DNA of 64,000 bases from Synechococcus sp. PCC 7502. GTDB taxonomy: Bacteria > Cyanobacteriota > Cyanobacteriia > Pseudanabaenales > Pseudanabaenaceae. Shown piece after piece: positions 1 through 64,000 of the stretch (its first letter is position 1; the number at the start of each line of letters is the position of its first letter). Location of the stretch: assembly GCF_000317085.1 (NCBI RefSeq), contig NC_019702.1:1766394-1830393 (forward strand), written 5' to 3'. The notes under the pieces are model-generated. The model saw nothing but the letters and a program-made list of their open reading frames with translations. It was not told the DNA's origin and did not search any database. The translations under genes and the position numbers were made by a program.

Positions 1-437
1 AATCCACCACAGTGTAAAAATTGCACTTTAGGATTTTCCTTGGCAATTTTCAGAATATGAGGGTCAAAATAGCCAAATGAGGTTGGGAAAAGTAGAGTAG
101 CTCCATTTTGGTTGATCATACTCAACATGGTTTCCTGAACTGTCGCAGTTTCAGGTACATTTGCTTCATCAACTGTTTTTATTCCCGGTAGTTTAGAAAT
201 CACGCCTTCCCCTTGGAAATGGGATTGATTATAACCAAAATCATCCTTAGGTCCCACAAAAATGAAACCTATAGTCAAATCGGGAGTTGTGCTAGCCGTG
301 GGAGTAGTAGTTGTCGACGGAGTCTCTGTGGAAGTACATCCAGTCCAAAGTTGAGAAGTAACGCCGAATGCTGTGGATGCCAAAATTCCACGAATTACCT
401 GACGACGAGGTATAAAAAAAGGCTCTTTATCTTTCAA
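1..437 (-). CDS. BMP-family (PnrA/Med-like) substrate-binding lipoprotein, C-terminus off window
   Basis: Partial gene; about 145 codons are visible and the C-terminus lies beyond the left edge. The reading frame opens at a TTG codon (437-435) with AGGAG eight bases upstream; no ATG is available in frame. The N-terminus carries a twin-arginine-like stretch (RRQVIRG, about residues 11-17), a hydrophobic segment and a lipobox-like LWTGC near residue 34, so it is probably an exported lipoprotein, possibly by Tat. A Ser/Thr/Pro linker follows, then TIGFIFVGPKDDFGYNQSH, which is typical of Basic Membrane Protein family binding proteins. Members with known ligands bind nucleosides; some bind other compounds. 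The gene follows the porin and purine permease on the same strand, which fits nucleoside uptake, but the ABC permease genes are not visible. Confidence 0.8.
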   Translation of the reverse strand, partial: MKDKEPFFIPRRQVIRGILASTAFGVTSQLWTGCTSTETPSTTTTPTASTTPDLTIGFIFVGPKDDFGYNQSHFQGEGVISKLPGIKTVDEANVPETATVQETMLSMINQNGATLLFPTSFGYFDPHILKIAKENPKVQFLHCGG

Positions 438-469
438 GGCTTTTGCTCCTATGGGTAGAGGTTATTTAA

Positions 470-513
470 GGGAAAAATAAAACACTAGGATTAAAAGAGT
501 ATCTAACCCTAGT
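470..513 (-). terminator. Rho-independent terminator after the porin gene
   Basis: On the minus strand a 10-bp stem (ACTAGGGTTA with TAATCCTAGT, one G-U pair) with a 10-base loop is followed by GTTTTATTTTT. It lies just after the porin stop codon at 527 and before the BMP lipoprotein start, so the two genes are probably not one simple transcript. Confidence 0.65.
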
Positions 514-526
514 AAATATTGCTTGT

Positions 527-2287
527 TTAGAAACCAAATTGCAGTCTTAAGTTAGCCACAGTAACCGTGGGATTTGTTGAGACATTATTTGGGTTGAAAA
601 TCACATAGACGGCGGGAACAATGGAAACATTTTTGAAGATGGGATAGAAATAGGAAAGTTCTAGGTCATACTGCGTAGCACCATTTCCTTGACCTGAGAC
701 TAAGAGGTCACGACCACTGGTAAAGTTAAAGGGCATCACAAAGGATATAGTTCCTTGCGCCCCTTCTTTAAAGAGATCAGGGAATGCCGTACCAACCTGA
801 AATGATTGGGTTGTTACATTACCGAATGAACCACCACTTAACTTATTGAGGTTTGTAAAGCTAATCCCGTAACGACCAAATAAGCCAAATCCTTTGGTAA
901 CTAACCAATCAAAGTTAGCCACAAACACATCAGACTGACCATTGCTAAGTCCAAGACCAGTACCACAAGCTGTTCCAGGTAATGATGGAGTTGCCCCAAC
1001 ACCACCGACACAACCAAATATATTCTGGAGGTTAGTACGGCTGTAGAGAAATCTGAGATTTACATCTTTAGTGGGCGCGTAATCAATTTCAGCAGTTAGA
1101 GCATTGGTGCCGCCAGTTAGACCTTCATTAGGGTTAGAGGCAGAGTTAAATAACGGAGTTGGTAAAAACTCATTGCTCTCAGCCAAATAAGCAAGTTTGA
1201 AGTCTAACTGCTTAGTCAAAGAAGTTAAAAAGACTGCCCCAGCACCACGTTTTGCATTAGTAAGTAGCGGACTGTTAATAGAGTTAAAGCTACTTGCTCC
1301 ATTGAGGAACAGGGTAAAGCGATTATTGTCAAAGTACTTATAGAAGTTAACTCTTGGACCTACAACTAAGCTGGAATTAGCAAAAATTGGGAATTGGTAA
1401 GAAAGTTCTCTTAAAACAAAGACATTTGGAGTTGCACCTGCGGTTTGGTCAGTGAATGGAGTTCCTGTGGAGTTATAAAAACCTGTTACAGGTCCACCAA
1501 GTCCTGCTATTCCAGGATCAACATAGCTGTTAATTGGAGAGTTACCATTACCTGCGGCTAACTGAGTAACTAATAAATCCTTACCAGTAAATGATGTCTT
1601 AAAGTCTAACCACACTAGTCCACTGAATGTGGTGTTAGAACCTTTGGTTGGTGTTTTTCCATCTGGTGCTAGAACTCCACTACCGCCTGTAGCTCCAGTC
1701 AAGTTAAAGAAGGCAAGAATTCCCAGCTTGGTAGTAGTAGAAAATTGTTGTGCTTCAAGGGTTTCCGTTTTAGCTTCTAAGTCAGTAACACGACCTTTAA
1801 GTGAGCTCAGCTCTGCTGCGAACTCAGTTTGGAGCTTTTGGAGAGTAGCTAAATCTTCTTTTCCGACTTTATCAGCTAATCCTGTAGATATAAGTTCATT
1901 GATTTTGTCTAAACAAGCATTTAAGCCAGCCGCAAACTCGTAACGACTGGTAGCACGACTACCACGGAATGTGCCATTAGGATAACCAGCAATACAACCG
2001 TATCTTTCTACTAAAGATTGTAATGCGGTAAATGCCCAATCGGTAGGTTGTACATCACTTAGTTGAGATACAGAAGTAACTTGAGCAGTAGTTTGTTCTG
2101 CTTTCCCTTCTTTCCCAAGTTCTTCCAATTTTGGTAAAACACTACTAGTATCAGTAGATTTACCACTAGTAACTAAAGTCTCAGCATTTACACGGTTGGC
2201 AAGACCACCGCCAGCAAGACATAACAAGGTAGCACAGGAAACACTCTTTAACAGAGTCACTCTCTTAAGGATATTTTTTTTCATCAC
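527..2287 (-). CDS. SLH-domain OprB-family outer-membrane porin (Som type)
   Basis: 586 residues. An N-terminal signal peptide (about 1-35, ending near ANRVNA) is followed by one SLH domain (about 91-150, with LSDVQPTDWAFTALQSLVER and YPNGTFRG), a coiled-coil segment (about 150-190), then a long beta-rich barrel domain ending in the aromatic C-terminal QFGF expected for an outer-membrane beta-barrel. This is the standard architecture of the major cyanobacterial porins: the SLH domain binds peptidoglycan-linked polysaccharide and the OprB barrel lets small solutes through the outer membrane. The start may be either of two adjacent ATG codons (2287 or 2284). Solute preference cannot be read from the sequence. 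It lies between a purine permease and a BMP lipoprotein gene, all on the minus strand. Confidence 0.93.
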   Translation of the reverse strand: MMKKNILKRVTLLKSVSCATLLCLAGGGLANRVNAETLVTSGKSTDTSSVLPKLEELGKEGKAEQTTAQVTSVSQLSDVQPTDWAFTALQSLVERYGCIAGYPNGTFRGSRATSRYEFAAGLNACLDKINELISTGLADKVGKEDLATLQKLQTEFAAELSSLKGRVTDLEAKTETLEAQQFSTTTKLGILAFFNLTGATGGSGVLAPDGKTPTKGSNTTFSGLVWLDFKTSFTGKDLLVTQLAAGNGNSPINSYVDPGIAGLGGPVTGFYNSTGTPFTDQTAGATPNVFVLRELSYQFPIFANSSLVVGPRVNFYKYFDNNRFTLFLNGASSFNSINSPLLTNAKRGAGAVFLTSLTKQLDFKLAYLAESNEFLPTPLFNSASNPNEGLTGGTNALTAEIDYAPTKDVNLRFLYSRTNLQNIFGCVGGVGATPSLPGTACGTGLGLSNGQSDVFVANFDWLVTKGFGLFGRYGISFTNLNKLSGGSFGNVTTQSFQVGTAFPDLFKEGAQGTISFVMPFNFTSGRDLLVSGQGNGATQYDLELSYFYPIFKNVSIVPAVYVIFNPNNVSTNPTVTVANLRLQFGF

Positions 2288-2700
2288 TTCACACCAGATA
2301 TTAGGCTGTATTAATTACGATATGTAAACTTTTAAGTCCTTCAACACTATCAAAATCAAACTTTCAATTAAGCCAAACCAATCTAGGCATAGCTCAAAAA
2401 CAATTTCAAGCTTTTCGACTAATAAATTAGCAGCTTAATTGTAAGAATTAATTTTTTTGAGATATGCTTAAAGTCTTTAAGTTTATGGGATCAATATATC
2501 CACTTTAAAATTGGTAGATTGTAATCTCAGATACATAAACCCAATTGAAGAAGGATAGATAAGCTTATGCAGAAAGAGTAAAAAAATTTCCCCTTTATAG
2601 AAAAACAAATTTCTCAGTTGCTTACTGAGCTTGCTGATTAGATAGCTTCAGTTGTTCTAACTTTACTAGCAAAAGTTGTTAAAAGTAGAGAAGATAAAAC
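2288..2700. other. 413-bp A/T-rich intergenic region upstream of the porin
   Basis: No convincing gene in either strand. It must contain the porin promoter (minus strand). A short perfect hairpin on the minus strand, CTCAGT (2629-2624) with ACTGAG (2618-2613) and then AAATTTGTTTTTC, lies about 70 bases after the permease stop codon and may be its terminator (weak call). Confidence 0.4.
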
Positions 2701-4131
2701 CTATCCAAAACGCATAGTCACAAATACGAATCTAGCCACAAAAATAAGAGCAAGAATCCAAGTTACTAAGGAAATCTCACTCGATCTGCCTCGAAATAAT
2801 TTCATAATAACGTAAAGGATAACGCCAACCGATAATCCTTCAGCAATTGAGAACCCAAAAGGAATAAAGAATAGGGTGGCAAATGTTGGTAGTGCCTCTG
2901 AAAAATCATCCCAACGCACATTACTAATACTTCCCATCATTAGAACACCTACGACCACGAGAGCAGGAGTTGTAGCAAACGCTGGAATTGCAGCAAAAAT
3001 TGGCGCAAAAGGTAAAGAAATTAAGAAAAGTATTGCCACTATAACAGATGTAAAACCCGTTCTACCCCCAACAGAAGTTCCTGCAGCTGACTCCACATAG
3101 GTTGTTACCGTAGATACCCCAAGAATGGAACCTGCAACTGCTGCTATAGAATCTGCCATTAAAGCTGAATTTGCTCGGGGTAGCTCTCCTCTTTCATTAA
3201 TAAAACCAGCCTGCTTGCTAACACCAGCCAAGGTGCCAACATTATCAAAAACATCTACAAACAAAAATACTAACATTGCTGCTAGAAAATCCAAAAAGTT
3301 GTTTGCATTAACTCCCCCCAAACCTACAAATGCCTGTCCAAATGTATGAACTGGCAAAACTGGAAAATCAATGAAACTAGTTGGAGGCTTTGCAATACCT
3401 AGTATCCAGCCTAAGATCGCAGTACCCAAAATTCCCCATAATACTGCGCCTTTGATACGTCTTGATACAAACAAAACCGTCATAATGATACCAAAGGCTG
3501 CTAAAAGGGTTGCAGGATGACGAAAGCTTCCAAATGCTGTTTTAGTTGCTTCGCTTACAACTATCAGTCCTGCTCCTCCTTCGTTTAAATTGCTACCTAG
3601 CCCAATATATGCCAAGAATAGTCCAATGCCAGCTATTGTGCCAGTTTTGATACAATCAGGTATAGCAGTAATTAGATGACGACGGATATCGGTTATTGTT
3701 AACAAGAAAAAGATTATTCCCTCTACAAACACGCAGCCGAGGGCAAGTCGCCAGTCAAGTTTAAGCCCTATGACTACTGAGAATGTAAAAAAGGCATTCA
3801 TACCCATGCCAGGAGCTAAAGCAAAAGGGTATTTGGCAAATAATGCCATTAATAATGTACCGATCGCTGCACTAACTGCGGTAGAAAATACTAGTTCCCC
3901 GAATAAATCCTTTGGTGTTTCTAGGAAAATAGCTTTAGACAAGATGAGCGGATTAACCACAAGGATATATGACATTGTCATAAAGGTGGTTAGCCCAGCT
4001 AGAATCTCCGTCTTGAATGTGGTGCGATACTCATCAAACTTAAAGAAATCAGCGATCGCCCCTTGCCAGCCTTCGTATTTTTTCCCCAACTGAGTTGAAT
4101 CTAAGTCAAACAGATCATCATCTAATTCCAT
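2701..4131 (-). CDS. AzgA/PbuG-type purine permease (NCS2/xanthine-uracil superfamily, COG2252)
   Basis: 476 residues, the usual length for this family, with about 12-14 hydrophobic segments. Family landmarks are present in order: the N-terminal KTEILAGLTTFMTMSYILVV with following NP, the substrate-binding region PGMGMNAFFTF (about 107-117), VDVFDNVGTLAGVSKQAGF in the middle, and STVTTYVESAAGTSVGGRTG further on. Characterised relatives (E. coli GhxP, AdeP; B. subtilis PbuG; Aspergillus AzgA) are proton symporters for guanine, hypoxanthine or adenine in the inner membrane. Exact substrate is not decidable here. No strong Shine-Dalgarno sequence precedes the ATG. Downstream on the same strand are a porin and a BMP lipoprotein, consistent with purine/nucleoside salvage. 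Confidence 0.9.
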   Translation of the reverse strand: MELDDDLFDLDSTQLGKKYEGWQGAIADFFKFDEYRTTFKTEILAGLTTFMTMSYILVVNPLILSKAIFLETPKDLFGELVFSTAVSAAIGTLLMALFAKYPFALAPGMGMNAFFTFSVVIGLKLDWRLALGCVFVEGIIFFLLTITDIRRHLITAIPDCIKTGTIAGIGLFLAYIGLGSNLNEGGAGLIVVSEATKTAFGSFRHPATLLAAFGIIMTVLFVSRRIKGAVLWGILGTAILGWILGIAKPPTSFIDFPVLPVHTFGQAFVGLGGVNANNFLDFLAAMLVFLFVDVFDNVGTLAGVSKQAGFINERGELPRANSALMADSIAAVAGSILGVSTVTTYVESAAGTSVGGRTGFTSVIVAILFLISLPFAPIFAAIPAFATTPALVVVGVLMMGSISNVRWDDFSEALPTFATLFFIPFGFSIAEGLSVGVILYVIMKLFRGRSSEISLVTWILALIFVARFVFVTMRFG

Positions 4132-4210
4132 AGGGCATCCATTCGTAAACTTCCTAATGGGGTGGAAGATAACTTATAAATTTCCTAGAATTAGTGCTTT
4201 TCACTACTTA

Positions 4211-4570
4211 TCAAACTTGATTGTATGATTCAAGCCAAAGACGCATTTCCGAATCAGAATCGGCATAAACCGATTGACCAGATTTTGGATCATAGGCATG
4301 CCACCACTTGTTTCCATCTGTGTCCAATATTTGTTTAACCTGTAGTCCTGTTTTAGGGACAAAATTATCGATAAAGCTATTTTTTAAAGTGTTCAGCCAA
4401 TTAATCGTTACATCTATGAATGATGGGAATGCTTTTGGAGAATCAGAGCTTGTGTTAGACCTAATGGATATAGGACTAATTCCCTTTCTTTCTGTCTCTA
4501 GGACTTGGACAAGTTGATAATTTTGTTCTAGCTTGGCAACTTTAATGCGGTGTTCTAAAGATGCCATCAT
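4211..4570 (-). CDS. Conserved cyanobacterial protein of unknown function
   Basis: The frame is open back to an ATG at 4669 (152 codons), but the first 33 residues (hydrophobic, Cys-containing) do not look like the rest; the paired ATGs at 4570/4567, giving about 119 residues, start with a helix (MASLEHRIKVAKLEQNYQLV) and are the more likely start. No clear ribosome-binding site decides this. The C-terminal part contains GNKWWHAYDPKSGQSVYADS followed by an acidic-aromatic tail, a pattern I recognise from small hypothetical proteins of cyanobacteria. Soluble, no catalytic motif seen. It is divergent from the ABM-domain gene at 4700. Function unknown. Confidence 0.6.
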   Translation of the reverse strand: MMASLEHRIKVAKLEQNYQLVQVLETERKGISPISIRSNTSSDSPKAFPSFIDVTINWLNTLKNSFIDNFVPKTGLQVKQILDTDGNKWWHAYDPKSGQSVYADSDSEMRLWLESYNQV

Positions 4571-4699
4571 ATTTAATTGATGAGTATTAAGTACATAGGT
4601 ACAACTCAATGGAAGTAATTTAGACATAACTGATACTAGAAATAAACTGCATATGTCTATATTATACAAAATTTCTGTATTAATTGCTACAAAATCATC

Positions 4700-5302
4700 A
4701 TGAATGAATTTTCTTTAAATAATGAATCGATCACGCCAATTACTCTAGTTATCTCAGAGGTTATTGATCCAAATTGCATTGATGAGTATGAAGCATGGAC
4801 AAAAGGCATTAATCAGGCGGCGCAGAAATTTGCTGGTTTTTTGGGGGTAGAAGTGATCAGCCCTAGAAATGATGAATATCCTGAATATGTGGTCATTGTT
4901 AAGTTTGATCATTACCAAAATTTTCGGACTTGGATGACTTCACGGATTTATCAGGAGTGGCTAGAAAAATCTCGGGGCTTAGTTGCGACTAGATCATTAC
5001 AACAGCTACCCAATGGCATAGAAATGTGGTTCTCTCTTCCTAAGAATAATGGGGCTGAATACAAAGAGCCACCGTATTACAAGAAGGTGATTTTGGGTGT
5101 GTTAGCGGTATATCCATTGATTGTATTAGCGAATATTGTCTTGAATCCTTTTTTACAAAACCTCAATTCATCCCTAAGCCTATTAATTTCAGTTACTTTT
5201 GTTTCAGCATTATTGACCTATCCCGTTATGCCCAAATTAACGGAATTACTGCGCTTTTGGCTCTATCCATCCTTACCACGACGCAGATATACCAAAAGAT
5301 AG
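4700..5302 (+). CDS. Antibiotic biosynthesis monooxygenase (ABM)-domain protein with C-terminal membrane anchor
   Basis: 200 residues. Residues about 14-105 form a ferredoxin-like ABM fold (PITLVISEVIDPNCIDEYEA, then GFLGVEVISP and EYVVIVKFDHYQNFRTWM), resembling the COG3224-type proteins. Two hydrophobic helices follow (about 126-150 and 155-175), then a basic tail (PRRRYTKR). ABM domains occur in heme-degrading enzymes, quinol monooxygenases and many uncharacterised proteins; the substrate is unknown. The predicted topology puts the ABM domain and basic tail in the cytoplasm. The gene is convergent with the TPR-GT41 gene, with only six bases between the stop codons. Confidence 0.75.
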   Translation: MNEFSLNNESITPITLVISEVIDPNCIDEYEAWTKGINQAAQKFAGFLGVEVISPRNDEYPEYVVIVKFDHYQNFRTWMTSRIYQEWLEKSRGLVATRSLQQLPNGIEMWFSLPKNNGAEYKEPPYYKKVILGVLAVYPLIVLANIVLNPFLQNLNSSLSLLISVTFVSALLTYPVMPKLTELLRFWLYPSLPRRRYTKR

Positions 5303-5308
5303 GAAAAG

Positions 5309-7630
5309 TTAGGCTTCACCACTTACATAACTATGAGGATTTTTCCAGAATTTTTCTAATGCCTTAATGCAAACTTGATCGTTATAGAGGCGATCGCTAT
5401 TATTTTTAATCTTTTCCACAATACTGGCACGCCAAGGGTGATCCAATCCCAACTTTACGGCAATGTCTATATACTCAGACTCACTAGAGGCTATGGTTTC
5501 TGTAACTTCTAACATTTGCAGCATGGCATAGCTGTGGCGACCGCGCATAAATTGAGTAGGCAGAGTGACAACGGGTAAATTACAAGAGATAGCTTCTAGG
5601 GTAGTATTGCCCCCAGACCAGTCAATGGTATCTAAAAAAATGTCAGCAATACGATTTAAGCTGAGGTATTCATCCCGATTGAGGCGGGGCATGATCAGAC
5701 AATGTTCCTCACTATTCTGATTTTGCCGGGCAAAGGCTATGTCCAACCGTTGCTTAAATTGTCGGGTCACATAGTCGCCGTTATTACTATAGATAAATGC
5801 AAATTTTGCCTTGGGTACTCGTTTAGCGATCGCCGCAAAAATATAATCGTACTTGGGCAGATATTTATATAGGGACTGACAGCACAGATAAACTATGGCA
5901 TCTTCGGAAATTTGAAATTGCGATCGCTCCAGTAGATACTGGGGAGATTCGGGTCGGGCATAGGCAATACTAAGATTGGGCAAACGAATTAATTGCTCTC
6001 GATAATGTGCCTCTGCTCCCTCTGGTTCCATTAAATCGCTAGACAAAAAGTAATCGATCGTGGGTAGTCCAGAGGTGACTGGATGTCCCCAAGCCAAACA
6101 CTGCACAGGAGCTAATCGTAAAGCTGCTACTTGAGTAGTTTCAGGGTGCATTCCAATATCGGTAAACACCAAAATATCCAGTTGATCTTGGGCAATTTGG
6201 TCAATTACAGTATCAAGGCGAGGTAGGTGGTAAATAAAATCACTGACGGCAGCAAAAGCATCGGTTGCAGGCGTAGGTAGCTTACCCGTGTAATAACAAT
6301 AAATTTCAAATTGCTGGTGATCGCAGGATTGGAGCCATCCTAAAAATAATTTACCAACGGTATGATTCCGAAAATAGTTGGAAATAAAGCCTAAGCGAAT
6401 TTTGGTAGATTTAGGTCGATTAGGATTAATTTGGGCATACTGGGGATAGGCTGCGATCATAATTCGATGCACTAGGTCGCCATACTGAGTTTGCAACTCC
6501 AGATCGTTTTGGGCTTGGTAGGCAAGGTAGAAATTAGTGGAATTTTGGATAGCTTTGACTGCCTCACTAATTTGGATGGGAGTATCTAGGGGAACGCTTT
6601 TAATCAACTGATTTAATCCCTCAATGAATCGAGTACGCCATTGGCTAACTTGGGCTGTGGTTTCATAGATAATCGGTAGCAGTAGCCAAATTTTTAACCG
6701 AGCTTCTAAACAATCTGGTTTATACATCAATGCGGTTTGAAAGGTGGCGATCGCCTCTGGGATTTTATTTTGATCCTTGAGTAAAGTACCTAGGGTAATA
6801 TACCAATCAGCACGGTCATGTTTAATTAGTAGTGCCTGACGATAGGAAAACTCTGCCTCTTCAGCCCTTGCTCTAACCGTATAGGCATTGCCGAGATTAT
6901 AGTAAGCCTCCGCAAAATCTGCTTTAAGTTCAATTGCTTTGTGATAAACCACGATCGCCCGATCAAAGTCATAATTTGCCTGTAGAGCATTACCTAGATC
7001 GTTATAAATCTCTGCGGATTGCGGCGACAGTTCCAGAGCTTTCATGTAAATATCCAAAGCCTCTAAAATCAGTCCCGACTCTTGGAGCGCATTCCCAAGA
7101 CTATGCAGAGCTTGGAGATAGTTGGGATTAATTGCCAATGCTTGACGATAGGCGGCGATCGCCTTAGTAGTATCACCTTGAGCTTTTAATAAGAAACCAA
7201 GATTATGATGTGCCTGGGCTAAATTTGGGATTAAATCTATTGCCCGTTGATAGTGAGAGATTGCCTGCTCCAGATTACCCTGAGCTTGCAAGGCATTACC
7301 GAGGTTATAGTGGGTTTTGCCATTATGGGGTTGAAGTTTTAGGGCTTTTTGGAAACTAGCGATCGCCTCTGTAAACTTACCTGATAATCGATATGCTTCC
7401 CCTAAATTGCCGTAGAAATCTGGATTGCGGGGATTAAGCTTGATTGCAGTTTCAATATAGGCGATCGCTACGTCATAGTTACCAACTTGGTGGGCAAGAA
7501 CTCCAAGTAAATGATTGGCATCAATGTGGTGCGGTTGCTGAATCAAAATCTGACGATACAGTCGCTCCGCTTCAGCTAAATCTCCCGCCTGATGATACTT
7601 AAATGCTAATTCAATGGAAAGTGTTGGCAT
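5309..7630 (-). CDS. TPR repeat protein with GT41 (OGT/SPINDLY-like) glycosyltransferase domain
   Basis: 773 residues. Residues about 5-310 are eight to nine consecutive 34-residue TPR units, recognisable by recurring YYNLGNA/IYNDLGNAL, A-L-x-P and Y-x-x-A-L-x-L-x-P patterns. The C-terminal half (about 400-765) matches the bacterial O-GlcNAc transferase/SPINDLY-like family: KIRLGFISNYFRNHTVGKLF, DILVFTDIGMHPETTQVA, LAPVQCLAWGHPVTSG, and a UDP-sugar-binding region DTIDWSGGNTTLEAISCNLP with TLPTQFMRGRHSYAML. Such proteins are thought to transfer a sugar to protein Ser/Thr residues or to glycans; the acceptor is unknown. Cytoplasmic, no signal peptide. The upstream ferredoxin gene is divergent. 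Confidence 0.88.
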   Translation of the reverse strand: MPTLSIELAFKYHQAGDLAEAERLYRQILIQQPHHIDANHLLGVLAHQVGNYDVAIAYIETAIKLNPRNPDFYGNLGEAYRLSGKFTEAIASFQKALKLQPHNGKTHYNLGNALQAQGNLEQAISHYQRAIDLIPNLAQAHHNLGFLLKAQGDTTKAIAAYRQALAINPNYLQALHSLGNALQESGLILEALDIYMKALELSPQSAEIYNDLGNALQANYDFDRAIVVYHKAIELKADFAEAYYNLGNAYTVRARAEEAEFSYRQALLIKHDRADWYITLGTLLKDQNKIPEAIATFQTALMYKPDCLEARLKIWLLLPIIYETTAQVSQWRTRFIEGLNQLIKSVPLDTPIQISEAVKAIQNSTNFYLAYQAQNDLELQTQYGDLVHRIMIAAYPQYAQINPNRPKSTKIRLGFISNYFRNHTVGKLFLGWLQSCDHQQFEIYCYYTGKLPTPATDAFAAVSDFIYHLPRLDTVIDQIAQDQLDILVFTDIGMHPETTQVAALRLAPVQCLAWGHPVTSGLPTIDYFLSSDLMEPEGAEAHYREQLIRLPNLSIAYARPESPQYLLERSQFQISEDAIVYLCCQSLYKYLPKYDYIFAAIAKRVPKAKFAFIYSNNGDYVTRQFKQRLDIAFARQNQNSEEHCLIMPRLNRDEYLSLNRIADIFLDTIDWSGGNTTLEAISCNLPVVTLPTQFMRGRHSYAMLQMLEVTETIASSESEYIDIAVKLGLDHPWRASIVEKIKNNSDRLYNDQVCIKALEKFWKNPHSYVSGEA

Positions 7631-7760
7631 AACCTAAGTAGCTTAAATAAATGAACTTAAATAAATGTATAGCTAAACACCATTACCTCCCAATCTGGCT
7701 CACAATAACAAACATAAAAAACTACATTATTCACCTAAATTTACCGAGTTAACTAAAAAT

Positions 7761-8075
7761 ATGGCAATTTATAAAGTTAGACTGATTGACGAAGCCGATG
7801 GACTAGATGAAACTATTGAAGTGGATGAAGATGAATTTATTCTTGATGTGGCAGAAGCAGAAAATATTAAGTTACCCTTTAGTTGTCGGGCGGGAACCTG
7901 CTCAACCTGCACAGGTAGGTTATTAGAAGGGGATATTAAAGAATCTGGCGGTAATCCCGATATGTTTTTTAATAAGGCACAACGGGAGGCAGGATTTAGA
8001 CTTTTATGTATTGGCTGTCCCACTTCTGACTGTACAGTATTGATTCATCAAGAACCTAATATTTCTAAATTTTAG
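7761..8075 (+). CDS. Plant-type [2Fe-2S] ferredoxin
   Basis: 104 residues. The cluster-binding pattern is FSCRAGTCSTCTG (C-x4-C-x2-C) followed by the fourth Cys in FRLLCIGCP, 32 residues after the third (29 is usual in photosynthetic PetF). The N-terminus (YKVRLIDEADGLDETIEVDE) and acidic composition are typical. Because of the longer spacing, the extra C-terminal cysteines (CIGCPTSDC) and the extended tail, this is likely one of the alternative ferredoxins of cyanobacteria rather than the main photosystem I acceptor. Soluble one-electron carrier. Encoded alone; the TPR-GT41 gene is divergent. Confidence 0.92.
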   Translation: MAIYKVRLIDEADGLDETIEVDEDEFILDVAEAENIKLPFSCRAGTCSTCTGRLLEGDIKESGGNPDMFFNKAQREAGFRLLCIGCPTSDCTVLIHQEPNISKF

Positions 8076-8229
8076 GAGTATTAATTATCCAATATGCAGT
8101 CTGATCGCTTCACAATTATTTGTCCTGGCAATCGCCAATAACTTCTCGGAACTAAACAACTAAGCGAACCATTTTCGAGTGCTTAATTTCGGCTAGAAAC
8201 GGACAACCTTAACGGGCATATTGCTGTTG

Positions 8230-8317
8230 GCATAACGGCATCGCATCAGCGGACGGCGATGCATGATAGAGATGATGATTACATGATGCCCCGTTCCGCT
8301 GCATGCAGTAGTTAGAC
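8230..8317 (-). other. attC-like recombination site (integron cassette end)
   Basis: Read on the minus strand: GTCTAAC (R''-like, fits RYYYAAC), 4-base spacer, GCATGCAGCGGA (L''-like), about 41 bases, TCCGCTGATGC (L'-like), 6-base spacer, GTTATGC (R'-like). The L boxes are complementary except for one extra unpaired G in GCAT(G)CAGCGGA, which is the extrahelical-base hallmark of attC sites. The right box fits GTTRRRY imperfectly. Total 88 bp, within the usual attC size range. No integrase gene is in the window. On the minus strand a GTTAGAC (10165-10159) lies before the C-protein gene and could be the preceding cassette junction. Confidence 0.55.
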
Positions 8318-8366
8318 ACACGGCTTAGACAAAATGCTTCCTTAGCGCCAGTTTCGTAAAATATGC

Positions 8367-8403
8367 TTGACATTTGCTTATTAATAATTAATACTATAGT
8401 ATT
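8367..8403 (+). promoter_or_regulatory. Methylase promoter with 14-bp palindrome over the -10 region
   Basis: TTGACA (8367-8372) and TACTAT (8392-8397) are separated by 19 bp, 20-55 bases upstream of the methylase ATG. The -10 element lies inside a perfect palindrome AATACTATAGTATT (8390-8403). The half AATACTAT recurs in the C-protein gene's upstream region (minus strand, as GAATACTATTGTC), so the palindrome may be a C-protein binding site on the methylase promoter. Confidence 0.5.
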
Positions 8404-8422
8404 CAAAATTTCTGGGTGACTG

Positions 8423-9118
8423 ATGTTCTACTACTACGGAAGAAAAAAACAAATAGCAAAACATTATCCCTCTCCCAACTTTGACAGGATTATAGAGCCG
8501 TTTGCAGGATCAGCCGCCTATTCACTATATGGGGAGAAATGGAAAAAGGAAGTTATTTTAATTGAGAGAGATGAGCGAGTTTCTGGAATCTGGGAATGGT
8601 TGATTAATGAGGCAACACCATCAAAAATCAAAAATTTGCCCGACTTAAGTATTGGTGAAAAAAGTTCTGAATTTCTTCACATTATTCATGCTGCTACAAA
8701 AATGGCTTTTCACTACAAGACCATTAAAGTAACTCCTGTTTTAGCAAGAAACTGGGAGATCAGTAAACGATATATGTCAGAGAATATATATAAGGTTAAG
8801 CATTGGAAAATTATTAACGGAGATTACACATTAGCACCTGAACTAGAAGCAACTTGGTTTATTGACCCACCTTACAAAGAAGATGCTGGCAGAGGTTATC
8901 GATACGGTAGCAAACTCATTGATTACAAAAAATTGGCAGAGTGGGCAAAGGAGAGGAGAGGAGAAGTCATATTTTGCGAGGGGCATTGCGGTGACTATTT
9001 GCCATTCACTCCTCTACTAGAATTAAAGGGTGTGGCAGGTAAAACCAACAAAGAAGTCATTTATTATCAATCTGAGAGATCAAACAAACAGCTTGAGCTT
9101 CTTCAACTTTCTTTTTGA
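8423..9118 (+). CDS. D12-class DNA adenine methyltransferase of a type II R-M system
   Basis: 231 residues. AdoMet-binding motif I is IIEPFAGSAAYSLYG (about 23-37) and the catalytic motif IV is WFIDPPYKEDAGRGY (about 150-164); this order and the DPPY tetrad are typical of D12/Dam-like N6-adenine methylases, though N4-cytosine activity cannot be excluded. It protects host DNA from the endonuclease encoded opposite; the two genes are convergent and overlap by 16 bp (9103-9118). HIP1 octamers are absent from the whole methylase-endonuclease-C region, unlike the neighbouring core genes, which supports acquisition by transfer. A strong-looking promoter precedes it. Confidence 0.9.
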   Translation: MFYYYGRKKQIAKHYPSPNFDRIIEPFAGSAAYSLYGEKWKKEVILIERDERVSGIWEWLINEATPSKIKNLPDLSIGEKSSEFLHIIHAATKMAFHYKTIKVTPVLARNWEISKRYMSENIYKVKHWKIINGDYTLAPELEATWFIDPPYKEDAGRGYRYGSKLIDYKKLAEWAKERRGEVIFCEGHCGDYLPFTPLLELKGVAGKTNKEVIYYQSERSNKQLELLQLSF

Positions 9119-9780
9119 ACAGAAAACTTCATAATCTTCTGGTAAGCTTCCGAATAACTCTGGTCATTAATTAATGCCACCCAGCCTTGTCCCATCTTTT
9201 GCTTACCACTTACTTTCATACCTGTAACTTTAGTGTTCCTGCCTTCTGTTCCACTGATCTCTCCCCAATCGTTTGTAGTAAGATTGTCTGCATAAAATAT
9301 AGCTGTAATTCTAGGATAGTTGAAATCATGTTCGCTCTTTACAAAGTCCCATACTAAACCCAGAAGCTTCTCAACCTCTCGATGATGAGCTTGCCAAGTG
9401 ATCCCTTCCAATGCTCCAATTCTAGGCTGTCCCGCTCTTAAATTTGCACCTTTTGTTATGTTTCCAACAGTACATTTGATTTCCAACCCTACAGGATAGT
9501 TACGCAGTTCTTCCTCTGAAGAGTTTTCACCTGCCTTTGGAATAACATCAGGATGCCCCTTTTCAATCGGATTAACCATAGCCCCCGTTGTACTTGCAAT
9601 GAATTGACAGAATATTGAGCCAACGATTGAACTTGTAGTTTTATAGTCAATATTTTTGTAAACACTTGATGGGATAATTGCCAAAAGTTCATTTGTTTGA
9701 TGCACAGCAGATTCAATATGGTGACTATTTACCTCAAATCCACAAGAAATATTTAATAGAGGGTTTATGGTGTAATTCAT
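9103..9780 (-). CDS. Type II restriction endonuclease, ScaI-like family
   Basis: 225 residues. The PD-(D/E)xK core is readable as GHPDVIP (PD near residue 79) followed 21 residues later by GLEIKCTVGN (E-I-K). The surrounding sequence (NPIEKGHPD, ITWQAHHREVEKLLGLVWDF) looks like the ScaI restriction endonuclease family to me; if right, the recognition sequence may be AGTACT, but this is from memory, not a search. The ATG (9780) directly follows the TAG stop of the C-protein gene (9781-9783), so C and R form a tight operon, the classic arrangement that delays nuclease expression after entry into a new host. The 3' end overlaps the convergent methylase gene. Confidence 0.82.
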   Translation of the reverse strand: MNYTINPLLNISCGFEVNSHHIESAVHQTNELLAIIPSSVYKNIDYKTTSSIVGSIFCQFIASTTGAMVNPIEKGHPDVIPKAGENSSEEELRNYPVGLEIKCTVGNITKGANLRAGQPRIGALEGITWQAHHREVEKLLGLVWDFVKSEHDFNYPRITAIFYADNLTTNDWGEISGTEGRNTKVTGMKVSGKQKMGQGWVALINDQSYSEAYQKIMKFSVQKES

Positions 9781-10017
9781 CTAAGATATGTCATTCATGA
9801 TTTGTTCCACCTCGGCAATTAAACTACTGGCTGTGGTGTTTAACGAATTTGAAACTTGAAACAAAACGGACAAAGTTGGGGACTTCAAACCGCGCTCCAT
9901 TTGACTAACATAGGTGCGGTGAATCCCAGCTCTGTCAGCAAGCTCCTCTTGAGAAATTTTTGCTATAGTTCTGTACTTGGCTAAAACTTTACCCAGAGCT
10001 TTATTAATGTCTGTCAT
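9781..10017 (-). CDS. R-M controller (C) protein, XRE-family helix-turn-helix
   Basis: 78 residues, the standard size of C proteins. The helix-turn-helix is KISQEELADRAGIHRTYVSQ (about 19-38) followed by MERGLKSPTLSVLF, where ERG-x-x-(S/N)PT is characteristic of this group. C proteins bind operators upstream of their own C-R operon and activate or repress it according to concentration; several also repress the methylase gene. The gene abuts the endonuclease gene without a gap. The operator candidate is 24-49 bases upstream. A GATATT at 8-9 bases before the ATG could be a -10 element, which would give a near-leaderless transcript, as seen in several C-R operons. Confidence 0.9.
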   Translation of the reverse strand: MTDINKALGKVLAKYRTIAKISQEELADRAGIHRTYVSQMERGLKSPTLSVLFQVSNSLNTTASSLIAEVEQIMNDIS

Positions 10018-10040
10018 GTATGAAATATCTCAGAAGAAGA

Positions 10041-10066
10041 GACTCTGAGTCTACAGACAATAGTAT
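10041..10066 (-). promoter_or_regulatory. C-protein operator (C-box) upstream of the C-R operon
   Basis: On the minus strand: ATACTATTGTC - TGTA - GACTCAGAGTC. The right half is a perfect GACT-N3-AGTC palindrome (10041-10051) and the centre has the GTC-N4-GAC arrangement known for C-boxes of PvuII-type systems. The left half is degenerate. It sits 24 bases before the C-protein start codon. Confidence 0.65.
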
Positions 10067-10169
10067 TCAAACGTATCTAAATCTCTTTTGAAAAGCCTTG
10101 CTGTTAGCTTATTGATGATTGAAGAGAAAAAGCTGAGGCAGGCTAATAAATGTAGTGCGTCTAACTATG

Positions 10170-10236
10170 TATTAGACGGAAAATTTCTGCCTAATCACCC
10201 AATAAGGGATATTATACGGAAAAAATCTATCTAATC
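10170..10236. repeat. Two imperfect 27-bp direct repeats, 40-bp period
   Basis: Copies at 10170-10196 and 10210-10236 share TATTA-x-ACGGAAAA and CT-x-x-CTAATC; 22 of 27 positions agree by eye. They lie upstream of the C-R operon and just left of the IS630 copy. The adjacent GTCTAA-N7-TTAGAC (10159-10177) is a 6-bp inverted repeat. Role unknown; the rest of 10067-10257 shows no gene. Confidence 0.5.
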
Positions 10237-10257
10237 TAACAACATTTAGGGGTTATA

Positions 10258-11386
10258 CCAAATCGAAGAGTATAGGCTACAGATGGTATAAATATATAAA
10301 CCGAGTTCAAAGAAAAAAATGGCAGGAGTATACAAATTAGAGATCAGCGAAAGTGAAGAAGAGCTAAAACATATGCTGAGAGTGCAAAAGACCGCATCAG
10401 ATAAAGAAAGAATTCAGATGCTGTATCTGTTAAAAACAAAACAAGCAAGCACAATCCAGACAGCATCGACAATACTGGGACGGCATCGAGTTACATTGCA
10501 AGATTGGTTAGGGAATTATCGCAAAGGGGGAATAGTAGGACTAAACCTAGAACAGGGCGAAAACAGAGTATTCCACAATGGGCGCAGAAAGCATTGATAA
10601 AAAAGCTGGAAGAAGCAGAAGGCTTTGAAAGTTATGGGCAGATCTGCCAATGGTTAGAGAACCAATTAGGAATCAAATCAAACTATAAAACTGTGCATCA
10701 TCTAGTCCGATATCGGCTGAAAGCCAGACCGAAAGTGACACGTCCAGTCAGCGCAGGAAAGTCAGAAGAGCAAGTAGAAGCATATAAAAAAACCTTGCCA
10801 GTATTATAAGCATGATTGCCTGGTTCGGCATTAATATAATCGGACTAAATGGCAAAGTGAGATTCTTTTGTCAAGATGAAACACGAATTGGGTTAAAGAC
10901 AATTAGTGGAAGGAAGATCACAGCAAGAGGAGTCAAACCCAAAGGTAAAGTTCAGTGGCAGTTTAAGGCAACTTACCTCTATGGAATTGTAGAACCATCA
11001 ACAGGGGAAAGCTTTTTCTATGAATTTACTCACCTTAATAGTGAATGCTTCCAAGTATTTCTGAACTTAGTAAGCGCATATTTTCAAGGTGACATCATCG
11101 TTATGCAAGTGGATCAAGCAGGAGCACACAGAGCAAAACGGTTAAAGATTCCTAAAAATATTATTTTGCTATTTCAGCCTGCCCATGCACCTGAGACTAA
11201 TCCCATTGAAAGAGTGTGGCAGCATTTCAAATTAGGGTTGAGGTGGAAACTGCCAAAAGATCTTGACCAGTTGCGTGCATTAATGCGGGAAAGGTTAGAA
11301 GTTATGACTCAGGAGGTAATTGCTTCGATTGTTGGGTGGGATTATATTTTAGAGGCTTTATCTGTAGCTCGTATTTAACGATTTGG
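10258..11386 (+). mobile_element. IS630-family insertion sequence, copy 1 (1129 bp)
   Basis: Bounded by inverted ends CCAAATCG (10258-10265) and CGATTTGG (11379-11386) and flanked by TA dinucleotides (10256-10257, 11387-11388), the target duplication of the IS630/Tc1 group. It contains a transposase split over three frames. It is identical to copy 2 (23865-24993) apart from about six substitutions I could see, and has exactly the same length, so the transposition event between them is recent. It has landed directly next to the remains of an SMR transporter gene. Confidence 0.92.
10319..11378 (+). CDS. IS630-family transposase in three overlapping frames (two -1 shifts)
   Basis: Frame 1 (10319-10597) holds the N-terminal helix-turn-helix (STIQTASTILGRHRVTLQDW). 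Homology continues in the -1 frame from about 10540 (TGRKQSIPQWAQKALIKKL) to 10809, and again in the next -1 frame with the DDE catalytic core (10812-11378: QDETRIGL, MQVDQAGAHR, PAHAPETNPIERVWQ, giving D, D, E). The second shift can occur at the A7 run 10786-10792, after which the frame is open through the ATG at 10812. The first shift lies between about 10530 and 10565 (AAAGGGGG or CGAAAAC are nearby). Programmed frameshifting is known in IS elements, but two shifts are unusual; the copy may alternatively be moved in trans. Confidence 0.8.
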
Positions 11387-11393
11387 TATTATT

Positions 11394-11600
11394 CTAAGGC
11401 TCAGATATGGCGTACAACCCGTAAACTCCACCTAGAATTAAAGCGATAAAAAATACTTTTTTGAAATCAAGGGATTCCTGAAAAAGTACCACTGCCAAAA
11501 TTTGTTCCAACTAAGCCAACCCCTGTCCAGATTGAGTAGGCAATTCCCACGGAAATCTGATTCAGCACCTTTGATAAGTGATAAGCTGACAACAGAGGCG
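11394..11600 (-). pseudogene. Remnant of an SMR (EmrE-like) small multidrug-resistance transporter
   Basis: Minus-strand translation gives SAYHLSKVLNQISVGIAYSI followed by WTGVGLVGTNF, which is the third membrane segment region of SMR proteins (compare IPTGIAYAIWSGVG in EmrE). A frameshift follows and the next frame continues AVVLFQESLDFKKVFFIALI and LGGVYGLYAISEP, ending at a TAG (11396-11394). The N-terminal half is missing. So it is an N-truncated, frameshifted relic. The rest of 11387-11719 contains nothing else recognisable. Confidence 0.72.
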
Positions 11601-11719
11601 ATCTCGCATCCTCTTGCTCGTATTGATTAGAGGTGATCGCGTGATCGATTTCTTCGCAATTCCATCAGGCTTATTCTCTTTCTTATTCTGGATTTGCTAA
11701 TTTTGATCTTCTTTCTCTT

Positions 11720-13270
11720 TTATCGCACATACTTAAGGCTTTCCGTATTCTTGAAGAAGAAATCCGTGAAAAGACTAATAACAGTACGATTACGAATTTT
11801 GATGTTAGCAGATAAGGACATTCCTGACTGGAGCCGAATTTCACGCCCATTTACATTTAATGACTGCTTTTCAATGGCAATTTTAGCAGGGAAGCGATAA
11901 CTAGGATTTGATTGATCTGGAGGTAGGGCATCAGAACCAATCCAAATTAGCTTGCCCTTCACATCACCAAACTCACTAAAAGGGAATGAATCTAGCCTGA
12001 CATCTACGGGCATATTTTCTTTCACAAAGCCAATATCTTGATTGGTAATATAAACTTTGGCAATTAGCTGATCATCTGGAACGATTTTAAGAATGGTTTC
12101 TGAAGTGTTAGTATTTGCCACATAACCCAGACCAGCTTTAAGTTCAAATACTGTTCCAGACGTAGGAGCACGGAGTTCTTCATATTGCAAAGCAACTTCA
12201 GCTTGGCTAATTTGACCCGTAATTTCAGCTAGGCGTTTACTGTTATCAATTAGAGCTTTAGTTAATTGGCTATCAATTTCGGCAATACGCTTAGTATTAT
12301 CAGCAATCTGCGTAGTTAACTCTTTACGATTGACATCAAAGGTATTAGTTAAACGAGAACGTCCCTCAGCGATCACAGCTTTTAATCGCATTTCTTCTTG
12401 AGTTAATTGTTGAATTTCTGCTTCCGTATTTATGACTTCATCCTGCTGTTTGAGATATTGAATTTTAGATATTCCACCCGCTTCTGCAACTTCTTTAATA
12501 TCAGCTAAAATCTTCTGACTAAGGGCTAAGGACTGTTGACGGGCAAGGCGTTTAGTTTGAGTTTGATTTAACTGTTGAATGGATTGATTGACCACTGCTT
12601 CTGCCGCCTGTGACCTTGAACTTAGTTCAGCTTGATTAGCATTCAGGCGATCTTGCTGATCTCCCGTGAGACTTCCACCGCCACCATTTACCTGCATTCG
12701 ATACATTTGCGATTCAGATATAAGTATATTGCGGTTACGAGCAAGGTCTAAAAAATCCACAGGAATTACAGCTAGGTTAGGACTAGAAATGGGAAAACCA
12801 TTAAGAACATTGCGATAAAACTGATTTTCAGCTTGGAGATTTTGCTGTAATTTCCTTAATGAATCTAACTGGGCTTTAGTAGCGGTAGAATCTATCCGCA
12901 AAATCACCTGTCCTGCTTTGACTCGATCGCCATCTTTAACCAGAATTTCCTTAAGCACACCACTGGCAGGAGCTTTGACTTCTTTAACTGCTCCTTGGGG
13001 TTCGAGTTTGCCTTGGGCTGGGACAGATTCCTCAATACTAGCAACTGATGCCCAGATCAGACCAAAGGTAACAGAGCCAAGTAATGTCCAAATGATTGCT
13101 TGTGTCCATTTGGGAGATTGAGTTAAAACTAAGGGCTGATCAAAGGGAGCGATCGCCTCTGCATTTTTTTTAACCAAGGCATGACTATTATTACCTTGCG
13201 GAACTAAGGATCCATCAGATTCTAGTTTGGTGGTTTGAGCACTTAATTCTTGATCGTTATGATTAGTCAT
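11720..13270 (-). CDS. HlyD-family membrane-fusion protein of a type I secretion system
   Basis: 516 residues. A cytoplasmic N-terminus (about 1-57) precedes one membrane helix (about 58-80, AIIWTLLGSVTFGLIWASVA), a half lipoyl motif (EVKAPASGVLKEILVKDGDR, about 97-117), a long coiled-coil hairpin (about 140-360, Gln/Ala/Arg rich) and the second lipoyl half (ELRAPTSGTVFELKAGLG) leading into a beta-barrel C-terminal domain. This is the adaptor that spans the periplasm and links the ABC exporter to a TolC-like outer-membrane channel; no TolC gene is in the window. It lies 29 bases after the ABC gene on the same strand, so they are one operon with the PpiC gene. Confidence 0.94.
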   Translation of the reverse strand: MTNHNDQELSAQTTKLESDGSLVPQGNNSHALVKKNAEAIAPFDQPLVLTQSPKWTQAIIWTLLGSVTFGLIWASVASIEESVPAQGKLEPQGAVKEVKAPASGVLKEILVKDGDRVKAGQVILRIDSTATKAQLDSLRKLQQNLQAENQFYRNVLNGFPISSPNLAVIPVDFLDLARNRNILISESQMYRMQVNGGGGSLTGDQQDRLNANQAELSSRSQAAEAVVNQSIQQLNQTQTKRLARQQSLALSQKILADIKEVAEAGGISKIQYLKQQDEVINTEAEIQQLTQEEMRLKAVIAEGRSRLTNTFDVNRKELTTQIADNTKRIAEIDSQLTKALIDNSKRLAEITGQISQAEVALQYEELRAPTSGTVFELKAGLGYVANTNTSETILKIVPDDQLIAKVYITNQDIGFVKENMPVDVRLDSFPFSEFGDVKGKLIWIGSDALPPDQSNPSYRFPAKIAIEKQSLNVNGREIRLQSGMSLSANIKIRNRTVISLFTDFFFKNTESLKYVR

Positions 13271-13299
13271 ATCTATTTAACCTATATTGAAAACTTGCA

Positions 13300-16251
13300 T
13301 CATGATTCTCCTGCGGCTTCCTGTTGGTGATAGAGCGTATAGTAGCGTTCTTTTAGCACCATTAATTCACTATGGGTTCCCTGTTCTGCCACTCTGCCAC
13401 TATCCATCACTAAAATCAAATCTGCATTCTGAATGGTAGCAAGGCGATGGGTGATAAAAAATACGGTTCTGCCTTGGAATTCTTCGGCTAAGTTGCTACA
13501 AACCTGACGTTCAGTGTTGTAATCTAAGGCACTAGTTGCTTCATCTAAAATTAGTAATTGCGGCTTTTGTAAGACTGTGCGGGCGATCGCAATCCTCTGT
13601 CTCTGTCCACCCGATAGTGCGGCACCTCTTTCTCCAACCCGTGACTCATAACCTTGAGGCAATTGCATGATGAAATCATGGGCGCAAGCGATTCGGGCAG
13701 CATCAATAATTTCTGCGGGTGTAGCATCGGGATTAGTGAGAGCAATATTTTCTTGAACCGTGCCATCAAATAGTAATGTATCTTGCAGGACTACACCGAT
13801 CTGACGGCGCAGCGAATAAAGCTCGACTTTGCTAATATCGTAGTCATCAATTAATATCCGTCCTGATTCTGGCTCGTACAGGCGGGATAATAGCTTGGTT
13901 AAGGTACTTTTTCCTGCACCACTAGCTCCCACTACGCCCACAAATTTACCCGCAGCAACTTCTAAACTGACATTGTTTAATTGCAAACTGCCATTGGCAG
14001 CAAAACGAAAGTTGACATTTTCATAGCGCACAGTTCCAGCGATCGCAGGCATGGGGATATTACGGCGACCCGCTTCTTCTTGCTCTTGGGGGTAATTAAT
14101 AATATCGCTGAGGCGTTCGAGGGATAGGGCAGTCTCTTGGAAGTTTTGCCATAGCTGTATCAACCGTAAAAGTGGTGTTGTGGTATAGCCTGCAATAATC
14201 CGAAATGCAATTAGCTGTCCAAGGGACAATTTGTTACTCAGTACTAAATATGCACCAACCCACAGCAATAGTAGGTTAGATAATTGGTTCAAAAATTGAC
14301 TAGTCGATCCCGCGGTGGTGGAAGTTACAACAGTTTTAAATCCATCGGAAACATAACGGGCATAGCGACGTTGCCATTCCCATCGGGATTTTAATTCGAT
14401 GCTCTGTGCTTTTACCGTCTGAATTCCTGAAACCACCTCAACCAGATAGGACTGCGTGGCAGCATTACGTTCAGCTTTGCTTCGTAGTTGCCCCCGAATG
14501 ATGGGCGCAACGATAAATGTGAGCAGTGCAAATAAAGGAACTGTGCCGAGAGCGACTAAGGTTAAAAGCCAGCTATAACAAATCATTACGATGATATAAA
14601 TCACCGAGAAAACTGCGTCTAAAACGACAGTAAGAGCCGTGCCTGTCAGAAATTGGCGAATGTTTTCTAGTTCCCCAATACGGCTAGATAGTTCCCCAAC
14701 TGATCGCTTCTCAAAGTAGCGTAGAGGTAAGCGCACCAGATGATCGATGGTTTCAGAACCGAGGGTTAGGTCGATGCGATTGGTGGTATTGACGAATAGA
14801 TAGGTGCGTAAGGCACTTATCAGTGCTTCAAAAACTGAAATTGTGATTAATAGAATCCCTAGGGTATTGAGAGTCGTGGGAGCATTTTGAATGATGACTT
14901 TATCAATAATTACTTGTGTGATTAAAGGATTGGCTAGTCCTAATAGTTGGACAAAGAAGGAAGCAACTAATACCGTGATTAAAGTGTTTTTATACCGCTT
15001 GAGAGAAGGCAAGAACCAAGATAGTCCAAACTTCTGTTTTGGTGTGTCTTTGGTGGGCTGAATTAATAAAACCTGCCCTGAATCTCCCCAAATATCGGCA
15101 AACTGAGCCATCTTTTTCGTCACAATCCCTTGCTCTGGAATCCCCAAAACTAGTTCCCGATCGCTAGCTTTATAAAGTACGGCAAAGGTGTCTTGCCAAG
15201 CTAACATTGCAGGGGTAGGAACTTGAGTGATCGACCTTGTCGGAATTGTCACTAATTGTCCATTTAGTCCCATTAGTTCTGCGATCGCCCCACATACCTG
15301 CAATGACAACTTAGGTGATCTGGCAAATTGACTGTCTAATGCCCGTTTGACCACATGGCGAGCAAAAGGAACCTGCCAATATCTTGCTAACATCTGCAAG
15401 CAGGCAAGGGAAGCATCTACGGATCCACGTCCATAAAAGTGCGGGTAATCTGTACCCTTGGGATCAGGGCGATCTCCCACTGCTGGTAATTCGGGAGCGT
15501 AGGGAATATCATCGGCGGTTAGAGTCGGTATTTCTTCTACGACCTCTACTTTCACCGCAAATGCGTCGGGGATACCAATTAGTCGCACAAATCCGTTCTG
15601 TGGAACTTCAAGGAAGTCATTCCCATTTAGCGATTCAATCCGACTGCCAATTGGAGCAGGAAAATTATTGCCACCACTAACTAACCATACAAAGTCACGA
15701 TCAAGCTTAGCTAATGGTATTTTCCCCGCTTCTAACGTCATAACCACAGCTTCTGGTAGCGACTCACGCGCTAACTGAGCTGGATTGGCAGGAGACTGTG
15801 CCCGTCGCTCCATCTCTGCTGTCAAGAGGTCGAATACTTCAATCATTGATGGCTTATCAGTAAAAGCTGACTTGAAAACAGGATCGCGATCGCAAAACCG
15901 CCAAAAATCTGAAGCCTCTAGAGCCAGACATGTACTTTCAACTGAAGCAATCACCATCTCACAGGGGACATTGCGGATCAAGCTCAACCAACCAACTGAC
16001 GCACCAGATTTGAGGATATCTAAAGTTACCGGGGACGGGGACTTAGGGATTTGTCCAAGCACTCTTGCCTGTCCTTCCATCAAAAATAAAATTTGTGCTG
16101 GCATCGTCTCTCGCCGCAAAATCACCTGTCCCATGCGATAGCGTAATGGCTGTAATCGCTCACCTAATTCTTTTAGAGTAACTCGATCAATAGTCTGTAA
16201 CTCTGGGATGGAATGAAGAAAGTCTTGAATAGAGACGGTTTTAGCTGTCAT
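13300..16251 (-). CDS. Type I secretion ABC exporter with cNMP-binding and C39-like domains
   Basis: 983 residues. Order of domains: a Crp-type cyclic-nucleotide-binding-like domain (about 1-135, GQVILRRETMPAQILFLMEG), a linker, a C39 peptidase-like domain (about 265-400), six membrane helices (about 420-690) and the ABC ATPase (about 735-975: Walker A GASGAGKST near 775, signature LSGGQRQRIAIAR near 877, Walker B LLILDEATSALD). In the C39-like domain the usual catalytic Cys-Gly is replaced (VDASLACLQML where peptidases have a DCG/ECG motif), so it is probably a non-cleaving substrate-binding CLD as in HlyB, fitting RTX cargo. The cNMP-domain fusion resembles cyanobacterial HetC-like exporters. 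Two Pho-box-like octamers lie 80-98 bases upstream. Confidence 0.94.
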   Translation of the reverse strand: MTAKTVSIQDFLHSIPELQTIDRVTLKELGERLQPLRYRMGQVILRRETMPAQILFLMEGQARVLGQIPKSPSPVTLDILKSGASVGWLSLIRNVPCEMVIASVESTCLALEASDFWRFCDRDPVFKSAFTDKPSMIEVFDLLTAEMERRAQSPANPAQLARESLPEAVVMTLEAGKIPLAKLDRDFVWLVSGGNNFPAPIGSRIESLNGNDFLEVPQNGFVRLIGIPDAFAVKVEVVEEIPTLTADDIPYAPELPAVGDRPDPKGTDYPHFYGRGSVDASLACLQMLARYWQVPFARHVVKRALDSQFARSPKLSLQVCGAIAELMGLNGQLVTIPTRSITQVPTPAMLAWQDTFAVLYKASDRELVLGIPEQGIVTKKMAQFADIWGDSGQVLLIQPTKDTPKQKFGLSWFLPSLKRYKNTLITVLVASFFVQLLGLANPLITQVIIDKVIIQNAPTTLNTLGILLITISVFEALISALRTYLFVNTTNRIDLTLGSETIDHLVRLPLRYFEKRSVGELSSRIGELENIRQFLTGTALTVVLDAVFSVIYIIVMICYSWLLTLVALGTVPLFALLTFIVAPIIRGQLRSKAERNAATQSYLVEVVSGIQTVKAQSIELKSRWEWQRRYARYVSDGFKTVVTSTTAGSTSQFLNQLSNLLLLWVGAYLVLSNKLSLGQLIAFRIIAGYTTTPLLRLIQLWQNFQETALSLERLSDIINYPQEQEEAGRRNIPMPAIAGTVRYENVNFRFAANGSLQLNNVSLEVAAGKFVGVVGASGAGKSTLTKLLSRLYEPESGRILIDDYDISKVELYSLRRQIGVVLQDTLLFDGTVQENIALTNPDATPAEIIDAARIACAHDFIMQLPQGYESRVGERGAALSGGQRQRIAIARTVLQKPQLLILDEATSALDYNTERQVCSNLAEEFQGRTVFFITHRLATIQNADLILVMDSGRVAEQGTHSELMVLKERYYTLYHQQEAAGES

Positions 16252-16330
16252 GAAGGCGTTTATGAAACTATGGGAGCTATATATTTATATGGAGCTTTAA
16301 AATTGACAATAATATAAATTGGGGTTTCTT

Positions 16331-16349
16331 AAGTTAAGACCACTTTAAG
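16331..16349 (-). promoter_or_regulatory. Pho-box-like direct repeats upstream of the ABC exporter
   Basis: On the minus strand CTTAAAGT and CTTAACTT are spaced by three bases (11-bp period). CTTAACTT fits the cyanobacterial Pho-box unit PyTTAAPyPy(T/A); the other deviates at two positions. The site is 80 bases before the ABC gene. In this A/T-rich setting a chance match is possible. Confidence 0.4.
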
Positions 16350-16492
16350 AAATCAAATGGTTTTATTGCTTTTAAAAATTGAATCTAAGTTTTTCTTGAA
16401 ATATACCTACATAATTACTACATAATTACTTTAGATAGTAGTTAAATTTTTAATACTTAAATTTTATTTAAATAAATTAAATTACAAAAATA

Positions 16493-17248
16493 TCAAGATA
16501 TTGAAATAGATTTAATTTTTTGGTGAATAGAATCTTCTAACCATTTATTGAAATTCTCATCAATTAGCCTTTGCTTCATGGCAGAATCCAGCTTAGCAGG
16601 TAGAATTTTCTCTAGTCTTACGAGAATAATCCAATCACCAATTACAGTTGGAATATGAATTTTCCCAACATCAATGGATCTTAAAATTTTTCCTAAAGTT
16701 GGGTCAATAGAAGCAAGTTTCACAGGTCCAACCAAACCTCCAGTCTCAGCTTCGGGACCCATTGAATACTCTCTGGCTAACTGATCAAATGGTTGTTCTC
16801 CTTCATTAATGCGAAAATATAGTTCTTGAGCAGTACAAAAATCTTTAGTACGAATGAGTGAATAAATAACTCGTTCAAGGTTTTGTTTTCGCTCCAAAAA
16901 AGTAAAATTAACTTTTGATTCCCATTTTTGTTGCTTGAATTTTGTTAACTTTAATGCTCTTATCGCCCTTAATTCTAACTGATTCATTGACATGCAATGG
17001 TATCTTAGCCATTGTTCCAGCTTTTCATTGCTATCAATGTTTAGCTGTTGTAGTGCTTGTTGTAGAGCCAACTTTCCTTCATCTTGAGTGATTTCTATGT
17101 TAGCAGTGACTTGATCAATAATAATTTCCCTAACTAACTGAGGAATCATGCCATAGTTAACAACTCTTTCAATTAATTCTTCTGATAAGAATTTTTGATT
17201 ATTAATTTCAAGATGTTTATACTTCAGTCTATCAATTTCTTGATACAT
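16493..17248 (-). CDS. PpiC/parvulin-type peptidyl-prolyl isomerase-like protein of the secretion operon
   Basis: 251 residues with a SurA-like layout: an N-terminal helical region (about 1-110) and a parvulin-type domain (about 115-215: AQELYFRINEGEQPFDQLAR, EYSMGPEAETGGLVGPV, VGDWIILVRLE). No signal peptide is visible, so it is probably cytoplasmic. Genes of this type are often found beside HlyB/HlyD-type exporters in cyanobacteria; a role in handling RTX substrates before export is an inference. It is the first gene of the minus-strand operon (240 bp before the ABC gene), and its promoter region is shared with the divergent PhoX-like gene, where Pho-box-like repeats are found. Confidence 0.85.
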   Translation of the reverse strand: MYQEIDRLKYKHLEINNQKFLSEELIERVVNYGMIPQLVREIIIDQVTANIEITQDEGKLALQQALQQLNIDSNEKLEQWLRYHCMSMNQLELRAIRALKLTKFKQQKWESKVNFTFLERKQNLERVIYSLIRTKDFCTAQELYFRINEGEQPFDQLAREYSMGPEAETGGLVGPVKLASIDPTLGKILRSIDVGKIHIPTVIGDWIILVRLEKILPAKLDSAMKQRLIDENFNKWLEDSIHQKIKSISIS

Positions 17249-17363
17249 TACACTTAATTTGCTTTAACTTGGAATTAAACTTAGACGCAGCATGCTTCAG
17301 GTATTAATTTTTACTATACATTAGTCTGCAAACAAATTATAAAATATTAAATCTTAGATTTAA

Positions 17364-17393
17364 GTTAACCTTAACATAATACTTTCTTAACCA
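17364..17393. promoter_or_regulatory. Pho-box-like array 1 (three octamers, 11-bp period)
   Basis: GTTAACCT - TAA - CATAATAC - TTT - CTTAACCA. The third unit fits PyTTAAPyPy(T/A) exactly, the first misses only the first base, the middle one is degenerate. The spacing of three bases between octamers is that described for SphR/PhoB boxes in cyanobacteria. It lies 116 bases upstream of the PpiC gene and 307 bases upstream of the PhoX-like gene. Confidence 0.55.
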
Positions 17394-17477
17394 AATCCTA
17401 TAAAGACAAATAAACTAATTAGCATAAGTAAGTTATTTTGTGCCGTATCTAATTTGTAATTTGCGATATTAATACAG

Positions 17478-17507
17478 TTTAATTTTGGGTTAAGATTCGG
17501 TTATCTT
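17478..17507 (+). promoter_or_regulatory. Pho-box-like array 2 (three octamers, 11-bp period)
   Basis: TTTAATTT - TGG - GTTAAGAT - TCG - GTTATCTT. The first unit fits PyTTAAPyPy(T/A) exactly; the other two keep GTTA and T-rich ends. It lies 193 bases upstream of the PhoX-like gene. Weaker than array 1. Confidence 0.4.
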
Positions 17508-17699
17508 TGTGCAATATCAATTTTATTGTTACCACTTCTAGTGCATAGTTTAGAATAAACATTTTTGAAGAAAATCATTTGTTGATGTGTTAGAGAATAC
17601 CTAGATTTGTCAATTTTATGTGATAAGTTCATCAATGGTTGGACTTAAACTCCAACTTATAAAACGGAAATAAAAAACAATAGTTGCGGAACTAAAGCT

Positions 17700-19940
17700 A
17701 TGACAAGCCTTTCATTTGATACAACCCAGCCCTCACAAACTATTGGGCTTAATGGCTACACAGTTGACCCCATCTTTACCGTTGGCGACAAAATTGGAAC
17801 CTACGTTCCTCCTGGTATTCTTGATGGTATTGGAGCAACATCACTTAATGACACTACAGTTCGCTTTTATGTCAACCACGAGTTAGGCAATACTGTTGGT
17901 TATAAATACACACTTGCAAACGGTACACAACTCTCTGGTGCTAGAGTTAGCTACTTTGATGTTGACAAGCGTACATTTCAAATTGTTGATTCGGGACTTG
18001 CTTACAACACCATTGTCAACCGCGCAGGCAATGTAGTATCTTCTTCTGCGGTCTATTCAGCTACTAACGTTAACGGTATAGATACCCCTAGTGGATTTAA
18101 TCGTTTCTGCTCAGCTTCTTTGTATGAACCAAATCAGTTTGGAGCTGGTAATGGTCTAGTAGATAAAATTTACTTCGCTAATGAAGAAAGCGGAACCTCT
18201 GCAAGCGAGGCTTCTGAATATGCCCTAGACGTTAAAACCAATACTTTGTACGCAGTGCCTTGGTTTGGTCGTGCTGGCTTTGAGAATGTTACAGAAATCA
18301 ATACTGGTACTACAACTAAAGTTGCCTTTTTAATTGGTGATGATCGCTCTCCTGCTACTGGAGTTCCTCTGACCCTCTATGTTGGTGATAAAGTTGCAGG
18401 TAGCTCTAACTTCTTAGAGCGTAACGGTTTGTCTGGTGGCAAGTTATATGTTTGGGTTGCTGACGATCCTACTAATGCTACCGATGTAATCGAAAAAGAT
18501 CCTAGAGAATTCAACGGTAATAATTCTTCTTTAAAGGGCAAATTTGTTGAGATTGATCAGTACGATGCCGCTAAAGCTGGCACTACTGGATATGACAGTT
18601 TAGGTTTTGTCACTCAAGCACAGCAGGATTCTTTAGCATTTGCTGCTGGAGCATTTGGATTTGTTCGTATTGAAGATGTCTCTACCAATCCTAAGGATGG
18701 TACTCAAGTTGCTTTCAATGCAACTGGCAACTCTAGTTTGTTTGGAGGTCAAGATTCTTGGGGTACTACTTACAGAATTGATATTGACTTCAATAACATC
18801 GCTACTGGCGACATTGTTGGAAAAGTTGACATCCTTAACGATGGAAATGTTAGCAAAGATGCTGGTGCGCGTAGTGTTGACAACCTTGATTGGGCTGACG
18901 ATGGCAAAATTTATCTTCAAGAAGATCCTGCTTTCAGTGGTTTTGGTCAAACATCCAAGATTGCTAACTCGATCTTCAGCATTGATCCTGCAAATGCTAA
19001 CCCCTCTTCAACCGTAACCCGCGTTGCTACGTCTGATCGCTCGGCGGCTGGACTTCCTGCAACTCAAACCGATTCTGAGCCATCTAGTATTGGTGCTTGG
19101 GAAACCTCTGGTATTCTTGATGTCTCTAAATTGTTTGGTAATCAAGGTGGTCAGGTTTTAGTGTTTGATACCCAAGCTCACTCATTAAAAGACGGCACTA
19201 TTATTACTGCTACTAATATTGATGGTAATGGGGATGGAACTAAAACTGCTGCTGAGAACCTTGTGGAAGGTGGTCAAGTTGCATTTTTGATCGCTCCTAA
19301 CGCTAATTTGATTCAAAACTCTTCTTTAGTTTCTGGTACTTCAGGAGATGATGACATCGCCGCAACTGTCACCCCAAAATTTGATGGTGTCAACGACATT
19401 GTGTTTACTGGTGCTGGTAATGACACGATTGATGCTCCGATTGGCGGTGTGCTTGCAAGTGGTAACCGTGTTGATGCTGGTAGTGGCAAAGATACAATTT
19501 TTATCGCTAACAATGATCGCACCTTTGGTGGATCAGGTGACGACATACTAGACGCAACTGATGCAAGTGGCTACCGTGCTTCTGGCGGCACTGGAAATGA
19601 TGACTTCTTCCTTGGTTCCAATGGTCGGGCATTGGGTGGCGACGGTGATGATCGCTTCTTCGTTCAAGCTGGCGGCGGTAACTTATTATCTGGTGGTGCT
19701 GGTGCTGATCAGTTCTGGATTTTTGGTGGGCAAGCTCCAACTACATCTAATACTGTGCTTGATTTTCAAGCTGGAACTGATGTAATCGGCTTTATTGGCG
19801 CTGGCGCTGGGGTTGGCTTTGCTCAGTTGACACTCACTGGTAATACCATTGCCCTAAGTAGCGATCCAACTAAAGTTATAGCTACATTAACTGGTGTTGA
19901 TACAACCACCCTGACTGCAGCAAACTTTGCGTTTATCTAA
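17700..19940 (+). CDS. Secreted PhoX-like (DUF839-type) phosphatase with C-terminal RTX repeats
   Basis: 746 residues with no Sec signal. Residues about 1-545 resemble PhoX/DUF839 beta-propeller phosphatases, including RFYVNHELG (about 59-67; NHE is a PhoX hallmark), GFNRFCSAS, KIYFANEESG and a WADDGKIYLQEDPA block. Residues about 546-680 carry calcium-binding nonapeptide repeats (GAGNDTIDA, GGSGDDILD, GGTGNDDFF, GGDGDDRFF, GGAGADQFW), followed by a C-terminal module ending TLTGVDTTTLTAANFAFI, the expected uncleaved type I secretion signal. PhoX enzymes are calcium/iron-dependent phosphomonoesterases; whether all metal ligands are kept was not verified. It is transcribed away from the type I exporter operon. 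Confidence 0.85.
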   Translation: MTSLSFDTTQPSQTIGLNGYTVDPIFTVGDKIGTYVPPGILDGIGATSLNDTTVRFYVNHELGNTVGYKYTLANGTQLSGARVSYFDVDKRTFQIVDSGLAYNTIVNRAGNVVSSSAVYSATNVNGIDTPSGFNRFCSASLYEPNQFGAGNGLVDKIYFANEESGTSASEASEYALDVKTNTLYAVPWFGRAGFENVTEINTGTTTKVAFLIGDDRSPATGVPLTLYVGDKVAGSSNFLERNGLSGGKLYVWVADDPTNATDVIEKDPREFNGNNSSLKGKFVEIDQYDAAKAGTTGYDSLGFVTQAQQDSLAFAAGAFGFVRIEDVSTNPKDGTQVAFNATGNSSLFGGQDSWGTTYRIDIDFNNIATGDIVGKVDILNDGNVSKDAGARSVDNLDWADDGKIYLQEDPAFSGFGQTSKIANSIFSIDPANANPSSTVTRVATSDRSAAGLPATQTDSEPSSIGAWETSGILDVSKLFGNQGGQVLVFDTQAHSLKDGTIITATNIDGNGDGTKTAAENLVEGGQVAFLIAPNANLIQNSSLVSGTSGDDDIAATVTPKFDGVNDIVFTGAGNDTIDAPIGGVLASGNRVDAGSGKDTIFIANNDRTFGGSGDDILDATDASGYRASGGTGNDDFFLGSNGRALGGDGDDRFFVQAGGGNLLSGGAGADQFWIFGGQAPTTSNTVLDFQAGTDVIGFIGAGAGVGFAQLTLTGNTIALSSDPTKVIATLTGVDTTTLTAANFAFI

Positions 19941-19963
19941 ATGCAACTCACTAATCAATTTAT

Positions 19964-20008
19964 GAACTAATCTTGATTGCAAACAAGATATGTATCCTAG
20001 ATTAGTTC
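19964..20008 (+). terminator. Stem-loop after the PhoX-like gene
   Basis: A perfect 10-bp inverted repeat, GAACTAATCT (19964-19973) and AGATTAGTTC (19999-20008), with a 25-base loop, 24 bases after the stop codon. The downstream tract is only moderately T-rich (TTGATTTTG). The remaining intergenic sequence to 20203 shows no Pho-box; a good Shine-Dalgarno (GAGAGGA) precedes the next gene. Confidence 0.5.
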
Positions 20009-20203
20009 TTGATTTTGACAAACCTATTCAGAACTTTTTTCTTACTTAGTTTTGAATGGTTTGTCTTTTTGAGTATTAAAGTTTGTGGCTAAAGATGCTG
20101 TTCCCAAAAACCTGAATGTCTGACATTACTAATCCTTGTAACTTTTTAACAGATAAGTAGTTGAGGGGATTAACTGAAATTTAAATAATGAGAGGAAAAT
20201 TTA

Positions 20204-23077
20204 ATGACAACAATTAACGGTACTCCTAACGATGATGATTTGTTCATCGCCGCAGGTATTAGTGGTGATACTCTGCTAGGTTTAAAGGGGAATGATACCC
20301 TTGATGCTGGATTTGGAGCAGGTAATAACATTCTTAAAGGTGGCGATGGCGATGATCAGCTATTTGCTTATTTTAACGATCAACTATTTGGCGAAGCAGG
20401 AAATGATGTCCTATCTGCTACAGATGGTAAGGGTGGAAATATACTATCTGGTGGTGAAGGAAATGACACTATCTTCGCTTCAGTTAATGACAGTGTTTTC
20501 GGAGATGCAGGCGATGATGTTATTTTCGGTGGGCTGGGCAACAATACTCTAACTGGTGGTTCAGGGAAAGATGTATTCTGGATTGCTAATGTAGATGTGC
20601 CTAATAATTCCAATACCATTACTGATTTCAATCAAATTCAAGACACTATTCGAGTAAATTTGGCGGGAGTTACCAAATTAAGTGACTTGGCGATCGCTCA
20701 ATCAGGAAATGATGTCACTATTAGCCTTGATGGAAAACAAATTGCGATCGTCAAGAATATACAAGCTCAAAGCTTGAACTCTAACAATTTTGTAGTTGAC
20801 CCCAATGCTCCGAATAGTAATGGTAGTAGTAATGTATCTAGCTATAACTTTACTAACCTTCCAAAATTGGGAACCACTTCCAAAGGGCAAGATATTTTCT
20901 TAGGTGGTTTTTCAGGGTTATCTTTTCAAGGTACTAATCCTGATAATGGTAACTTGAAGTTCATTACTCTTACGGATCGTGGTCCAAATGGTGATCCAAC
21001 TGGACAAAATCGTCCTTTCTACTTACCAGACTTCCAGCCAGAAATTATAAGTTTTGAACTTAATCGCAGCACAGGCGAGATTATTATCACTAAAAGAACA
21101 GGATTATATAGAGCCGATGGTAAAACAAAGCTCACTGGACTTCCTAATTTACAGGCAGGAGCAGGAGGAACCGCATACACCGATGAAATTGGCGTTAATT
21201 TAGACAACCAAGTTTTATCTAATGATCCATTGGGTATAGACTCTGAGGGGATTGTTATCGATCCTAATGGTAATTATTGGGTGGTAGATGAGTATCGTCC
21301 TGCAATCTATCAATTTGATGTGAATGGGAAATTGCTAAATCGGTTTATTCCTAAAGGAACTGCTGCTGCCCCTGCTGGTACTGCTAATGATTTTCCTGCA
21401 GGCACTTTTGGAACTGAAGTATTACCAGAGGTATATGCTCAGCGTCGTAATAATCGGGGATTTGAAGCTGTAGCTCTTGAAGGGAATAAGCTTTATGCTT
21501 TCATTCAAAGTGCGATCGATAACCCAGATAGTACTGGGGATACAACCTCCAGAGCTTCACGTAATTTAAGAATCCTAGAATTTGATATTGCCTCTAAAAC
21601 GGTTACAGGGGAGTATCTTTACTTGCTAGATGACATCAGTGGCAGTGGTAATGCTAAAACCGATAAGATTGGCGATGCCGTATCTTTGGGCAATGGCAAA
21701 TTTGCAGTTGTAGAACGAGACGATCTTTCTACTACTAGCTCTAATAAACTTATTTACCAGATCGATCTAGCTAAAGCAACTAACATCAATAACCTTGCCG
21801 TCACATTTCCCTCTGGAAAAACTACCATTGAACAGCTTACAGAAGCGGAACTAAGTGCTGCTAATATCAAGCCCGTGAGTAAAAACTTAATTGCCAATGC
21901 AGCTAAGTCAGGTTATACAGGGGTTGAGAAGCTCGAAGGGTTGGCACTTGTTGATCCTAATACATTGGCACTAGTTAATGATAATGATTTCAATGTTGTT
22001 CCTGGCTCAGCAGTACCAGAGAAATTAGGAATTTTAGAATTATCTAACACACTTCCTGTACCGTTACAATTCCAAAAAAATGACTTGGGAATATTTAGCA
22101 TTACTGGGGGTACTTCTGCGAAGCCTTCCTTATCCTTCACTGTTGCTAGCAGCGAAGCTAATCAAATAAGTGAACTCGGTGTATTTATTGTTGATGATGC
22201 AACTGGCACTATTGATGGCATAGCTCCAAATCAAACTGGATATACAGAAAAAGCCTTAGCAAGGGCGAGGGTCATTTTCTCAGCGATCGACAATAATCCT
22301 GATGGTTTTAGTGCCAGTGGATTAAATCGCTTGTTAGACTTTAACTATAGTGATAAATTGCGTTTTTATGCTATCAATGACAAAACCACAACGACCGATT
22401 TGGTCTTAAAAACTAAGTCTTTTGATAAGGTTTCTTTTCCACCTTCCTCCGATCTTAACCTTAAAGAGTTAAGTAGTAGTGAGTCTTCTATTACCTTTAA
22501 TAATCTTGTAGTCAATATTAAGGCTAATAATGATGATTTATCCATCGGTACCAATTTGCAAGGCAAGAGTCAAAGTGAAGTTCTGGATTTGCGTGGGGTT
22601 GATAAAAGTTCATTCCCAAAAGTCAAAGCGGATTTTGTTGTGAATCGTGAAGCTGCCTTTGATAACTTTGTAGGATTCTATAAAGTTGAAAATGAGAAAG
22701 GTGATATTAAAAAATCTGATGGAACTATAGTATCTGTCGGACAATCTGGCTATATTCAAGCGGCAGTTGGTAGTAGAGTCTCAGGAATCGACTTAGCTGT
22801 TAATAATCAATCAACTCAAACTAGTTCTGGAATATTCACTTCTGGTTCGATCTTTGCACCTTTTATTATTATCAACGGAAGACCAGATGCTCTTTTAGAT
22901 AGTAATTCTAGTAATGATCCTACAGTTTATTTTCCTTATCTAGGTGCAAATTCTGATGGTATTGATCATGTGCGGTTATTCGGAAATAATACCTTCGGAT
23001 TTGAGGATATCTTAGGAGGAGGGGATTTTGATTACAACGATTTTATTGTTAAGGTGAAACTCACCCCAACTGCCTAA
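20204..23077 (+). CDS. RTX protein with N-terminal repeats, phytase-like esterase domain and DUF4114 end
   Basis: 957 residues. RTX nonapeptides are at the N-terminus (about 10-125: GLKGNDTLD, GGDGDDQLF, GEAGNDVLS, GGEGNDTIF, GDAGDDVIF), followed by a module (FWIANVDVPNNSNTITDF to IQAQSLNSNNFVVDP, about 125-200) that matches the C-terminal secretion module of its RTX neighbours. Residues about 210-620 look like the esterase-like phytase domain (IDSEGIVIDPNGNYWVVDEY, NNRGFEAVALEGNKLYAFIQ, LRILEFDIASKTVTGEYLY). The end (about 850-957: SNDPTVYFPYLGANSDG, GFEDILGGGDFDYNDFIV) is a DUF4114 domain. Probable role is release of phosphate from organic phosphoesters outside the cell or at its surface. 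The order of modules is unusual. Confidence 0.85.
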   Translation: MTTINGTPNDDDLFIAAGISGDTLLGLKGNDTLDAGFGAGNNILKGGDGDDQLFAYFNDQLFGEAGNDVLSATDGKGGNILSGGEGNDTIFASVNDSVFGDAGDDVIFGGLGNNTLTGGSGKDVFWIANVDVPNNSNTITDFNQIQDTIRVNLAGVTKLSDLAIAQSGNDVTISLDGKQIAIVKNIQAQSLNSNNFVVDPNAPNSNGSSNVSSYNFTNLPKLGTTSKGQDIFLGGFSGLSFQGTNPDNGNLKFITLTDRGPNGDPTGQNRPFYLPDFQPEIISFELNRSTGEIIITKRTGLYRADGKTKLTGLPNLQAGAGGTAYTDEIGVNLDNQVLSNDPLGIDSEGIVIDPNGNYWVVDEYRPAIYQFDVNGKLLNRFIPKGTAAAPAGTANDFPAGTFGTEVLPEVYAQRRNNRGFEAVALEGNKLYAFIQSAIDNPDSTGDTTSRASRNLRILEFDIASKTVTGEYLYLLDDISGSGNAKTDKIGDAVSLGNGKFAVVERDDLSTTSSNKLIYQIDLAKATNINNLAVTFPSGKTTIEQLTEAELSAANIKPVSKNLIANAAKSGYTGVEKLEGLALVDPNTLALVNDNDFNVVPGSAVPEKLGILELSNTLPVPLQFQKNDLGIFSITGGTSAKPSLSFTVASSEANQISELGVFIVDDATGTIDGIAPNQTGYTEKALARARVIFSAIDNNPDGFSASGLNRLLDFNYSDKLRFYAINDKTTTTDLVLKTKSFDKVSFPPSSDLNLKELSSSESSITFNNLVVNIKANNDDLSIGTNLQGKSQSEVLDLRGVDKSSFPKVKADFVVNREAAFDNFVGFYKVENEKGDIKKSDGTIVSVGQSGYIQAAVGSRVSGIDLAVNNQSTQTSSGIFTSGSIFAPFIIINGRPDALLDSNSSNDPTVYFPYLGANSDGIDHVRLFGNNTFGFEDILGGGDFDYNDFIVKVKLTPTA

Positions 23078-23126
23078 ACTCTGTTTAAGTTTATTGCTGT
23101 TAATTGATTCTACTTAAATTAAGTTA

Positions 23127-23157
23127 AGAGAGCCAGAAATTCTTGTTGGTTCTCTTA
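23127..23157. terminator. Bidirectional terminator between convergent genes
   Basis: Stem AAGAGAGCCA (23127-23136) with TGGTTCTCTT (23148-23157), one G-U pair, 11-base loop, followed on the plus strand by ATTCTTT. It lies between the RTX/phytase gene and the convergent oxygenase gene, overlapping the latter's stop. Confidence 0.65.
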
Positions 23158-23760
23158 TTCTTTAAGAGGGGTCATCCCAATGTTAAAACTAACGGCAATA
23201 CGTTCCTCTTGACTCATGTTTATATCCACACCATGTAAAAGCCAACTTGGGAATATTAGCATCGTGCCTTCATGGGGCTTATAACTAATTTTGGGTATTG
23301 TCCATAGGTTAAAATCCAACACAGGTGGAACTAGCATTTGAGAAGCTGGGCGTGGATCGGTAAAGTATATACTTCCACAGTTTTTGGGGGCTTTCAAGTA
23401 ATAAGCTCCACTTAATATCGAATTAGGGTGATTGTGTACGGAGTTGGAGGCAAGCTTCCCATTAATGATTGCCCAACAAGTGGTGATATTTAATGAAAAT
23501 TTCTGTAAATCCCACTGTAAAAAATTAGCTATTTCTATGACGTTTTTATCGATGATTTGTGTAAATTCTTGGAAGCGATCGCATTGATGAAGATTGTTTG
23601 CACTATGCCATCCAAGGATACTTGACCATTTCTCCCCTTTGGGGTCTTGCTTTTGGGCTTCTCTAATTTCAGCTAAAAGTGAAATATTCAAATGTTGGTA
23701 GTTGTCAAGATTGAAGTGCCATACTGGGGTGGGAAACCAGTCATTTCTATAACTGGACAT
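23155..23760 (-). CDS. Putative 2OG-Fe(II) oxygenase (TIGR02466-like)
   Basis: 201 residues. The N-terminus WFPTPVWHFNLDN and the core NSVHNHPNSILSGAYYLKAP, then GSIYFTDPRP, and the end HGVDINMSQEERIAVSFNIG match the conserved family annotated as putative 2-oxoglutarate/Fe(II) oxygenases with a double-stranded beta-helix: likely iron ligands are His in HNHP and His in LLHGVD, with Arg in EERIAVSFN for 2OG. Substrate unknown. It is convergent with the RTX/phytase gene; IS630 copy 2 has inserted about 105 bases upstream of its start codon and may have displaced its promoter. A link to the phosphatase cluster is only positional. Confidence 0.75.
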   Translation of the reverse strand: MSSYRNDWFPTPVWHFNLDNYQHLNISLLAEIREAQKQDPKGEKWSSILGWHSANNLHQCDRFQEFTQIIDKNVIEIANFLQWDLQKFSLNITTCWAIINGKLASNSVHNHPNSILSGAYYLKAPKNCGSIYFTDPRPASQMLVPPVLDFNLWTIPKISYKPHEGTMLIFPSWLLHGVDINMSQEERIAVSFNIGMTPLKE

Positions 23761-23864
23761 AAGCTCTTTTGTGATACCAGTAATAACTATATATTACCCC
23801 AAATTTGTCTTCAGGTAAACTCAAAGGGTTTATAGCAGTAATTCTCATTTTGCAACAAATTATA

Positions 23865-24993
23865 CCAAATCGAAGAGTATAGACTACAGATGGTATAAAT
23901 ATATAAACCGAGTTCAAAGAAAAAAATGGCAGGAGTATACAAATTAGAGATCAAAGAAAGTGAAGAAGAGCTAAAACATATGCTGAGAGTGCAAAAGACC
24001 GCATCAGATAAAGAAAGAATTCAGATGCTGTATCTGTTAAAAACAAAACAAGCAAGCACAATCCAGACAGCATCGACAATACTGGGACGGCATCGAGTTA
24101 CATTGCAAGATTGGTTAGGGAATTATCGCAAAGGGGGAATAGTAGGACTAAACCTAGAACAGGGCGAAAACAGAGTATTCCACAATGGGCGCAGAAAGCA
24201 TTGATAAAAAAGCTGGAAGAAGCAGAAGGCTTTGAAAGTTATGGGCAGATCTGCCAATGGTTAGAGAACCAATTAGGAATCAAATCAAACTATAAAACTG
24301 TGCATCATCTAGTCCGATATCGGCTGAAAGCCAGACCGAAAGTGACACGTCCAGTCAGCGCAGGAAAGTCAGAAGAGCAAGTAGAAGCATATAAAAAAAC
24401 CTTGCCAGTATTATAAGCATGATTGCTTGGTTTGGCATTAATATAATCGGACTAAATGGCAAAGTGAGATTCTTTTGTCAAGATGAAACACGAATTGGGT
24501 TAAAGACAATTAGTGGAAGGAAGATCACAGCAAGAGGAGTCAAACCCAAAGGTAAAGTTCAGTGGCAGTTTAAGGCAACTTACCTCTATGGAATTGTAGA
24601 ACCATCAACAGGGGAAAGCTTTTTCTATGAATTTACTCACCTTAATAGTGAATGCTTCCAAGTATTTCTGAACTTAGTAAGCGCATATTTTCAAGGTGAC
24701 ATCATCGTTATGCAAGTGGATCAAGCAGGAGCACACAGAGCAAAACGGTTAAAGATTCCTAAAAATATTATTTTGCTATTTCAGCCTGCCCATGCACCTG
24801 AGACTAATCCCATTGAAAGAGTGTGGCAGCATTTCAAATTAGGGTTGAGGTGGAAACTGCCAAAAGATCTTGACCAGTTGCGTGCATTAATGCGGGAAAG
24901 GTTAGAAGTTATGACTCAGGAGGTAATTGCTTCGATTGTTGGGTGGGATTATATTTTAGAAGCTTTATCTGTAGCTCGTATTTAACGATTTGG
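23865..24993 (+). mobile_element. IS630-family insertion sequence, copy 2 (1129 bp)
   Basis: Same ends (CCAAATCG / CGATTTGG), same flanking TA (23863-23864, 24994-24995) and same orientation as copy 1. Differences noticed by eye are about six substitutions and no indels. Immediately to the right, TACCAAATC (24997-25005) is a further end-like sequence, so the junction reads as GATTTGGT-AAT-ACCAAATC. Confidence 0.92.
23926..24985 (+). CDS. IS630-family transposase, copy 2, in three frames
   Basis: Frames 23926-24204, about 24111-24416 and 24419-24985 correspond one-to-one to those of copy 1, with both -1 shifts preserved, including the A7 run before the third frame. Protein changes relative to copy 1 are minimal (Ser-to-Lys near residue 10; the DDE domain is identical). 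The catalytic D, D, E residues are intact (QDETRIGL, MQVDQAGAHR, PETNPIERVW). Sharing of both frameshifts by two young copies shows that the element still moves in this form, by frameshifting or helped by another copy. Confidence 0.8.
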
Positions 24994-25029
24994 TAATACC
25001 AAATCTAGAATCGCCGATGTATTTGTGCA

Positions 25030-25070
25030 AAAAACGGAGAAGTTGCAATAAGTGCAACTTCTCCGTTTTT
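25030..25070. terminator. Strong bidirectional terminator (18-bp perfect stem)
   Basis: AAAAACGGAGAAGTTGCA (25030-25047) and its exact inverted copy (25053-25070) around a 5-base loop. A-tract and T-tract at the two ends make it work in both directions. It lies 43 bases after the stop codon of the phytase/PhoD/RTX gene on the minus strand and also shields it from IS630 transcription. Confidence 0.85.
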
Positions 25071-25112
25071 AGATATTTTTCAACAACAACTTAAGTATTC
25101 TTAAAATTTGGA

Positions 25113-28100
25113 TTACTGAAATACGAAGTTAGAAGCAGTTAAAGAAGAAGTATCAACTCCAGTTAAGGTCGCAATCGCATTATTTCCAATAATGATGCTA
25201 TTACCAGTGAGAGTCAAATTGGCAAAGCTGAGTATTCCTCCGCCATTGATGCCAATGACATCTGTTCCCGCTTGGAAATCAACAATGGTATTTGCAGCAG
25301 TGGGAGCAGAAACATTGAAAATCCAAAATTGGTCAGCACCAGCACCACCAGATAACAAGTTATTGCCACCAGTACCAACAAAGAATTTGTCATTACCGTC
25401 ACCACCCAGAGCGCGATCTCCAAATCCTAAGAAGAAAGTGTCATCGCCAGTACCACCAGACATGCGGTTGCCGCCTTTGGCATCAGTAGCTTCAAAAGTA
25501 TCGTTGCCAGCACTACCAAATACGCGATCGCCCTGAGTGACGAAGATTGTGTCGTTGTTGCTGCCAGTGTCAATACGACTATTGCCAACTGCAAACGAAG
25601 TGTTAAATTGCAGATCGACAGTGTCATCACCTGCACCTGTGAACGCGATGTTGCTACGACCATCAAACACACCGCCATTGGTGGCAATCAAATCGTCATT
25701 ACCTGATGTTCCGATACTAGTCAATTTACTATCCGCCACAACCGCATTGGGTGTGACTTCAAACTGACTGACAATTTGCGGTTGCAGGGAAGTAAAGGCG
25801 CTGGGATTTGCTTCCAACTGAGCGCGGGTATAGGCATCAATACCCCACGTTGTGACGGTCAACTTCTGTGTGGTGGGATCGATATTAAACTCAGTCCAGC
25901 CATAGGTATTGGTGGCAACATAATCTCCCTTCAATAACTTGGCATTAATTAATCCATTTGCTTGAGAGAGATTGTTATCTAGACCCACAGGATCGTAACC
26001 CAATGGAGTCAAGCCACCATTGACAATATTCTTGATGAAGGCATCCTTACCAGCATTAGGGAAGGAATCATATAAAGCCTTTTGCGGAGCTGTGATTAAT
26101 CCAGCCGCAAGAGCTAGCTCAGCTACAGTAGGACCGAATGGTGCATCATAGGCAACTGAACCAGTAACAACTTCAAAAGCACTAGTAGCAATTTGAGGTT
26201 TGCCAACTCCTTCTTGATAGGTAAGGTTATTTACCAATGTGCCGTGAATATCGGCGGAAACGAAGACTACGTTAGTAATTTTGTTGTCATTGATGAATTT
26301 GAGGATTTCCGTCCGCTCAGCGGCATAACCTTCATAGCGATCGCTCGCAGCAAGCACACCCAAATTCTCAATTGGTTCGGGAATATCGATGAACTTCCAA
26401 GTTACTCCATCCTTTTGAGCTTGTAAAAGATCGCGCTTGAGGTCATCAACCTGAGCGCGACCTAGGAGGGTGCGCGTAGGATCGAAGGACTTAGTTAAGA
26501 AAGCCCCAATTGCAGCAGTGTCAGCAGGATTAACGACACCATCAAGCTCCTGACTGCGGAAAGAACGAGCATCTAAAACGATATTGATTGCATCGCTACC
26601 GTAAGTATTTGCCCGATAGAGTTTGCGTTCGCCAGCAGTTTTGGTGTCGCCAGTTTGTCCGTAGAACTGGTCTTGGACTGGTTTGTAATCTTGGAAAGCT
26701 TGTAAGCCATTCTCAAAAAGCGTACTGTCATTAATCAGAGTATTAGGATTGTCGCTTGGGAAAGCTGCTAAAAATCGATTAGTTCCGCCAGCGCCACCCT
26801 TATCGCTACTAATAGGAGCCGCACCTGCAAAGTCATTGGTAACTTCGTGATCGTCGATAGTAGCCAAAATGGAAGTTGAAGCGCGAAGATCGGCAAAAGT
26901 ATTTTGACCGTAGCGACTTCCATATACTTCGGCATATTTTGCGCGGTAGTCATCTATGGATGTAGCTTGTTGCTTCTCAGTACCATCTGCATTCTTTAGC
27001 CCAGGGGATGCAACATCACCGTAAATGGTATCGCCAAATTCTACAAAGAATTTGAGATTGCGTTCGTCAGCATTAGAGATGGAAGGATAGGGGCTGAGTT
27101 CACCACGCCAATCGCCAGAAATACCAAAGCCCAAACCTGTCTGAGTTCCACTTGCTGCCGCTGTGCTGAATTGACCAGTAGCGCGATCGCCTAATGCATC
27201 GGTAACTCGATAGAAATAATTCGTGTTTGGATTCAAGCCATCGACACCAACCTTTACGGGTTGCAGGGAGTTGGTAACGGTAGCCGTTTTCGTACCAGCG
27301 ATCGTACTAAAATCGGCACTTGTGGAATATTCAAAAGTGACGTTACCGAGAATCGGCGTGCGTGTCCAAAGAACTGTGGAAGTTTGTGTAGTATCGCCAG
27401 AAGCAACACCATTAGGGAATGCACCAGAGAAATCAACCGTAAGTGCCACAATTTGAGTAAACTGCGACTGGTTAAAGGTGTTATTTGTCGAATTTGCGGC
27501 GGGAGTTTTGTTGAAATTGTCATCAGCTACTAAGACAAGCGTTGGCTTCCCATTTACCGTTGGACCAAAGGTTACGCCTTCGATATTATCAAGTCCTGTA
27601 GACAACTTCAGATCGTCCAAATTCAACAACAGTTGTTTTTGTGCGGGCTTGATCTTGGCAAAATCGGTATCGGAAAGAGCCTTTAAGCTATTGATGCTGC
27701 TGATATCGTCCGCATCGCCAATGCTGACTCGATAAATTTTGATAACATTACTTGTCTCTGGACTATTAGGCGTATTCGCTGGCACAGAAGAGAACGATCG
27801 CTCTATAGCTAAGTAGTTACCGTTATTGTCTAGAGCCGTGAGCGCCACCAATCCTGCCGTGCTGAAATTGTTAGTGTCATTTGTAGGATTCTTAGAAGGC
27901 GCAACTGCCGTGGGATCAACGTTATACAGATACTCACCGACAGCTTGGTTGGTGTCTAAATTGAACTTCAGTAAGCGCGATCGTCCAATACCAGATGGAT
28001 TCAAAGCATCGGAACCTGGGAAGCTAGTACGCTGACCGTCTTGAATAAGAGCATTTTCCGTAGCAGTCAGCAAGGTACGCTTATCGGGACTAATTGCCAC

Positions 28101-28649
28101 GCTTTCAAAGGCGAGGTTGTCGTAAGTTCCTCTGGTTTCAGTGGCGGCTAGATTAGTATCTGGCAGAAACTTAGTGGGAATTGGCAATGTTCTCAACAAT
28201 TGTCCTGTTGAGAGATTGTACTCATTCACAAAGGGATTAGTACGAATCTGTCCAGCCGCATCTACTTGCCCTTCAGAGGAGATAAATACTGTACCGCGAT
28301 TAGTCAAGCCAATGTCTTCAGTATCAGTGCTTTGAGGCGTGTAATTAGTTCCATCCGCTTTCTTTAAGAGCGTGACATTTTGGAACGAAACTTTACTGTT
28401 ATCTAAACTTCCTGAACTTAAATCAATTTTGAGATTGTAAAAACGGGTAGGTTGACCGGGTTCGTTGGGATTGCTCTTGCGATCATCAGAAATGCTATAG
28501 AAAACATTGTTTTTGGCATCGTAGGTAATGCCAGACAAACCACCTACAGTAGTATCGTTGCCATTGGCATCTTTAACATTTACTGATTGCGCGGGATAGG
28601 TTGCTTGACCAATAAAGCTCAACTTCGGCAGAGTTGCATTAGTATCCAT
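25113..28649 (-). CDS. Three-module secreted phosphatase: phytase-like + PhoD + RTX
   Basis: 1178 residues, no Sec/Tat signal. Residues about 8-410 form an esterase-like phytase domain (GGLSGITYDAKNNVFYSISD, DTEDIGLTNRGTVFISSEGQ, YDNLAFESVAISPDKRTLLT, LDNIEGVTFGPTVNGKPTLV). Residues about 420-960 match PhoD alkaline phosphatase: the N-terminal FPNGVASGDTTQTSTVLWTR, then FVEFGDTIYGD, ILATIDDHEVTNDFAG and VVFVSADIHGT, the Asp/His metal-site motifs. Residues about 985-1178 are RTX nonapeptides and the same C-terminal module as the PhoX-like protein, ending TLTGVDTSSLTASNFVFQ. PhoD enzymes hydrolyse phosphomono- and diesters with Ca/Fe. It should be exported by the nearby type I system. No Pho-box was found in its 250-bp upstream region. 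Confidence 0.9.
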   Translation of the reverse strand: MDTNATLPKLSFIGQATYPAQSVNVKDANGNDTTVGGLSGITYDAKNNVFYSISDDRKSNPNEPGQPTRFYNLKIDLSSGSLDNSKVSFQNVTLLKKADGTNYTPQSTDTEDIGLTNRGTVFISSEGQVDAAGQIRTNPFVNEYNLSTGQLLRTLPIPTKFLPDTNLAATETRGTYDNLAFESVAISPDKRTLLTATENALIQDGQRTSFPGSDALNPSGIGRSRLLKFNLDTNQAVGEYLYNVDPTAVAPSKNPTNDTNNFSTAGLVALTALDNNGNYLAIERSFSSVPANTPNSPETSNVIKIYRVSIGDADDISSINSLKALSDTDFAKIKPAQKQLLLNLDDLKLSTGLDNIEGVTFGPTVNGKPTLVLVADDNFNKTPAANSTNNTFNQSQFTQIVALTVDFSGAFPNGVASGDTTQTSTVLWTRTPILGNVTFEYSTSADFSTIAGTKTATVTNSLQPVKVGVDGLNPNTNYFYRVTDALGDRATGQFSTAAASGTQTGLGFGISGDWRGELSPYPSISNADERNLKFFVEFGDTIYGDVASPGLKNADGTEKQQATSIDDYRAKYAEVYGSRYGQNTFADLRASTSILATIDDHEVTNDFAGAAPISSDKGGAGGTNRFLAAFPSDNPNTLINDSTLFENGLQAFQDYKPVQDQFYGQTGDTKTAGERKLYRANTYGSDAINIVLDARSFRSQELDGVVNPADTAAIGAFLTKSFDPTRTLLGRAQVDDLKRDLLQAQKDGVTWKFIDIPEPIENLGVLAASDRYEGYAAERTEILKFINDNKITNVVFVSADIHGTLVNNLTYQEGVGKPQIATSAFEVVTGSVAYDAPFGPTVAELALAAGLITAPQKALYDSFPNAGKDAFIKNIVNGGLTPLGYDPVGLDNNLSQANGLINAKLLKGDYVATNTYGWTEFNIDPTTQKLTVTTWGIDAYTRAQLEANPSAFTSLQPQIVSQFEVTPNAVVADSKLTSIGTSGNDDLIATNGGVFDGRSNIAFTGAGDDTVDLQFNTSFAVGNSRIDTGSNNDTIFVTQGDRVFGSAGNDTFEATDAKGGNRMSGGTGDDTFFLGFGDRALGGDGNDKFFVGTGGNNLLSGGAGADQFWIFNVSAPTAANTIVDFQAGTDVIGINGGGILSFANLTLTGNSIIIGNNAIATLTGVDTSSLTASNFVFQ

Positions 28650-29075
28650 AAGTTAGTTTTATTTTTGTAATATTGCAAACGTTTTGAGGGAATAGGAAGT
28701 GGGATTAGCAAATGAATCTGCGGTGCTGCTACTATCTATGCCTCTATGTGATGTGAATTCAATTACAGTCGAACATAAGAAGCGATCGCTTGCGACCGTT
28801 GAAAAATACACTCTACATTCCTGACTTGGATAAGGTGAGCCAAGAACCCTTGGATCTCGTCTTGTTCAAAACCTCCATTTCCATAAACCCTAAGTAGCTG
28901 TTGCTAAATTTCTTAAGATGTAAATATCCACATCATACAAGGACAACCAATAACTCAAGGTTTAGAATTGGTTATGCCTTAGTTAAATTTCTAGGTAGAT
29001 TTTATATCAATAGGACTAAAAACTCATTTAATAAAGCATATATACTTGGTAAAGAAAAAATATTAGTAATAAAAA
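28650..29075. other. Spacer with gene debris upstream of the PhoD-RTX gene
   Basis: Contains the promoter region of the minus-strand phosphatase gene, a HIP1 site, a 47-codon open relic frame on the minus strand (28763-28903) and a plus-strand open frame of 65 codons from 28901 that shows no family features. Nothing else supportable. Confidence 0.4.
28763..28903 (-). pseudogene. Short unidentified gene relic
   Basis: A minus-strand frame without a start codon, between a TAG (28906-28904) and a TAA (28765-28763), reads QQLLRVYGNGGFEQDEIQGF then LAHLIQVRNVECIFQRSQAI and ASYVRL. The composition is protein-like and the string is too ordered to look random, but I do not recognise the family. It lies next to a decayed IS5 copy, which suggests a region of accumulated debris. 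Confidence 0.3.
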
Positions 29076-29854
29076 ATGCGCCAAAGCTACGACAGTGATT
29101 TAACAGATCAGGAATGGGAAATAATTGGAGGAATGCTACTAACCCCATCAAAGCTAGATAGACCAGTAATTGTAGATAAGCGAGAAGTCGTGAATGGTAT
29201 TTTCTACATATTCAAAAATGGCTGTACATGGAAAAACTTACCGCATGATTAACCGTATATTTCTACTTCCGAAGATGGACATTCATCGGGTTAATGGTAG
29301 AGATAAATCAGAAATTAAGTGAACGAGTAAGGATAGAGGATGGAAGAGAAGCAACAGCAAGTTTGGCAAGTCTACATAGTCAAACGGTGAAGACAACGGA
29401 AAGTGCAGGGAGCTGAGGTTTTGATGGAGGCAAAAAAATCAAGGGTAGAAAACGGCATATTATCGTAGATACTCTGGGATTATTAGTAGGAGTGGTTGTA
29501 CACACTGCTGACATTGGAGAACGAGCCAGTGCAAAGTTACTATTAGAAAGCTTAAAATATCCATTGACAAGACTAAAAAAGATATTAGTAGATAAAGGAT
29601 ATTCTGGAGCAGAGATGACAGATTGGGTTAAAGAAAACTTTAATTGGGTCTGGGAAGTAAGTAAAAGTCCAGATAATCAGAAGGGATTTATAGTGGAATC
29701 GAAACGTTGGGTAGTAGAGAGAACCTTCGCATGGTTAGGTAAATGTCGGAGGCTGAGTAAAGACTATGAATATCATGAAAAAATGTCTGAGTCCTTTGTA
29801 TACTTGTCTTTAATCCGCATAATGCTCAGAAATTTGTCCCCCGTGAATTCTTAA
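29076..29854 (+). pseudogene. Decayed IS5-family transposase
   Basis: The N-terminus MRQSYDSDLTDQEWEIIGGM and REVVNGIFYIFKNGCTWKNL are typical of IS5-family (IS427/IS1031-like) transposases. The frame stops at PHD-TAA near 29250 after a small deletion (the PPWQT segment is missing), continues in another frame as TVYFYFRRWTFIG..., then hits an in-frame TGA after SAGS near 29414, then GGKKIKGRKRHIIVDTLGLL runs on to KRWVVERTFAWLGKCRRLSK and ends at 29854. The last 120 codons are open from 29492. The DDE enzyme is therefore inactive. No clear left inverted repeat was found; AAATGGGCTCT occurs at 29853-29863 and again at 29915-29925. Confidence 0.88.
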
Positions 29855-30035
29855 ATGGGCTCTTAAGCTGCTTGTCTACTGCATTTTAGCTTTATACTAC
29901 CATTTGTAGATGTCAAATGGGCTCTATATGACATTCTCATTCACCTAGAAGAATAGGGATAAAAATAGTACTCATTAAAGTAATGTATATACTCCCTCAC
30001 ATTTTTGCAGTCAGGGAGTACCTGGTACTAAGAAA

Positions 30036-33000
30036 CTAGTTCATTAACAACGTTCTACGCTTGGTAATCATACGGAATGCTTCGATCGAATCCCCTTCTT
30101 CCCATTCTTGGAATTTAGGTAACGCAATCCCACATTCAAACCCCGCAGCAACTTCCTTAACATCATCCTTCATCCGCTTCAGGGAATCTAGGGCAGACTC
30201 ATGTACTAGCTCACCGCGACGTTTAATGCGGATGCGAGAGTTCCGTACTAACTTCCCAGACTGAACATAACAGCCCGCCACTACACCTCGCCCAATGGGG
30301 AATAATGCCCTGACTTCAGCAATACCCAGATGTTCTTCAATTAACTCTGGCTCAAGTAAGCCTTCCATTGCCCCTTGAATATCTTCTAAGAGCTTGTAGA
30401 TAATGCTATAGTCACGCACATCCACACCCATAGAGTCTGAAGCCTGTCTAGCACCGGGTGCCATCGATGTATTAAAGCCAATAATAATGGCATCACTGGC
30501 AGCAGCTAACTCCACATCATTTTCCGTAATTTCACCAACGGCTGACAGCAGGACTCGCACTTGCACCTCACCCTGTGGTAACTGCTCTAGGGAACCCAAA
30601 ATCGCTTCCAGTGAACCTTGTACATCTCCCTTGAGGATTAAGTTTAGTTCTTTGAGTTCGCCTTCTTGCGCCTTGGCTGACACTGTACCTAGGGTAACTC
30701 GACGGGATGCCATTGCTTGCTGTAGTCGAGATTGGCGTTGCTCCATTGAGCGATCATTAGCGATCCCTCTCGCCAGCTTTTCATCGGTATATACTTCAAA
30801 TTCATCCCCTGCGGCGGGTACATCACTTAACCCTAAGACCTCAACGGCAAAGGAAGGAGATGCTACTTTAACCATACGCATGCGATCGTCGACCATTGCT
30901 CTAACCTTACCAAAGGAAGAACCAGCTACTAAAATATCACCGACACGCAGAGTCCCATTTTGGATTAGTAAAGTTGCCACAGGACCACGGGCTTTATCAA
31001 GGTGTGCCTCAATGACAGTACCACGGGCGGGACGATCAGGGTTTGCCTGTAAGTCTTCAACCTCTGAGACTAGAAGAATCATTTCTAAAAGACTATCAAG
31101 ATTTTCCCCCTTCAAAGCACTGACAGGAACCATAATTGTATCTCCGCCCCAAGCTTCATCAACTAAGCCATACTCTGTAAGCTCTTGGCGAATACGATCA
31201 GGTTGAGATTCAAGCTTATCAACCTTATTAATTGCGACAATGATTGGTACCTTTGCTGCCTTAGCGTGACTGATTGCTTCAATGGTTTGGGGCTGGACTC
31301 CATCATCGGCGGCAACGACCAGAATTGCCACATCCGTAACCCTTGCACCTCTTGCTCGCATGGCTGTAAAAGCTTGGTGACCGGGGGTATCTAGGAAGAC
31401 AATTTGTTGCTTTTTGCCATCATGTTCTACATCAACATGATATGCACCAATGTGCTGAGTGATTCCTCCCGCTTCACCTTGTGCTACTTTGGTTTTGCGA
31501 ATTGAGTCTAGTAAGGTGGTTTTACCATGATCGACATGCCCCATGATTGTAACTACGGGTGGACGACGCTGTAGGCTTTCTAGGTCACCAATTTCGATCA
31601 TTTCTGTAACCTTACGGGCAGGTGCATCGACACTAGTGATTTCTACTTCATACCCTAGCTCTGTTGCCACCATGCTAGCGGTTGGGATATCTAGGGTTTG
31701 GTTAATATTCGCCATTACCCCCTTCATAAATAGGGTACGAATAATATCGGTTTCTGGAAGAGACATCTGGTGAGCTAGTTCCTGCACACTAATACTTTCT
31801 TGCAGAGTAACTTTAGTTGGCTTTTCGGGTGGTGCCTCTACAGGAGAACGACGATCTCTATGGGATGTTCCACGTTTGACAACTTTATTAGCTGATGTTA
31901 ACGAATCAGGAGTTGTTACTTTAATACTGCGTTGTTTGGGGCGAGATGCAGGTCGTGCCAAAGATAGGCTAACTTGAGCTATATCAGTGGTTTCCAAATC
32001 TTCAATAATGTCATCTTCGTCAATGACTTTAAGAAATCGTTTATTTGGTCTGTTGAGCTTTGCTTTTTCCTTTTGTTCTAAGAGGTCTTGCTCTTCATCC
32101 TCTTTTTTGGATTTTCCCCGTTTAGCTAATCTAGTGGGTATGGGAGTACCTCGTCCGGGTAAAATTGGCGGTGATATTGGGGCGATCGCTACTAAGTCAG
32201 TTTCTTTGCGAGGGCTAGATGGTGGTGTGGGACGATCTGGTGATCTTAATGGTGGAGCATTAGGCGTGCGCATGGGACGAGGGGGATCGTTAGGCGCAGT
32301 GATGCCTCGCTCTATTAATACGGAGTCTTTAACAGGTAGGGGACGGGTCGGTTGACTGGGACGAGGGGATGGGTTACTAGGAGTACTGGGTTTAGTGGGT
32401 TTGTCGAGGCGGGGTTTGGCTACAGCTTTAATAGCAGGCTTTTCCTCTTCAGGCGATCGCCCAGTGGGAGATTGGTTAAGAGTAATAGCGGCTTTAGGTT
32501 GCTTAGGTGACGTATCTGTAGGAAGTGTAGGTTTACTAACTATGGTGTTGGCTATGGGAGTATTTATCCTAGGAGTAGTAGAAGCGGTGACCGGAGAGGG
32601 ACTAGTTGGTTTGGGTTGCTTGATAATGGTGACGGGTTGCTGAGGTTTTGGGGGTTTGGCTACAGTTGGATTGGTATTTGGAGTGGAATTGGAACTAACT
32701 GGGGCGATCATCTCTACGGTAACCTTGGGTTTCTTAGTCTCGATTACTGGCTTGGGAGCTGATGCTGGAGTTTTAGTTACGCTATTGTTTACGGCATTAC
32801 TTGAACCATTGCTTGAATCTGAGGCGGCTCGTGCTAAGGGCTTAAGAGGTTCTCGACTAAAAGTTGGGGGCTTAGCTACGAAAGATGGAGCTACAACTTC
32901 ACTTTGCTGAGCAATACTTTGGTTTACCTCCTGATTCCCTCCTGGATTTACCAAGCTAGTGATATCAGGCTTTACTAGCTCCTGAGGGCTATCTACTTTT

Positions 33001-33308
33001 TTAAGTTCTTGAGTAGGAGATGAAACCATCGGCGGGGAGATCAGATTTACAGTTGGCTTACTCACAGTAACAATTTGCTGTTTTGATACCTGATTGCTAG
33101 ATTCTTTCGATTCCTTTATTTTTGTTGAAGTAGGCGGAATAGTCAACTTTTTTTCTGGGGCTAATGACCTTATCTTTTCTGCATCTGCCTCTGATATTGA
33201 GCTACTAGCAGTTTTAACAGCAATACTTAACTGTTCGCACAGGGCGATTATATCTTTTGTCTCCAAACCTAGTTCTCTTGTTAACTCGTAAACTCTGACT
33301 TTATTCAT
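30036..33308 (-). CDS. infB: Translation initiation factor IF-2
   Basis: 1090 residues, close to the long IF-2 of other cyanobacteria. Order: an N-terminal IF2_N domain (about 1-50, [20 protein letters not shown]), a very long Pro/Ser/Thr/Lys-rich disordered linker (about 50-495), a second IF2_N region (about 500-560), the GTPase ([20 protein letters not shown] as P-loop near 588, [10 protein letters not shown] as G3, NKVDK as G4), the EF-Tu-like domain II and the C-terminal domains that bind fMet-tRNA. It positions initiator tRNA on the 30S subunit and promotes 50S joining. The nusA/ylxR partners seen in many bacteria are not upstream; purH is. Confidence 0.97.
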
Positions 33309-33524
33309 TTAGATAATTTGGGGTGATTGGTTGATTTACATAAAAACTGCTACCTGTGAATAATAAATATTTTGATATTAGGAGCGGTGTGATGTGGTTT
33401 ATGCATTCATACAGCAAATTTGACTATATGCATAGCAATAACTAAATTCTATTATTACTCATAGGGCTGCGAATGTCCCAAGTTGCTATGAATCTTGCTA
33501 TAAATCTATAGCTCAGTTTCACAT

Positions 33525-35090
33525 TTAATGCAAAAAATGGCGGGTATGAGTTATTGCCATAATTAAACCCAGTTCTTCAGCAGCTTTGATGGAGTCTTGA
33601 TCACGGAGGCTACCACCAGGTTGGACAATATATTTGATCCCCTTGCTCGCAGCTAGTCTTACGGTGTCATCAAAGGGGAAGAACCCATCACTAGCTAAAG
33701 TCGCATTTTGTATATTCGCACCTGAAGTTTTGCTTTCTGCCTGAGTTAGAGCAATTTGAGCAGAGCCAACTCGATTCATTTGTCCTGCACCTATGCCTAA
33801 GGTGGTGCGATCGCTAGTAATGACAATGGCGTTAGATTTCACATGGCGAGCAACTTTCCATGCAAATACCATTTCTGCCAGTTCTTCTTCTGTTGGCTTT
33901 AGTGTGGTGACAATTTCCCAAGTTGTGGGATCAACAGGAATATCATCGCTTTTCTGCACTAAGACTCCACCCGCAATCACTTTAACAGTGGTGGTTTCAC
34001 CTTGGCTTAGATTTGGCAGTCTTAAAACTCGCAGATTAGGTTTAGCTTTTAGTATTTCTAAAGCTTCAGGATCAAAGTTTGGAGCAACTATACATTCCAA
34101 AAATGTCGTAGTTAAAGCAGCCGCAGTCTCAACATCTACCGTTCGATTAAATGCCACAATCCCACCAAAAGCTGAAATTGAATCGGCATTAAAAGCATTT
34201 TTATAGGCATCTACTAAAGTGGGAGAGATCGCCACACCACAGGGATTATTATGCTTAACAATTACCGCCGCAGGATCATCATCAATAAATTCAGCAATAA
34301 TGGTTCTGGCTGCCTCAAGGTCTAGGAGATTGTTATAGCTAAGTTCTTTACCTTGTAATTGCTGGGCGGTTGTCCAACCATAAGCAGTATCTCCAAGCTG
34401 ATACCAAGTTGCGGGTTGATGGGGATTTTCCCCGTAGCGTAAGGTTTGCAATTTTTGCCCCTTGAGCGTAAAGAATTCCGTAGCATTTTGAGAGTCTTGA
34501 GCAAAGTCTTGGGCTAAGTATTGACTAATAGCGTAATCATAGGATTGGGTGTGCTTAAATGCTGCTAGGGCAAGCGATTGCCTAAATTCCAATCTAGTTT
34601 TACCATTATGATTTGCTATTTCCTCTAGATAGCTGGAGTATTGGCTAGGATCGGAGAGTACTGTAACGTATTGATGATTTTTAGCGGCGGCTCTAATCAT
34701 AGCGGGACCACCAATATCAATTTGCTCGATCGCTTCTTCTAGCGTGACTCCACTCTTGGCAATTGTTTGTTCAAAGGGATATAAATTTACAACCACTAGG
34801 GCGATCGCTGGAATTTCTTGTTTTTCCAGGTCTGCCAAATCTTCTGGCAATTCTAATCTTGCTAAAATTCCACCGTGGACTTTGGGATGGAGGGTTTTAA
34901 CTCTGCCCCCTAAAATTTCTGGTGCGCCAGTATATTCAGAAACTTTGGTCACCGGAATCTGTGCTTGCTTTAAGGCTGCGGCTGTACCACCACTACTAAT
35001 AATTGTGAATTTATATTTTTCAACTAGGGTACGAGCAAGCTCGATTAGTCCAGTTTTATTAGAAACACTCAGCAGGGCAACAGGATTCAT
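33525..35090 (-). CDS. purH: Bifunctional AICAR transformylase / IMP cyclohydrolase
   Basis: 521 residues, normal for PurH. The N-terminal IMP cyclohydrolase (about 1-200) shows ALLSVSNKTGLIELARTLVE, ISSGGTAAALKQ and RVKTLHPKVHGGILAR; the C-terminal transformylase (about 200-521) has VIVKHNNPCGVAI (catalytic Lys-His) and SDGFFPFDDTVRLAA. It carries out the last two steps of de novo IMP synthesis with 10-formyl-THF. Start ATG at 35090 agrees with the family start MNPVALLSVSNKTG. It precedes infB on the same strand with a 216-bp gap in which I see nothing notable, so co-transcription is uncertain. Confidence 0.97.
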   Translation of the reverse strand: MNPVALLSVSNKTGLIELARTLVEKYKFTIISSGGTAAALKQAQIPVTKVSEYTGAPEILGGRVKTLHPKVHGGILARLELPEDLADLEKQEIPAIALVVVNLYPFEQTIAKSGVTLEEAIEQIDIGGPAMIRAAAKNHQYVTVLSDPSQYSSYLEEIANHNGKTRLEFRQSLALAAFKHTQSYDYAISQYLAQDFAQDSQNATEFFTLKGQKLQTLRYGENPHQPATWYQLGDTAYGWTTAQQLQGKELSYNNLLDLEAARTIIAEFIDDDPAAVIVKHNNPCGVAISPTLVDAYKNAFNADSISAFGGIVAFNRTVDVETAAALTTTFLECIVAPNFDPEALEILKAKPNLRVLRLPNLSQGETTTVKVIAGGVLVQKSDDIPVDPTTWEIVTTLKPTEEELAEMVFAWKVARHVKSNAIVITSDRTTLGIGAGQMNRVGSAQIALTQAESKTSGANIQNATLASDGFFPFDDTVRLAASKGIKYIVQPGGSLRDQDSIKAAEELGLIMAITHTRHFLH

Positions 35091-35206
35091 AGATTGGAAT
35101 TGAAGTTAATACAGGGATTATAGATCAGCAATGCCTCAGAAATTATTTTTGCCAACTTTCGCATTTCGGCTGTTTTTTATCTTTATGACTTTTTTTAAAT
35201 ATTAAA

Positions 35207-35461
35207 TTAATAAAGAAGTTTGTCGTATTCTGCATGAGTGCCAATCCAAAACCATAAAAACCCATCTTGAATTTCTGTAGAGATCGCTCGATAATTGGAG
35301 CCTATACGAGCTGACCACACCTTACCAACCTTCTTAAATTGTAGTGAGGGATGAGAAGGATTATTTTTCAAAAGCTGAAAATTCTTGTCGGCAAGATGTC
35401 GAACTTCCATAGGTAAACGATTATAGCAATTCCAGAAACTAGAAGATGTTTTGTGCTTCAA
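35207..35461 (-). CDS. RelE/ParE-superfamily toxin
   Basis: 84 residues. The fold signature is readable: KNFQLLKNNPSHPSLQFKKV, then VWSARIGSNYRAIS and FLWFWIGTHAEYDKLLY, typical of the RelE/ParE-like toxins annotated beside cyanobacterial antitoxins (mRNA interferase or gyrase poison; which one cannot be told). The start is a TTG (35461-35459) that overlaps the antitoxin TGA stop as TTGA, so the toxin is translationally coupled. Second gene of a two-gene module. Confidence 0.8.
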   Translation of the reverse strand: MKHKTSSSFWNCYNRLPMEVRHLADKNFQLLKNNPSHPSLQFKKVGKVWSARIGSNYRAISTEIQDGFLWFWIGTHAEYDKLLY

Positions 35462-35658
35462 AGCTCTCTTACCTTACCTGTTTTATACTCGTCAAGTGCA
35501 GCATTAATGAGAAAGTCTAATTTCCCAGCACTGGAATCTTGTTCAATCTGCTGATCCCAACGGGTTTGATCAAATTCAATAAACCAGTCACGCAACTTTG
35601 AAAAGGAATCATTATCTAATTCGGCAATGAATTGTTCTAAGGTTTCTACTGGCATCAT
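35458..35658 (-). CDS. Antitoxin of the RelE/ParE-type module
   Basis: 66 residues: PVETLEQFIAELDNDSFSKL, RDWFIEFDQTRWDQQIEQDS, then AGKLDFLINAALDEYKTGKV. This small acidic helical family regularly precedes RelE/ParE-like toxins in cyanobacteria; the C-terminal part presumably wraps the toxin. The start may be either of two adjacent ATGs. It overlaps the toxin start. Confidence 0.75.
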   Translation of the reverse strand: MMPVETLEQFIAELDNDSFSKLRDWFIEFDQTRWDQQIEQDSSAGKLDFLINAALDEYKTGKVREL

Positions 35659-35845
35659 AAATGAGTGGCTCTAGATTGCTTAATATTAATCTTATGCTAA
35701 TTTTCTAATTTGAAATTTGATTTACATATTTTGGCTCTTAAAAGTTTACTGGTACAAATTCTTGATTTGCTTTGTTTGGGTCTAGTAAGCCATGAGTCTA
35801 AACTTTAGAGCAATTATAAATTCCATAGGTTAAATCTTAGTTTCC

Positions 35846-37468
35846 ATGCACTACGCGATCGACTTCGGCACTAGCAATACCGTAATTGCCCGAATTAATA
35901 ACAATGGAGAAATTGAAACTCTAAAACTAGAGCAGTTCAGTCAATTTCAGCCCCATAATCCACCCGTAATTCCCAGCTTAGTGTTTGTGGAGAATGCTGC
36001 CTCTAGTGAAGTTGTTGTTGGACAATCGGTACGGGATCGGGGTTTAGATTTTAGGAATCATAATCAACGGTTTTTTCAAAATTTCAAACGGGCGATCGCT
36101 CAACCTCTATCTGGATTTTTACCCGAACTAGATGGTATTGAAATCACTTCAGCAATGATCGGCAGGTGGTTTTTAACTGAGCTAATTAGGCAATTACCTG
36201 AGGTTACATCGTTGGTTGTAACGGTGCCAGTGGATAGTTTTGAGTCCTATCGCCAGTGGTTATCTGGGGTATGTGAGGACTTGGCGGTATCTCAAGTTAG
36301 TATTTTGGATGAGCCAACGGCGGCAGCTTTAGGCTACGGCTTAAATACCGGTAACGAGACGATTCTGGTTATAGATATGGGTGGGGGAACTTTAGATATG
36401 TCCCTTGTTAAACTTAACTTGCACATCCAAAATCAAATTGAAAATCAAGATCAAATTCAAGCCCGTAAGCAAACTTTAGGTTTTTTATTGAAGTGGGGCG
36501 ATCGCATTTTAAATCAGTCAGTAAATCAATCGGTCAATCCATCAACTAATCAAGTTCCAAAACCTACTATTGCTAGAGTTATTGCCAAAACAGGTCAAAA
36601 TCTGGGCGGAATAGATATAGATAACTGGTTAGTAGGCTATTTTTGTGATTCCCTAGGCTTACCCCATAATTCTGTAGTCGCTAGGTTAGCGGAAAAATTA
36701 AAGATTACCCTGTCCACATCCGAACAAGCTACGGAAGTATTTTTTGATGATGAAACTTTTAATAGCTATAGCTTAGAATTGGGGCGATCGCAATTTGATA
36801 ATATTCTCCAAGCACATAACTTCTTTAACCGACTAGATCAATCCTTAGACCAGATTAAACAGCAAGCATTACGACAAGGGCTAGACCTAGCAAGTATAGA
36901 TGCAGTTTTATTAGTTGGGGGTACGGCTCAAATTCCCGCAGTTCATAACTGGATCAAGCAATATTTCCCACCCCAAAAGATCAAATCCCATAAACCCTTT
37001 GAAGCGATCGCCCACGGTGCCTTAAATCAAAATTTTCAACTCCAAGATTTTCTTTATCACAGCTATGGGGTGCGCTATTGGGATAAACGCTATCGTCAAC
37101 ACAACTGGCATCCCATTATTAAATCGGGTGCAGCCTATCCCACAGAACCAATCGAACTAGTTTTGGGGGCATCACAGCTAGATCAACCTAGTATTGAATT
37201 AGTAATTGGAGAATTGGGAGAAACTAGCTTAGAAGTATATTTTGAAGGCGATCGCCTAATTACACGCCTACTTAAACAGTCGCAAACTGTCGCCCAAAAA
37301 CTAAATGAACAGGTCATAACTCCTCTTGATCCCCTTGGACAGCCGGGTAGCGATCGGCTAAAGGTATCATTTCAAGTTAATGCCCAACGCACTTTATGTA
37401 TTTCGATTGAAGACCTATTAACTAAGCAATTAATTTTGCAGAATCAACCAGTAGTAAAATTAGTATAG
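35846..37468 (+). CDS. Hsp70-like (DnaK-family) protein with short C-terminus
   Basis: 540 residues. Actin/Hsp70 nucleotide-binding signatures are present: IDFGTSNTVIAR (phosphate 1, about 4-15), ILDEPTAAALGYG, VIDMGGGTLDMSLV (phosphate 2, about 177-190) and VLLVGGTAQIPAV (adenosine, about 354-366). After about residue 390 a cyanobacteria-type C-terminal part follows instead of a complete canonical substrate-binding domain with lid and EEVD-like tail. There is also an Asn/Gln-rich insertion near 195-250. It is best described as an Hsp70 homologue of unknown client, not DnaK proper. The downstream gene is a sigma factor with its own promoter. Confidence 0.88.
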   Translation: MHYAIDFGTSNTVIARINNNGEIETLKLEQFSQFQPHNPPVIPSLVFVENAASSEVVVGQSVRDRGLDFRNHNQRFFQNFKRAIAQPLSGFLPELDGIEITSAMIGRWFLTELIRQLPEVTSLVVTVPVDSFESYRQWLSGVCEDLAVSQVSILDEPTAAALGYGLNTGNETILVIDMGGGTLDMSLVKLNLHIQNQIENQDQIQARKQTLGFLLKWGDRILNQSVNQSVNPSTNQVPKPTIARVIAKTGQNLGGIDIDNWLVGYFCDSLGLPHNSVVARLAEKLKITLSTSEQATEVFFDDETFNSYSLELGRSQFDNILQAHNFFNRLDQSLDQIKQQALRQGLDLASIDAVLLVGGTAQIPAVHNWIKQYFPPQKIKSHKPFEAIAHGALNQNFQLQDFLYHSYGVRYWDKRYRQHNWHPIIKSGAAYPTEPIELVLGASQLDQPSIELVIGELGETSLEVYFEGDRLITRLLKQSQTVAQKLNEQVITPLDPLGQPGSDRLKVSFQVNAQRTLCISIEDLLTKQLILQNQPVVKLV

Positions 37469-37515
37469 TAAGTCACTTGGCATACATCCTATTTCCCTAA
37501 AAGATGTTATTTTTT

Positions 37516-37544
37516 TTGACTAATATCTGTTTAATATCTATAAA
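37516..37544 (+). promoter_or_regulatory. Sigma-70-type promoter of the sigma-factor gene
   Basis: TTGACT (37516-37521) and TATAAA (37539-37544) with a 17-bp spacer, 88 bases upstream of the sigma-factor start codon. Confidence 0.65.
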
Positions 37545-37631
37545 AGATATTGCTTTATCATCCTCATTGTCTAATTTTTTCACTATTTACAACCTTGATT
37601 TAGATTCACCTAAACCTTAAATTTGACCTAG

Positions 37632-38765
37632 ATGCCAGCTAATATCTCTAATCAATCTAGTCAAACCATAAAATTACTGAGGGCTTACCATCGTTCCCAG
37701 TCTCTAACGTCACAGGTGCAATTAAAAGCAAAAATCATTCAATTAAATTTAGACCTTGTGCAGCAAGTCCTCAAAAGTTCAACTCAGCCGCAAGATAATT
37801 CCCAAGAAGATTTTGTCCAAGCAGGATTACAAGGATTAGCCCATGCCGTAGAAAGTTTTGATCCCGATAATTGTAAGCAACCATTTAGAGCTTTCGCAAC
37901 TCCGTACATTCATCAGTATGTACAAAACTATGCAGGAGAAATATTAGAACAGGCTTTAGAGGAGCAAGTACAGACCCATAAAATTCTGAGTGACGATACC
38001 CCATCTGGCATTCTTAAGGCTGAAACCCTAGTTGTATTTGAACTCTATCGTAAGGAACCAACTCACGCCCTGCGCGATCGTATTGTGAAATTAAATATCG
38101 GACTAGTCAAAAAAGAAGCACACCATTGGTCTAATCAATGTACAGAGAATTATGATGACTTGCTTCAAGTTGGTTCTATGGGACTATTGCGAGCAATTGA
38201 TCGGTTTGATATGGATAAGGGTTATGCCTTTAGTACTTTTGCTGTTCCATACATTCGCGGGGAAATTCAGCATTATCTGCGAGATAAAAGTCCCACCCTA
38301 AAAATGCCAAGACAATGGTTAGCATTGTATAACCAAGGTTGTAAAACCATACGGACATTACGACCAAAACTTAATCGAGATGCCACTGACCAAGAAATTG
38401 CAGAGGTTTTGGGTATAAAAGTAACTGAATGGCAGGAAATAAAACTTGCCTGTAAAAACAGATCACCATTAAGCCTAGATGCGCCAGTTAACGAAGAAGA
38501 AGAGGGGTTTACCTCCCTAGGAGAATTAGTTCAGGATCATCAGTACAGAAGCTTTCAGTTGGCACAAGAGGATAGTATCCGCTTACATCAAGCACTCGCT
38601 CACCTAGAAGACCGCACCCGTGAGGTAGTAGAGTTTGTATTTTTAAAGGAATTTACCCACCGAGAAGTTGCCGAAATACTAGGTATCAGCGCTGTAACTG
38701 TATCAAGGCAAGTAAAGAAGGGGATAACCTTACTCAAACAGATTATGATCACTCCTTTAGATTAA
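37632..38765 (+). CDS. SigF-like group-3 sigma factor with duplicated region 2
   Basis: 377 residues, over 100 longer than usual SigF-type sigmas. Residues about 133-225 are a proper sigma region 2 (LNIGLVKKEAHHW, DLLQVGSMGLLRAIDRFD, FSTFAVPYIRGEIQHYLRD), followed by region 3 (about 230-290, MPRQWLALYNQGC) and region 4 with a helix-turn-helix (about 310-372, FTHREVAEILGISAVTVSRQ). The N-terminal 120 residues repeat region 2 in weaker form: LNLDLVQQVL, DFVQAGLQGLAHAVESFD, FRAFATPYIHQYVQNYA. It directs RNA polymerase to alternative promoters; in cyanobacteria SigF controls motility and pili and salt responses. It is convergent with yqeG (11-base gap). Confidence 0.88.
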   Translation: MPANISNQSSQTIKLLRAYHRSQSLTSQVQLKAKIIQLNLDLVQQVLKSSTQPQDNSQEDFVQAGLQGLAHAVESFDPDNCKQPFRAFATPYIHQYVQNYAGEILEQALEEQVQTHKILSDDTPSGILKAETLVVFELYRKEPTHALRDRIVKLNIGLVKKEAHHWSNQCTENYDDLLQVGSMGLLRAIDRFDMDKGYAFSTFAVPYIRGEIQHYLRDKSPTLKMPRQWLALYNQGCKTIRTLRPKLNRDATDQEIAEVLGIKVTEWQEIKLACKNRSPLSLDAPVNEEEEGFTSLGELVQDHQYRSFQLAQEDSIRLHQALAHLEDRTREVVEFVFLKEFTHREVAEILGISAVTVSRQVKKGITLLKQIMITPLD

Positions 38766-38776
38766 ATATCAGTAGA

Positions 38777-39313
38777 TTAAATATTAATTCCAGACTTATT
38801 AATTCCAGACTTCTGCATTAACCAATTTTCCCAATCACGGAATATTTGCGATCGCCCGCCCAGCCATGAAGTCTCTTTCCCTTGATTTGGTGGTTGAATT
38901 AAAATTGTAAACATCCCAAGGCGATTGCCCACGATTGTATCTGTCAGAATGCGATCGCCCACCATTCCAACTTGATTACAAGGGAGTTCCATAGCTGCTA
39001 AAGCCTCTCTTACCACTCGACGTGACGGTTTAGCTGCTCGACTGCGATAGGGTAAATCTAGATTGGTGGCAATAGCCTGAATCCGACTATTACTAAAGTT
39101 ATTACTAACCAGATAAATTTTGCAAATCTTACGCGTCTCATCTAGCCAGTTTCTTACGGCTGGCGAAACTTCTCTGTCATCATTTCCCAACAAAGTATCA
39201 TCCACATCCAAAATTAGACCACTCAAACCATAATTGGCGATCAAGTCCGCAGTTAAATACCAAATGGGCTTAGCTAAGATTAAATTGGGCTTGATTAATT
39301 GCTGAAGATTCAT
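38777..39313 (-). CDS. YqeG-family HAD IIIA phosphatase
   Basis: 178 residues. The HAD motifs are LILDVDDTLL (D-x-D-x-T, about 33-42), IYLVSNNFSN (motif II Ser) and GMVGDRILTDTIVGNRLG (motif IV). The N-terminus NLQQLIKPNLILAKPIWYLT is typical of YqeG proteins, whose members are phosphatases related to phosphatidylglycerophosphate phosphatase (GEP4/PgpP) in phototrophs and yeast. So a role in phosphatidylglycerol synthesis is plausible, not proved. The C-terminus (GRSQIFRDWENWLMQKSGIN) has a short repeat of KSGIN. Confidence 0.85.
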   Translation of the reverse strand: MNLQQLIKPNLILAKPIWYLTADLIANYGLSGLILDVDDTLLGNDDREVSPAVRNWLDETRKICKIYLVSNNFSNSRIQAIATNLDLPYRSRAAKPSRRVVREALAAMELPCNQVGMVGDRILTDTIVGNRLGMFTILIQPPNQGKETSWLGGRSQIFRDWENWLMQKSGINKSGINI

Positions 39314-39675
39314 GACAAAGCTGAGGAGAAAGTTTGATAAATAGAAGGACTAACTGCAATAAACAAAATGATTTCACAAAAATGACTAAGTAACAATAAC
39401 CTCGTTTAGATAAATAAAGGCTTTAATGCAAATACGCCATAACTTCATGAAAGAGATGCTTTTAGAACTATATTTTGACTATATTTTTTAAGTGAGAAGA
39501 GAGTATATGCTTACCCAATTCTTAATTAGTTGGTATATGGTCTCCAAAACTATAAATAACTATAAATCAAGACTTGCTTTGCAGAAGTGATGAAGGTCTA
39601 AACTCTATTACATAAAAACGCCCATTAATTAAAATGAGCGCAGATAGAAAATTCAAATTCGATAACTTGGAGTTA
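39314..39675. other. 362-bp spacer after the ribosomal gene block
   Basis: Besides the terminator at 39614-39640 it holds only A/T-rich sequence, presumably including the yqeG promoter. I looked for rpmE, which often follows rpsI in cyanobacteria, and do not see it. Confidence 0.5.
39614..39640 (-). terminator. Terminator of the rpsM-rpsI operon
   Basis: On the minus strand CGCTCATT (39640-39633) pairs with AATGGGCG (39626-39619, one G-U) around six bases, followed by TTTTTATG. It is 36 bases after the rpsI stop codon. Confidence 0.7.
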
Positions 39676-40089
39676 TTAACGTTTAGAGTATTGAGGAGCT
39701 TTACGAGCCTTACGCAACCCATATTTTTTCCGCTCTTTTGCCCGTGGGTCACGAGTTAAGTAACCTTCGACCTTTAAGGGTTTACGATTTTCAGGTGATA
39801 ATTCACATAATGCTCTTGCCACACCTAGTTTAATTGCGTCTGCTTGACCAGTTACTCCACCGCCGTGGGCATTTACAATAACGTCATACTCATTTTCCAA
39901 ACCAAGGGTTTCTAAAGGTGCTTTAACCCCAGAAATATAGCTGGCATTAAATTGCAAATATAAATCACCAGGTTTACCATTAACAGTAATTGTTCCACTA
40001 CCAGGTACTAGCCTGACTCTGGCAACTGCGGTTTTTCTCCGACCTGTACCCCAATACACAGCACGGTTAGATTGATCAGTAGCTTGCAT
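39676..40089 (-). CDS. rpsI: 30S ribosomal protein S9
   Basis: 137 residues, full length. [20 protein letters not shown] at the N-terminus and the C-terminal [20 protein letters not shown] ending in SKR are diagnostic; the basic C-terminal tail contacts P-site tRNA. Its ATG overlaps the rplM stop region, so the two are translated together. Last gene of the block, with a terminator close behind. Confidence 0.97.
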
Positions 40090-40556
40090 TATTTATCTCC
40101 TGGAATAGTATTGATTGCCAAAACTTGAGGCTGCTGGGCAGCATGGGGATGATTTGCTCCCGCATAAACATTGAGCTTAGTAAAAAGTTGACGACCCAAG
40201 GTGTTTTTGGGCAACATTCCTTTAACAGCCTTTTCAATAATCCGCTCGGGAACTCTTTTGATCAGTTTATCAAAGGTTTCTTCTTTCATCCCGCCTGGAC
40301 GACCAGAATGACGCTTATAAACTTTTTGGGTACTTTTCTTGCCTGTAACTGCAACTTTTTCGGCATTGATAACAATTACAAAGTCTCCTGTATCAAGGTG
40401 AGGAGTATATGTAGGTTTATTTTTGCCCCGCAGGATCGTAGCGATCGCTACAGCCAAGCGACCTAAGCGTTGACCTTCAGCATCCACAACATACCACTGA
40501 CGATCAGGATTTGTAGGGAGATAGGTACGATTTTGATTAATTAAGGGAGTAGTCAT
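40089..40556 (-). CDS. rplM: 50S ribosomal protein L13
   Basis: About 155 residues from the ATG at 40556 ([20 protein letters not shown]). The frame is open to an ATG at 40577, which would add MFISSKS; family alignment favours the shorter form, though no clear Shine-Dalgarno decides it. Diagnostic stretches are [36 protein letters not shown], and [20 protein letters not shown]. It pairs with rpsI as in most bacteria. Confidence 0.95.
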
Positions 40557-40601
40557 AGATTTACTGGAGATGAACAAATAGGAAACTTCAAAATTTAACA
40601 G

Positions 40602-41402
40602 TTATAAGGGGGCAGCAGTTATAAAGGGGTTTTCATTATACCCAATATCAAGCAGACATAAACCTTGGGGTGGAGCTGCATACTTAACATCACACCGACG
40701 GCGTTGCTGCCAAATATTTGTAAACTCCTGAACCGATAAACGCTTGCGCCCAACCTCGACTAAAAGACCAATTAAAAGCCGCATCATGCCATACAAAAAA
40801 CCGCTAGATCGGACTTCTACATAAATAGAGTCTTTTTCCCGCCAACATAAAGCATCTTTCACCGTTATCCATCCATGGGCACGCTTTGAACCTGATCTTT
40901 GCAAAGCTGAAAAGTCATGATTGCCCAACATTGGAGTTAGAGCTTGCTGCATGAGGTCTTGATTCAGAATATCTAAGTAATAATGCCAACTCTGATGCTG
41001 AATAAATAAATTAGGCAGGCGAGAGTTAAAAATCATGTACCGATACCTTCGCCAAGCTGCGGAAAACCTAGCATGCCAATCTAGGCTCACTGGCACAGAC
41101 TCACAAACTAAAATATCTGAAGATAAATTAGAGTTAATTACTTTTGCCCATCTGGCTGCGGGGATTGGACTAGTAGTATCAAAGTGAGCAACTTGAGCAT
41201 AGGCATGAACACCAGTGTCGGTGCGCCCTGCGCCATGTAAAGTCACTTTATGATGACAAAAGCTAGTCAATATATCTTCAATGGTTTGTTGAATACTGGG
41301 CTTATTTGCCTGTCTCTGCCAACCATAAAAATTTGTCCCTAAATACTGAATCATTAGGGCAACTCTTTGAACTGGTAGTGGGGCAGATTCAACCATCATC
41401 AT
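40602..41402 (-). CDS. truA: tRNA pseudouridine(38-40) synthase TruA
   Basis: 266 residues. The N-terminal RVALMIQYLGTNFYGWQRQA, the catalytic-Asp motif GAGRTDTGVHAYAQVAHFDT (about 58-77) and the C-terminal RSSGFLYGMMRLLIGLLVEV identify TruA, which isomerises uridines 38-40 in the tRNA anticodon stem. Three possible starts (MMMVES) lie together at 41402-41396. It sits between rplQ (2-base gap) and rplM, the usual cyanobacterial order. Confidence 0.95.
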   Translation of the reverse strand: MMMVESAPLPVQRVALMIQYLGTNFYGWQRQANKPSIQQTIEDILTSFCHHKVTLHGAGRTDTGVHAYAQVAHFDTTSPIPAARWAKVINSNLSSDILVCESVPVSLDWHARFSAAWRRYRYMIFNSRLPNLFIQHQSWHYYLDILNQDLMQQALTPMLGNHDFSALQRSGSKRAHGWITVKDALCWREKDSIYVEVRSSGFLYGMMRLLIGLLVEVGRKRLSVQEFTNIWQQRRRCDVKYAAPPQGLCLLDIGYNENPFITAAPL

Positions 41403-41404
41403 GC

Positions 41405-41827
41405 TTAGACTAGTTGTACCACTGCCATGGGAGCATTATCACCACGACGGCTAACAGTACGAATAATTCTTGTATATCCACCTTGGCGATCGCCATAACG
41501 AACGGGGGCTTGCTCAAATAACAAATCCACTAACTTTCTGACTCTGTCTTCATCAGGGGTATCCCTAGGCTGGACTTGTGGCTTTACAGGTTGACCTTCT
41601 TTTACAGATAAATCAAATAGATAGCTTAAAGCTTGACGACGGGCATGGAGAGAACCATCTTTAGCAAGACCAATCATTTTATCCGCAGTGGCACGAATTA
41701 CATCAGCCCGAGCGCGGGTAGTTTTAATTTCACCTCTAAGTAAAAGTTGAGTGGTAAGCGATCGCAATAAAGCCTTGCGTTGGTCAGCAGGCTTACTAAG
41801 TTGGGGAGTACGACAACGGTGGCGCAT
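41405..41827 (-). CDS. rplQ: 50S ribosomal protein L17
   Basis: 140 residues. [40 protein letters not shown] and the C-terminal [20 protein letters not shown] with [10 protein letters not shown] are characteristic; slightly longer than E. coli L17 body because of the cyanobacterial insert [15 protein letters not shown]. Located between rpoA and truA on the same strand. Confidence 0.96.
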
Positions 41828-41892
41828 AAGTTTTTAGTCAATAATTAGTCAGTAATTGGTTTATTCAAACAGAGTTAATCAAAACGCAGATA

Positions 41893-42840
41893 TTAGCTAG
41901 CTTTTTGGGTTTTTTCCTCAGGCAGGGTTAAGCCTAAATGTTGCCTTAAAGCTTCCATTACCTCTTCAGCAGACTTTTGCCCAAAGTTTTTGATTTCTAA
42001 CAGATCATCTTGACTATATTTAAGCAAGTCAGCCACTGTATTAATTTGAGCACGCTTCAAGCAGTTATAAGCTCTAACCGAAAGTTGAAGCTCTTCAATA
42101 TGAATTTGCTTGGTTTCATCTTCTTCGTCTTGACGTAGTTCCTTAGGTGCAACTAAAGTAATTTCCTGTAAAGGTGAGAATAAACCAACCAGAATATTCG
42201 CAGCTTCACTCAAAGCCTCTTGGGGGGTAAGGCTACCATTAGTTGTAATTTCCAGAACCAGCCTATCTTTAAAGACTGTTTCACTGGCACGGGTATCCTC
42301 AACAGTATACTTAACCTTGGTTACAGGCATAAAAATAGCATCGATCTGGAGAAAATCGATAGCAGAAATTTCATCCTTACTACGACTAATTGCTCTATAT
42401 CCCTTACCTCTTTCTACCTTAAACTCCATCTCTAGGACTGCACCTTCACAAAGGGTGGCAATATATTGATTGGGGTTTACTACTTCAATATCTGAGGGTA
42501 GGATAAAGTCCGCAGTAGTAACTGTCATTGGACCTCTGGCTACTAATCTACCAATTTGCGGGTCGGAACTGTAGGACTTCAAGATCACTTCTTTCATGTT
42601 GAGCAGTAAATCTAGAACATCTTCACGAACACCGGGAATAGTAGCAAATTCATGATTTACGCCTGCAATCCTAACAGCAGTAACGGCAGCACCCTCAAGA
42701 TTAGATAGCAATACTCTGCGTAAGGAGTTACCAATTGTAATTGCCTGACCTCGCTCTAAAGGTTCTAAAACAAACCTACTATATTGACTGTTAGTTTTGT
42801 CTGTGTAAGACCCAATGCATTCGACTTGAAAGTTAGCCAT
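41893..42840 (-). CDS. rpoA: RNA polymerase alpha subunit
   Basis: 315 residues. The N-terminal dimerisation domain (about 1-230) has RFVLEPLERGQAITIGNSLR, RRVLLSNLEGAAVTAVRI and HEFATIPGVREDVLDLLLNM; a linker rich in acidic residues (about 232-245) leads to the C-terminal DNA-binding domain (about 247-305: LQLSVRAYNCLKRAQINTVA, DLLEIKNFGQKSAEEVMEAL). Both assembly and UP-element/activator contacts should be normal. It lies between rpsK and rplQ, the conserved alpha-operon order. Confidence 0.97.
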   Translation of the reverse strand: MANFQVECIGSYTDKTNSQYSRFVLEPLERGQAITIGNSLRRVLLSNLEGAAVTAVRIAGVNHEFATIPGVREDVLDLLLNMKEVILKSYSSDPQIGRLVARGPMTVTTADFILPSDIEVVNPNQYIATLCEGAVLEMEFKVERGKGYRAISRSKDEISAIDFLQIDAIFMPVTKVKYTVEDTRASETVFKDRLVLEITTNGSLTPQEALSEAANILVGLFSPLQEITLVAPKELRQDEEDETKQIHIEELQLSVRAYNCLKRAQINTVADLLKYSQDDLLEIKNFGQKSAEEVMEALRQHLGLTLPEEKTQKAS

Positions 42841-42956
42841 ATCTGTATTAATAAACTCAGGGAAACTAGCACATACTCACAAAATAAGTTGACATTAGAT
42901 AGTTCAACAAAATTTAGTGGCTGTGTAAAAATTAAGGAAACCTAGATAATAAGCAG

Positions 42957-43352
42957 TTAAACTCTACGACGTTTAGGTGGTCGGCAGCCATTGTGGGGAA
43001 TTGGAGTAATATCACGAATAAGTGTGATTTCTAAGCCAGTTGCTTGCAGAGCTCTAACGGCAGTTTCTCTCCCAGAGCCAGGTCCAGATACCATTACTTC
43101 GATCTGACGCATTCCTTGATCCATAGCCCGCCGAGCAGCACCTTCTGCGGCAGTTTGGGCGGCAAAAGGCGTACCCTTCTTAGCTCCTTTGAATCCACTG
43201 GAACCTGCTGATGCCCATGAAATCACATCACCACCAGTATCAGCAATAGTAATGATGGTGTTATTAAAAGTGGATTGAATATAAGCAACACCACTGGGAA
43301 CATTGCGTTTTTGCTTGCGTACTCCAGTACGACGAGTTGGTTGACGAGCCAT
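42957..43352 (-). CDS. rpsK: 30S ribosomal protein S11
   Basis: 131 residues. [40 protein letters not shown] and [20 protein letters not shown], ending [17 protein letters not shown], are typical; it forms part of the platform near the mRNA exit. Starts with [20 protein letters not shown]. The 116-bp gap to rpoA contains no gene. Confidence 0.97.
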
Positions 43353-43421
43353 ATTTATTTAATCTTATAGATTCTTGAAATGATTATTTGAAATAAACTT
43401 ACAGGTACTTGAGGTTACTAC

Positions 43422-43805
43422 TTATTTCTTACTTGGAGCTTTCTTTTTACCTGCCACAGTACGACGCACTCCTTTACGAGTACGAGCATTAGTTTTGGTT
43501 CTTTGTCCTCTGAGGGGTAAACCTAATCGGTGTCTCCTACCTCTATAGGTACCAATGTCGATCAGGCGTTTGATATTAAGCCCTTCCAGACGGCGCAAGT
43601 CACCCTCTACTTGGTAGTTTGTTTCAACTTCTTGACGCAATGAAGTGATTTCAGCATCACTGAGGTCTTTTACCCTAGTATCAGGGTTTACGTTGGTTGC
43701 TTCTAATATGGCTTGAGCACTGGGTAAACCAATGCCAAATATGTATGTCAACCCAATTTCTATGCGCTTGTCCCTAGGAAGGTCAACGCCTGCAATGCGA
43801 GCCAC
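43422..43805 (-). CDS. rpsM: 30S ribosomal protein S13
   Basis: 127 residues. [40 protein letters not shown] and the C-terminal [20 protein letters not shown] with [17 protein letters not shown] are diagnostic; it contacts P-site tRNA and the 50S subunit. It is the first gene of the block here. The infA and rpmJ genes that normally precede it are not found in the following 200 bases, where a plus-strand methyltransferase gene begins instead. Confidence 0.97.
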
Positions 43806-44012
43806 TAATACTTATCTCCCTTTGCTTTCATTTTTACAAGTTAAACTATTACTCTTACTTTAGCTTAAATAGCAATTTAGACTAAAATACAGCGAACTCT
43901 ATAATATATGCAGAGAGTGGTATTGTGTCAACTTTATTTCAGAATTTCTTAAAATAAATTTTTCAATACCTAAAATTAATACAGTTTTTAGATAATCACA
44001 ACTTAAGCTTAA

Positions 44013-45659
44013 ATGAAGCGGCTATATTTTGGGGATAATTTGCAGGTTTTGCGGGAGAGCATTAACTCCGAAAGCGTTGATTTGGTTTATCTCGATCCAC
44101 CGTTTAACTCGAATGCTGACTATAACGTGATTTTTGGTGGTCGCAAGTCGGGGGATGCACCACCACAGGCGCAGATTACAGCTTTTGAGGATACATGGCA
44201 TTGGAGCGATGAGTCGGCGCGGACTTTGCAGGCTTTGTATGATGTGAATGGGGATTTGGCGGAGTTATTAGATTTGTTGGTGCGGGGATTGGGACATAAT
44301 GATCTGTCGGCTTATTTGGTGATGATGGCAATTCGTTTAGTCGAGCTTCATCGTGTTCTCAAACCTACGGGAAGTCTGTATCTACACTGCGATCCAACCG
44401 CAAGCCATTATTTAAAAGTTATTTTAGATAAAATTTTTGGAATCGTAAATCATCGAAATGAGATTACATGGAAACGTCAATCAGCCCACAGTGATGCAAA
44501 GAAGAAGTTTTGTGATGTTTCGGATATCATTCTTTACTATGTGAAATCAAATAAGGCTAAATTTCAACCTCAATATGGAGAACACAATCCAGAATACATA
44601 AGTAAGTTCTATCGTCATGATGATAACGATGGCAAAGGTCTTTACCAACTTGCAGATATGGCAAGTCCCAATCCTAGACCAAATATGATGTATGAATGGT
44701 TGGGCTTTCCATACCCTGATAAAGGTTGGCGATATCAAACAGATACAATGCAGCAATTACATGATGAAGGACGCATATACTATCCAAAATTATCTGATGG
44801 AACATTTGATACAACAAAAAGACCTCGATTGAAACGCTATCTCAATGAACAAGAAGGATCAATTGTTACGAATGTTTGGGACGATATTCAACAAATTGGA
44901 ACTCACGCCAAAGAACGTTTAGGATATCCAACTCAAAAACCTCTCTCACTACTAGAAAGAATTTTAAAAGCAAGTTCTAATGAAGGCGATATCGTTCTCG
45001 ATCCCTTTTGTGGATGTGGCACAGCCCTTCATGCCGCCCAAAAACTAAACCGTAACTGGATTGGCATTGACATTACCCATCTCGCAATTTCCCTGATCGA
45101 AATCCGCCTCATCTCCGCATTCCCGCAAATAGAATTTGAAGTATTCGGCACACCCAAAGACTTTGCCAGCGCCCAAGACCTTGCCAGACGCGACAAATAT
45201 CAATTTCAATGGTGGGCTTGCTCCCTTGTCAAAGTGCCACCCTATCAAGGCAAAAAGAAAGGTGCTGATGGAGGCATTGATGGCTTGCGCTATATTTCTG
45301 ATCTTGACGAGAAAAAGCGTGACCTCAAACGCAAAATTATTGTTTCTGTCAAAGGTGGTGAAAACGTCAACGTCGCAATGATTCGTGATCTCATCGGTAC
45401 AATGTCCACCAACAAAGCTGATCTTGGGTTCTTTATCACCCTTGCCGAACCTACCAAAGCCATGATCACTGAAGCAACCAAAGCAGGATTTTATCGAGCT
45501 GCCAATGGCAAAGACTACCCCCGTGTCCAAATTTTTACAATCGAAGACTTACTTTCAGGAACCAAGAAACCCGAATACCTCGATCTCAGCCTTGGAGACA
45601 TTACCTTTAAACGCGCCGAAAAAGAAAGTGTAGTTATCTCTCAAACAGAATTATTTTAA
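44013..45659 (+). CDS. DNA methyltransferase fused to an Mrr-like nuclease domain
   Basis: 548 residues. The methyltransferase part (about 1-375) shows catalytic motif IV VYLDPPFNSNADY (about 26-38) before AdoMet motif I IVLDPFCGCGTALHAAQ (about 327-343), the order of beta-class N6-adenine/N4-cytosine enzymes, with YPTQKPLSLLERI between them as usual. Residues about 405-525 look like an Mrr-type PD-(D/E)xK domain: GADGGIDG and KIIVSVKGGENVN give D...(S)xK, followed by MIRDLIGTM, ADLGFFITLAEPTKAM and a conserved AGFY. This could be a single-chain restriction-modification protein or a methylase with a targeting/defence nuclease; no specificity subunit is nearby. No HIP1 octamer was seen in the gene. 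Confidence 0.85.
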   Translation: MKRLYFGDNLQVLRESINSESVDLVYLDPPFNSNADYNVIFGGRKSGDAPPQAQITAFEDTWHWSDESARTLQALYDVNGDLAELLDLLVRGLGHNDLSAYLVMMAIRLVELHRVLKPTGSLYLHCDPTASHYLKVILDKIFGIVNHRNEITWKRQSAHSDAKKKFCDVSDIILYYVKSNKAKFQPQYGEHNPEYISKFYRHDDNDGKGLYQLADMASPNPRPNMMYEWLGFPYPDKGWRYQTDTMQQLHDEGRIYYPKLSDGTFDTTKRPRLKRYLNEQEGSIVTNVWDDIQQIGTHAKERLGYPTQKPLSLLERILKASSNEGDIVLDPFCGCGTALHAAQKLNRNWIGIDITHLAISLIEIRLISAFPQIEFEVFGTPKDFASAQDLARRDKYQFQWWACSLVKVPPYQGKKKGADGGIDGLRYISDLDEKKRDLKRKIIVSVKGGENVNVAMIRDLIGTMSTNKADLGFFITLAEPTKAMITEATKAGFYRAANGKDYPRVQIFTIEDLLSGTKKPEYLDLSLGDITFKRAEKESVVISQTELF

Positions 45660-45741
45660 CTACAATAAGTTCATCCAGATTTCCATGACAACCACTACGA
45701 GCCACGCTTTCAAGCCTTGATACAATAGGAAAATACGATTT

Positions 45742-46056
45742 ATGGAAAGCAAAGCATTACTTGAACGTATTAAAAAACTTGTATGTGCGATCGAGCCAAC
45801 CGCACAAATATTTCTCTATGGCTCCCGCGCCCGCAATGATGCAAGACCAGACTCAGACTGGGATATATTGATATTAGTAGATGGTGTCGTCAATCCATCC
45901 CGACGCGATCACCTACGCCATGAAATCTATGAAATTGAATGGGAAACAGGAGAAGTAATTTGTTCGATCATCCGCAGCCGTCAAGAGTGGTACACCCCAC
46001 AATTTCAACAAACTCCATTCACCCAAGCCATAGATAAAGAAGCTATTCTGCTGTAA
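45742..46056 (+). CDS. MNT-domain nucleotidyltransferase antitoxin (type VII TA)
   Basis: 104 residues. The minimal nucleotidyltransferase motif is complete: IFLYGSRARNDARPDSDWDI (GS-x10-D-x-D), with the third Asp/Glu in the EIYEIEWETGE region. Such MntA-like proteins AMPylate and neutralise a HEPN toxin. It is followed after five bases by the HEPN gene, the standard order, and so is most likely the antitoxin. Confidence 0.85.
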   Translation: MESKALLERIKKLVCAIEPTAQIFLYGSRARNDARPDSDWDILILVDGVVNPSRRDHLRHEIYEIEWETGEVICSIIRSRQEWYTPQFQQTPFTQAIDKEAILL

Positions 46057-46061
46057 TCAAT

Positions 46062-46454
46062 ATGGGAACTCCTCCAAATGAAGCAGTTAAATATCGCTTA
46101 CAACGAGCCGAAGAAGCTTACCATGATGCTCTGACGCTTGCGGAATCAGGAGGCTGGAATAGTTGCGTTAATCGCTTATATTACAGTTGTTTTTATGCAG
46201 TATCAGCCCTTCTATTGAAAGATAACCTGTCGTCACCAAAGCATACAGGCGTTCGTGGCATTTTCAATAAAGAGTATGTAAGGACTGGCATTATCTCTAA
46301 AGATCACGCAAGACTTTACAACGATCTATTTGAACGTCGGCAGGAAGCTGATTATGGCGATTTTGTTTACTTTGAAGAGTCGGAAATTTCTCCTTTACTA
46401 CCTCAAGTTAAAGATTTATTGGACTCAATTACAAGGATATTAGTACAAGATTAG
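46062..46454 (+). CDS. HEPN-domain toxin partner
   Basis: 130 residues, all-helical. AVKYRLQRAEEAYHDALTLA, NSCVNRLYYSCFYAVSALLL and FERRQEADYGDFVYFEESEI match UPF0332/HEPN proteins. The classical R-x4-6-H RNase motif is not obvious: the corresponding region reads RRQEADY. HEPN/MNT modules of this type act as toxin-antitoxin systems, where the toxin is an RNase; activity here is inferred. Confidence 0.8.
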   Translation: MGTPPNEAVKYRLQRAEEAYHDALTLAESGGWNSCVNRLYYSCFYAVSALLLKDNLSSPKHTGVRGIFNKEYVRTGIISKDHARLYNDLFERRQEADYGDFVYFEESEISPLLPQVKDLLDSITRILVQD

Positions 46455-46498
46455 CGATCGCAAAACCGCTTCCAGCTCTGATAAAATAGGGGGAAACC

Positions 46499-46645
46499 AT
46501 TACTAGGCTATTTGAACAAGTCTTTGCCGCCGCTACTAAACTCTCCCAAGAGAGACAAGACGAATTAGCAAAACTAATCCTGCAAGAAATTTTGCGACCA
46601 CGGTATCAACAAGTCAATAAAGTCAATAAACCACCTGCACAATAA
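46499..46645 (+). pseudogene. Small antitoxin-like relic or ATT-started gene
   Basis: 48 codons: I/M-TRLFEQVFAAATKLSQERQ then DELAKLILQEILRPRYQQVN and KVNKPPAQ. This matches the N-terminus of a small cyanobacterial antitoxin family (LFEQVF...KLP.EQQDELA). The start position has ATT instead of ATG, with a GGGGG purine stretch before it; either it uses ATT or the start was lost by a point mutation. No toxin gene follows. The rest of 46455-46793 has nothing I can call. Confidence 0.45.
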
Positions 46646-46793
46646 AGTCCCCTCCAAATATTTACAGAACTTGGTTTAGTTGAATGCGCGGATATTCTGT
46701 AGTTGTTATTTAAGAGTTTGGGATAATTGGGGTGAATAATCCCTTTTTAATTCCCTGTTAAACTATCTATAGTGAAATAGTTTTATAGGGTTA

Positions 46794-47939
46794 ATGCTAA
46801 ATTTTGTAAACCATGCCTTGCTTACAGTTACTGTAGCCGTTTTGATGCCAATTTCTGGAGCGATCGCCCAAAATGCAGGTACGGTAAATTCTCAAATCAA
46901 TGCCCAAATCAAGTCAAGTCACTGGGCTCAAGTTTTTATGCAGGGGTTAATTCAACGCAACCTCATTAGTCAACCCCAAAGCCTCCAACCAGATCAAAAA
47001 GTCACCCGTGCGGAATTTGCCATTACCTTAGATCGAGCATTTCCATTTCAACCCGCTATTAGACAGGCGATCGCATTCAATGATGTTCCTTCTACTTTTT
47101 GGGCAGCGGATGCAATTCAAAGTATCTATGCTAAGGGTTTTTGGAGTAGTGATGATATACAGTTCTTTCGTCCCGAAGGGTATATGACTCGATGGGAAGC
47201 AATGGTAGCTATTGCCAATGGACTGAGCCTCAATGCTGCTTTAAATTCTAAAGTTAATTCTAAAAAAGTTGATCCCAAAGTATTTCTATTTTCTATCTAT
47301 ACCGATGCCGCTTCTATTCCTGCTGGAGCGATCGCTTCTATAGCGGCACTTACGGATAAACAGATTATAGTTAACTACCCTAACGTGCGCCAACTTAACC
47401 CCAATGCGGTGATTACAAGAGCCGAGTTAGCTGCTTTAGTTTACCAATCCCTAGTATATATGGGGCAGTTAGACAGGGTTAGCTCTAATTTTATTGCTAG
47501 TCGGAATAATCCTCTATTCAATGCCACCGACTTTACGGCAAAAGAAATCATTACCCATCTTAGGGTAAATCTACGGCGACGAGAGGTTGTGGTGTATCAA
47601 GGGGATAAAAAGCTGAAAACCTATCCCTTGGGTGTGGGTAGAGCAGGTTGGGACACGCCCTCAGGCTCCTATCAAGTCAAACAAATTATTCGCAGTCCCG
47701 ATTGGAAAAATCCTTTTACGGGCGACGTGATTAAAGCCAATGACCCTGATAATCCCCTTGGTGGCTATTGGATCGGTTTTTGGACAAATGGCAAAGATTG
47801 GTCGGGGTTTCATGGTACCTCGCAACGGGATTCTGTCGGCAAAGCTTCTTCCCACGGCTGCCTACGGATGTATAAGGAGGATATTAAAGCTATTTTTGAT
47901 AAAGTTACTCTTGCCACAGTTGTCGAAATTATCCGCTAG
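46794..47939 (+). CDS. SLH-domain L,D-transpeptidase (YkuD family)
   Basis: 381 residues. A signal peptide (about 1-25, ending ISGAIAQ) is followed by SLH-like repeats (about 40-225: LQPDQKVTRAEFAITLDRAF, FFRPEGYMTRWEAMVAIANG, LNPNAVITRAELAALVYQSL) and a YkuD catalytic domain (about 255-381: RREVVVYQGDKKLKTYPLGV, WSGFHGT, ASSHGCLRM with the active-site Cys in HGC). It forms 3-3 cross-links in peptidoglycan or anchors proteins to it, and the SLH part holds it at the wall. It is convergent with polA, two bases between stops. Confidence 0.93.
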   Translation: MLNFVNHALLTVTVAVLMPISGAIAQNAGTVNSQINAQIKSSHWAQVFMQGLIQRNLISQPQSLQPDQKVTRAEFAITLDRAFPFQPAIRQAIAFNDVPSTFWAADAIQSIYAKGFWSSDDIQFFRPEGYMTRWEAMVAIANGLSLNAALNSKVNSKKVDPKVFLFSIYTDAASIPAGAIASIAALTDKQIIVNYPNVRQLNPNAVITRAELAALVYQSLVYMGQLDRVSSNFIASRNNPLFNATDFTAKEIITHLRVNLRRREVVVYQGDKKLKTYPLGVGRAGWDTPSGSYQVKQIIRSPDWKNPFTGDVIKANDPDNPLGGYWIGFWTNGKDWSGFHGTSQRDSVGKASSHGCLRMYKEDIKAIFDKVTLATVVEIIR

Positions 47940-47941
47940 GC

Positions 47942-50779
47942 TTATTTGGCTTCCATCCAATTTTTACCGATATGAATATCCACAACTAGGGGAACAGATA
48001 ACGGAATAGCCGATTCCATTACTGATTTAATTTGGGGTTGTAATTCTGTTAGTTCTTCAGGCAGAATTTCTAACACTAATTCATCATGAACTTGCAATAA
48101 TAATCGAGACCTATAGTTTTTCAAAAGCTTATGCAAGCCGATCATTGCCACCTTAATAATATCGGCACTGGTACCTTGAATGGGTGCATTAACCGCCGAT
48201 CGCAACATTGCCGCTTTTTGATACCCAGAGGTATATTTAAGTTCATGGAAATAACGTCTGCGTCCTAAAACAGTCGTCACAAAGCCTTGGGTTTCTGCTT
48301 CTTGTTCTACAGTTTTCATGTAAGTAAAAATCTGAGCATACTGTTTATTAAAAGCTTCAATAAATTTCTTAGCTTGGGATGCTGGAATCCCAGTTTCACG
48401 ACTAAATTTTTGGGCTCCCATGCCATAGATAACGCCATAGTTAATAATTTTAGCTAAACGTCTTTCTTCACTAGTAACTTCATCTTTTTCTAACAGTAAT
48501 TGCGCTGTCCGAGTATGTACATCTATACCTTGATTATATGCCTTTACTAATTCTGGTTCTTGACTAAGATGTGCTAATATTCTCAGTTCGATTTGGGAGT
48601 AATCTGCTGCTAGCATCAGCCATCCAGATTCAGGTAAAAATCCTGAGCGAATCCTGCGACTAAATGCCGTTTTGATCGGAATATTTTGTAAATTTGGATT
48701 AGAGCTACTTAGTCTACCCGTTGAGGTCACAGTTTGATTAAAGTCGGTATGCACCCGTTGGGTTTGGGGATGAATTAAGGCTGGTAAAGCATCAACATAG
48801 GTGGATTTAAGTTTAGCTAAAGTGCGATTTTCCAGAATAGTATCAATTAAGGGATCATCACCTTGAAGCTTATTTAAAACTGCCACATCTGTGGAATAAC
48901 CAGTACTGCTTTTTCGTGATTTTTTAGTAAAGGTTTCTCCTAATTTCTCAATTAGAATTTCACTTAATTGTTTCGGTGAGTTCAGATTAAATTCTTTACC
49001 AACTTGTTTATAGGCTGATTTAGCGATCGCATCTAAATCTATTTCTAACTCTTGGGAAAATTGTTGTAAATATTCTCGATCAACCCTAATACCGAGCCAT
49101 TCCATTTCTGCCAAAACTATTTCTAGGGGCAATTCAACTTGGTAATATAAATTTGATAGTTCAGGGACTGATACTAGTTGTTGTTTGAGAAATGGCATAA
49201 TCTGCCAAGTACTATAGGCATCCATTCCGCAGTAATTAGCAACTTGAGGAATAGAGATTTCCGCAATAGATTTATGTTTGCCTAGCAGTTCTTTATAACT
49301 TTGGGGTGTAATTTGGAGATAGCGTTTAGATAATTCACTGAGTCCATGATTGGCATCGGGATCAATTACATAACTAGCAATCATCGTATCGAATACTACC
49401 CCATTAATATCAATACCTATAGATTTAAAAATTAATCGATCAAATTTCGTGTTTTGGAAAACCTTGGGGCGATCGCTACTTTCTAAGATTGGTTTAAGCT
49501 GCTCAATTACTAATTGCAAATCTAAATTTTGACCTGATAAATGGGCGATCGGAATATATGCAACATCACTAATTTGCTCGCCCCAACAGCACCCAATCCC
49601 CACAAGTTTGGCATCATGGGGGTTAAGGGCAGTAGTTTCCGTATCCCAAGCTACAGGCGAAGTTAATGACTCTAACTTGAGTTTCAACTCTTCTAATTTC
49701 TCTGGAGTATCAATAATTTGAACTTCTAGCTGGAAATTATTATTTAAGGGAGCGATTTCTGCCGTATCTACAAAATCAAACCATAGGTCTTGATCTTGAT
49801 CACTTAATCTATCATTTTTAGAAGCGGAATTATTCTCTGGTAGTTTAGGCTCAATTTTTCCACCTAGTTGCACTTGAATTTTATCAATTTTGTTTATGAA
49901 TGCTTTAAGTTCTAAGGTTTCTAAGAGGGGAATTAATGTATTGGTATCAAATCCCTTAAGCTCGTAGTCTAATAAATTAGGATTTATTTCTACATCTTGA
50001 ATAATCTTTGCCATGAACTGTGAATGCTTAGCATCTTCAATTCCCTGTTCTAGCTTTTGTTTAACTGCACCTTTCATATTGGGAATAGAAGCTAAAATAT
50101 TTTCTAAGCTGCCATATTCATCTAATAGTTTGACTGCAGTTTTTTCGCCTATACCTCGCACTCCAGAAATATTATCGGAGTTATCTCCACACAGAGCTTT
50201 ATAGTCGATAATTTGATTGGGCATGACTCCTAATTTGGCTTTCACATCTTGGGCATGAAATTCAGAGATTTTATCTTTTTGTCCTAAATGTAAAACTGAA
50301 ATTTTTCTTTGATCATCTATTAATTGAAATAAATCCTGATCACCGCTTAAAATTTTGACTCCATAACCAGAATTAGCAGCAATTTGACTTAAGGTTCCCA
50401 GAATATCATCAGCTTCATAGCCTTCTTTAACTATAGTTTTAATATTCATTGCCTCTAAAATTTGCTGTAAATTGATTAAGTCTGGAATAAAATTTTCTGG
50501 AGTTTCTTTGCGACCTGCTTTGTAATTTACATCGGCATCATGACGAAAAGTGGGAGTAGCCAAATCGAAAGCGATCGCGACGGCTGTAGGTTTTTCTTTT
50601 TGTAAAATATCTAGTAAAGATTTTAAAAAACCGTAACAAATGCTAGTAGGAATACCTGTAGAAGTGCAAAGCCCTCCATCCTGTTTATAGGCAAAGGCAT
50701 AGAAAGAACGAAATGCTAGGGAATGTCCATCTACTAATAATAAAGTGGGTAATAGACTGGGAGTAGATATGGATGACAT
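47942..50779 (-). CDS. polA: DNA polymerase I
   Basis: 945 residues. Three domains: 5'-3' exonuclease (about 1-290, LLLVDGHSLAFRSFYAFAYK, EGYEADDILGTL), 3'-5' exonuclease (about 350-530, SPVAWDTETTALNPHDAKLV with the DxE pair kept, DTMIASYVIDPDANHG), and family A polymerase (about 560-945: DYSQIELRILAHLSQEPELV motif A, RRLAKIINYGVIYGMGAQKF motif B, LLQVHDELVLE motif C). Proofreading residues look present, so it resembles E. coli Pol I rather than Taq. It fills gaps and removes RNA primers. Confidence 0.97.
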   Translation of the reverse strand: MSSISTPSLLPTLLLVDGHSLAFRSFYAFAYKQDGGLCTSTGIPTSICYGFLKSLLDILQKEKPTAVAIAFDLATPTFRHDADVNYKAGRKETPENFIPDLINLQQILEAMNIKTIVKEGYEADDILGTLSQIAANSGYGVKILSGDQDLFQLIDDQRKISVLHLGQKDKISEFHAQDVKAKLGVMPNQIIDYKALCGDNSDNISGVRGIGEKTAVKLLDEYGSLENILASIPNMKGAVKQKLEQGIEDAKHSQFMAKIIQDVEINPNLLDYELKGFDTNTLIPLLETLELKAFINKIDKIQVQLGGKIEPKLPENNSASKNDRLSDQDQDLWFDFVDTAEIAPLNNNFQLEVQIIDTPEKLEELKLKLESLTSPVAWDTETTALNPHDAKLVGIGCCWGEQISDVAYIPIAHLSGQNLDLQLVIEQLKPILESSDRPKVFQNTKFDRLIFKSIGIDINGVVFDTMIASYVIDPDANHGLSELSKRYLQITPQSYKELLGKHKSIAEISIPQVANYCGMDAYSTWQIMPFLKQQLVSVPELSNLYYQVELPLEIVLAEMEWLGIRVDREYLQQFSQELEIDLDAIAKSAYKQVGKEFNLNSPKQLSEILIEKLGETFTKKSRKSSTGYSTDVAVLNKLQGDDPLIDTILENRTLAKLKSTYVDALPALIHPQTQRVHTDFNQTVTSTGRLSSSNPNLQNIPIKTAFSRRIRSGFLPESGWLMLAADYSQIELRILAHLSQEPELVKAYNQGIDVHTRTAQLLLEKDEVTSEERRLAKIINYGVIYGMGAQKFSRETGIPASQAKKFIEAFNKQYAQIFTYMKTVEQEAETQGFVTTVLGRRRYFHELKYTSGYQKAAMLRSAVNAPIQGTSADIIKVAMIGLHKLLKNYRSRLLLQVHDELVLEILPEELTELQPQIKSVMESAIPLSVPLVVDIHIGKNWMEAK

Positions 50780-51032
50780 ATTAATTTATTGGTTTTGTTA
50801 ATTTTAATGCAGGTTTACAGCCTATTGAGGGATAGAGGAACACATTACAGGCGGTAATATTGCGAAACAGACTAAGAGCTTATATTTTAAGCCCTAATAT
50901 TTCCAGTAAAGTACAATCCCCGAAATTGAGTCGAAACTATAACAAATCATTGAACAAACGCTAAAATCTACATCTTTAGACTAACAATAGATATAGACTA
51001 AAGTACGTTTTTCCGTGGGTTGAGTAACTAAA

Positions 51033-54000
51033 ATGCTGAATAAACTACCTAGGGATACAGAAAATAAGCAACTAGCTCGTCCCATCAGTCCCAAGAAATT
51101 ATATTTCGGTCTAGCGATCGCAGTATTGGTCATAATGAGCGGAGGTATATGGGCTTTGCAATGGTTTGGCAAACAAATTAAGGCTACTACTACGGAAAAT
51201 CTTTTAGCGATCGCCGAGTTAAAAGCTAAACAGGTAAATGTATTGCTGCGTGAGCGTAAATCTGATGCTGCTATTTTTGCGGCAAGACCAGCCGTGGGAA
51301 TTACCCTGAAGTCGATTGAAACTGGCATTACAAATAGTGACTCACAGCGACAACTTAAGTTCTTGGAAGCAGGTGCAAACTCAACCATAGTGCAGTATGG
51401 CTATCGTAAAATCTTCTTGATTGATCGCAAGGGTAAAGTGGTGTGGCAATCTGGACAGCCTGAAAGTTTATCCAAATTGGTGGAAACTACCTTTCAAGAA
51501 AAGATCAAAGCATCATTATTCTCAGAGAAACCCCAAGTAGTTGATTTACATTGGCAAGAGACTAAAACTGGCAAGATCGTAACCTATGGCATCCTTGCTC
51601 CTGTCTTTGACTCTTTACGGGGTAGCAATGACTTAATTGGGGCAGTTTATTTACAAGCAGACCCCTATAGATTTCTTTTCCCCTTAGTAACCGAACTGTC
51701 CAACTCCAGTTCCACAACTGAAACCATGCTGGCGAGAAGAGAAGGAGCTATTGTTAGATATCTCAATCCTCTGCGATTTGACAATTATGGGGCAATGGAA
51801 CTCACAAAATCTATTGATCAGACTGAATTTTTAACAGTACAAGCTATTCAAACTTCCCAATTCTTGGGTAAAGCTAAGGACTATAGGAATACGGAGGTGC
51901 TTGGGGCATCAGTCAAGATTAAAGATACACCTTGGGTAATGATCGCCAAGATTGATGTAGCAGAGTCTGATGCACCTTTAGAAAAATTGGCGGTGACGAT
52001 CTATAGCCTCATGATTTTATTGATCGGAGTTATCTTTTATATTGTTTATCAGATTAGGCGATCGGGGGAATTAGAACTACAAGCATCTGAACAAAAAGGA
52101 GCAGCAGAAAAGATTTTAATTGCTAGTGACCATGCTAAACGCTATCTGACCGCAGTTAAAACCTCCATTGATGGCTATGCTATGCTCGATCGCCTTGGCA
52201 AATTTATTGAAGTTAATGATGCGCTTTCGGATATTACAGGTTACAGTACCGATGAATTGTTAAAGCTTACTATTTTTGATTTAGTAGATCGTCCAGACTT
52301 TGATCTAGAAGGCTTTATCTCTAATTTGGTCAATACTAAAACCATCAGATTAAACCAACAATGGCAGCAAAAAAATGGCGATTCAATTAATGTCAAAATC
52401 AATATTTCTTATCTGAAAATTTCTGATCTAGAACCAAAGGCGGGGCAGTTCTTTCTATTCGTGCAGGATATTACCGAGCAGCTTAAGCTCCAGTACCAGC
52501 TAGAACGGGCTAATCAACTCCATACATTTTTAAGTCGTGCCAATGAAGCGATCGTGCGGATTCGTGAACCTAAGGAGCTATTGGCTCAAATCTGTCAAAT
52601 TGCCTCTGAGTATGGGAAGTTTCGACTGGCTTGGGTTGGGATTGCTGATCCTGAAACACAAATAGTAGAAGTAGCCGCAGCAGCAGGGGAGGCGATCGAC
52701 TATATTCACGGAATTCCCATTTCCATCGATCCAAATCTGCCCATTGCCCAAGGACCCACAGGTATAGCCATCAGAGAAAAACGCATTGTTGTAATTAATG
52801 ACTATGCTTCCGATCCCACAACTACACCTTGGCAACCCAGAGCCAAAATTCACGAAATTAACGGCAGTGCTACTTTTCCCTTAGAAGTCAATGATCAAGT
52901 TCTAGGCGCAATCATGTTCTATGCTGCTGAAAAAGACTTTTTTACCGATGAGGTCGTAAATTTACTCATTGAATTAACGGAAGATGTTCGCCTTGCCCTG
53001 CGATTAGCTGATTCTGAGAAAAAGCGTACTACCGCAGAACAAGAAATGCGAGAATATGCCTTTCTGTTTAAGTCCCAATTTGATGCAGGTTTACTGGGTA
53101 TTGCTATTAGCTCAGTTGATAAAAAATGGGTACGGGCTAATTCTAAACTATGCGAAATGTTGGGCTATAGCGAAGCAGAACTATACCAAATGTCATGGAT
53201 GGAAATGACTTTCCCCGATGATCTGCCTCTAAACCTTGATAAGTTTCAACGCTTGATTAATGGTGAAATTGATGGCTATGAGCTTGAGAAAAGATTTATC
53301 CGCAAAGATGGTTCTCTCCTCTATACAATTTTGAATGTGTCCTGTTACCGAGATGAGAGTAATTCTGTTCAATATTTAATTTCCTCTCTTCAAGATGTGA
53401 CTTCCCGTAAATTAGCAGAAATTGCCGTGTTAGAAAGTGAAGAACGGTTTCGCTTGGCAATTATTAATGCTCCATTTCCCATCATTTTATATTCAGGCGA
53501 TTACAAACCCTTGCAAATTAATCGAGCTTGGATTAACCAATTGGGATATAGCGATCGCGACATTACCGAAATTACAGCTTGGACAGATGAATTTTGCCAA
53601 AACTATTTACCCGCCCTGAAACCAACTAATGACCATTTAATCAGTGATGATAGTCACCCCAATGCCCACGAAATTGAGATTTTTGCTCAGGATGGTTCTA
53701 GTAAAGTTTGGCAATTTGACTCGGCTCGACTGACAAGTACAAACCAATTTCATACTACAGCTCCCAAACAAGTAATTATCGGGATCGCAATGGATATTAC
53801 CGATCGCAAAGCGAATTTACTAGCATTAGAACAGGCAAAGCAACAGGCAGAAGCTGCAAACCAAGCCAAAAGTACTTTTCTAGCAAACATGAGCCATGAA
53901 TTACGAACTCCCCTCAATGGCATCTTGGGTTATGCTCAAATTTTTATCAATGATCCAGATTTAAGTGAAGATCACAAGCAAGGATTAGAAATAATTTATC

Positions 54001-55334
54001 AGTGTGGCAATCATCTCCTCGGACTGATTTCCGAAATTCTTGATCTAGCCAAAATTGAGGCTCATAGGTTAGAGCTAGTTTTAAGTGAAGTTGACTTGGC
54101 TCAGTTTTTATTAGGAGTGGTGCAAATATGTGAATTTAAGGCTGAGGAAAAAAATCTAATTTTCCAGTATGAACCTGCAACCAACTTACCCGCACGAGTG
54201 GTGATCGATGAACAGCGTTTACGGCAAATATTACTAAATCTGTTGGGTAATGCCATCAAGTTTACCGATCAGGGTACTGTGACTTTGCGAGTGGAACCAA
54301 TTTCACCCAATTCAGAAAGTGAGGATACCCAATTAACTAAAATCCATAAAATTCGGTTTGCGATCGCTGACACAGGTAGAGGTATTGATCCTAAAAATCT
54401 CCAACAAATATTTATTCCCTTTGAGCAGGTGGGCGATCGGCGCAGTCGTCCTGAAGGTACAGGGCTAGGACTGGCAATTTCCCAAAAATTAGTAGCAATG
54501 ATGGGTAGTACCATTCAAGTTACAACGGAGTTAAATCGAGGTAGCTGCTTTTGGTTTGATCTAGACCTACGCCAAGGCAGAGCAATAGAGCCACAAACTC
54601 TGATCGACAAGCCTAAAAATTGCCAACCCATTAGCGGCTACGAAGGTCGCAGGTTGACTATTTTAGTGGTCGATGATCGATTAGTTAATCGGTTAGTCTT
54701 AAAACGCTTACTTGAACCCTTAGGTTTTACGATCCTAGAGGCAGAAAATGGTAATCAGGGCATAATCATGGCGCAAACCTCCCCCATTGATGCGATTATT
54801 GCCGACTTAGTAATGCCTGAACTAGATGGCTGGGAAATGACACGCAGATTAAGAACAATCCCAGAATTTCAAAATATGCCCATCCTTGCCCTGTCTGCCA
54901 GTGTTACAGAGTCAGAGAAAATTAAAAGCCTTGAGGTAGGTTTCAATGATTTTCTGCATAAACCCATCAACTCAAATTTACTTTTAGAAAAGCTCCAAAC
55001 CTATCTACACCTCACATGGCTGTGTAATGAAGGTAATCAAGAAGTAATCGTAAAAAATACAAATACTCCGAAACTAAGCGATCGCCTAATTATTCCCACC
55101 GAAGTAGAACTAGAATCAATCCGAGCCGCCTTAGAAGTTGGTGATTTTCATACAATTAAACAGGAAGCTCAACGCCTCAAGCAATTGAACTCAGAGTACG
55201 AGCAATTCTCTGCTAAATTAACAATACTGGCACAATCCTTTGATGAGAAAGGAATTCTAGACATAATTTCTTCAAATATTCTCAAAAATACCCCTGAAAA
55301 CATAGCAACGGCTAATCCAGAGCAAAAATCATGA
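51033..55334 (+). CDS. Hybrid sensor histidine kinase (CHASE/Cache-PAS-GAF-PAS-PAS-HK-REC)
   Basis: 1433 residues. Membrane helices at about 28-47 and 325-343 enclose an extracytoplasmic sensor domain (about 48-320). Then PAS (about 370-485), GAF (about 500-650, [13 protein letters not shown]... region, [14 protein letters not shown]), two PAS domains (about 670-920), HisKA with [17 protein letters not shown] (phospho-His near 953), HATPase ([19 protein letters not shown]), and a receiver domain (about 1208-1325, [11 protein letters not shown], phospho-Asp in [12 protein letters not shown]). A C-terminal helical piece (about 1345-1433) may be an Hpt-like or linker domain without clear phospho-His. 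The next kinase gene overlaps by 4 bp (ATGA), so they are co-expressed. Confidence 0.92.
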
Positions 55335-57481
55335 ATCCTATTAAGCCAGCCGTAATTTTCATAGTAGAAGATAACCCTGATAATATTCGAGTGCTGGTGC
55401 GTGTCTTAGAATCGGCTGGATATAAGACTTTAGTAGCAATGGATGGGACTAGTGGCATTCAGAAAATCACTAAGGCAATGCCCGATTTAATTCTCTTAGA
55501 TATTATGATGCCGGGGATAGATGGGTTTGAGACCTGTAAACTGCTTAAACAGTCGCTAATTACCCAGGATATTCCGATTATCTTTATGACTGCTCTAGCA
55601 AGTGTGGCAGATAAAGTCAAAGGATTAAGCCTAGGGGCTGTTGACTACATCACTAAACCATTTCAACAGGAAGAAGTCATAGCCAGAATTGAATTACACA
55701 TTAAGCTGCGTCAACTAGCTCAAACCCTTGCCCTCCAAAATCAACAACTGAAACTAGAAATCAGCCGCCGTGAAAAAGTAGAAGAAAGCTTACAAATTCT
55801 CTCCAAAGCTACAGAGCAAAGCCCCGCTTCCATTGTCATTACCAATGTCTATGGCGAAATTGAGTATGTTAATCCTAAATTTGAAGAATTAACAGGTTAT
55901 ACTCTCGCGGAAGTAAAGGGAGCTAATTCACGCATCCTTAAAACTGGTTTTACCTCACCAGAGTCATATCAGGATATGTGGCAAAGTATTTCTAATGGCG
56001 AAGATTGGCATGGGGAATTTCAAAATAGGAAAAAAAATGGGGAGCTATATTGGGAGTACGCCTCGATTTCCGCAATTAAAAATATTAGAGGAGAAATCAC
56101 CCACTATGTTGCTGTCAAAGAAGATATTACCCAACGTAAATTAGCACAACAGTCATTACTTCAGCTTAATCAAGAGCTAGAAGATATGGTCACAAAAAGA
56201 ACATCTGCCCTCCAACAAAGCGAGCAGCATTTAAAGCAAATTAATGAACAGTTAATGCTTAGTAATTTAGATTTAGCTCGGGCTACTCGACTCAAAGATG
56301 AATTTCTGGCGAATATGAGCCATGAATTACGCACACCTTTAAATGCGGTATTAGGGCTATCTGAAGCTTTGCAGGAAGAACTATTCGGTGAATTAAACGA
56401 TCGCCAAAAGAAATCCCTAGCCATCATTGAAAATAGTGGCGAACATTTACTACGGCTGATTAATGATATTCTCGACTTGGCAAAAATTGAGTCGGGCAAG
56501 CTGGAGTTACATATTGGCGAGGCTTCTGTCCAGAGTCTTTGCCATGATAGTGTTACCTTTATTCAGCAAATCGCCTTAAGCAAAAATATTAAGGTATCTA
56601 TCCTGATTAGCGATCGATTTAAAGATGAAAAAAATTTTAAGATTCAAGTAGATGAGTTACGAGTGCGTCAGGCATTAATTAATCTACTTTCTAATGCTGT
56701 CAAATTTACACCCGAAGGCGGAAATATTAGCTTAGAGATTACAGAAGAAGTCACTGATGATCAGGAAGATCAAAAGGAAGTATCCTATATTTGTTTTGCT
56801 GTGCGAGATAATGGCATCGGCATTGCCCCCAAAGATGTTAAGCAACTTTTTCAGCCGTTCATCCAAATTGATAGTGCTTTAAATCGTCAATATAATGGCA
56901 CAGGTTTGGGGCTGGCTTTAGTTAAAAATATTGCCCAGTTACATGGTGGTACTGTTAATGTAGAAAGCGAATTGGACAAAGGTAGCTGTTTTACAATGAG
57001 GCTACCCTGTAGGCAGGTTGATAAAATTAGCCCTGCGACCACAAATATTCCCGCTTCTAATCAAGAACAGCCCTCAAGTTTACAAATGGCTCCGTTCAAA
57101 ATTCTCATTGCCGAAGATAATCAAGCTAACATAGATAGCCTCTGGGACTATTTAGAAAGTAAAGGCTATATTCTATCCGTAGCCCATGACGGACAAGAAG
57201 CGATAGATGTGGCTCTTAGTGATCATCCAGATATTATTTTGATGGATATTCAAATGCCTAAAATGGATGGCTTAACCGCAATTACTCAAATTCGAGCTAA
57301 TCCAGTTACAGCTAATATTCCGATCATTGCCCTTACTGCTCTTGCCATGAGTGGCGATCGGGAAAAATGCCTAGGGGCTGGTGCTGATGAGTATTTAAGT
57401 AAACCCGTTAAACTCAAGCAGTTAGTAAGTATCATTCAAAAATTATTAGCTGCGGCGATCGCCCAACGATTAGAAAACTGA
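55331..57481 (+). CDS. Response regulator-hybrid histidine kinase (REC-PAS-HK-REC)
   Basis: 716 residues, soluble. Receiver 1 (about 8-125: IFIVEDNPDNIRVLVRVLES, DLILLDIMMPGIDGFETC), PAS/PAC (about 155-275, IVITNVYGEIEYVNPKFEEL), coiled coil, HisKA with [20 protein letters not shown] (phospho-His near 330), HATPase (about 440-570: NLLSNAVKFTPEGG, NGTGLGLALV), receiver 2 (about 590-710: KILIAEDNQANIDS, DIILMDIQMPKMDG). The start overlaps the upstream kinase stop. This layout suits a relay in which the membrane kinase passes phosphate to receiver 1. No DNA-binding output is in the operon, so the final target is elsewhere. Confidence 0.92.
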   Translation: MNPIKPAVIFIVEDNPDNIRVLVRVLESAGYKTLVAMDGTSGIQKITKAMPDLILLDIMMPGIDGFETCKLLKQSLITQDIPIIFMTALASVADKVKGLSLGAVDYITKPFQQEEVIARIELHIKLRQLAQTLALQNQQLKLEISRREKVEESLQILSKATEQSPASIVITNVYGEIEYVNPKFEELTGYTLAEVKGANSRILKTGFTSPESYQDMWQSISNGEDWHGEFQNRKKNGELYWEYASISAIKNIRGEITHYVAVKEDITQRKLAQQSLLQLNQELEDMVTKRTSALQQSEQHLKQINEQLMLSNLDLARATRLKDEFLANMSHELRTPLNAVLGLSEALQEELFGELNDRQKKSLAIIENSGEHLLRLINDILDLAKIESGKLELHIGEASVQSLCHDSVTFIQQIALSKNIKVSILISDRFKDEKNFKIQVDELRVRQALINLLSNAVKFTPEGGNISLEITEEVTDDQEDQKEVSYICFAVRDNGIGIAPKDVKQLFQPFIQIDSALNRQYNGTGLGLALVKNIAQLHGGTVNVESELDKGSCFTMRLPCRQVDKISPATTNIPASNQEQPSSLQMAPFKILIAEDNQANIDSLWDYLESKGYILSVAHDGQEAIDVALSDHPDIILMDIQMPKMDGLTAITQIRANPVTANIPIIALTALAMSGDREKCLGAGADEYLSKPVKLKQLVSIIQKLLAAAIAQRLEN

Positions 57482-57661
57482 TTTGGATTTTGTGGTTTTA
57501 AAAACTAGCACATAACAATTACTAAGAAATTAACAACCTGCCTACCAAACTTGTACGGTAAAGCGAACAAAACATTGATGTATAGCCGATCTTTGTGCTA
57601 GAGCTATTCCCTCTAATATGATTCCAGACCAGTTACAAGTCTTAATTCAAGCCTTATTAAT

Positions 57662-60271
57662 ATGCAGCCTACTCAAAACCAATTCACCGAAAAAGCTTGG
57701 GAAGCGATCGTGCGGACTCCAGAAATGTCCAAAGCTGCCCAGCAACAACAGATTGAAAGTGAACATTTAATGAAGTCTTTATTAGAAGAGGAAGGTTTAG
57801 CAACCAGTATTTTTAATAAGGCAAATGTCAGTGTGGAAAAACTGCGCGATCGCACTGAAGAATTTATCAATCGTCAACCGAAGGTAACAGGAAGTAATGC
57901 TGCCTCTGGCTATCTAGGTCGGAGTATGGATACCTTGCTGGATCGGGCAGAATTGGCACGAAAATCCTTTAATGATGACTTTATTTCCATTGAGCATTTA
58001 GTTTTGGCATTTGCTAAGGACGATCGCTTTGGGAAAACATTACTCCAAGAATTTAGCTTAGATGAGGCTAAACTGCGTAAAATCATTGAGCAAATTCGCG
58101 GTAATCAAAAAGTGACTGATCAAACGCCAGAGAATAAATATGAGGCTTTAACTAAATATGGCAGAGACCTAACGGAATGGGCAAGGCAGGGCAAGCTTGA
58201 TCCAGTAATTGGTCGAGATGAGGAAATTCGCCGCACCATTCAAATTTTATCCCGCCGCACTAAAAATAATCCTGTATTAATCGGCGAACCGGGTGTGGGT
58301 AAAACTGCGATCGCCGAAGGTTTAGCCCAGAGGATTTTAAGTGGAGATGTCCCTGAATCTTTGCGTGATCGGAAGCTAATTGCCCTAGATATGGGAGCAT
58401 TGATTGCAGGGGCAAAATATCGAGGTGAGTTTGAAGAGAGGCTAAAGGCTGTTCTCAAGGAAGTGATGGAATCCCAAGGACGAATCGTGCTGTTCATCGA
58501 TGAAATTCATACCGTAGTCGGTGCAGGTGCAACCCAAGGAGCCATGGATGCCAGCAATCTCTTAAAACCAATGCTTGCCAGAGGAGAACTGCGTTGTATT
58601 GGTGCCACCACCTTGGATGAATATCGCAAATATATTGAAAAGGATGCAGCTTTGGAGCGACGATTCCAGCAAGTTTTTGTTGATCAACCTTCCGTAGAGG
58701 ATACAGTTTCTATTTTGCGAGGCTTAAAGGAACGCTACGAACTCCATCATGGGGTCAGAATTGCTGATAATGCCCTGATTGCGGCTGCGACTTTATCCAC
58801 TCGTTATATTAGCGATCGCTTTTTACCCGATAAAGCCATTGACCTGATGGATGAAGCTGCTGCCAAGCTCAAAATGGAAATCACTTCTAAACCTGAAGAA
58901 TTAGATGAAATTGATCGCAAAATTCTGCAACTGGAAATGGAGCGTCTATCCTTAAAAAAGGAAACCGATGCTGATTCTAAAGAACGTGTGGAAAAATTAG
59001 TTAAAGAACTAGCAGAACTAAAATCTGAACAAGTTACCCTGACGGCAAAATGGCAATCGGAAAAGCAAATTATTGATAACGTGCGTCGATGCAAAGAAGA
59101 AATCGAACGGGTAAATCTGGAAATCCAACAGGCTGAACGGGATTACGATCTGGAAAAAGCAGCAAAATTGAAATATGGCAAGCTCACCGATCTACAAAGG
59201 GAACTACAAAAGGCAGAAGAACGCATTAATGAAACCCACACCGTCTCTAGTCGTCCCATGCTCAGGGAAGAAGTCACAGAAGAAGATATTGCCGAAATTA
59301 TTTCTAAATGGACAGGCATTCCCGTCCTAAAGCTGGTGGAATCAGAAAAGGCAAAGCTGCTATACCTAGAGGATGAACTCCATGAACGGGTAATTGGACA
59401 GAGCCAAGCTGTAACTGCGGTTAGTGATGCCATTCAGCGATCGCGCGCAGGATTATCCGATCCCAATCGTCCCATCGCTAGTTTTATTTTCCTTGGTCCT
59501 ACAGGCGTGGGTAAAACTGAACTTGCTAAGGCTCTAGCCAACTATCTGTTTGATACCGAAGAGGCAATGGTGCGGATTGATATGTCTGAGTATATGGAAA
59601 AACATTCCGTTTCTCGACTTGTGGGCGCACCTCCGGGCTATGTGGGCTATGACGAAGGAGGACAGTTAACCGAGGCAATCCGTCGCCGTCCCTATGCTGT
59701 GATTCTATTTGATGAAATTGAAAAGGCACATCCCGATGTTTTTAATATCATGTTGCAAATCCTTGATGATGGACGAGTGACAGATTCCCAAGGGCGCACT
59801 GTGGATTTTAAGAATGCCATTATTATTATGACCAGTAACATTGGTTCTCAATATATTTTAGATATCGGTGGAGATGATTCTAAGTATGAAATCATGCGCG
59901 ATCGGGTGATGGAATCTATGCGTTCCAGTTTCCGTCCAGAGTTTTTAAATCGGATTGACGAGATTATTATTTTCCATTCTCTGCGCCGCGAAGAACTCCG
60001 CCAAATTGTCAAACTTCAAGTACAACGCCTAGAACAACGTTTATCTGAACGTAAAATGTCTTTGCATCTATCGGAATCCGCCCTAGATTTTGTAGCAGAA
60101 GTTGGTTACGATCCTGTCTATGGTGCGAGACCACTAAAACGGGTAATTCAACGTCAACTGGAAACCCAAATTGCTAAGTCCATTCTCCGTGGTGATTTTA
60201 TCGATGGCGATCATATCTTTGTCGATGTGGAAAACGAACGTTTATCTTTTACTAAAAAGAAGCTAGATTAA
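57662..60271 (+). CDS. clpB: ClpB disaggregase
   Basis: 869 residues, typical ClpB. An N-domain (about 1-150, [20 protein letters not shown]), AAA-1 ([35 protein letters not shown]), the long coiled-coil middle domain (about 405-525) that distinguishes ClpB from ClpC/ClpA, and AAA-2 ([60 protein letters not shown]). It pulls proteins out of aggregates with DnaK. There is no IGL/F ClpP-docking loop expected or noted. No CIRCE element is seen in the 180-bp upstream gap. arsM begins 21 bases after its stop. Confidence 0.96.
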
Positions 60272-60292
60272 TTAAACTACTAGGAATTACCT

Positions 60293-61261
60293 ATGACCTA
60301 CCTCGACACGGCTGCCCAGTTTTATGCGGAAGCGGCGGAAACTCCGCAAGTTGGCTTGTGCTGTATTAGTACGCCACCCCTGCAATTTCCCGATCTTAGA
60401 ATTCCACAGATCATGCAGGAAATGAATTATGGCTGTGGCACAACTATTCACCCTACGGAACTAACTGGTGCGCCCACGGTGCTGTATATCGGGGTAGGCG
60501 GAGGGTTAGAAGCTTTACAATTTGCCTATTTCTGTCGCCGTTCTGGTGCAGTAATTGCCGTTGATCCAGTGGCGGAAATGCGTAATGCTGCTAGTCGTAA
60601 TCTCCAAGTGGCTGCCCAAGAAAACCCGTGGTTTAAGCTAGATTTTGTCAAAATTTTAGAGGGTAATGCTTTTTCTCTGCCCATACCCGATGCTTCTGTG
60701 GATGTGGTAGCTCAGAATTGCTTATTTAATATCTTTGAGGCTGCGGATTTGGATCAGGCATTAGCGGAAGCCTATCGAGTCCTTAAACCCAATGGCAGGC
60801 TAATTATGAGCGATCCGATCGCCACGAGACCTATTCCCATCCATTTGCAGGCTGACGAAAGACTAAGGGCAATGTGCTTATCGGGAGCAATGACCTACGA
60901 CCAATATACCCAACATCTGGTTAAGGCGGGGTTTGGGCAGGTGGAAGTTCGAGCTAAACGTCCCTATCGTCTGCTTGATGCCCATAGTTTTAACCTAGAG
61001 CAACCACTGTTACTTGAAAGCTTAGATACGGTTTCCTATAAAGTTGCGATCGCTCAGGATGGAGCCTGTATTTTTACGGGTAAGACTGCGATTTATCATG
61101 GTCAGCAGGAGTTTCTCGATGATCGGGCGGGGCATATTCTGTTTCGGGGTAATCCTCTGGCTGTATGTGATAAAACCGCAAATAAGCTAAGCTTACAATT
61201 CCCCCAAGAAGTCATAATTACGGATTCGACTTGGCACTATAACGGCGGTGGCTGCTGCTAA
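60293..61261 (+). CDS. arsM: Arsenosugar-pathway arsenite methyltransferase
   Basis: 322 residues. The N-terminal VGLCCISTPP and MNYGCGTTIHP with the cysteines, the SAM-binding VLYIGVGGGLEALQFAYF and DPVAEM, and the C-terminal Cys pair (HYNGGGCC) match the ArsM form found in cyanobacterial arsenosugar operons. It methylates As(III) to mono- and dimethylarsenicals. It is followed by a VTT membrane protein (15-base gap) and ArsS (16-base gap), the same set as in Synechocystis. It could also be transcribed from clpB, which ends 21 bases earlier. Confidence 0.9.
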   Translation: MTYLDTAAQFYAEAAETPQVGLCCISTPPLQFPDLRIPQIMQEMNYGCGTTIHPTELTGAPTVLYIGVGGGLEALQFAYFCRRSGAVIAVDPVAEMRNAASRNLQVAAQENPWFKLDFVKILEGNAFSLPIPDASVDVVAQNCLFNIFEAADLDQALAEAYRVLKPNGRLIMSDPIATRPIPIHLQADERLRAMCLSGAMTYDQYTQHLVKAGFGQVEVRAKRPYRLLDAHSFNLEQPLLLESLDTVSYKVAIAQDGACIFTGKTAIYHGQQEFLDDRAGHILFRGNPLAVCDKTANKLSLQFPQEVIITDSTWHYNGGGCC

Positions 61262-61276
61262 ATTTGGAAAATTCGG

Positions 61277-61927
61277 ATGATTCAAAATCTTTATTCTAAT
61301 TTAAATTTCAATCCCCAAGAATGGTTACAAACTGCCTTGCAATGGATCGAAGGTCTTGGCTATGGGGGTGGGTTGGCGTTTATTGTGATTTACATTATTG
61401 CTACCGTTGCCTTTTTACCCGGATCAATCCTAACTTTAGGAGCAGGGGTGGTTTTTGGCGTGATCTGGGGTTCGATTTATGTATTTATTGGGGCAACTCT
61501 GGGGGCGATCGCCGCTTTTTTAGTAGGACGCTATGGGGCAAGGAAATGGATTAGTCAAGAAATTGCAGGTAATCCCAAATTTGCTGCGATCGATCAAGCT
61601 GTGGCTAAGGAAGGATTTAAGATCGTATTTCTAACTCGGCTCTCACCGATTTTTCCTTTTAACTTACTCAATTATGCCTTTGGTGCCACAGGGGTTTCCC
61701 TGAAGGACTACAGCCTTGCTTCGGTGGGAATGATTCCGGGTACAGTCATGTATGTTTATATTGGTTCTCTAGCAGGGGATATTGCCCGCCTTGGGGCTGG
61801 GAACTCGCCCAATAACTTGATAATTCAGTGGATAATTCGGATTATGGGTTTAATTGCCACCGTTGCCGTAACTATCTATGTTACCCGCCTTGCTCAATCT
61901 GCCCTAGCTACTAAAGTTACGGAATAA
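61277..61927 (+). CDS. TVP38/TMEM64 (VTT/DedA-like) membrane protein
   Basis: 216 residues, about five hydrophobic segments. The VTT-domain core is present: VAFLPGSILTLGAGVVFGVI, GATLGAIAAFLVGRYGARKW, FKIVFLTRLSPIFPFNLLNY, and GMIPGTVMYVYIGSLAGD, with the re-entrant-loop F/LPGS and RLSPIFP motifs. DedA/VTT proteins act as lipid scramblases or flippases in several organisms. Its fixed position between ArsM and ArsS suggests a role in arsenosugar or arsenolipid handling, but this is context only. Confidence 0.9.
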   Translation: MIQNLYSNLNFNPQEWLQTALQWIEGLGYGGGLAFIVIYIIATVAFLPGSILTLGAGVVFGVIWGSIYVFIGATLGAIAAFLVGRYGARKWISQEIAGNPKFAAIDQAVAKEGFKIVFLTRLSPIFPFNLLNYAFGATGVSLKDYSLASVGMIPGTVMYVYIGSLAGDIARLGAGNSPNNLIIQWIIRIMGLIATVAVTIYVTRLAQSALATKVTE

Positions 61928-61943
61928 AGTTACTGAATAAATC

Positions 61944-63035
61944 ATGACCACACTTTCCCTCCACCGTCGCCATAGCACTCTTGCTAATCCCCAAGCTCAA
62001 ATCGCTCTATTAGAATCTATCGATCTATCCCATTTGCCAGAGCAGGGAAACTTTGACTCGACCCTTAAAAGCAGTGGTTGGCAAAAGTTACAGCCCGCCC
62101 CATTGGAAATATTTCAAATTAATCTTGGTAAGCTCTGCAATATGACCTGTCAGCACTGTCATGTGGATGCCGCCCCCGATCGCAGGGAAAATATGGATAG
62201 ACCTACCATTGATGCTTGCCTTGCTGCCCTTGACCAAACAGCAGCCCATACGGTGGATATTACAGGTGGTGCACCCGAACTTAATCCGCACTTTCGCTAT
62301 TTAGTTGAGCAATGTGTAAGCCGTGGCAAACATGTAATTGATCGGTGTAATTTGACGGTGCTACTTTTGCCGACTATGACAGATTTACCCGCATGGTTTG
62401 CTGAGCTTGGGGTTGAAGTTGTTTGCTCTTTACCCCACTACCGCCAGCCCAATACCGATAAGCAACGGGGTGATGGGACTTTTACCCAATCGATCGAAGC
62501 TTTACGCCGCCTTAATGCTGTGGGTTACGGACAGGGAAATCCCCAACGTCAACTAACTTTAGTTAGCAATCCCACGGATACCTCTTTACCTTGTAATCAA
62601 GCTGCTTTACTAGAGCAAATGTGGAAAAAAGGGCTGTGGGAAAATCATGAAATTACCTTCGATCGCCTGATTTCAATTAGTAATATGCCGATCGTTCGAC
62701 AGTTGGAATGGCTGGAACAATCGGGTAATTTACAAGGTTATATGGAGTTACTGGTCAATTCCTTTAATCCTGCCACCATAGCGGGGCTGATGTGTCGCAA
62801 TACGATTTCTGTGAGTTGGGATGGGAAATTATATGACTGTGACTTTAACCAAATGCTGGAGCTAGAAGTTCAACTAGAAGGTAATCAAAAAGCTAAGAAA
62901 AATAGCCGCTATACCCATATTCGTGATTTTAGTCCAGAATTACTTGCCCAACGGACAATTGTTACAGGTCGTCATTGCTTTGGCTGTACTGCGGGTAAGG
63001 GGAGTTCCTGTAGTGGGGCGATCGCTGCCAGTTAA
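61944..63035 (+). CDS. arsS: Radical SAM protein of arsenosugar synthesis (ArsS)
   Basis: 363 residues. The radical-SAM cluster motif is KLCNMTCQHCHVDAAPDRRE (C-x3-C-x2-C, about 67-86), followed by TVDITGGAPELNPHFRYLVE. The C-terminal DUF3641-type part carries further cysteines (MCRNTISVSWDGKLYDCDFN and RHCFGCTAGKGSSCSG), which may bind a second cluster. ArsS uses SAM to transfer the deoxyadenosyl group onto dimethylarsenite, giving the precursor of oxo-arsenosugars. Last gene of the three-gene operon. Confidence 0.9.
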   Translation: MTTLSLHRRHSTLANPQAQIALLESIDLSHLPEQGNFDSTLKSSGWQKLQPAPLEIFQINLGKLCNMTCQHCHVDAAPDRRENMDRPTIDACLAALDQTAAHTVDITGGAPELNPHFRYLVEQCVSRGKHVIDRCNLTVLLLPTMTDLPAWFAELGVEVVCSLPHYRQPNTDKQRGDGTFTQSIEALRRLNAVGYGQGNPQRQLTLVSNPTDTSLPCNQAALLEQMWKKGLWENHEITFDRLISISNMPIVRQLEWLEQSGNLQGYMELLVNSFNPATIAGLMCRNTISVSWDGKLYDCDFNQMLELEVQLEGNQKAKKNSRYTHIRDFSPELLAQRTIVTGRHCFGCTAGKGSSCSGAIAAS

Positions 63036-63218
63036 AGAACTAATTAAAGAAAAATTATTAAAACTACACATTTATCAAAGTAATGACATTAAATTTTATT
63101 AACAAATCTCAACAATTTGATTGCAAAATGTTTCAAATCCCCAATTTCACCATTAATCCCTAAAATTCTTTGCTAAAACTGAGTCTATACATAGAGATTA
63201 AATGCTTTAGGAGACTTC

Positions 63219-64000
63219 ATGCTCACTTCTGTGAAACCTACGACCAGACACATTGCCCCCAATTTACAAAACGATAATCGGGCACTTATGAAAGTCGTCT
63301 ATGTTGTATTAGAACCACAATATCAAAGTGCTTTGAGTGGAGCGATCGCCTCAATTAATAAAAATAATCCTAGCCTAGTGATTGAAGTCAATGGCTATTT
63401 AATTGAAGAATTACGCCAACCTGAGGCTTATGAGGCATTTAAGGCTGATGTTGCCACTGCCAATATATTTATCGGTTCGTTAATTTTTATCGAGGATTTA
63501 GCAAATAAAGTTGTAGATGCCGTTGCCCCTCACCGCGATCGCCTTGATGTTTGTATCGTTTTCCCTTCTATGCCCCAGGTCATGCGCCTGAATAAAATGG
63601 GTAGCTTTAGTATGGAAAATTTAGGGCAGTCCAAAAGTGCGATCGCCCAGTTCATGCGTAAGCGTAAAGAGAAATCGGGTAGCTCCTTCCAAGACAGCAT
63701 GCTCAAGGTTGTCCAGACTCTACCCAAGATTCTCAAATATATGCCGATGGATAAGGCGCAGGATGCTCGTAACTTTATGTTGAGCTTTCAGTACTGGCTG
63801 GGTGGATCGGAAGAGAATATTAAAAACTTCCTATTAATGCTGGCAAAGAATTATCTCCCTGCTGGTTCTAAATCCATCACTGTAGCCGATCCTGTCACCT
63901 ATTTAGATATGGGAATTTGGCATCCTATGGCTCCAAAAATGTTTGACGACATTAATGAATATCTAAACTGGTTCAATGCCCGTCGGGATATTTCTGCGGA
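63219..64000 (+). CDS. chlH: Magnesium-chelatase subunit H, N-terminal part (runs off window)
   Basis: The first 260 codons are visible; the full protein should be about 1330 residues. ATG at 63219 preceded by AGGAG. The start MLTSVKPTTRHIAPNLQNDN, then VVYVVLEPQYQSALSGAIAS, TANIFIGSLIFIEDLANKVV, VCIVFPSMPQVMRLNKMGSF and FLLMLAKNYLPAG are characteristic of ChlH, which binds protoporphyrin IX and inserts Mg with ChlI and ChlD, the first committed step to chlorophyll. CobN-type cobaltochelatases are related, but the N-terminus fits ChlH. It identifies the organism as a chlorophyll producer. Confidence 0.95.
   Translation, partial: MLTSVKPTTRHIAPNLQNDNRALMKVVYVVLEPQYQSALSGAIASINKNNPSLVIEVNGYLIEELRQPEAYEAFKADVATANIFIGSLIFIEDLANKVVDAVAPHRDRLDVCIVFPSMPQVMRLNKMGSFSMENLGQSKSAIAQFMRKRKEKSGSSFQDSMLKVVQTLPKILKYMPMDKAQDARNFMLSFQYWLGGSEENIKNFLLMLAKNYLPAGSKSITVADPVTYLDMGIWHPMAPKMFDDINEYLNWFNARRDISA

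Follow-up and report, generated by a model that had tools for sequence, protein, structure and literature searches.

A stretch of the minus strand in the window, by which we mean the whole 64-kb DNA analysed here (C3:1766394-1830393 of a three-contig, 3.58-Mb genome that is 99.9 % complete), appears to be an integron gene cassette that contains a complete C-controlled type II restriction-modification (R-M) system and occupies the first position in the attI site of a decayed chromosomal integron. We give this reading a probability of about 0.92. By its gene content, and by the relatives that were found for it, the genome is cyanobacterial. A preliminary description of the same DNA had already interpreted the unit as an integron cassette, and this interpretation is supported by an independent attC model match, by an attI site on the left, by a cassette start that matches and by the orthologous integron of a relative (G010). 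The elements which it listed, namely GTTAGAC, the C and R genes, the opposed M gene and the 88-base hairpin, all lie where it had placed them, and HIP1, present in 56 copies in the window, is indeed absent inside the unit (0 copies within 8230-10165). The unit which it had delimited as 8230-10165 is real, with the small correction that the cassette proper runs from 10164 to 8236. It overlooked that the left boundary is an attI site, that the integrase has been lost, that a second cassette begins at 8235 and that another R-M cassette is present in the genome. The features are listed in Table 1.

Table 1 Features of the predicted cassette and its surroundings (positions in the window), and two cassettes found elsewhere in the genome
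Feature	Position	Strand	Basis or remarks
Start of second, ORF-less cassette, own attC lost	8102..8235	minus	72-78 % identical to relatives' cassette
attC site	8230..8317	minus	R'' GTCTAAC 8317-8311; R' GTTATGC 8236-8230; sole covariance-model match in 64 kb
Predicted integron gene cassette	8236..10164	minus	1929 bp, from TTAGAC to the G of attC R'; attI before, attC at end
Probable M promoter TTGACA-17-AATACT	8367..8403	plus	dyad AATACTATAGTATT at 8390-8403
M gene, D12-class adenine-N6 methyltransferase, 231 aa	8423..9118	plus, opposed	PADLOC MTase_II 1.3e-114; Pfam MethyltransfD12 1e-4
R gene, type II restriction endonuclease, 225 aa	9103..9780	minus	PADLOC REase_II 5.9e-70
C gene, HTH control protein, 78 aa	9781..10017	minus	PADLOC Control_protein 4.1e-13; Pfam HTH_3 3.3e-14
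Probable C operator GAATACTATTGTCTGTAGACTCAGAGTC	10041..10068	minus	before C-R; kept in five relatives, surroundings not
attI site, shortened	10165..10240	minus	recombination point between 10165 (G) and 10164 (T); homology to relatives' attI
IS630-family insertion sequence	10252..11391	plus	NCBIfam transpos_IS630 8.4e-36; occupies the place of intI in relative G010
Second R-M cassette	L165 (C3:1028000-1038000) 5529-7823		attI-like sequence before, attC after; intact
UG13-type defence reverse transcriptase cassette	L166 (C3:3090000-3107000) 11941-13874		attI-like sequence before; attC at C3:3103787, 61.6 bits

The hairpin at the end of the cassette is imperfect and 88 bases long, and consists of R'' GTCTAAC, L'' GCAT-G-CAGCGGA, L' TCCGCTGATGC and R' GTTATGC. 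A G is left unpaired in L'', at the place where an unpaired base is also found in 31 attC sites of relatives, and a second unpaired base, an A, lies further inside. A covariance model was built from 31 attC sites in cassette arrays beside intI in relatives, without the window sequence, on an alignment structured as R''/R' and L''/L' pairs with the unpaired base in L''; 91 % of the alignment cells were paired, and the covariation score was 0.346, compared with 0.113 in shuffles. This model, being independent of the window, scored the hairpin that the preliminary description had called attC-like at 35.4 bits (8317-8230, minus strand, E 1.1e-5 for 64 kb), its only match in the window, and gave 0 matches in 20 other loci, 13 of them with relatives of the R gene. 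In a simple scan for the R''-L''-L'-R' pattern the hairpin reached 12.1, the maximum being 10.8 among 20 random sequences of 64 kb with the same dinucleotide composition. With 35 bits the site falls below most attC sites of the family, which score 40-80 bits, but it is sound. Free folding of the hairpin strand was no better than that of shuffles (z -0.8), so folding energy alone would not have revealed it. An Rfam scan of the window gave 0 families at the gathering score, and BLAST of the window attC against its own genome returned chance matches only.

The left boundary is an attI site, not an attC site, because the flank matches a conserved attI stretch of relatives up to the junction; the R-M unit is thus the first cassette of an integron. 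In relatives this stretch, upstream of intI, ends in GATTAGACAGAAATTTTCCGTCTAATACATAG/TTRRRY (the slash marks the recombination point), which is where the first cassette starts, and its counterpart in the window reads GATTAGGCAGAAATTTTCCGTCTAATACATAG/TTAGAC. The window attI is 81-88 % identical over 50-65 bases to the attI beside intI in relatives, with CTAATACATAG/TT identical. About 40 bases before the junction the relatives' attI contains TTGAC(T/A)-N16-TATAGT, likely a cassette promoter. This promoter-like part is missing from the window attI, from which about 43 bases have been deleted, as judged by the repeats GATTAGNCAGAAATTT.

The order on the minus strand is attI, cassette start, C, R, opposed M, attC and the start of the second cassette, with the cassette adjoining attI on its left and the second cassette on its right. 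The first bases, TTAGAC (within GTTAGAC, 10165-10159, minus strand), are the exact complement of R'' GTCTAAC of the cassette's own attC, 1.85 kb apart, and such agreement was found in 8 of 12 attI-attC pairs examined in the family. The inverted repeat that had been described as bounding the unit, TAGTTAGAC and GTCTAACTA, is accordingly meaningful in its core, TTAGAC/GTCTAA, but its outer TA is incidental, because CATAG belongs to attI. The right R', GTTATGC, differs from R'', a mismatch which is expected only if another cassette comes next. The following bases, 8235-8102, share 72-78 % identity, across 134-136 bases, with the first part of an ORF-less cassette found in relatives G026 and G042 and represent a second, truncated cassette, the attC of which is not detectable in the window. 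In G026 this ORF-less cassette, of about 217-220 bp, is repeated many times among other cassettes (L084 5581-16192), and it might carry a promoter. Truncated or degenerate copies of the G026 cassette occur in this genome at L161 and L163 as well as at 8235-8102 in the window.

The orthologous integron of G010 lies on a 7.9-kb contig with the order HlyD, broken intI, attI/TTAGAC and then cassettes ending in attC. The HlyD gene on this contig corresponds to window 11720-13270, with 64-80 % identity. Between HlyD and attI, where G010 has intI, the window contains the IS630 element, the ends of which were set by a 99.5 % identical copy at C3:1018 kb, and a gene fragment. This fragment (11405-11592, minus strand), between IS630 and HlyD, is a frameshifted piece of a small multidrug resistance (SMR) transporter gene. 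No intI remnants were found between the window attI and HlyD. A functional intI beside attI, the criterion for a complete integron, is thus absent, and IS630 stands there instead.

The intI gene was also sought genome-wide, and its only clear trace, at C3:1020230-1020412 beside smc and about 0.75 Mb from the cassette, is a C-terminal fragment that covers model positions 254-314 and scores 119 bits; a whole intI was not found in the 99.9 % complete genome at the thresholds used. The remaining IntI matches in the genome, weak and partial ones, are probably due to other tyrosine recombinases. At the fragment (L022 10192-10416, C3:1020192-1020416), IS remnants are found where the rest of the gene would be. 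One might suppose that recombination between the IS630 copies parted the window attI from the C3:1020 kb intI fragment, but this idea was set aside as unneeded, because G010 has intI at the HlyD locus itself and both IS copies point the same way. A literature search on the integrase in Pseudanabaena-type cyanobacteria returned no paper.

The R and M genes are adjacent, with open and intact reading frames that overlap by 16 bp at their 3' ends, and the ATG of R directly follows the stop codon of C. The PD...ExK motif of R (D78, E100, K102) is invariant in 11 homologues. Judging from the intact genes and the conserved motif, the R-M genes likely form a functional system. An AlphaFold model of R had a pLDDT of 80, and a fold search with it placed SfiI, EcoRV and BglI at the top, none significantly (E 0.005-0.04); comparison of R with solved structures by sequence only gave no match.

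Upstream of C, the sequence GAATACTATwGTCTGTAGACT is conserved in five relatives, the DNA around it having diverged. The dyad AATACTATAGTATT, which overlaps a probable TTGACA-type promoter, is kept in three of the five relatives and, with one change, in a fourth, and may be an operator site at the M promoter; the promoter scan gave no more sites than in shuffles. According to a review (PMC12707154), C-R is activated by C proteins, which in some systems also repress M. With its own C-R promoter, C operators and M promoter the cassette would be self-sufficient in expression, and would have no need of the integron cassette promoter that is absent from the window attI. In Esp1396I, a C-controlled R-M system reportedly described by Cesnaviciene et al. 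in 2003, the C-R operon faces an opposed M, with operator-like dyads before C and M. The gene layout seen here appears to be that of a C-controlled type II system such as Esp1396I, since both the facing arrangement and the two operator-like dyads are shared; it differs in that the genes are packaged as a cassette and in that R is from another sequence family.

The best relatives of the whole set are found in Lyngbya aestuarii, Arthrospira sp., Symploca sp. and Spirulina subsalsa (L146-L149), with the same genes, order and operators, a C-R operon facing M and proteins that are 72-85 % identical (C 79-85 %, R 72-78 %, M 77-84 %). Unlike the window, these loci have neither attC nor attI in their flanks. 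Most close relatives of these R-M genes stand outside integrons. The preliminary description had named relatives with the same hairpin outside any cassette as an observation that would count against it, and the R-M relatives outside integrons do not carry this attC in their flanks. A search for M in the other 37 family genomes found no copy, and its occurrence in only this genome among the 38 fits a recent gain. R was not found in viral contigs, and in phages and plasmids it has distant relatives only. On plasmid NC_017655.1 (L220, 110-2024), a 58 % identical R homologue is paired with a cytosine methyltransferase in the same convergent layout; the cytosine in place of an adenine methyltransferase is a partner exchange in the nuclease family.

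Further attC sites were sought genome-wide, and the model found eight besides that of the window, six of them at E below 0.01. Seven attI-like sites are present in this genome, along with about seven attC sites. The attC of the second R-M cassette lies at C3:1035737 (78.5 bits), the cassette being inserted between prfA-like and ftsX-like genes. It encodes an N6/N4 methyltransferase (1.7e-134) and a type II endonuclease (6e-201). Its first bases, TTAGGT, match its R'', ACCTAAC, and the attI-like sequence before it has a slightly altered junction.

The recombination history, the order of expression and the activity of the enzymes are inferences. An integron integrase would have joined the cassette attC to the local attI, and the insertion would have left G/TTAGAC on the left and G/TTATGC on the right, before the second, ORF-less cassette. 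Later intI would have been lost, with an IS630 copy now in its place. After entry M would be made first, and C would accumulate, turn on C-R and damp M, with the host DNA protected by M before the nuclease appears. Killing of cells that lost the cassette may then have helped to keep it.

It is very improbable that the R-M genes arrived by illegitimate or IS-mediated recombination and ended up flanked by an attI and an attC-like repeat by chance alone. An IS630 does adjoin the unit, and the position of most close relatives outside integrons would agree with such an origin, but the left end falls at the exact attI recombination point, its six bases complement R'' at a distance of 1.85 kb, attC stands at the opposite end of the genes and both flanks are integron sequences. 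A different question is whether the cassette is still mobile, its attI belonging to a set of many solo platforms on which an integrase acts in trans, here one that is outside the assembly or comes from other elements. The abundance of such sites speaks for this: besides the seven in this genome, an attI pattern search gave 65 attI-like sites in 28 of 58 genomes (0 with the reversed control pattern), about 12 of which, by our own comparison of the lists, stand beside an intI match. Many of the solo sites are followed by attC-bounded cassettes and appear to be real platforms, since 8 of 12 attI-attC pairs show the complement between start and R''. Continued mobility is nevertheless unlikely, given that the 99.9 % complete genome contains an IntI fragment only, that its three weaker attC sites are degenerate and that intI remnants beside two attI sites (L211 and L215) favour loss of intI at these two. 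We likewise doubt that the integron of this family is a distributed system, with many scattered attI platforms without their own integrase and the integrase encoded elsewhere; if it were, defence cassettes such as the R-M cassette of the window would be placed at many loci and not in one array. For a cassette in a decayed integron, the reading preferred here, no recombination can be claimed today, as intI is neither beside the cassette nor intact in the genome, and the cassette could be moved only with an integrase from outside, because no whole intI was found.

Addiction as the reason for retention of the cassette is put forward tentatively, at somewhat less than even odds, and the term 'mobile addiction unit' used in the preliminary description is to be taken as interpretation. 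That the cassette has been kept mainly as phage defence comes close to an even chance, as integron cassettes have been reported as antiphage stores in Vibrio and Xanthomonas (PMC12409362, PMC12444791) and a UG13-type defence reverse transcriptase cassette is present in the same genome. This reverse transcriptase is split into two overlapping frames, whereas both R-M cassettes are intact, as addiction predicts, although the cases are far too few for a decision.

Both R-M systems in integron cassettes and integrons in cyanobacteria are known. Work by Vaisvila et al. in 2001 is said to have described R-M systems in pseudomonad super-integrons. An attC model exists for the phylum Cyanobacteria (PMC8352920), in which integrons are known also from PMC9668308 and PMC2426708, and restriction-modification has been reported among integron cassettes in Xanthomonas (PMC12444791). 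The role of integrons as stores of antiphage systems is established by work that PMC12444791 and PMC12409362 cite. In Xanthomonas, as here, R-M genes lie within attC-bounded cassettes of a chromosomal integron; the present case differs from the Xanthomonas and pseudomonad cassettes in being a single C-controlled cassette in attI, in a cyanobacterium and in an integron without intI. Toxin-antitoxin cassettes that carry promoters of their own are believed to make super-integrons more stable (PMC2654758), and by analogy R-M systems could act in the same way.

Clusters of attC sites lacking an integrase are termed CALIN, with a default threshold of two attC (PMC12444791). The window resembles them in having attC-bounded cassettes without a nearby integrase gene, and differs in having one detectable attC and in retaining attI. 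Remnants consisting of one attC and an attI fall below this default threshold and are probably undercounted. The arrays of G026 and G010 (L084, L106) have the same attI and the same attC type, together with the ORF-less cassette in G026 and the HlyD neighbour in G010, but they contain an intI, which is broken in G010, and several cassettes, of which none has this R-M system. Less expected than the occurrence of R-M cassettes or of cyanobacterial integrons are the single-cassette state that retains attI without an integrase, the presence of two intact R-M cassettes in a single genome and the large number of attI sites in this family that lack intI. Because a whole R-M system with its own regulation is a cassette in one cyanobacterium and not a cassette in others, the step from resident genes to cassette is open to study, and two intact R-M cassettes amid decayed integrons allow a test of whether addiction modules persist after the decay of the integron with which they arrived. 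The first cassettes at two solo attI sites of relatives (L216 3590-5640, L208 738-2498) gave weak or clear matches to defence families, namely DUF262-type proteins and a NADAR-like protein, which suggests that cassettes of this family are rich in defence genes.
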